A DNA stretch of 32,952 bases from a bacterium (GTDB lineage: Bacteria > Patescibacteriota > Microgenomatia > Levybacterales > UBA12049), in NCBI GenBank assembly GCA_021824155.1, contig JAKALN010000007.1, positions 1-32,952 of the forward strand. The letters are read 5' to 3'. The notes under the pieces were generated by a model. The model was not told where the DNA came from. It worked only from the letters and a program-made list of their open reading frames with translations, and searched no databases. The position numbers were made by a program, and so were the translations under genes. Below, piece after piece: positions 1 to 32,952 of the stretch. The first letter of the stretch is position 1. Every line of letters begins with the position of its first letter.

Positions 1-76
1 TAAAGAGGGCAACTGCGGTTACGTATAGAGAGGTAGAGACAGCATTTATCAATGCTTTTTTCTTAATCTCTTTCAT
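1..76 (-). CDS. N-terminal fragment of a protein running off the window edge (MKEIKKKALINAVSTSLYVTAVALF...)
   Basis: Open frame on minus strand from ATG at 76 to window edge; extended -10 (TGATATAAT) just upstream; basic then hydrophobic N-terminus. Confidence 0.5.
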   Translation of the reverse strand, partial: MKEIKKKALINAVSTSLYVTAVALF

Positions 77-200
77 AACTTTATTATATCAGCTAATTGC
101 AAGTAACATTTCAAGCTGAGCATACCGGTCTAGATCCATTATATCGTTATAGCAGTGTCTCTGGGTTGAAGCTAAGTAAGACAATATCTGAATATTTTAT

Positions 201-785
201 TTATGGCTTAATTTTAATACCGGATTTTTCCAAAAGAGGAATTATAATTTCCATTGGCAATCCATGAGTAAGACCCGTTAATGAACCATTAACTTTTGAA
301 ATTGTTGTTAATCCATATGTATTTGCAGGAGAGAATGCACCAGACCAGGTAAGCACAGGATATTTATTTATAACCTCGTCTATTTCTTCTTCGCTAAACT
401 TTCTTGTTGAAAAATCAACTACAATACACGTTGAATAATCAATACTATTTTGCTTATCTAAATAACAAACACCTGCATAAAGCTTAGAATTTTCATTTCC
501 GGATTCTTCTCGCAGCATTTGTTTTGCTTCTTCAATCGTTTGAGGTTTTTCATAAACTTTCCCGTTATGAACCGCAAAAGAATCTGCCGAAATAATTATT
601 CCCTTATGTTTTATAGCGACATTTTCAGCTTTTGCCCGAGCTATTTTTTCTGCCCTTTTTGCTAAATCACTATCTCTTATTAATTTTTCATCTATATTTG
701 CTGGAATAATTTCATAGGGAATATTTAATACATCCATTAACATTTTCCTATTGGCAGAGCCTGAAGCTAAAATAATTCTTTGCAT
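201..785 (-). CDS. maf: Maf-like nucleotide pyrophosphatase
   Basis: 194 aa; N-terminal IILASGSANRKMLMD motif and SADSFAV...EKP region typical of the Maf family. Confidence 0.85.
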   Translation of the reverse strand: MQRIILASGSANRKMLMDVLNIPYEIIPANIDEKLIRDSDLAKRAEKIARAKAENVAIKHKGIIISADSFAVHNGKVYEKPQTIEEAKQMLREESGNENSKLYAGVCYLDKQNSIDYSTCIVVDFSTRKFSEEEIDEVINKYPVLTWSGAFSPANTYGLTTISKVNGSLTGLTHGLPMEIIIPLLEKSGIKIKP

Positions 786-995
786 TTTATTTAAAATTAT
801 TATTTATCAAAATCACGTTTTTATTTACTGCCGGACTTGTACCACAAGGGCACTAGGTACTTCGTACCGTCGGATTCGAAACAAATCAAAATCTACGACG
901 CCAAATAAAAATTACAACATCATTTGCCTAATTATTGCGATAATTATGCATGGTTTTTGCACTCTATTATAAAATTTTTAGGAGGCAAAAATCAG

Positions 996-1066
996 CTGCC
1001 GGACTTGGATTCGAACCAAGATGAGCGGATTCAGAGTCCGCTATCCTACCATTAGATGATCCGGCA
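996..1066 (-). tRNA. tRNA-Gln (anticodon CTG), 3' CCA not encoded
   Basis: Minus-strand cloverleaf TGCCGGA...GCGGA-CTCTGAA-TCCGC...GGTTCGAATCC...TCCGGCA-G; 7-bp acceptor stem; following bases are CTGATT, not CCA. Confidence 0.93.
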
Positions 1067-1102
1067 ATGTGTGTTTATTTTACTAAAATTCGAGGCAAAA
1101 AG

Positions 1103-1471
1103 CTATCTTAGAAGCTTCAAGATGTGGGGAACAAAGATAAGAACTCCGACAATAACCGAGCCCATTGCTGTTAAAAGCACCATACCGGCGGAAACGTCTT
1201 TTGCAATCTTTGCTTCTTTTCTGTGCTCATTTACCAAAAGATTAACAACTTCCTCAATCGCAGTATTTATCATTTCCGTACAAATGACCAAAAGTATCAT
1301 CACTCCCAAAATACCCATTTCAAATGCATTAACTTTTAGAATTATACTGGCGATAATAACTAAAATTGCAGCTAAAAAATGTATTCTGATATTCCTGTTA
1401 TATTTAAAAGCCAAATGTATGCCTTCAAGGGCATAGCCGAAAGATTTTAGCAAAGAATTTTGGTTAAACAT
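1103..1471 (-). CDS. dgkA: Diacylglycerol kinase (DgkA family)
   Basis: 122 aa, 3 TM segments, EMINTAIEEVVNL motif. Confidence 0.9.
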   Translation of the reverse strand: MFNQNSLLKSFGYALEGIHLAFKYNRNIRIHFLAAILVIIASIILKVNAFEMGILGVMILLVICTEMINTAIEEVVNLLVNEHRKEAKIAKDVSAGMVLLTAMGSVIVGVLIFVPHILKLLR

Positions 1472-2054
1472 GGATTATATACTTAAATATAACATAAATT
1501 GTTATCGTTAATAAAATCCCTAAAGAGGTTCCTATTATGGTTTCCTGTAATGTGTGATTTTTTGTTTTAATCCGGGACCATGCAAGCAAGGGAATTAGAA
1601 TAAAGCCTAGAATAAACAGTCTACCCTCAACCAGGACCAAAAATGTAAGAAGTGCCGAAATTGTAGCAAGATGGACGCTTGCTTTTATTACTCTATTTAC
1701 CAAATCTACCACAAACAACCCGACAACAATAGAAAGTGCTCCTATGTATAGGATTACAGGTCCGTGCAAAAAATAAAGTAAGGCTATGTAAATAATTGTT
1801 AAAATAATGGCAGAGGAAAAAAGCAGTGGACGCTGTGTACGCCTTGAAACATCCAGATCCGAAAAAAACCCTTTTTTAATTCCAAATAAGATAAAAAGGA
1901 AGAATAAAAAAACAAAAAACAACGATAAAAAAGTCCATATAATTGCTTCCATTAAATTTCCTCCTGTTTCAAAAACCAAAAAAAACGGAATAGGAATTAG
2001 AACAACAAGAGGATTAAACACTAATGAAATGATTTCGGCAAAAAACTTACTCAC
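1464..2054 (-). CDS. PAP2-superfamily-like membrane protein
   Basis: Multi-TM; RRTQRP and KxxNHT motifs; overlaps dgkA start. Confidence 0.65.
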   Translation of the reverse strand: MSKFFAEIISLVFNPLVVLIPIPFFLVFETGGNLMEAIIWTFLSLFFVFLFFLFILFGIKKGFFSDLDVSRRTQRPLLFSSAIILTIIYIALLYFLHGPVILYIGALSIVVGLFVVDLVNRVIKASVHLATISALLTFLVLVEGRLFILGFILIPLLAWSRIKTKNHTLQETIIGTSLGILLTITIYVIFKYIIHV

Positions 2055-3288
2055 TTTTTAAATTTTTAATAAAAAATTCTTTTCCGTAAATTTGGTTAAG
2101 CTCCAAAATCCCAATTCCCTGTTCTTTACCGGTCATCAAAAAGTAGATTTCTTTAAAAGGTATATTATTTTCTTTGCTGAATGTCCTTATAGAATTCAAA
2201 AGATTTTCATCGTCCCATGTCTTTAAATTATTTAAAAACTCCAAAAGTTTTTTTGCATCTTCTTTCTCCCCGCTCGTCTTTTCCCTCGCCCCTACCTCAC
2301 TGAGTAAAGCTTTGAATTCAGAAAGTTTCTTCATTCTGGTGCTAGCCAAACCCACTATTAAGTCTATATGAGGATTATTATCAAAAAGTTGAATATCACT
2401 ATCACTGCTGTAAAATTCTTTTAGCCTATCTTTTAATTCATCAATATTTTTTTCCGCAAGAGTTCTGATCCATAATCCATTCAGCCAATCTAATTTTTTA
2501 ACGTCGAAAATAGGACTTGCAGTATTTATGTCCTCAAGTTTAAATAGTTTTATCATCTCATCAATGGAAAATTCTTCTTTATTCCCGCCAGGATTCCATC
2601 CCAAAAGCGCCATAAAATTCAAAAGGGCTTCGGGAAGATAACCTTCCGCTTTATAATCCAGAGCGGATTTCGCACCGTGTCTTTTGGAAAGTTTGGTTTT
2701 ATCTGGTCCTAAAATAACCGGAAGATGGGCAAATACAGGAGTTTTCCAACCGAAAACTTCGTATAAATACAAGTGTTTGGGAGTAGACGAAATCCATTCT
2801 TCGCCTCTTATTACATGGGTTATCTCCATTAAATGGTCATCAATAACGTTAGCCAAATGGTATGTAGGAAAACCGTCGGATTTTAATATTACGAATTCAT
2901 CAACATCTTTTCCTGCAAAAGAAATTTTCTTTTTGCCTACTTCATCTGTCCACTCGAATTTTTGATTTTCCGGAACTTTTATCCATACAGCTCCTTCTTT
3001 TTCGTGAGCAATTTTTTTATCCAAAAGTTGTTGAACATATTTTTTATACAATTTTAGCCTTTGCGATTGACGGACAACTTCTCCGTCATAATTTATTCCC
3101 AACCATTCCAAAATATCAAATATTGCTTCTTCCGCGCCCTCTGCGATCCTTTTTTGGTCTGTGTCTTCAATTCTTAGAATAAATTCACCTTTATTATGTC
3201 TGGCAAACAAAAAATTAAATAATGCCGTTCTTGTATTTCCTATATGAGGAATTCCCGTTGGACTCGGAGCAAACCTTACTCTTACCAT
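2047..3288 (-). CDS. gltX: Glutamyl-tRNA synthetase (short form)
   Basis: 413 aa; RFAPSPTGIPHIGNTRTALFN and KLSKRHG class I aaRS signatures. Confidence 0.95.
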   Translation of the reverse strand: MVRVRFAPSPTGIPHIGNTRTALFNFLFARHNKGEFILRIEDTDQKRIAEGAEEAIFDILEWLGINYDGEVVRQSQRLKLYKKYVQQLLDKKIAHEKEGAVWIKVPENQKFEWTDEVGKKKISFAGKDVDEFVILKSDGFPTYHLANVIDDHLMEITHVIRGEEWISSTPKHLYLYEVFGWKTPVFAHLPVILGPDKTKLSKRHGAKSALDYKAEGYLPEALLNFMALLGWNPGGNKEEFSIDEMIKLFKLEDINTASPIFDVKKLDWLNGLWIRTLAEKNIDELKDRLKEFYSSDSDIQLFDNNPHIDLIVGLASTRMKKLSEFKALLSEVGAREKTSGEKEDAKKLLEFLNNLKTWDDENLLNSIRTFSKENNIPFKEIYFLMTGKEQGIGILELNQIYGKEFFIKNLKSE

Positions 3289-3292
3289 ATGC

Positions 3293-3325
3293 TTGCATTG
3301 TACCGTAAAGTTTTCCTATACTCAA
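3293..3325. promoter_or_regulatory. Interlocked divergent promoters for gltX (-) and the 3329 gene (+)
   Basis: + : TTGCAT(3293-3298)-18-TATACT(3317-3322); - : TTGAGT(3325-3320)-17-TACAAT(3302-3297). Confidence 0.6.
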
Positions 3326-3328
3326 TAT

Positions 3329-4375
3329 ATGCTGACTTTAAGTCAAGCCACCTCCGAAACGAGAGCAATTCTAAAATGGGGCGGAGTAGTTATTTTACTG
3401 CTTTTTTTTGCGGTGGTATTATTCCGGCTTGGCTCTTATTTTAAAGATAAATTTTTTCCGACCCCGCCTCCTCCTCCAACCGTAACTTTTGGTAAACTTC
3501 CGGCAATCGTTTTTCCAAATAATTCAAGCGATAAAAATTTCAGTTATTCGCTAGACACTGTAAGCGGAACCCTACCTTTATTTCCCGACAGATTAAAAGT
3601 ATATAAAATGGTCTCCAATCCTCCCGACCTTTTAGCTCTTCAGAAAGCCAAAAGTAAGGTTGGAGCCGTAGGATTTACTTCAAATGAGCTTCCCGTCTCG
3701 AATCAAGTATATCAATGGAATGATAACGGACCATTAAATAGAACTATTACTATGAATATTTTTTCTTCGGACTTTAGCCTTTCTTCATCTTTTATTTCCG
3801 ATCCTATTGTTCAGTCGGCAGGTAATCTCCCCGACCCAAACGGAGCAATAAATGTTGCTCAAACTTTTCTTTCCACTATGGATTCTCTGCCCGATGATAT
3901 AGATAATTCCAAAACCCAAACATTTCTTTTTTCAATAAATAATAATACTCTTACATCCGCAACAAGCATCTCAAACGCTCAAGTTATCGAAGTTGACCTT
4001 TTTCAAAAAGACGTAGATAAACTTCCCATTTTTTATCCAAAGGCTGTCAATTCCACAATGACCCTGCTTATTGTTGCGGGACAGGACCAACCGCAAGTTG
4101 CTCAAATTAATTATTATCATCAAAGTATATCTAAAAATAATTCAACCTATCCCGTTAAAACCGCACAAGAAGCTTTTAACGAGTTAAAACAAGGTAAAGG
4201 TTATATAGCCTCATATTTTGGAACAAGCGATTATATATCCATTAAAAATATTTCTCTTGGCTATTATATTGGAGATAAAAAACAGGACTATTTAATGCCT
4301 ATTGCAGTTTTTGAAGGTAATGACGGTTTCTTTGCGTACGTCCCTCTTCTTAACGATGAATGGATAAATAAGTAA
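3329..4375 (+). CDS. Single-pass membrane-anchored protein of unknown function (possible YycI-like C-terminal region)
   Basis: ORF track starts at TTG 3293, but that codon lies in the -35; first ATG is 3329 (MLTLSQATSE); one TM, proline linker, extracellular domain. Confidence 0.75.
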   Translation: MLTLSQATSETRAILKWGGVVILLLFFAVVLFRLGSYFKDKFFPTPPPPPTVTFGKLPAIVFPNNSSDKNFSYSLDTVSGTLPLFPDRLKVYKMVSNPPDLLALQKAKSKVGAVGFTSNELPVSNQVYQWNDNGPLNRTITMNIFSSDFSLSSSFISDPIVQSAGNLPDPNGAINVAQTFLSTMDSLPDDIDNSKTQTFLFSINNNTLTSATSISNAQVIEVDLFQKDVDKLPIFYPKAVNSTMTLLIVAGQDQPQVAQINYYHQSISKNNSTYPVKTAQEAFNELKQGKGYIASYFGTSDYISIKNISLGYYIGDKKQDYLMPIAVFEGNDGFFAYVPLLNDEWINK

Positions 4376-5285
4376 TGTTGCCGGAAACTAAATCTAAAAG
4401 TCTTTCTGTATCTAAAAATCTGTCATTGCTTAACATAACAACTAAGATAATAGTATGTCTGTTTTCTATCTTTGATGTAACTAATACCTCCCCCGCTTCC
4501 TCTGTGTAGCCTGTTTTTACTCCGTCAACGCCATCAGCCCCTAAAAGCTTATTAAGGTTATCCAAACTATAAACATTTACACCCGAAACATCGGTGATTG
4601 TTTTACTTTTTGTTGAAACTATTTTTGCAAATTCAGGGTTTTTTAAAGCAATTGATGCAAGTCGGGCCAGATCAACAGGGGTTGTATAATCCCCGTCATC
4701 CAAAAGCCCGGCCGGGTCCTGATAATGCGTGTTGAAAAGATTATATCTTTTTGTATTTTCATTCATTTTTTTAACAAATTCTTTTTCCCCTCCCGGATAA
4801 TTTTGGGCTATGGCTAAAGCAGCATCATTTGCCGAAGGCAATAGCATTGCATACAGTAAATTTTCAAAAGTCATCCTTTCTCCTTGCTGTAATCCCAATA
4901 TAGAACCGTCATTCGTTGCGGTCTTAACTGTTAAGATATCTCCAGGTTTAAAAACATCAAGAGCAGTAAGCGCAGTCATAATTTTAGTTGTTGATGCCGG
5001 AGAAAATCTAAGCTGTGGATTTTTGGAATATAAAACCGTTTTTGAATCGGCGTCCATCACAACCGCTCCTTCTGCAGATACTGCAGGTATAAATTCCGTT
5101 TTAAGTATAGGAAACTTAAGACTTGTTGAAATCGCTAAAGATGAAGGCAAAATTCGGTCCTTGTTTATTTTTACTTTTAAATAAACATCAAACAGCAATA
5201 GGACTAAAAGTGCAATTATAAGAATCGAAAATAATAAAGGTAAGTAGTATTTTTTAAAACTACTTAGTTTTGGAAAGTCTTTCAT
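4350..5285 (-). CDS. D-alanyl-D-alanine carboxypeptidase (peptidase S11)
   Basis: SPASTTKIMTAL (SxxK), SAN, and DGVKTGYTEEAG (KTG) motifs; start moved to internal ATG to reduce overlap with aspS. Confidence 0.9.
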   Translation of the reverse strand: MKDFPKLSSFKKYYLPLLFSILIIALLVLLLFDVYLKVKINKDRILPSSLAISTSLKFPILKTEFIPAVSAEGAVVMDADSKTVLYSKNPQLRFSPASTTKIMTALTALDVFKPGDILTVKTATNDGSILGLQQGERMTFENLLYAMLLPSANDAALAIAQNYPGGEKEFVKKMNENTKRYNLFNTHYQDPAGLLDDGDYTTPVDLARLASIALKNPEFAKIVSTKSKTITDVSGVNVYSLDNLNKLLGADGVDGVKTGYTEEAGEVLVTSKIENRHTIILVVMLSNDRFLDTERLLDLVSGNITYLSIHR

Positions 5286-6615
5286 CAACCCTCTCCATAT
5301 CCCGCGGGAACATACTCGCCTCACGAATATTAGAAAGCTCAAGAATTTGCATTGTCATTCTCTCTGATCCGAAAGCAAAACCTCCTTCTGGGGGAACTCC
5401 ATAGGAAAAGGCTTCCAAAAACATACTTACTTTTTTGGGGTCCATTTTCCATTCCTTAACATGCTCCATCAGCTGGCCATAATCATTAATTCTTCTTCCC
5501 CCGGATAGCCACTCTATTCCCCGGCATAATAAATCCATACCTTCGTTATACTCGGGTTTCTCGGGATTAGGATAGACATAAAAAGGCTTATTTTTAGTGG
5601 GATAACCGTACACAAAAACAAAATCTGAGCCTGTTTCCTCTTTAATAATTGCGCATATCTCTTTTTCATCTTCGGGGTTTAAATCTTTTTCTTTCCTTAC
5701 GTCTCTTCCCGAATGCTTAAATATTTTCTCCTGGGCTTCCCGTAAACTTAGAGTCGGAGTTTTATCAATCATTTTCGGAAGTGTGGCATTATAAAATTTA
5801 AGTTCTTTCTCACATTCTTTTCCCACTCTTTGAAGTATAAAACGGACAGCTTCCTCCGCCACATCTTTAACGTCCGTCCACGAATCAATAAAAGCCATTT
5901 CTGCGTCCAAAGAGACAACTTCTGCCAAATGCCTTGTTGTAACGCTTGGCTCTGCCCTGAATATTTTATTTACCGAAAAAACACGCTCAAATGCAGACAT
6001 TACAATTTGCTTGTATAGCTGAGGACTTTGCGAAAGGTAAGCTTTATGTCCGAAATAATCCACCTGGAAAACGTCTGCCCCTCCTTCGGCAACTGCGGGA
6101 ACAATAGAGGGAGCCTGAAATTCAAAAAAACCTTCTTTTTTAAGGTACTCACGGAAGCTGTCAATTATTACAGCCTGGACTTTAAAAATAGCCTGAATTT
6201 TAGGATGCCTAAGCGTAAGGGCCCTGTGATCCAATAAAGTTGGAAGTTCGAGGGTTAGCTCGTTTCCCCCCATATCAAAAGGTAAAGTTTTGGCCCTTGC
6301 AAGGATTTCTATTCCGGTGGCTTCAAGCTCGACAGTACCGCTGACAATATCCTTATTTATTGCGTTTTCGGGTCTTTTATTTACTCTACCGACTATTGTA
6401 ACTGCATATTCGGGTTTTAATTCCAAAGCCTCTTTATAAGCCTTTTCCGAAAATTTGGAATTTACCACAACTTGAATAATCCCACTCCTATCCCTTATAT
6501 CGAGAAAAATAAGTTTACCGTGGTCTCTTCTTATTCTTACCCAACCTGCAATTTTAATTTCCTCTCCGATAAAATTTGAAGCTTCGGAGGATAATACCCT
6601 TTTCAAACCGGCCAT
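5260..6615 (-). CDS. aspS: Aspartyl-tRNA synthetase, archaeal/eukaryal-type architecture
   Basis: 451 aa; OB-fold N-terminus, SPQLYKQ, FRAEPSVTTRH, GxERxxM motifs; no room for the bacterial GAD insert domain. Confidence 0.9.
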   Translation of the reverse strand: MAGLKRVLSSEASNFIGEEIKIAGWVRIRRDHGKLIFLDIRDRSGIIQVVVNSKFSEKAYKEALELKPEYAVTIVGRVNKRPENAINKDIVSGTVELEATGIEILARAKTLPFDMGGNELTLELPTLLDHRALTLRHPKIQAIFKVQAVIIDSFREYLKKEGFFEFQAPSIVPAVAEGGADVFQVDYFGHKAYLSQSPQLYKQIVMSAFERVFSVNKIFRAEPSVTTRHLAEVVSLDAEMAFIDSWTDVKDVAEEAVRFILQRVGKECEKELKFYNATLPKMIDKTPTLSLREAQEKIFKHSGRDVRKEKDLNPEDEKEICAIIKEETGSDFVFVYGYPTKNKPFYVYPNPEKPEYNEGMDLLCRGIEWLSGGRRINDYGQLMEHVKEWKMDPKKVSMFLEAFSYGVPPEGGFAFGSERMTMQILELSNIREASMFPRDMERVDERLSKTK

Positions 6616-6624
6616 AACCCATAC

Positions 6625-6653
6625 ATCATACCTAAAAATCCAAAACTTGACAA
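6625..6653 (-). promoter_or_regulatory. Promoter for aspS
   Basis: TTGTCA(6653-6648)-17 bp-TATGAT(6630-6625) on the minus strand; predicted TSS about 3 nt from ATG at 6615. Confidence 0.65.
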
Positions 6654-6675
6654 GAAGTCAGAATGGTGATAATAT
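6647..6675 (+). promoter_or_regulatory. Sigma70-type promoter upstream of the 6774 gene
   Basis: TTGACA(6647-6652)-17 bp-TAATAT(6670-6675). Confidence 0.75.
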
Positions 6676-6733
6676 TTAATTATCTTATAGTAATGGCTTA
6701 TAGTTTCTTTACTTTAATAAATAAATATTAATT

Positions 6734-6773
6734 ATCCTTTAACCAGATAAAAATCTGACTAAAGGATTTTTTT
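6734..6773 (+). terminator. Intrinsic-terminator-like hairpin in the leader, directly abutting the start codon at 6774
   Basis: ATCCTTTA-ac-CAGAT-AAAA-ATCTG-ac-TAAAGGAT followed by T-run and ATG; 3' arm contains the SD-like AAAGGA. Confidence 0.65.
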
Positions 6774-7691
6774 ATGGCAATTATTTCGGAAACTTTTATC
6801 AATACGCCGGAAAGTGCTGCTAAATTTAGACAAACTCAGCCAATAGCAGTCGGACCGGCTAATCAACCGGATACTTCTATGATTTTTTTGGGTGACAATC
6901 CCTCTGCATCGCGTGTTGAAATTAGTAAAAGAGTAAGGTATCTGGAAGCTGTACAAAGATTCCAAGTTCTTCAAGATGTTAATAGAAGAATGCAGATAGG
7001 ACTTGGAAAAACTCCGGAAGACGTTGAAAAACAATTGGCAAGCCGACAAAGTGCTTTTGATAAATTATCCCTTCCTGATCAAAAAGGGTTTTTACAAGAA
7101 GCAAGGGCACAAACGACAGAAGCTGTGAATTCCCTTTTTACGGAAGGACTTTGCCTTTATGATGGTCTGTTAATTGAAGTAAACGGCCGGTCGAATGAAG
7201 AAATTGCGGCTATATTTGATGCAAGAAAAAAAGCTTTTGATTCCGCGACATTACCCAGAAAACTGGATTTAGCCTTAAAAATGAAATCCGAAGCAGAAGA
7301 TATGCTGCTTAAAAGGTTTGATTTTTACGTGAACGCGTGGAGGGATACTCTTGTTAAAATGGGACGGCCCCGGGAAGCAATTGACCAAGAGATAGATACT
7401 TTGGAAGATAGATTTCTAAGCGCATCTCCCAAGGGGCAAATAGGCATAACAAAAGGTCTCAGGGAAAGAATTTCGGATGTTTCCTTCAGCAGATTTTCTG
7501 CATTTTTAGAACTATATTCTCTTCAGATAAAACAAAAAGGGCTTACCGGTGACGATTTTCCTTCTGCCGAATCTCTTAACCAAAGGTATCAGGGGTTATC
7601 AATTGCTAAAAGAGATGCATTGGTGGATGAAGTACACAAACTGACTATAAGGGCATTAACGGCTACGCCTGTAAATTTCCCGGCCGCTTAA
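6774..7691 (+). CDS. Uncharacterised helical-repeat protein (four ~59-60-aa repeats)
   Basis: 305 aa ORF with promoter and SD-like sequence; recurring G-x-x-x-E-E/D...F/Y...LP pattern at regular spacing; no family recognised. Confidence 0.8.
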   Translation: MAIISETFINTPESAAKFRQTQPIAVGPANQPDTSMIFLGDNPSASRVEISKRVRYLEAVQRFQVLQDVNRRMQIGLGKTPEDVEKQLASRQSAFDKLSLPDQKGFLQEARAQTTEAVNSLFTEGLCLYDGLLIEVNGRSNEEIAAIFDARKKAFDSATLPRKLDLALKMKSEAEDMLLKRFDFYVNAWRDTLVKMGRPREAIDQEIDTLEDRFLSASPKGQIGITKGLRERISDVSFSRFSAFLELYSLQIKQKGLTGDDFPSAESLNQRYQGLSIAKRDALVDEVHKLTIRALTATPVNFPAA

Positions 7692-9345
7692 TATCTTTTA
7701 TTTTAAGCTGAAGTTTTTTACTTCCATTCCATTGATTTTCATCAAGGGTATAAACAACATCAACTCTATCCCCTATCCTAAAACCGTTTTCCTCACCCAT
7801 TCCAAACGCGATCCCCTCAATTTTAATATTTGATTTTTGACTTTTGAGCTGTAATTTAAGATGCTTATTTCCGTTTCCAACAAGTCTTATATCTTCAATT
7901 ATAAAATCTTCCGTTAGAAAAACCGGTTCCGGATTTTTCATTCCGAAAGGCTGAAGTTCTTGAATAGAGTCGTATAAATCTTGGGAGATTAACCCTTCGG
8001 GAAGCTCCATATCTACTCTAATTAATCTCTCCAGTAAAACACCTTTAAGCATTTTTTTTGCCCTTTTTTGTAAGCTTTTTTCAAGCAAGGAAAGTTTTTT
8101 TGTTTCAACAGTAAACCCTGCCGCCATAGGATGCCCGCCCACGTCAACCAATAAATTTAAGTCCCCCCTTATAAATTCGACAATATTAAACCCTGTTATG
8201 GAACGGGCCGAAGCTTTACTGTAAACTTCACCTTCAGAAACGACAATCGAAGGACGGTAAAATCCTTCCACAAGCTTACCTGCAACAAGACCGATAACTC
8301 CTTGCTCGTAGGATTTATGTGAAATAAATAATATCCCGTCTGTTTTTAAACCTCTGGCAATTCCTTTTGCGTGAACTACGGCTTCTTCGGTTACTTGCTG
8401 TCTTTCTTTATTTGTGCTTGCCAATTTTGCTGCAAGCTCTATAGCCCTCTCTTTATTTGTAGTACAAATCAAGCGCAATGAATCCATTGCACTTTCAAGC
8501 CTTCCCATTGCATTTAATCTTGGTGCAATAATATGGCCTATTTCATAAACGCCTATATTTACCGAGTCAATTTTAGCTTCTCCAAATAAAGCCAAAAGGC
8601 CCGGTCTTTTTGTTTTCCGGAGTTTTAATAATCCGCTTTTTAATAATGCTCTATTTGCTCCCGTAAGAGGTACCAAATCTGCAACTGTGGCCAGGGCCAC
8701 CAATGCAAGATGTTCATCTTGCAGAATTCTGAATTCTGAATTATGAATTATGAATTCTTTTGAGAGCATATAGGCAACACCTGCTCCGCAAAGTTGAGTT
8801 GTATGGATAATCGAAAATGCTTTTGGTAATTTTTTTGAAGGGACATGGTGGTCGGTAATAATTACGTCTATTCCCTGTTTTTTTGCAAAATCTACAGCAT
8901 CATTTGCAACAATCCCATTATCAACTGTAATTATTAACTTAATATTCTGAATTTTAGATTCTAAATTCTGAATTCCTTTAAGAGAAAGGCCGTATCCTTC
9001 ATCTACTCTATGGGGAATATAAGGCAGTGCTTTTGCACCAAGACTGTTAAGGGTTTCCCAAAGGATTGCGCTGCCGCAAATTCCGTCAACGTCATAATCA
9101 CCAAATACTATTATTTGCTCTTTATTTTTTATTGCTTTTTTTATTCTGTTTACGGATTTTCTAACTTGAAGTTTATTTATTTTTACCTTATCTAAGGTAA
9201 CATTTAAAATTTGAGGATTTAAAAATTCTTTTATTTCCTTTTTTGTTTTAATATTCCTATTTTTAAGAAGTATTTTAACTATGCCGTCTATATTAATTTT
9301 TGAACTATCAACTTCCGGTTTGCTAATTAACTCCCATTTTTTCAT
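7663..9345 (-). CDS. recJ: Single-stranded-DNA-specific exonuclease RecJ
   Basis: DHH motifs: FGDYDVDGICG, ITDHHVP, GGHPMAAGF; start set at ATG 9345 (track uses TTG 9351). Confidence 0.95.
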   Translation of the reverse strand: MKKWELISKPEVDSSKINIDGIVKILLKNRNIKTKKEIKEFLNPQILNVTLDKVKINKLQVRKSVNRIKKAIKNKEQIIVFGDYDVDGICGSAILWETLNSLGAKALPYIPHRVDEGYGLSLKGIQNLESKIQNIKLIITVDNGIVANDAVDFAKKQGIDVIITDHHVPSKKLPKAFSIIHTTQLCGAGVAYMLSKEFIIHNSEFRILQDEHLALVALATVADLVPLTGANRALLKSGLLKLRKTKRPGLLALFGEAKIDSVNIGVYEIGHIIAPRLNAMGRLESAMDSLRLICTTNKERAIELAAKLASTNKERQQVTEEAVVHAKGIARGLKTDGILFISHKSYEQGVIGLVAGKLVEGFYRPSIVVSEGEVYSKASARSITGFNIVEFIRGDLNLLVDVGGHPMAAGFTVETKKLSLLEKSLQKRAKKMLKGVLLERLIRVDMELPEGLISQDLYDSIQELQPFGMKNPEPVFLTEDFIIEDIRLVGNGNKHLKLQLKSQKSNIKIEGIAFGMGEENGFRIGDRVDVVYTLDENQWNGSKKLQLKIKDIKRPGNLQA

Positions 9346-9357
9346 ACCCAAAACTTT

Positions 9358-9374
9358 CTGCTATACTATAGCAG
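9358..9374. promoter_or_regulatory. Palindromic divergent promoter core (recJ/cca)
   Basis: CTGCTATA-C-TATAGCAG, perfect 8-bp arms; carries TATACT (+) and TATAGT (-) -10-like boxes. Confidence 0.55.
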
Positions 9375-9397
9375 AGGAAGAAGCGTCGGAGCAAGTT

Positions 9398-10771
9398 ATG
9401 CAAAAACAAATTCCGGAGAGAATTTTAGAGGTATATAAAAAAATTGAAAAAGAAGGATACGAGATTTATTTTGTCGGCGGATGCGTAAGAAATCTTCTTT
9501 TAAAAAAACCCGTTAAAGACTGGGACATTACTACAAATGCAACACCGGAGGATATATTAAAAATCTTCCCAAACGGATTTTATGACAATAAATTCGGAAC
9601 AGTAGGAATACCGCTTCAGAGAAAAGAAGAAAAAGAAGTAGTAGAGATTACAACCTACAGAACCGAAGGAGAATATAAAGATAAAAGACATCCCGAAACT
9701 GTTTCATGGGGAAAAACAGTAGAAGAAGATCTATCAAGACGTGATTTTACTATTAATGCTATTGCCCTTAGAGCCGCCCCCGAAGAGTTTAACTTGATTG
9801 ATCCGTTTGAAGGACAAAAAGACATACATAATAAAATTATAAAAGCAGTAGGAGACGCAAATAAAAGATTCAAAGAAGACGCACTAAGATTGATAAGAGC
9901 AATAAGAATTGCAACTGAGCTGAATTTTAAAATTGAAGAAAATACGTGGAGTAAAATTAAGGAAGACGCAGCGCTTATAAAAAATGTTTCCAGTGAAAGA
10001 ATTCATGATGAACTTTTAAAAATATTAAAAAGCGAAAATCCTTACGATGGAATAATGCTTCTGAAAGACAGCGGACTTTTAAAGTATATAATTCCCGAGC
10101 TTTTGGAAGGCATAGGAGTATCGCAGGCAAGACCGGGAAGACATCATAAGGAGGACGTTTTTACGCATAATGTTCTATCTTTAAAATTTTGTCCCTCTAA
10201 AGATCCAATTGTCAGATTCGCAGCCCTAGTGCACGACATTGGTAAGCCCAAATCTAAAGCACAAGACCAAGAAGGTCTTGTAATCTTCCATAACCATGAA
10301 GTAATAGGAGCAAAAATCGCAGGTAAAATATGCGAAAGATTAAAGTTTTCCAGAAAAGACACGGAAAAAATAGTAAACCTTATCCGCTGGCATATGTTTT
10401 CCGTTAACGAAAACCAAACAGATGCTGCCGTTAGAAGATTTATTAGAAGAGTAGGCGTAGATAATGTGAGAGACATAATGGATTTAAGAGTTGGAGACCG
10501 CTTGGGTGGAGGAACTCAAACTGCAGAAAGCTGGAGATTAAAATTATTTAAAGAAAAAATTGAAGAACAACTAAAACCTGCACCTTTTTCAATTAACGAT
10601 ATGGCAATTGACGGAAACGACATAATGAAAGAACTTAATATAAAACCGGGGCCCATTGTAGGTAAAATACTTGATAAACTTTTTGAAGAAGTCGACGAAG
10701 ACCTTTCAAAAAACAATAAAGAGTATCTGCTAAAAAGAGTTAAAGAGCTAAAAGTAGAATTTACAGCCTAG
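9398..10771 (+). CDS. cca: CCA tRNA nucleotidyltransferase / poly(A) polymerase family with HD domain
   Basis: VGGCVRNLLLKKPVKDWDITTNATPE; RRDFTINAIAL; HD motif (LVHDIGK); start at ATG 9398 with GGAG SD. Confidence 0.93.
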   Translation: MQKQIPERILEVYKKIEKEGYEIYFVGGCVRNLLLKKPVKDWDITTNATPEDILKIFPNGFYDNKFGTVGIPLQRKEEKEVVEITTYRTEGEYKDKRHPETVSWGKTVEEDLSRRDFTINAIALRAAPEEFNLIDPFEGQKDIHNKIIKAVGDANKRFKEDALRLIRAIRIATELNFKIEENTWSKIKEDAALIKNVSSERIHDELLKILKSENPYDGIMLLKDSGLLKYIIPELLEGIGVSQARPGRHHKEDVFTHNVLSLKFCPSKDPIVRFAALVHDIGKPKSKAQDQEGLVIFHNHEVIGAKIAGKICERLKFSRKDTEKIVNLIRWHMFSVNENQTDAAVRRFIRRVGVDNVRDIMDLRVGDRLGGGTQTAESWRLKLFKEKIEEQLKPAPFSINDMAIDGNDIMKELNIKPGPIVGKILDKLFEEVDEDLSKNNKEYLLKRVKELKVEFTA

Positions 10772-11220
10772 GAAGAAAGAGATTCTTTTACAAATCTGCT
10801 TACCGTTCCTCCGTCGGCCTTTCCCTTGATCTTCGGAGAAAGATAACCCATTACTTTTCCCATATCCTGTATTGACAAAGCCCCTGTCTGTTTTACCGCT
10901 TCCTCAACCAATACTTTTATTTCTTCTTCACTTAACTGCACAGGCAAATAATTTTTAAGAATTTGAAGTTCTTTTTCTTCTTTTTCCGCCAGTTCAAGTC
11001 TATTGGCATTTCTGAATTGTTCTATTGAATCGTTTCTCTGTTTTGCTTCTTTTTGCAAAACGGTAAGAATATCTTCTTCCGAGGCTTCATACCCGGCTCC
11101 TCCTTTTTGAATTTCATAATAATTAACGGCAGAAATTAACATCCTAAGAACAGACGTTTTTAATTCGTCTCTTGCAAGCATCGACTGTTTTAATTCTTCT
11201 TGAAGTTTCTGCTTATTCAT
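10768..11220 (-). CDS. yqeY: GatB/YqeY domain-containing protein
   Basis: 150 aa; YLPxQLSEEEI and [22 protein letters not shown] typical of YqeY. Confidence 0.9.
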
Positions 11221-12404
11221 ATTTTTGCCAAATTTTTAAGCACACTTATTTTATCAGTCTTCTCCCAGGGTAAGTCAAGCTCGGGCCTGCCAAAATGTCC
11301 GTAAGCGGCAACTTGTCTGTAGATAGGCCTTCTTAGATCAAGATTTTTTATTATCATTCCCGGTCTTAAATCAAATACTTTTCTAACAATAACGCTTAAT
11401 TTTTCGTCTTCAATTTTTCCGGTCCCGAAAGTATCCACTAATACAGACATAGGCTCCGATCTTCCGATTGCGTATGATACCTGAACCTCGCATTTTTCCG
11501 AAAGACCTGCCGCTACTATATTTTTAGCAACATATCTTGCCATATATTGAGCGCTTCTATCCACTTTTGTAGGGTCTTTTCCGGAAAAAGCTCCTCCCCC
11601 ATGCTTTGCATATCCGCCATAGGTGTCAACTATAATTTTTCTTCCGGTTAATCCTGTGTCTCCCTGAGGTCCGCCTATTACAAATCTTCCGGTTGTATTA
11701 ATCCAAAACTTTGTTTTAGAATCAATAAGTTTTGAAGGTATAACTTTTTTGATGACTTTTTCAATTATCTCCTTTTTCAGTTTTTCAGAGTTTATATTTT
11801 CGTCATGCTGTGCTGCAATCAACACTCCGTCTATCCTTAAAGGTTTACCTTCCGAATATTCAACAGTAACCTGCGATTTTCCATCCGGCCTAAGCCCTTT
11901 TATAGTGTTATTTTTCCTAACCTCTGTGAGTTTTTTGCATAGATTATGAGCCAAAACTATCGGAAGAGGCATTAACTCTTTGGTTTCATTGCAGGCATAG
12001 CCAAACATTAATCCTTGATCTCCTGCGCCCAAATTTTCCAAATCTTCCTTTATTATTTTGCCCCCTTTTCCTTCTTTATAACTATCGACTCCTTTTGCTA
12101 TATCCGAAGATTGCGCGTGAATAGCAGTTGCAACGCCGCTTGTTTCGTAGTGGAAACCATAGCGGGAATCGGTATAACCTATATCTTTAATTACATTTCT
12201 TGCAATTTGAGGAATTTCAACATAAGCATTGGTAGTTACTTCCCCGGCAATAAAAATAACACCATTAGTAATTAAAGCCTCAACGGCGACTCTTGAACGC
12301 GGATCCTTTGCCAAAAGCTCGTCTAAAACAGCGTCTGCAATTTGATCGCAAATTTTGTCGGGATGTCCTTCGGTGACAGATTCCGAGGTAAAAAACTTTC
12401 TCAT
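11217..12404 (-). CDS. metK: S-adenosylmethionine synthetase
   Basis: [52 protein letters not shown]. Confidence 0.97.
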
Positions 12405-13309
12405 TTATTTTTGTCCCTTTTAATTTTCTCGCTTAATTCCTGCCAAAGAACCAAAAGAGGAGAAGCATTAAATATAGAAGAATACGTTCCACTTATAACA
12501 CCTATCAAAAGCGCTACAACAAACCATCTTATACTATCCCCGCCGAAAAGGAGAAGCGCAAATAAAACTAAAACTACAGTCAGGGAAGTATTTAAGGACC
12601 TATCCAGGGTCTGAAGTATAGATTCGTTAACCACCTGTTCAAACGAAAGCCCGCTTACCCTTTTTAGATTTTCCCTTATCCTGTCGAAAACAACAATTGT
12701 GTCGTGGACGGAAAACCCGATAATCGTAAGAAGCGCAGTAACAAAAAGGCTATCAACTTCTACTCCAAAGAAATGCCCGAAAATTGCAAAAAGGCCTACG
12801 ACAACCAAAACGTCATGAATAAGAGCAATAACCGCACAAATTCCAAAACGCAAACTGCTTGCAGGCTTTGGAATTTTTCTGAAAGACCAAGTAATATATA
12901 AAACAATAAAAATAGATGCAAGAGCAACAGCTGCAGCAGCATTTGTAGTTGTTTCCGCTCCTATAGTTGGGCCTATTGACTGAAATTCTTCCTGTTTTGC
13001 CCCCTTAACCGAAAACAAATCAGAAACGAATTTTGAATCCTGTTTTTGGTCCATGGTCTCCGTTCTTACCATTACAAGATTATTCGATGTCTGAGTACTG
13101 GATACTTTTAAACCTTCTTTCTCAAGAAGAGAAGAAACGGAATTCGCATCTTTTTGAGTCGCCTGCTTGGGTACGGAAACGGTAATTAGTGTTCCTCCGG
13201 TAAAATCAATTGATAAATTAAGTCCGAAAAGAAAAAGAGAGATTAGCCCCGGTATAATGACTATTAATGATATTAAAAAATAAAAATATTTTTTCCCTAT
13301 TATATCCAT
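12401..13309 (-). CDS. secF: Protein translocase subunit SecF
   Basis: [25 protein letters not shown]. Confidence 0.95.
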
Positions 13310-13310
13310 A

Positions 13311-14666
13311 TCACTTATAAATAACCCTTAAAAATGTCCTTGTTACTATAATTGCCGAAAACATAGAAACTAAGACTCCTATTGCAAGAACCAGAGCAAA
13401 ACCTCTTACCGCACCCGTACCGAATCTATAAAGAACTGCGCTTGTAATAAGCGTTGAAACATTGGAGTCTCTTATAGAAGTCCACGCTCTTGAAAACCCT
13501 ATCTCTATTGCAGCCTGCGTAGGTTTCCCCAAGCGTTTTTCTTCTTTCATTCTTTCGAAGATTAATATGTTTGCATCAACAGCCATTCCTATAGAAAGGA
13601 TAAAACCGGCAATACCCGAAAGAGTTAATGTTATTCCGTAAGGAGTTAAAGAACTCAGCTTAAAAATTGCCAAAACAAAAAGTGTATAAAGAAAAAGGGC
13701 AAAGCTCGCTAAAACTCCAAGCCTTCCATATAAAATACTCATAAAAACAATTATTATAACTAACCCCAGTATTCCTGCCAGAAGACTTTTTTCAAGAGAA
13801 GCAAGGCCAAGCGTTGGCCCTACTACCTGACTTTGCAAAAGAGTTAAAGAAACAGGAAGAGCCCCTGCATTAAGCTCTGTACTTAGCTGATTTGCAGTAT
13901 CTGTGGTAAAGTTTCCCGTAATAACTGCACTGCCGCTTAAAATGGCCTGCTGAACATTTGGAGCTTCTACAACTACATTATCTAAAACAATAGCAACTAT
14001 TTTATTAACATTCCTTTTTGTTATATCGGCAAATTTTTGTGTTCCATCCGCTGTAAAAGTCAATTGGACCTGCGGTTTACCCGTATTTGTGTCAAATGTA
14101 ACGCTGGTTTGTTGGATATCGTTACCGGTTAAATTAGTTTTTACAGGATTTTTTAAAACCTGCGCTATGCCCAAAGGCAAGGCCGAAGAAGAAGCGATTT
14201 TAGCACTTCCTGTTGCCCCTTCTTCCCAGAAAGAAAGCTGTGCGGTCGTCCCGACAATATTTCTTGCCTGATTAAGATCGGAAACCCCCGGAAGCTCAAC
14301 TATAATCCTTGATTCTCCTGTTGTTAGTGTAGAAGTTTGCACAATCGGCTCGGAAACTCCGAAAAGATTAATCCTTCTTTCGATTGTGTCTTTAGCCGAT
14401 TTTAAAGCATCTGCTCTTTGCCCTTGGGGTATTCCGGCCATATCTGCCCTGAAAGTCATACTTGTTCCGCCCTCTATATCCAGGCCCCTCCTAAAAGCAA
14501 TCTGCCCGTTTATCCCGGCTATTCTTAATGCGTTGTTTATATCAAAGTTTATTTTTTGTTTTATTGGACCTACGGAAAGTCCGTTTACAGAAGGTATATC
14601 GATTAAAACGGCAAAAATTGTAAGCGCTATTATTAACCAAAAAAGAATACGGGGATTTTTTCTCAT
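13311..14666 (-). CDS. secD: Protein translocase subunit SecD
   Basis: GLDIEGGTSMTF; GMAVDANILIFERMKEE. Confidence 0.95.
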   Translation of the reverse strand: MRKNPRILFWLIIALTIFAVLIDIPSVNGLSVGPIKQKINFDINNALRIAGINGQIAFRRGLDIEGGTSMTFRADMAGIPQGQRADALKSAKDTIERRINLFGVSEPIVQTSTLTTGESRIIVELPGVSDLNQARNIVGTTAQLSFWEEGATGSAKIASSSALPLGIAQVLKNPVKTNLTGNDIQQTSVTFDTNTGKPQVQLTFTADGTQKFADITKRNVNKIVAIVLDNVVVEAPNVQQAILSGSAVITGNFTTDTANQLSTELNAGALPVSLTLLQSQVVGPTLGLASLEKSLLAGILGLVIIIVFMSILYGRLGVLASFALFLYTLFVLAIFKLSSLTPYGITLTLSGIAGFILSIGMAVDANILIFERMKEEKRLGKPTQAAIEIGFSRAWTSIRDSNVSTLITSAVLYRFGTGAVRGFALVLAIGVLVSMFSAIIVTRTFLRVIYK

Positions 14667-15238
14667 GAAAGCATGCTCTCCTCGTCACCTATTAACATCA
14701 CCCTGGAACCTGCAAGTATCGAGGCGATAAAAGGGTCACTTTTTTTCTTCCTAAAATCAAATTCATCCTCTGTCATTACCGTGTAATTTATTTCCGTTTC
14801 AAGTTTTTTCTCTTCTTCTCTTATTAGAAGGGCAAGCTCGGGAAGAACAATAGTGCCTACGATTAAGAAATCTACTTCATCGGGCTTATCTTTTATTTTT
14901 CTTGCAAATTTACCTGAAAACATGGCATATTTTATTTTTCCGAGTTTTACTCTGTTTTTTATAATTTCCGCTCCCAATCCGAAACTCTTTGACCCCAATC
15001 TTAAAAGATCATAATAAAAAGGATAACTTTTATTAAGGGAATAATAAACTCTGTTTGCTCTTGGCTCTCTTGATAATATCCCCTTTTTTTCCAAATAAGA
15101 AAGCTCTCTTCTTACCGCGTTTATTTCGTCTCCTGTCTTTCTAACCAATTCCCTAACATGATACATAGAAGAAGGAGACGTTAAAAAAACGTTTAAGACT
15201 CTTATGCGGGATTTAGAGGTAATAATATCTGAAAACAT
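14663..15238 (-). CDS. Winged-helix DNA-binding protein with a C-terminal nucleotidyltransferase-like domain
   Basis: N-terminal HTH (SSMYHVRELVRKTGDEINAVRRELSYLEKKGIL); C-terminal region with DEVDFLIVG; start at ATG 15238. Confidence 0.65.
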   Translation of the reverse strand: MFSDIITSKSRIRVLNVFLTSPSSMYHVRELVRKTGDEINAVRRELSYLEKKGILSREPRANRVYYSLNKSYPFYYDLLRLGSKSFGLGAEIIKNRVKLGKIKYAMFSGKFARKIKDKPDEVDFLIVGTIVLPELALLIREEEKKLETEINYTVMTEDEFDFRKKKSDPFIASILAGSRVMLIGDEESMLS

Positions 15239-15260
15239 AATTTGTTCTTTTCTGAACACT

Positions 15261-15290
15261 AATATACAACATAGTTAAAATGAATTTCAA
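15261..15290 (-). promoter_or_regulatory. Promoter of the wHTH-nucleotidyltransferase/secDF/metK/yqeY operon
   Basis: TTGAAA(15290-15285)-18-TATATT(15266-15261) on minus strand. Confidence 0.5.
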
Positions 15291-15299
15291 GTATTAATT

Positions 15300-16472
15300 T
15301 TACTTAACTGTGAGGACCCCGTCTGTGGGCAATATTTCAAACCAAATCAGACCTCTGTCAAACTTAATTTGATTACCGTTTGTATCTCTTACTACTGTCC
15401 TTCCGGTTCTGCTGTCTTTTTCCCATGTACCGTTTATCCTTTTGCCGTCTTTAAACACAACTGCTTTTCCTGTCCCCTTATCCCTATACAGGAGATGAAC
15501 GTTATTTTCGTATCCGTCGTTAGCGCTAGATTCTACCATTTCCAATACTACTATGTTCTTCGCAGTTAACTGTTTATTTGTATCTCTGTCTATAAAAGGC
15601 TTACCCCCGTTATTCCTTGCATAGAGGTTTGTTTTGGGATCATAAACCCAATCAACATAATAATCCGGGTCGCCTGTCCAAAATTCCAAATGAATAGTTT
15701 GAGACGAAGGCCTTGCCGAAGCAGGAGCATCATCCGTAAAAGCAAATGGAACAAAATTAGTATCCCATGATTTTCCGTTTTTATCTACATTTGTTAAGCC
15801 TCTGTTTGCTGCGGCATAATCCCAAAGCTTCTGGACAGTTGAATACATCGTATGCTCTGTTGCGGCTGTATGGCCCAATCTATCGTAATCTCTCCAATAG
15901 GTAGGAAAACCAATAGAAAACTGGTTCATGTCGTTATATCCTGTCCAACCGTATGTATCAAGCTGCCCGAGAGCGTCGGCTGGTCCAGATTGATTAGCCC
16001 CTCCCACGTGGGCATATAAAGGACTATTTCCGTATTCCGATATAAAATCAATAAAGTAAGTTCTTGCGGACCTAACAGGACCCACCTCGCCCGCATCCTG
16101 GCAATAGAATACTGCAAGAAAACGTGTTATTCCGCCTTCTGCAACTGCTTCATAAATTACATCTGCCCCAGATAGCCCGGACTGGGGTCTGGCGCCTACG
16201 TGGTTTTCAACCATAACACCTAAAGGTCGGTGTTTTTGCCACCATTGCTCTTGCTGCTTAGAGTATAAGACTCCGTTTAAAGGACAGGCCTGTGTTTTTG
16301 GAAGACTATTGTCAAATGCAAGCTGTCCGTTAGCTCCAAGATTTGGCGTGGGAAGCGGCGAAGTTATGCTTTCTGACGAAACAGTTTTTGTAAATAAAAA
16401 ATAAGATACTCCTGTAGAGGCTAAATAAACCAAAACCGCTAAAAGAATTGTAAGAATTTTTTTCTTATCCAT
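15300..16472 (-). CDS. DUF3048 domain-containing membrane-anchored protein
   Basis: GVMVENHVGARPQSGLSGADVIYEAVAEGGITRFLAVFY...GPVRSAR typical of DUF3048 (YerB-like). Confidence 0.85.
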   Translation of the reverse strand: MDKKKILTILLAVLVYLASTGVSYFLFTKTVSSESITSPLPTPNLGANGQLAFDNSLPKTQACPLNGVLYSKQQEQWWQKHRPLGVMVENHVGARPQSGLSGADVIYEAVAEGGITRFLAVFYCQDAGEVGPVRSARTYFIDFISEYGNSPLYAHVGGANQSGPADALGQLDTYGWTGYNDMNQFSIGFPTYWRDYDRLGHTAATEHTMYSTVQKLWDYAAANRGLTNVDKNGKSWDTNFVPFAFTDDAPASARPSSQTIHLEFWTGDPDYYVDWVYDPKTNLYARNNGGKPFIDRDTNKQLTAKNIVVLEMVESSANDGYENNVHLLYRDKGTGKAVVFKDGKRINGTWEKDSRTGRTVVRDTNGNQIKFDRGLIWFEILPTDGVLTVK

Positions 16473-16475
16473 AAA

Positions 16476-16940
16476 TTATTTATTATTATCCGCTTCTTTT
16501 AATGCTTTTTTCTCCTCGTCCGTTAATTCGTGTTCTGTTCCTTTTCCTTCAACTATTTTTTTTGCGTACCACCTTGTTCCGGAGCGGGAATAAAGGCCGG
16601 AAATTATTACACCCGTATTGTTTCCGTCTATAAGAGATAAAATGAAACTTTGGTCTCCTCCGGTATCCTTAAAAGGGTTAAAACGTACCAAACCTACCTT
16701 TTGAATATGTAAAAGCCCATCTTTCTCAATTTTAGCACAATATCCTTTTAAATAATCAATATCTTTTCTACTTAGGTCGTTCTCTTTTAACAACCTTTCC
16801 AGTACCGACTTTAAACTTTTTTCGCTTACTCCCTTTGTTAAATGATTATAGTGCGAGAGAATTTTCCAAAAAAAAATCGTTAGTACCAATAGCCATATAA
16901 TTACAACTCCCAGGGCCGCTAGTACTAAATCGACTGCCAT
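16476..16940 (-). CDS. DUF4446 family membrane protein
   Basis: N-terminal TM, then HIQKVGLVRFNPFKDTGGDQSFILSLIDGNNTGVIISGLYSRSGTRWYAK. Confidence 0.85.
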   Translation of the reverse strand: MAVDLVLAALGVVIIWLLVLTIFFWKILSHYNHLTKGVSEKSLKSVLERLLKENDLSRKDIDYLKGYCAKIEKDGLLHIQKVGLVRFNPFKDTGGDQSFILSLIDGNNTGVIISGLYSRSGTRWYAKKIVEGKGTEHELTDEEKKALKEADNNK

Positions 16941-16952
16941 AGATATTCATTT

Positions 16953-16992
16953 ATCTTAGCCTCTTGACAGGCTCGTGTCAATAGTGTAATCT
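16953..16992. promoter_or_regulatory. Divergent promoter with palindromic back-to-back -35 boxes
   Basis: TTGACAggctcgTGTCAA (16964-16981); + -10 TAATCT (16987-16992, 17-bp spacer); - -10 TAAGAT (16958-16953, 17-bp spacer). Confidence 0.65.
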
Positions 16993-17003
16993 AGGCTTCT
17001 AGC

Positions 17004-17309
17004 ATGGCTAAAAAGAAAAAAACTCGTCAACAGAAAATAATTGCCGATCTTAGACGACAAATATACGCCTCGCAAGACCATGTAGTTGTTTCTGTAAAAA
17101 AAGAAACGCCGGAAAATCAAGTTCCGTCTTCGATAATAAAAACAAATATTCCCATAAGAAAACCCGAAATATTTACTAATACTTACCCATATCTTGTAAA
17201 AGATTTACGAAAGACCGCTATTCTAAGCGCTGCTATAATTCTGGGGCAATTTATCCTCTTATTTATTTTGAAAAATCATATATTTACAATCGGCGGTCTA
17301 ATTTATTGA
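17004..17309 (+). CDS. Small membrane protein, basic N-terminus and C-terminal TM
   Basis: 101 aa; MAKKKKTRQQKIIADLRRQIY..., one TM near C-terminus; promoter immediately upstream. Confidence 0.65.
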   Translation: MAKKKKTRQQKIIADLRRQIYASQDHVVVSVKKETPENQVPSSIIKTNIPIRKPEIFTNTYPYLVKDLRKTAILSAAIILGQFILLFILKNHIFTIGGLIY

Positions 17310-17330
17310 TGAAGGGGGGTGAAATATAAT

Positions 17331-17474
17331 ATGGCATCAATGTATTGCGTAAAATGCAGACAAAAGAGAGAAGATGCAAACGCACAGAAAGTTACCATGA
17401 AAAATGGTAAACCAGCCCTCAAGGGCAAATGTCCAGTCTGCGGTACAGGAATGTACAAGATTGGAGCTGCTTAA
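17331..17474 (+). CDS. Zinc-ribbon microprotein resembling DUF5679
   Basis: 47 aa not in the ORF track: MASMYCVKCRQKREDANAQKVTMKNGKPALKGKCPVCGTGMYKIGAA; purine-rich SD-like GGGGGGTGA upstream; two CxxC. Confidence 0.8.
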   Translation: MASMYCVKCRQKREDANAQKVTMKNGKPALKGKCPVCGTGMYKIGAA

Positions 17475-17505
17475 TTTTCTTGAAGATTCTTCGAAGAAAT
17501 AAAAA

Positions 17506-17697
17506 TTACTTCAAGAAATAATAGAAAAACCCCGCGTTATGTAGTTTTACTAATAATCCGGGGTTTTTTTTATTCCCAAGCAACGATTCCTTGTACCCGC
17601 AATTTAAACAATAAACGTCTCTGTTTCCGGGCATATCGCCCATTGAAGAATCACATTGAGGACAATTTTGAATTCTTAAGCCTTGCCTGGGAACCAT
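17506..17697 (-). CDS. Small zinc-ribbon protein (NCPQCD...YCLNCGY)
   Basis: C-terminal 63 aa of track ORF 17506..17814 from internal ATG, downstream of the glycosyltransferase; two CxxC motifs. Confidence 0.5.
   Translation of the reverse strand: MVPRQGLRIQNCPQCDSSMGDMPGNRDVYCLNCGYKESLLGNKKNPGLLVKLHNAGFFYYFLK
17525..17568. terminator. Bidirectional intrinsic terminator
   Basis: AAAAACCCCG (17525-17534)...CGGGGTTTTT (17559-17568) with A-tract and T-run. Confidence 0.75.
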
Positions 17698-17725
17698 TCC
17701 CCAACCTTTTTCTGCATCGAATAAT

Positions 17726-19312
17726 TTATTTTCCTTTATAATGAACCAGCTTATAAACTTCAACAACAGAAATTTTCCAATGGCCTTCAATATCTGCTCT
17801 TCCAAAACCTGCAATTTCCCATAGGGAATTTCCTAGCGGTTGGCATGGTAGCGGGCTCTCGCACACAACCAAAAGCTGGTCTGTTACCGTTTTTCTTTGG
17901 GGGTCATGGGCAAAATCTTCAATTGTTGTAGGAGGATGATTCCAGATTGTAAAGAAATATCTGTACGCATAATCTGAATTTCCCCCGCTTATAAGAGCAA
18001 AATTAAAAGGCTTTGCGTCTGTTTTTGTCATTACAAAATCTGCAATTGTCTTCATCTGGTTTAACTGCCTGTTTGGTTCGTACCTAAAAGGCAGCCCCTG
18101 GATATTTAAGAAAAACAGTACCAAAATTACTCCAATGGTTACAGGCTTTAATATTTTTGAAAATTTGCTTTTAATCCTAAATGTAAAATAAAGAAGATTT
18201 GCTACAAGTAAAAACGGTAACGGAAACATAAAAGAGAAATAATAGTCATAAATAGGTTTTTTATAAAAGCCGAAAAGCAATACCCCAAATAAAAGCCATA
18301 AAACAAAAAGAAAATATATATTGAATGAAGACTTCTTATCTTTAACAGTTTTTATTAACTGGTATATTATTAATGCGGAGCTTAAAACCGCCAGAATTAT
18401 AGTAAAAATATACCACACGCTTATAACGGGTTTTGAAAACCAGAAAAGCTGTTCGGGAGGAGGAAGTTCGGTCATAAGTCTTCCGAAAAGCCTGATAAAT
18501 ACATCGGAAACAATTGGGAAAAAATTAGAACTCCCTCCTGTTTGACCCGAGTAAAAAACGAAATTGAATAAACTTCTAAAATCGGGAAAGCCATGCCTAA
18601 CTTCAAACGCAAGGAAAGGAGACCATCCTATTAAAAATCCTATAAAAATTGCTATATAGTCTTTTGCCAGCCGTTTTAAGGTTTTGGTAAAATTTGTTCT
18701 AAAAAATATTCTCGTTACAAAAATATAAACGGCAACTATTACACCTAAAAACGTTGCAAGATAATGAAGCTGCAATGCTATTCCCAAAAGAAACCCCGAG
18801 AGAAAAAATAAGCGGATTTTGTTACCGTTAACTCCTTTATAAATTACGTAAAGAGTAAGAAGAGAAAAAAACGGAAGAGGATTTGGGTTCCAAGAAGACC
18901 GTGAATATGCAATTACCAAAGGGGAAATGGCATAAATTAATGAAGCTATTAATCCTACTTCTTTATTAAAAAGTTCGCTTCCAACCTTATAAACAAGAAA
19001 CACTGTTAAAATACCTATAAGAGCGACCATTACCGCAGGCCCAACCGGGTTATAATTAAAAAGCCATAAGAAGGGAGCCATAAAGTAGTAATAAATAGGA
19101 CCTAAGAAAAATCCTCCTACAGAAGCTGTAGGCCCCAAAAGAGTTAGGTGTCCATGCAAAATATTATATACAACAAGTACGTCCCTACCCTCGTCTCCCA
19201 AAAAAGTCATATAGTCGGCGATTCTGTATAGCCTAAGGAAAGAAGCAAGCAGTAAAATAAGAGCAATTAAAATTTTTTCGGGATTAGACTTTAACCAATT
19301 TATAAGCTTCAT
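17726..19312 (-). CDS. Multi-TM glycosyltransferase, ArnT/PMT (GT39/GT83-like) family
   Basis: 528 aa, about 10 TM; N-terminal FLRLYRIADYMTFLGDEGRD with catalytic-type acidic residues; SRSSWNPNPLPFF. Confidence 0.8.
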   Translation of the reverse strand: MKLINWLKSNPEKILIALILLLASFLRLYRIADYMTFLGDEGRDVLVVYNILHGHLTLLGPTASVGGFFLGPIYYYFMAPFLWLFNYNPVGPAVMVALIGILTVFLVYKVGSELFNKEVGLIASLIYAISPLVIAYSRSSWNPNPLPFFSLLTLYVIYKGVNGNKIRLFFLSGFLLGIALQLHYLATFLGVIVAVYIFVTRIFFRTNFTKTLKRLAKDYIAIFIGFLIGWSPFLAFEVRHGFPDFRSLFNFVFYSGQTGGSSNFFPIVSDVFIRLFGRLMTELPPPEQLFWFSKPVISVWYIFTIILAVLSSALIIYQLIKTVKDKKSSFNIYFLFVLWLLFGVLLFGFYKKPIYDYYFSFMFPLPFLLVANLLYFTFRIKSKFSKILKPVTIGVILVLFFLNIQGLPFRYEPNRQLNQMKTIADFVMTKTDAKPFNFALISGGNSDYAYRYFFTIWNHPPTTIEDFAHDPQRKTVTDQLLVVCESPLPCQPLGNSLWEIAGFGRADIEGHWKISVVEVYKLVHYKGK

Positions 19313-20442
19313 TTATGAGGTTTTTTTCGCCAAATAATAAATCTGTAAACTGTGAAATTATAAATTAATAAAACTCCTGTGCCGAAAATAAAATAAAGGA
19401 AATAATATTTTCTTCCTATAAGGTTGTCTCCCAAAAATATTATTCCTGTTTGAATAAAGATTACTCCTATTGCAGATGTGGCATAAAAATTGAGCATTTT
19501 CCAAAGATACTGGCCAAATCCCTTAAACTGCTCTGTTCTAAAAGTCCAAAGGTTATTCAAGTTATAATTGGAAAATATAGCTACAACCGCTCCCAAAAGA
19601 TTAGAGATTGAAGGATTGATATTAAACCATTCAACTAAAACTCTAAGTATTACCGCCTGAAGAATAAAGCCTATTCCTCCAACAACTAAAAATTTACCGA
19701 AAGGACCAAATATTTTTTCTTTTATACTTGACGTTATTACATATTTTAAAAGGTCAATTATATATTCCTTAGCGGCAATTTTTGATTTACCCAGAGTCCT
19801 ATCGGTAAAATTTATCGGAACTTCTGCAACCTTAAAACCGTCCCTTACTGCTTTATTTAAAAATGAGACTTGAAAGGTATATCCCATAAAATCCGTGAGC
19901 TCAGCTTTTTCTTTTAAGAAAACCTCTTTCCTGATTGCCCGAAATCCTCCGGTCCAATCATGTATTGAAAACTTGAGTAAAATTGTCCTAACGAGTAAAT
20001 TACCGAATACAGAAAACATCTTTCTGCTTAAACCCCAATTTGAAGGAATTGAACCGCCCTGGCTATAACGCGTCCCTATAACAAAATCGTAACCTTGGTC
20101 TATTTTTTCCAAGAAAGCGGGAATCTTTTTTGGGTCGTGTGACAAATCTGCATCCATTTCAAACATTACATCTGCTCCCATTTCATCTATTGCATAAGTC
20201 ATCGCCCTGACATAGGCTGCGCCAAGTCCGCGTTTTTCACCAACGTTTATGTCTACGTTATCCCATTTTTTCATTAATCCTCTTACAACCTCTTCCGTTC
20301 CATCGGGAGAATTATCATCTGCGATAAGAATATTCATTTTGTGGTTTTTTATCTGGGGGAAAATCTCTTCTTCTAAAATTTGAACTAATCTTTCAATATT
20401 GCCTTTTTCGTTGTAGGTCGGAATTATTATTACTACTTTCAT
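19309..20442 (-). CDS. GT2 polyprenol-phosphate mannosyltransferase-like domain fused to a GtrA-like membrane domain
   Basis: IIPTYNEKGNIERLV, DADLSHDPKKIP, then four-TM GtrA region (FLVVGGIGFILQ...N(Y)NLNNLWTF). Confidence 0.9.
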   Translation of the reverse strand: MKVVIIIPTYNEKGNIERLVQILEEEIFPQIKNHKMNILIADDNSPDGTEEVVRGLMKKWDNVDINVGEKRGLGAAYVRAMTYAIDEMGADVMFEMDADLSHDPKKIPAFLEKIDQGYDFVIGTRYSQGGSIPSNWGLSRKMFSVFGNLLVRTILLKFSIHDWTGGFRAIRKEVFLKEKAELTDFMGYTFQVSFLNKAVRDGFKVAEVPINFTDRTLGKSKIAAKEYIIDLLKYVITSSIKEKIFGPFGKFLVVGGIGFILQAVILRVLVEWFNINPSISNLLGAVVAIFSNYNLNNLWTFRTEQFKGFGQYLWKMLNFYATSAIGVIFIQTGIIFLGDNLIGRKYYFLYFIFGTGVLLIYNFTVYRFIIWRKKPHK

Positions 20443-20460
20443 AAGTATAATTATATTAAA

Positions 20461-21420
20461 TCACAAACTCCTGAAATATTCTATTGTTTTTTCAAGACCT
20501 TCTTCAACTGTTATTTTTGGTTCCCATCCGAGCACGCTTTTTGCCTTAGATATATCCGGATTTCTTCTTTTCGGATCATCCTCGGGCAATTCTTCAAATA
20601 TAATTTCCGAAGATGATTTGGTCATTTTTTTTATTAAATTTGCCATTTCCAAAACTTCCATCTCCTTTGGGTTTCCCAAATTGAAAACTTCTCCTTTAGA
20701 TTTTTGAGAAAACATTGCATTTTTAAGACCTTCTACCATGTCGGAAACATAGCAAAAGCTTCTTGTTTGTTTTCCGCTGCCGTAAACAGTTAAAGGTTTA
20801 TTTGCTATTGCCTGATTAATAAAATTTGAAATAATTCTCCCGTCATCCACCTGCATATTAGGCCCGTAAGTATTAAATATCCTGATTATTCTAATATCCA
20901 GGTCAAACTTGCGGAAATATGCCATAGTAACCGCTTCTCCAAAACGTTTACCCTCATCGTAGACTGAACGGATACCGTTAGGATTAACGTTTCCGAAATA
21001 ATCTTCTTTTTGGGAAGAAATAAGAGGATCGCCGTAAATCTCGGAAGAAGAAACGTAAAGGAGCTTAGCGCTTTTTTCTTTTGCTAAATTTAAAAGGTTA
21101 TAAACCCCAAAGGAATTGGCTCTTAATGTTTCTATAGGGTGGTTAATAAAACTTCTGGGGCTTTTTTTATTGGGAGAAGCAGGGCTTGCCAAGTCAAAAA
21201 TATAATCAATTTTTTCTGCAAATAAGCTTTGAGGAAGTTTTTCTGCAATATCCGCTTCTATTAATTTAAAATTTTGGTCTTGGAGTTGGTCTTTTAAATT
21301 ATTCTTGTCGCCCGTTATAAAGTTATCTATACATATTACCCTAAAATTATCGGAAAGAAGACTTTTGCAAAGATGCGAGCCGATAAACCCTGCACCGCCC
21401 GCAACTAAAACAGTTTGCAT
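20461..21420 (-). CDS. NAD-dependent epimerase/dehydratase, UDP-glucuronate decarboxylase-like
   Basis: GGAGFIGSHL; YDEGKRFGEA; RIFNTYGPNM typical of UXS-type SDRs. Confidence 0.8.
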   Translation of the reverse strand: MQTVLVAGGAGFIGSHLCKSLLSDNFRVICIDNFITGDKNNLKDQLQDQNFKLIEADIAEKLPQSLFAEKIDYIFDLASPASPNKKSPRSFINHPIETLRANSFGVYNLLNLAKEKSAKLLYVSSSEIYGDPLISSQKEDYFGNVNPNGIRSVYDEGKRFGEAVTMAYFRKFDLDIRIIRIFNTYGPNMQVDDGRIISNFINQAIANKPLTVYGSGKQTRSFCYVSDMVEGLKNAMFSQKSKGEVFNLGNPKEMEVLEMANLIKKMTKSSSEIIFEELPEDDPKRRNPDISKAKSVLGWEPKITVEEGLEKTIEYFRSL

Positions 21421-21421
21421 A

Positions 21422-23372
<1,951 letters not shown>

Positions 23373-23373
23373 A

Positions 23374-24663
23374 CTATCTTCCTATACCCATATAATTAAA
23401 TCCTTTGGCTTTCATTTCTTCGGGTTCATAAAGGTTTCGTCCGTCGATAATATTCGGCTTTTCCATTCTGTCTTTAATATTTAAAAAATTTAATTCCCTA
23501 AACTCGTTCCATTCAGTAAGCACAATAAGCAAATCTGCTCCATCCGAAACCTCATAGGCATCTTTTTTATAATCTACATTTTTTAGCACTTTACTTGCTA
23601 TATCCATAGCTTTTGGATCAAAGGCGGAAACTTTTGCACCGTCGTTTTGAAGTAAATTGATAATGTCAATTGCCGGTGCGTCCCTCATATCGTCTGTATT
23701 TGCTTTAAAGGCCAATCCCAATATCCCAATTTTTTTACCCCTTAAATCTCCTAAAATTTTTCTGGCTTTTCTAACAATATCTCTCCTTGATTGATTATTA
23801 ATATTCTCCACTTCTTCAAGTAAAGAAAATGGATAATCGTTATCTTTTGCAATTGAAATAAGCGCTCTTACGTCTTTTGGAAAACAGCTCCCTCCATATC
23901 CTGGACCGGGAGAAAGAAACATATTGCCTATTCTTTTATCCATTCCAATTCCTTCAAGAACTTTCAAAGCGTCTGCTCCGAGTGACTCCGAAAGTTTTGC
24001 AATTGAATTTGCGTATGAAATTTTAAGAGCTAGAAACGCATTGGCAGCGTATTTTATAAGCTCGGCTGTTTCAAAATTTGTTAAGACCAGAGGTGCCTTA
24101 ATTGGCTCATGCAGCTTAACTAACAGTTCTTGAGCTCTTTTACTTTCTGCTCCTATAACAATTCTGTCGGGGTTAGTTGTATCGGAAATAGCACTTCCTT
24201 CCCGCAAAAATTCCGGAACGGATGCATAATCAACCTCTGCGCCTTTAGGTTTTGACTCTTCTAAAATTCTTTTTACTCTTTTATTTGTACCTGCGGGAAC
24301 CGTGCTTTTCGTTGCTACCACACTATAACCTTCGAGGTTTTGTCCTATTTTTTCGGCAACCTCCAAAACCGTCGAAAGGTCGGCGTCTCCTGTTTTTGTG
24401 GTTGGGGTCCCTACTGCAATAAAAATTATATCCGACTCGGAAATTGAAGGTTTATAATCAAGGGTAAAAATAAGTCTTTTTGCCTTTACATTTTTTCTGA
24501 CTATTTCTTCCAGCCCCGGTTCATAGATTGGAATTATTCCGCGTTTTAAATTTTCAATTTTCTCTTTTGTGTGGCCTATTACATATACCGTATTCCCGAA
24601 ATCAGCAAACACCGCAGCCGTAACCAAACCAACGTATCCATGCCCAATAAAAGTAATTATCAT
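23374..24663 (-). CDS. ugd: UDP-glucose 6-dehydrogenase
   Basis: GHGYVGLVTAAVFADFGN; STVPAGT; GPGYGGSCFPKDVRAL. Confidence 0.95.
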   Translation of the reverse strand: MIITFIGHGYVGLVTAAVFADFGNTVYVIGHTKEKIENLKRGIIPIYEPGLEEIVRKNVKAKRLIFTLDYKPSISESDIIFIAVGTPTTKTGDADLSTVLEVAEKIGQNLEGYSVVATKSTVPAGTNKRVKRILEESKPKGAEVDYASVPEFLREGSAISDTTNPDRIVIGAESKRAQELLVKLHEPIKAPLVLTNFETAELIKYAANAFLALKISYANSIAKLSESLGADALKVLEGIGMDKRIGNMFLSPGPGYGGSCFPKDVRALISIAKDNDYPFSLLEEVENINNQSRRDIVRKARKILGDLRGKKIGILGLAFKANTDDMRDAPAIDIINLLQNDGAKVSAFDPKAMDIASKVLKNVDYKKDAYEVSDGADLLIVLTEWNEFRELNFLNIKDRMEKPNIIDGRNLYEPEEMKAKGFNYMGIGR

Positions 24664-24673
24664 AATTTAATAA

Positions 24674-25597
24674 TTATTCTGCTTTTTTGCCGGTTAATTG
24701 TTTTTTTATTTCCTCTATGCCTTCTTCAAAACCTCTCATTTTTATCCCGAGCTTACCAATTTTATCATTTTTGAGCCCCAGAAAAAAGGGTCTTGGTGCT
24801 TTATTCTTAAAATATTCTTCTCTTGTTGTTTTGAATATTAAATTTTTATCAAGTTCAAATTTATCGGCGATAATAACTGCCCCGTCAAAAGGGGAAATAA
24901 ACTGGCTACCCACAACATTATAAATACCCGCGGAATTATTTTTTATAAGTTTGTCTATAGCATAAACAAAATCGTCTGCAAAAGTAGGGGTCATAATGTG
25001 GTCAGTAATCATATAAACCGCCTGTTTGTTTTGCAGACGCTCTAAAACTACCCTGAAAAAATCTTTTTTTGTATCAAATTTTGCTCTATATGGATAAGCC
25101 AATCTTGCAATTGCCCAATTTAAACCGGATTTTTTAATTAGCTGTTCCCCTTCATATTTTGTTTTTCCGTACCAATTAACAGGATTTTCTTTGTCATCTT
25201 CCGAATATCCTCCTTCTTTGGTTCCGTCAAAAACAAAATCTGTTGAAACGTAAATAATTTTTTTGTTGTTTTTTTTACAAGCTTCAATTACGTTTTGTGT
25301 GCCTATAACATTTATTACCCAAGCAGACTGTTGTTTAATCCACTTATCCATGTCGGGTTTTTTTTGATTTAAGTAATTTTGGTCTATTTCTTTATCTTTT
25401 TCACACAAATCTACGTCGGTTTTTGCAGCCATATGAAGCACTATTTCCGCATCCGAAGAATTTATTTTTCTAAAAACCGAGCCTGCATCTGTTATATCTA
25501 CACCGGCTTTTCTGTTTATATCTTCAAATTCGTATCCTAATAGTTCACTAAACCTGGAACCGACCAACCCCGAAGAACCAGTAAATAGAATTTTCAT
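24674..25597 (-). CDS. dTDP-4-dehydrorhamnose reductase-like SDR
   Basis: ILFTGSSGLVG; VSTDFVFDG; YGKTKYEGE; start at MKILFTG (25597) rather than the ATG inside the repeat at 25618. Confidence 0.8.
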   Translation of the reverse strand: MKILFTGSSGLVGSRFSELLGYEFEDINRKAGVDITDAGSVFRKINSSDAEIVLHMAAKTDVDLCEKDKEIDQNYLNQKKPDMDKWIKQQSAWVINVIGTQNVIEACKKNNKKIIYVSTDFVFDGTKEGGYSEDDKENPVNWYGKTKYEGEQLIKKSGLNWAIARLAYPYRAKFDTKKDFFRVVLERLQNKQAVYMITDHIMTPTFADDFVYAIDKLIKNNSAGIYNVVGSQFISPFDGAVIIADKFELDKNLIFKTTREEYFKNKAPRPFFLGLKNDKIGKLGIKMRGFEEGIEEIKKQLTGKKAE

Positions 25598-25607
25598 AAT
25601 GAAAAAG

Positions 25608-25638
25608 GGCGAACTCATAAATCATTAGATTTACTCCG
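25608..25638 (+). repeat. 31-bp direct repeat, copy 1
   Basis: GGCGAACTCATAAATCATTAGATTTACTCCG; identical to copy 2. Confidence 0.9.
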
Positions 25639-25666
25639 AATCCTCGCCTGTCCGCTGACGCTTGCA

Positions 25667-25697
25667 GGCGAACTCATAAATCATTAGATTTACTCCG
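25667..25697 (+). repeat. 31-bp direct repeat, copy 2 (includes rfbB stop codon)
   Basis: GGCGAACTCATAAATCATTAGATTTACTCCG; 28 bp separate the copies. Confidence 0.9.
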
Positions 25698-26703
25698 TTC
25701 CATATTGCTTTTTATAATAATTTTTGTATTCTCCCCTTTTTACATTCTTCCACCAATCCTGGTTTTGTTTGTACCAATCAATCGTTTTTCTAAGCCATTC
25801 TTCAAACCCGTATAAGGGTTCCCATCCCAATTCGTTTTTTATTTTAGACCAATCAAGAGCATATCTTCTGTCATGCCCGGGCCTATCCTTTACAAACTCG
25901 ATCATATCTTCTCCTTTACCCAGTATTTTTAAAATTTTTTTTATGACCTCAAGGTTGTTTATGTCCTCGGTCAATCCCCCAATACAATATGTTTCTCCTT
26001 CATTGCCCTTTTCCAATATCAAATCTATTGCCCTGCAATGATCTTCTACATAAAGCCAGTCCCTTACATACAAACCGTCACCGTAAACAGGCACTTTCTT
26101 ATTTTCCAATAAATTGGTTATTGCAAGAGGAATAAATTTTTCGGGAAATTGATATGGGCCGAAATTATTTGAACAATTGGAAATTGTTATAGGTAATCCA
26201 TAAGTTGTGTAATAAGCTCTGACAAGATGGTCTGAACCGGCTTTACTGGCTGCATATGGACTTCTGGGGTTATAACTTGTTCGTTCATTAAAAGTACTCT
26301 TATCTTCAAGCTTAAGGCTTCCGTACACCTCATCTGTAGATATATGATGGAATTTTTTCACCTTATTCTTCAACGCACTGTCTAATAAAACTTGTGTTCC
26401 TAAAACATTTGCTTTTACAAAATCCGATGGATTAATAATACTTCTGTCAACATGGCTTTCTGCTGCAAAATGCACAACAATATCTGTCCCTTCCATTACT
26501 CTATCCACTACAGATTTGTCGCATATATCACCGTGAACAAAACTATAATTTTTGTTATCTTTTATACTCTTGAGATTTTCCAAATTTCCTGCATAAGTCA
26601 GCTTATCCAAGTTTACTATTAAATCCCCGGGGTGATTTTTAAGCCAATAGAGGATAAAATTAGAGCCAATAAATCCTGCTCCGCCTGTAACTAAAATCTT
26701 CAT
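25690..26703 (-). CDS. rfbB: dTDP-glucose 4,6-dehydratase
   Basis: ILVTGGAGFIGSNFILYWL; HISTDEVYGSL; YAASKAGSDHLVRAY; NCSNNFGPYQFPEKFIP. Confidence 0.95.
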   Translation of the reverse strand: MKILVTGGAGFIGSNFILYWLKNHPGDLIVNLDKLTYAGNLENLKSIKDNKNYSFVHGDICDKSVVDRVMEGTDIVVHFAAESHVDRSIINPSDFVKANVLGTQVLLDSALKNKVKKFHHISTDEVYGSLKLEDKSTFNERTSYNPRSPYAASKAGSDHLVRAYYTTYGLPITISNCSNNFGPYQFPEKFIPLAITNLLENKKVPVYGDGLYVRDWLYVEDHCRAIDLILEKGNEGETYCIGGLTEDINNLEVIKKILKILGKGEDMIEFVKDRPGHDRRYALDWSKIKNELGWEPLYGFEEWLRKTIDWYKQNQDWWKNVKRGEYKNYYKKQYGTE

Positions 26704-26708
26704 CTTAA

Positions 26709-27434
26709 TTATTTACCGCCTTTGTTTGCCCAATAGTTGTTTGCTTCGGCAAGGCTATTAAAAGTACCAGCATCGCTCCAGTATCCTTTAAGCTCTGCCC
26801 ACCTTAGCTTACCTTCCTTAACGTATGCATTATTGACATCGGTTATTTCCAATTCTCCTCTATCAGACGGCTTAATATTGTTAATAAATCCAAACACTCT
26901 GGAGTCATACATATATAAGCCTGTGACCGCCATATTGCTTTTTGGGCTCTGGGGTTTTTCTTCAATTGCAATTACTTTACCGGGGTCTTTTTCATCAAAA
27001 ACAGCTACACCAAAACGCTTAGGGTCATCTACTTTTTTAAGAAAAATTAAAGCTCCCTCTTTAAAATTTCTAACGTCTTCCGATATGTCGGCGTCTGTTG
27101 TATTATCTCCTAAAATTACAGTAACACTGTTCCCATCGGCAAAGCTTTCGGCAAGAGAAAGAGCATCAGCTATCCCGCCGTCCGGTTTTTCCTGATATGC
27201 GTACTCTAAATGTTTTAAACCTAATTCTTTACCGTTTTTTAAAACACCTAGGAAATGTCCTACGTGAGGTCCGCTTGTTACCAATAGCACTTCGGTTATT
27301 CCGGCTTTAACAAGCGTTTGAATCGGATAAAAAATCATCGGCTTATCGTAAATAGGCAGAAGATGCTTATTAGTTACGTGTGTAAGAGGATAGAGCCTGG
27401 TACCAAGACCTCCGGCTAATATTACACCTTTCAT
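26709..27434 (-). CDS. rfbA: Glucose-1-phosphate thymidylyltransferase-like nucleotidyltransferase
   Basis: KGVILAGGLGTRLYPLTHVTNKHLLPIYDKPMIFYPI; GDNTTDADI; AGGAGG-type SD upstream. Confidence 0.9.
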   Translation of the reverse strand: MKGVILAGGLGTRLYPLTHVTNKHLLPIYDKPMIFYPIQTLVKAGITEVLLVTSGPHVGHFLGVLKNGKELGLKHLEYAYQEKPDGGIADALSLAESFADGNSVTVILGDNTTDADISEDVRNFKEGALIFLKKVDDPKRFGVAVFDEKDPGKVIAIEEKPQSPKSNMAVTGLYMYDSRVFGFINNIKPSDRGELEITDVNNAYVKEGKLRWAELKGYWSDAGTFNSLAEANNYWANKGGK

Positions 27435-27703
27435 ATTCCATAACCTCCTTTTAGTAAAAACAGCATTATTGCTATTCCAAGTGATGCAATAAGTATATAT
27501 TCTACCACAAGTTTGGTTGTTAATTCATGATTTATGAAATGATGGAGCAATCCCCATATTACATAAAAAACGGAAAGAATGACAAAAACAGTCATCTGCA
27601 GCTGTTTATTTGGGCCTAAAGACAAAATCAAAAATAATCCTAAAAATAAAATTGCAGCCAGAGAAATATAATAAATAATATGTTCGTTAAGTTTTTTAAT
27701 CAT
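27431..27703 (-). CDS. Small membrane protein of unknown function
   Basis: 90 aa, about 3 TM, overlaps neighbours by a few nt. Confidence 0.65.
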   Translation of the reverse strand: MIKKLNEHIIYYISLAAILFLGLFLILSLGPNKQLQMTVFVILSVFYVIWGLLHHFINHELTTKLVVEYILIASLGIAIMLFLLKGGYGI

Positions 27704-28626
27704 TAAATTATTGCTCCTCTAACTATTAATGTAATAAGTATCAAAAGCAAAGTTAAAAAGAATAAATGGTCTATGTTATGGCCCACCAATCTTACTACCT
27801 TCTTCCTTTCAATTACAATCATATCCATAATTAAAGCTAAAATAAACAAAGCAACCACAATTAAAGCAATATTCGAAGAGAAAGAAGCGCTGTCAACCAA
27901 AGGCTTTACATAAGGAACAGGGGTTTTATTCGCGTCTAAAACTAACTGGCCGGATTTATTTGCCGGCTTTGCTGTAGGCGATGGCGTAGCGGGAGAATTT
28001 ACGGAAGGGATTTCCGGAGCCTTATTACTGGCACTTGCAAGTTCGTTGCCGGGCGCGGCGGCCAACGCAGTACTCCCCAACATTTCTACTACAAGCACTG
28101 TATCTTCACCGTTTAATTTTCCTGTTTCAACAGCATAACCAACATTCGTATAATTTGGGGATAACATATTCTGCCTATGTTCGGGGCTTGCCATCCAAGC
28201 ATTAACAACATCCGACGGAGTGGTAAAACCTCTTGCAAGATTTTCTCCGGCGTAGATATAATTATATCCGGCGGCTTTAATAAAAACCCACGGAGTTTTT
28301 CCATCCGGAGAATTATGGGCCCAATAATCTTCTGCAAACATATTATTTGCCTTATTAAAAGCAGCTTGGGAGAGCTCTTGATTCAAAGATAAGGGAGGAA
28401 GTCCGTTTTCTTGCCTTTTTTGGTTTGTTAGCAATAACAGCTGATCCGAAGAAATATCGCTAAACGTACCCAAGACGGAAGGAAAGGTGGTCCTTATGGC
28501 AGATAAAGAAAAACCGGCGAAAAAAATTATAACAGTAATAAAAAGTATCGTCTTATGATGAAGAAGCTTAGGCCTGTAATTGTTGGAAATATGAGGCAAG
28601 AATAAATGGTGCAGAAATTCCTTCAT
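27703..28626 (-). CDS. CAP/SCP-domain extracellular protein with flanking TM segments
   Basis: LLTNQKRQENGLPPLSLNQELSQAAFNKANNM...WAHNSPDG...AGENLARG...SPEHRQNMLSPNYTNVGYAV. Confidence 0.92.
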   Translation of the reverse strand: MKEFLHHLFLPHISNNYRPKLLHHKTILFITVIIFFAGFSLSAIRTTFPSVLGTFSDISSDQLLLLTNQKRQENGLPPLSLNQELSQAAFNKANNMFAEDYWAHNSPDGKTPWVFIKAAGYNYIYAGENLARGFTTPSDVVNAWMASPEHRQNMLSPNYTNVGYAVETGKLNGEDTVLVVEMLGSTALAAAPGNELASASNKAPEIPSVNSPATPSPTAKPANKSGQLVLDANKTPVPYVKPLVDSASFSSNIALIVVALFILALIMDMIVIERKKVVRLVGHNIDHLFFLTLLLILITLIVRGAII

Positions 28627-28628
28627 AC

Positions 28629-28949
28629 TTAATTATTATATAACGGTTCGGCTAAATCACCAACTTTATTCCCATTAACCGGGATTTTTAAGATATACCC
28701 TAAAGTGTTTGCAACCGCGACTCCAACTCTAAGACCTGTAAAAGAACCTGGTCCCAAATTAACTTCTATTTGCGTTAAATCGGTTGGCTTTAGTTTATTT
28801 TCTTTAAGTATTTCATCTATAAGAAGAAGCACAACCTGCGATTTTAGATTAGTTGCATCCGAACTTAGACAATAAACTTCTTTTCCCGTTGTTAGTGAAA
28901 CCTGTATTTGCTTATTACTGCTTGTGTCTATAGATAAAATCTTTTGCAT
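28629..28949 (-). CDS. tsaB: TsaB-like protein, N-terminal half only
   Basis: MQKILSIDTSSN; NLGPGSFTGLRVGVAVANTLGYI; only 106 aa. Confidence 0.8.
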   Translation of the reverse strand: MQKILSIDTSSNKQIQVSLTTGKEVYCLSSDATNLKSQVVLLLIDEILKENKLKPTDLTQIEVNLGPGSFTGLRVGVAVANTLGYILKIPVNGNKVGDLAEPLYNN

Positions 28950-29527
28950 TATAAACTTATCTTAACTGCCCCCTCCCTTATAATTTGCCACGGTTTTACC
29001 GAAACATCAATGACCGTTGAAGGCTGTTTTAATTTACACTCTCCTTTTACTACAAAATCGGCAAGACTAACCAGTTCGGGGTCTAAATCTTCAAAATTAT
29101 AAGGCGTTTCTTTACCGTGGAAATTAGCAGAAGGACCTAAGACTCCCACCCCTATCTTTTTTATTATGGAAAGTATTGTATTGTTATCCGGAATTCTCAC
29201 GCCTAAATTTTTTCCGTTTCCTCTTACAAGCTTTGGCACCATGTCCAAAAAGGCCGGGAGAATTATAGTAAGAGCACCGGGCCAGTACTTATCCGTTAAT
29301 TTGTCTTCAACTTCAATGGGAAAATCTATGACATATTTTCTGATCATATCCAAACTATCGAATAAAACCGGAACCGCCTGGGTTTGCGGCCTTTTACGTA
29401 TATTGAATAGCCTTCTAACCGCATTTTCTCTATCTATTCTACATCCTATTCCAAAAGCGGTATCTGTAGGAAAAATTATAATCCCTCCCCCGTTTAAAAC
29501 CTTAACCGCTTGCTCAACATCATTCAT
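28949..29527 (-). CDS. tsaC: Threonylcarbamoyl-AMP synthase (Sua5/YciO/YrdC family)
   Basis: GGIIIFPTDTAFGIGCR; KRPQTQAVPV; GVRIPDN; GPSANFHG. Confidence 0.92.
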   Translation of the reverse strand: MNDVEQAVKVLNGGGIIIFPTDTAFGIGCRIDRENAVRRLFNIRKRPQTQAVPVLFDSLDMIRKYVIDFPIEVEDKLTDKYWPGALTIILPAFLDMVPKLVRGNGKNLGVRIPDNNTILSIIKKIGVGVLGPSANFHGKETPYNFEDLDPELVSLADFVVKGECKLKQPSTVIDVSVKPWQIIREGAVKISL

Positions 29528-29978
29528 ATCTAATAATTTTTATTTCCCTCCTATTATCTCCTAAATATTTAAAAAATATGTTCGTCCTTTTACCGGATAA
29601 TAATTCTTCCATTTTTTCAGCCCATTCGATTGCTACAATATTATTGGGGTTTTCGATAATTTCTTTAATACCTAATCCTTCTATATCCTTGGTATTTCCT
29701 GTCCTGTATAAATCTATATGGTAAAAAAGTTTAGGCCCTTGGTCTTTAATTTTTAGTCCTAAGTCATATGTCCTTACTATAATAAATGTTGGAGAAATTA
29801 TTCTTTTTTCTATGCCCAACCCAAGCGCTAACCCTTGGACAAAAGTGGTCTTCCCTCCCCCTAAATTTCCGTAAAGAGCAATAATTCCTCCTCCCGTTAA
29901 ATTTTTTCCGAATTCCTCCCCCAATCTTTTTGTTCCCTCCGAATTTTCGGTAATAAAAATTTCTTCCGTTTTATTCAT
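29520..29978 (-). CDS. tsaE: tRNA threonylcarbamoyladenosine biosynthesis ATPase TsaE
   Basis: IIALYGNLGGGKTTFVQGLALGLG; SPTFIIV; HIDLYR; AIEWAEK. Confidence 0.93.
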   Translation of the reverse strand: MNKTEEIFITENSEGTKRLGEEFGKNLTGGGIIALYGNLGGGKTTFVQGLALGLGIEKRIISPTFIIVRTYDLGLKIKDQGPKLFYHIDLYRTGNTKDIEGLGIKEIIENPNNIVAIEWAEKMEELLSGKRTNIFFKYLGDNRREIKIIRYE

Positions 29979-30789
29979 TCTGTTTTTTTATTTTCTTATA
30001 ATATAACTTGGAAAACAAGATGGCACAGCATAAAATAGAAACTAAACCGGAGAAAATTAAAATTTTGGGAATAGTATTCTCTTCTGAAGCAAGAAAAATT
30101 TCTCTTTTTTTGGGAACAGGAGAATTTGTTACGAACATTGCGTTCAAAAAAGCACTTTGGGAGGTTTCGCCCAAAACATCTTCCTCTAAATTTGCATCAT
30201 CCGAGGATTCCATATGCAATTCTGTATAAGACGCACTAGGCACCGGAGAAAAAGAATTGTTTGGACTGGCAGTTGGTGAGCTTTGGGAAGTAGGACTTGG
30301 AGCAGAAGAAGACTCGGGAGTAGGAGTTAATAGATTAATTTGAATATCAACGGGAGTTTGTTGGTCGGAAGCCTGACTTCCCGATGACGTATAGCGCCTT
30401 AATTTTAGTTTATACATACCTTTACCTAAATAGTCATTTATTTCCGGGTCTCCAAGCCTTGCCGTGACTGTTGCTAAAACTATTTTTGAAGAATCTATGG
30501 TTACGGGAAAATATAATTTACCGTCGCTTCCGCTATACCAATTTAAACCGTTAAAAGTTTCACCAAAGTAGTTAGATGTACCGTCTTTATATAAATCCAC
30601 CCTTAGGTAATTTTGTCCTAAAGAAGCACCGGAAATTGAGGCCGTAATAATAAAATTTTCATCTTTTATATCGCTTGGCAAGTTAATAACCGAAACCGTA
30701 ACGGCAAATGCTTTGGAAATGAAGATAAAACTTACAATAAATAAGTTTATAGAAAACAAAACGAGCAATTTTTTGTTTCTATGAAACAT
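29971..30789 (-). CDS. Secreted/membrane-anchored protein with S/P/T-rich linker, unknown function
   Basis: Signal peptide-like N-terminus, beta-rich region, PTPESSSAPSPTSQSSPTASP linker, C-terminal TM. Confidence 0.7.
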   Translation of the reverse strand: MFHRNKKLLVLFSINLFIVSFIFISKAFAVTVSVINLPSDIKDENFIITASISGASLGQNYLRVDLYKDGTSNYFGETFNGLNWYSGSDGKLYFPVTIDSSKIVLATVTARLGDPEINDYLGKGMYKLKLRRYTSSGSQASDQQTPVDIQINLLTPTPESSSAPSPTSQSSPTASPNNSFSPVPSASYTELHMESSDDANLEEDVLGETSQSAFLNAMFVTNSPVPKKREIFLASEENTIPKILIFSGLVSILCCAILFSKLYYKKIKKQNE

Positions 30790-30798
30790 AAAAAGCCT

Positions 30799-32034
30799 CT
30801 ACATAGAGACCCTGTCTATTTCAAAGATACTGTTTAATGAATAATGATCCGTAAAAGAGATATCGTGTCCGCCCGAAATATAAGGGTCGTTCATAACATA
30901 GTTTCCCCCCGAACCGCTTTTAAGAACTACAAAATGTGTCCCTCCATAAGCATATATGCCTACTATTACAGGACCTCCTTGAAGAGAAGAATCAAGGGGA
31001 GATGTGCCGCTTCTTGATATATTTACACCCTTTACACTTATTGAATATTTAAGCATGGCTGTACCTACGGCAAAATTGCTATCCCCGCTTTGTGCGATAT
31101 CCGAAGGCAATATATCCGTATGTCCCATATGGCTTGCAATCATGGCAATAGAAGTTATAAGACACCCGTAGCCTGCCATACTGTAGCCATCTTGGTTGTT
31201 TATAAGCATATTTCCCCATTGGGAATCCCTCTGGTTATAATAACATCCCCAACTGTCACAACTTGTCTGTCCGCTTAATATTGAAGCCCCCCCCTGGCCG
31301 GTAACAAATCTGGAAAATCCCGCTAACTGGGCTTTTGCTTGAGCCAGCAAAGACTGATAATTAGCTTCGCTTCCCTGTGTCTGGCTAAGCAAATCCTGCT
31401 TTGCTGATTTTTCCTGGTTTAATTGATCTGTATAAGCCTGAAGCTGGGCTTCCAAAGCAACTACTTTTTTCTTCTCTTCTTCAAATATAGTTTTCTGGTT
31501 TGCGTAATCTACTTTTGCCTGTTCGGTATCGTAAATAAGTTGTTTATCGTGAGCCTGGGCAATTTTTAAATAATTAAGCCTTTTAAAGAAATCCGAAGCA
31601 TTTCCCGAAGTTAAAAGAATCTGGAAAGGCTGGACCGTACCCACTTCGTAGGTTGCGACAATTCTGTTTGCCAAAACATTAACCAAACCATTTAATGATT
31701 GTTCAAGGCCGGAAACTTTTTTGGTAGCAGTATCTATATCTAAGGTAAGACTTGTAATCTGTTCCTGAGTGGCCTCAATCCTATATTCCGTGAGTTTAAT
31801 TTGGCTGTCCATAACCGCAATTTGTGAAGATAAGGTTTTTTCCTGTCCCTGAAGGTCGGAGATTTTGCTCTCCAATTCTATTATTTGTTGCTGAAGTGCA
31901 TCTGTATTAGGAGTAGCCGTCGGGGTTGGAGTAGGCGTATCAGAATAAACGGCTGTTTTTGAAAATAAAAAACTAACTAAAATTACAAGAAAGAAAATCA
32001 AAAAAATTTTGTTTTTTACAAAGAAAGATTTCAT
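30799..32034 (-). CDS. Coiled-coil secreted protein with C-terminal C39-like cysteine peptidase domain
   Basis: Signal peptide, long heptad region (LESKISDLQGQEKTLSSQIAVMDSQ...), then QRDSQWGN...YGCLITSIAMI...GTHFVVL...MNDPY. Confidence 0.85.
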   Translation of the reverse strand: MKSFFVKNKIFLIFFLVILVSFLFSKTAVYSDTPTPTPTATPNTDALQQQIIELESKISDLQGQEKTLSSQIAVMDSQIKLTEYRIEATQEQITSLTLDIDTATKKVSGLEQSLNGLVNVLANRIVATYEVGTVQPFQILLTSGNASDFFKRLNYLKIAQAHDKQLIYDTEQAKVDYANQKTIFEEEKKKVVALEAQLQAYTDQLNQEKSAKQDLLSQTQGSEANYQSLLAQAKAQLAGFSRFVTGQGGASILSGQTSCDSWGCYYNQRDSQWGNMLINNQDGYSMAGYGCLITSIAMIASHMGHTDILPSDIAQSGDSNFAVGTAMLKYSISVKGVNISRSGTSPLDSSLQGGPVIVGIYAYGGTHFVVLKSGSGGNYVMNDPYISGGHDISFTDHYSLNSIFEIDRVSM

Positions 32035-32062
32035 ATCTCATAAAACATCTTTAAAATAAAGC

Positions 32063-32929
32063 CTATTTAAGGTACCTTAAAACTGCCAAATAGCTTGAAA
32101 AAGCACCAAGCATTGCAGCCAAAATAAGTTCTACCCCCAAAAGCTCTAACAAAACAATAGATGATACCGGCAAAACAGGAATCCCTCTTAGAAAGGATTC
32201 CAAAAAAGGAGTGCTATACCAAAGAGCAACCGATGCAATAACCCAACCTAAAAAGGCTCCTATTACGCCGTAGAGCATTCCCTCAAAAATAAAGGGCCAT
32301 CTTATATACCAGTTTGTTGCACCGATTAATCTCATTATTTCTATATCTTCTTTTTTTTGGGATATTTTTATTCCTATAATGGTTACCATTATAAAAACTG
32401 AAACAAGAGAAAGTACTACAACTAAAGCCAGCCCAATTTTTCTAAGCGCAGATGTCCAATCCGTTAAAGTTGACACAACATCCTTTTGGAAAACTACTTC
32501 CTGAACTATAGAAGAATTCTTAAGGGTGTCGGAAATTGGAGATAAATCTTCAATTTTTGTCGTTGAGATCTCCAAGGATGCGGGGAGTATATCTGCCGTT
32601 ACCAAGTCCAGCAAAAGGGGGTCATTTTTATTCTGCTCACGGTAGATTTTTAAAGCTTCTTCTTTTGACACAAATTTTATAGACGCTATTTTCCCTGTTG
32701 ATTGCAAGTTATTTTCCAAAGAATTGATATCACTTTGTTTTGCCTCATTCTTAAAAAATGCGGTTACTTGGGGTTTTGACTCGAAATAGTTTACAATCTG
32801 CGAAGATCCGCCTATTAAAAATGTAAAAAAAGACACCGTTAAGAAAGTAAGCATCATAATTAAAATAGCAGCAAACGCCTGATAGGGTGACCTTCTTATA
32901 TTTCTCCATGTTGTTTTAAAATGTTTCAT
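32063..32929 (-). CDS. ftsX: Cell-division protein FtsX (ABC permease-like)
   Basis: N-terminal TWRNIRRSPYQAFAAILIMMLTFLTVSFF; ECD; QKKEDIEIMRLIGATNWYIRWPFIFEGMLYG. Confidence 0.93.
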   Translation of the reverse strand: MKHFKTTWRNIRRSPYQAFAAILIMMLTFLTVSFFTFLIGGSSQIVNYFESKPQVTAFFKNEAKQSDINSLENNLQSTGKIASIKFVSKEEALKIYREQNKNDPLLLDLVTADILPASLEISTTKIEDLSPISDTLKNSSIVQEVVFQKDVVSTLTDWTSALRKIGLALVVVLSLVSVFIMVTIIGIKISQKKEDIEIMRLIGATNWYIRWPFIFEGMLYGVIGAFLGWVIASVALWYSTPFLESFLRGIPVLPVSSIVLLELLGVELILAAMLGAFSSYLAVLRYLK

Positions 32930-32952
32930 AATTATTCTTCTTTTACTTCTTT

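Follow-up and report, generated by a model that had tools for sequence, protein, structure and literature searches.

In a member of Ca. Levybacteria (CPR/Patescibacteria), the interval between aspS and recJ encodes a protein of 305 residues that is built from tandem helical repeats and is preceded by an intrinsic-terminator-like hairpin directly abutting the start codon. Neither helical repeats nor attenuators are new in kind; the unusual point is an orphan repeat protein with such a hairpin at its start codon, in a slot whose content turns over among relatives. No description of this arrangement of repeat protein, leader and slot was found in open-access full text. We propose, tentatively and with somewhat less than even confidence, that the gene encodes a conditionally made cytosolic binding protein of helical hairpins under ribosome-coupled attenuation. 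CPR genomes are small and contain many orphan genes without a functional handle. A fixed site at which the protein changes but the orientation, and often a leader, lasts allows regulation and neighbourhood to be compared where protein sequence cannot be.

The gene and its locus

The DNA analysed (the window, 32,952 nucleotides) is a contig of an 814-kb genome that is 99.5% complete. The repeat gene is divergent from an ORF that we take, from sequence knowledge, to be aspS, and it overlaps tail to tail, by 29 nt, the 3' end of an ORF that is presumably recJ, named on the same basis. The positions of these genes, of the leader elements and of the repeat units are collected in Table 1. In the preliminary description the repeat protein had been assigned to positions 6951–7665; this span falls inside the ORF and covers the repeats, but it is not the entire gene. 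Residues 1–42 of the protein are predicted to be disordered, with low AlphaFold confidence, and inspection revealed no secretion signal.

Table 1. Features of the repeat gene, its leader and its flanks in the window
Feature	Position	Strand	Basis and details
aspS, slot-defining flank	5260..6615	-	ORF list; gene name presumed from sequence knowledge
Sigma-70-like promoter, beside aspS start codon	6647..6676	+	Sequence; -35 TTGACA 6647-6652, -10-like GATAATAT at about 6668-6675
uORF MAYSFFTLINKY, 12 codons + stop, near-leaderless	6693..6731	+	Sequence
Intrinsic-terminator-like hairpin	6735..6773	+	TCCTTTA(AC)CAGAT-AAAA-ATCTG(AC)TAAAGGA + TTTTTTT; directly abuts ATG
Helical repeat protein gene	6774..7691	+	ORF list; ATG start, 305 aa; in-frame homologues in G001 and G018
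N-terminal long helix, residues 43-76	6900..7001	+	Long helix of preceding half unit; AlphaFold H43-76
Repeat unit 1, residues 76-135	6999..7178	+	Held-out profile 18.4 bits; H81-96, H100-136
Repeat unit 2, residues 136-194	7179..7355	+	Held-out profile 12.8 bits; H141-156, H160-195
Repeat unit 3, residues 195-253, best conserved	7356..7532	+	Held-out profile 10.9 bits; H200-216, H219-254
Degenerate unit 4 and C-terminal tail, residues 254-305	7533..7688	+	Shorter helices H265-274, H277-296
recJ, flank, anchor for reading the slot in relatives	7663..9351	-	ORF list; gene name presumed from sequence knowledge

Internal repeats

The tandem repeats of the 305-residue protein were confirmed. The three best lags of an ungapped self-match were 119, 60 and 59 residues, with a best score that was reached by none of 300 shuffles, and when the self-match was run again, the window protein's highest score exceeded all 200 shuffles. 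The homologue in genome G010 gave a lag-112 self-match of 69 against a shuffle maximum of 45. We also performed a held-out test, which is non-circular, by leaving out one unit at a time, building a profile from the remaining three in three orthologues and scoring it on the omitted unit. The results showed that units 1, 2 and 3 of the window protein were each recovered with a score (Table 1) that none of 500 shuffles attained, whereas for unit 4 the profile gave no detection in the window protein and a weak one in the orthologues (G018). The self-similarity that had been anticipated is therefore significant, and of the four repeats of about 59–60 residues that had been described, three are clear and the fourth is degenerate. 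The positions given for the glycines (78, 138, 197 and 256) and the aromatic residues (F95, F155, F214 and Y272) are correct; F95, F155 and F214 are invariant among the three closest homologues, but G138 and G197 are not.

Since the lag-119 match starts at residue 60, the first long helix (residues 43–76) corresponds to half a unit. The architecture is thus an N-terminal long helix (half unit), three units of 59–60 residues and a degenerate C-terminal fourth unit. The C-terminal tail FP[AS]A is kept in the three orthologues.

Predicted structure and family searches

The AlphaFold2 model (three sequences), which is a predicted model and not a solved structure, had a mean pLDDT of 81 and a pTM of 0.61. 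Helices of 16 and about 36 residues alternate in it with the repeat period and form a regular array, which bears out the repeated helical units expected from the sequence. The model of the G010 homologue had a mean pLDDT of 51 and is usable only at approximately residues 112–242; the 16/36 rhythm recurs in its confident part.

Pfam gave no match for the repeat protein up to an E-value of 10, and hence no TPR, HEAT or other named repeat family. There was no significant match in NCBIfam, PHROGs or PADLOC or in a profile search of PDB sequences, and Foldseek against PDB and BFVD returned nothing at E ≤ 0.001 (the best PDB chain had an E-value of 0.17). The earlier statement that no family is recognised thus holds across all of these searches. 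As in the natural alpha-hairpin and alpha-solenoid repeats (TPR- and HEAT-type) and the designed protein DHR5 (5cwc), the model consists of tandem stacked helical units; unlike these, the window protein has a unit of 59–60 residues with one short (16) and one long (36) helix, and it is without a Pfam repeat match. The proposal of a new repeat-scaffold family is upheld as to the helical tandem repeats and the lack of a known family, whereas the term scaffold comes from the fold class only.

Homologues and probable single-unit relatives

Homologues of the protein, which had been described as an orphan, are present in four other genomes (five in total counting the window genome), all in the aspS–recJ slot, where there are probably distant single-unit relatives as well. 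The full-length homologues are those of G001 (same genus, 56% identity) and G018 (another genus, about 30–40%), and no others were found among 82 genomes of the order. A full-length profile matched 3 of the 374 genomes of the class, the same three, a distribution far narrower than the CPR as a whole. Distant homologues in G010 (474 aa) and G009 (343 aa) were linked to the family through the pairs G018–G010 (E 4e-12) and G010–G009 (E 6e-15). Outside the family, a single-sequence scan of genome contigs gave none and a profile scan only the two already known; viral contigs contained no homologue of the repeat protein.

By eye, many of the short ORFs in the slot appear to carry a single unit, of the form Y...L...GV......e...L...GT..eQ..a...L. 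Several of these ORFs (L016, L023, L027, L048, L070 and L072) were recovered above all 300 shuffles by leave-one-out profiles. A profile of the short ORFs, with units picked by eye, gave 8.2 bits on unit 3 of the window protein and 12.3 bits on the G001 protein (none of 300 shuffles in either case), and no match to the G010 or G009 proteins. When the repeat was aligned with the by-eye short units by hhalign, the E-value was 2.6e-5 and the probability 75%, in the same register. When the unit profile was iterated automatically over every ORF of the slots, with reversed and shuffled sequences as decoys, G010 and G009 were the only additions, and the short ORFs were not separated from the decoys. 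Because the units were chosen by eye and the automatic iteration did not reach them, we grade this link as moderate; on such moderate evidence, the window protein may be an amplified form of a single-unit ancestor.

The leader RNA

A TTGACAAG-type promoter is found at the equivalent place in most aspS–recJ slots. The 5' part of the window leader is conserved with that of G001, where a shorter uORF, MTYSLRLITK, occupies the equivalent place. The Shine-Dalgarno sequence AAAGGA (6761–6766) sits in the 3' arm of the hairpin. Folding gave a z-score of -2.5 for the window leader and -3.7 for the G001 leader, whose inner stem is altered on both sides relative to the window. The gap between the uORF stop and the hairpin is 3 nt in both the window (G000) and G001 despite the unequal lengths of the uORFs, and five other slots show an overlap of 1–2 nt between the uORF stop and the base of the terminator arm; two of nine leaders (L048 and L064) do not fit this spacing. 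The slot leaders share ancestry, so these cases are not independent events. As regards the post-initiation RNA control that had been suggested, a promoter, a uORF and a terminator-like hairpin do abut the gene, and the anatomy of the leader supports such control.

The window leader contains no alternative antiterminator and no upstream copy of the 3' arm (direct-repeat test, p 0.94). In another class of slots the terminator is of the type AATCTCC..GGAGATTTTTT and a second copy of its 3' arm lies upstream, which allows a 2:3 antiterminator to form in competition with the 3:4 terminator. An upstream copy of the 3' arm, or an alternative pairing, is present in several slots, e.g. L016, L026, L045, L046 and L068. 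No dominant residue that might represent regulatory codons emerged over 30 slot uORF peptides; there was a mild excess of His, and the window uORF has no His. The idea that the slot leaders sense one specific amino acid is unsupported beyond this mild excess.

A plain MAFFT alignment of the slot leaders yielded a consensus structure of only a 6-pair helix, because the terminator classes misalign, and the leaders were therefore folded one by one. In the window's own genome, a search for the hairpin-plus-ATG pattern gave 15 loose matches versus 23 for the reversed-pattern control, and of the five matches inspected besides the window's own, none showed a convincing hairpin immediately ahead of a long ORF.

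Two further features of the leaders were observed. A direct repeat, CTTATAGT-AATGG-CTTATAGT, surrounds the uORF start in the window (6684–6704) and is kept in G001; it may serve as an operator or contribute to the fold of the leader. The terminator-less slots L013, L021, L025, L070 and L072 have, downstream of the TTGACAAG of the promoter, a GTCAAGC-type motif that is its inverted partner, and perhaps have a different control.

Proposed regulation and function

Ribosome-mediated transcription attenuators with a leader peptide are known from the trp, his and ilv/leu operons. (See also PMC2965389.) In these attenuators, as in the window and G001, the gene is preceded by a short uORF and, after it, a hairpin resembling an intrinsic terminator. 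They differ from the window leader in that the latter has neither a run of regulatory codons nor an alternative antiterminator, its hairpin abuts the ATG and includes the Shine-Dalgarno sequence, and the gene that it precedes is not biosynthetic.

According to the attenuation model that we tentatively favour, transcription would begin at the promoter beside aspS and a ribosome would translate the short near-leaderless uORF. A ribosome that dwells at the uORF stop would mask the hairpin's 5' arm; RNA polymerase would then continue into the gene, and the Shine-Dalgarno sequence in the 3' arm would be exposed. If the stop were unoccupied, the hairpin would be free to fold and transcription would end ahead of the start codon. 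We infer the termination activity of the hairpin, its coupling to a ribosome and the direction of this coupling; given the leader anatomy and the shared spacing, we think it most likely that a ribosome at the uORF stop prevents hairpin formation. The product would be a soluble rod in the cytosol, made of stacked helical hairpins with a period of 59–60 residues; to judge from the fold class alone, its surface would most likely bind a partner or act as an adaptor for one.

The aspS–recJ slot in relatives

The aspS–recJ interval was read across the family with recJ as the anchor, and aspS lies beside recJ in 53 genomes or loci. The slot holds the repeat protein in five of these, RelA/SpoT-synthetase-like proteins in nine and other, mostly short ORFs in 34, and it is empty in the remaining five; the longest ATG-started ORF is oriented toward recJ in 47 of the 48 occupied slots. 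The slot is a rapidly changing orphan-gene site of Levybacteria in which the flanks and the orientation stay. Together with the apparent RNA control of the repeat gene, this turnover suggests a fast-changing, condition-dependent function.

The RelA/SpoT-like slot proteins (L024, L040, L041, L043, L044, L055, L059, L060 and L062; about 430–580 aa) are diverged. Singly they fall below the Pfam cut-off, and a profile of the set matched the alarmone synthetase YwaC at an E-value of 3e-4, so proteins resembling the small alarmone synthetases with a RelA-SpoT synthetase domain fill the slot in nine related genomes. Homology between these proteins and the repeat protein was considered and rejected, as none is detectable. 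The presence of these proteins, the attenuator-type leaders in the slot and the adjoining tRNA synthetase gene are what one would expect if the slot were a site for stress-response genes and the repeat protein acted likewise as a translation-stress effector, e.g. bound to the ribosome or to a tRNA synthetase. We regard this explanation as possible but rather doubtful: with no detectable homology between the two kinds of protein, a common position need not mean a common function, and in most of the RelA-like slots the leader is short and has no terminator (one is seen only at L043 and L059).

The content of the slot varies even within single genera. In one genus, G016 has a RelA-like protein, G017 an ORF of 176 aa and G018 the repeat protein; in another case the content differs across G009, G010 and G011 of one genus, and the flanks and the orientation are constant throughout. 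Variation of this kind would suit a turnover hotspot under diversifying selection, with cargo for conflict or host interaction (defence, counter-defence or the host cell) that an attenuator keeps off until needed. This is unlikely to be the role of the repeat protein, which has no PADLOC or PHROG match, no viral homologue and, by inspection, no secretion signal, and there is no recombinase in the slots read.

That the repeat gene is instead dispensable, a lineage-specific helical ORF that was amplified recently and has little function, with an ordinary terminator-like hairpin ahead of it by chance, would agree with its narrow distribution (3/374 genomes of the class) and the five related genomes with an empty slot, but is very improbable, given that the frame, the repeats and the C-terminal tail are retained at 56% and about 30–40% identity and that the hairpin is kept in G001 with inner-stem changes on both sides, before the start codon rather than after a gene.

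A broader history of the slot may also be considered, although we hold it to be more doubtful than the attenuation model itself. The slot could be a leader-controlled site in which one ancestral helical unit diversified, was amplified into rods and was exchanged with alarmone-synthetase-like genes, the RNA switch often being kept; regulation would then be conserved and the protein exchangeable.

Attenuator-like leaders elsewhere in the clade

A pattern search for the AATCTCC..GGAGATTTTTT-type terminator in 73 genomes gave 24 sites, versus one for the reversed pattern. Several sites outside the slot lie just before ilvE, leuA (two genomes) and ilvA, as identified by NCBIfam. The uORFs at those sites, translated by hand, are MKTNQNILLTIDLLLTEI and MNKRILLLNLVLLLKE (leuA), MSLIQELVALQVALLIVVEK (ilvE) and MKKFSSIQIISIISIMES (ilvA). 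Such leaders before leuA, ilvA and ilvE make ribosome-mediated attenuation, as we propose it for the repeat gene, plausible in the clade. Should the leaders terminate transcription conditionally, CPR bacteria would join the groups with ribosome-coupled attenuation, which the open-access papers searched do not describe for them.

At L077, L083, L086, L087 and L100, uORFs rich in Leu, Ile and Val are followed by a terminator-like hairpin that abuts the start codon of ilvE, leuA or ilvA. By their sequence, these branched-chain amino-acid leaders apparently represent the classical attenuation layout in CPR bacteria. Similar leaders, with uORFs rich in Leu and Ile, were observed outside the slot before other short orphan ORFs (L079, L080, L091, L092 and L093), a hint that orphan genes under leader control form a larger regulon.
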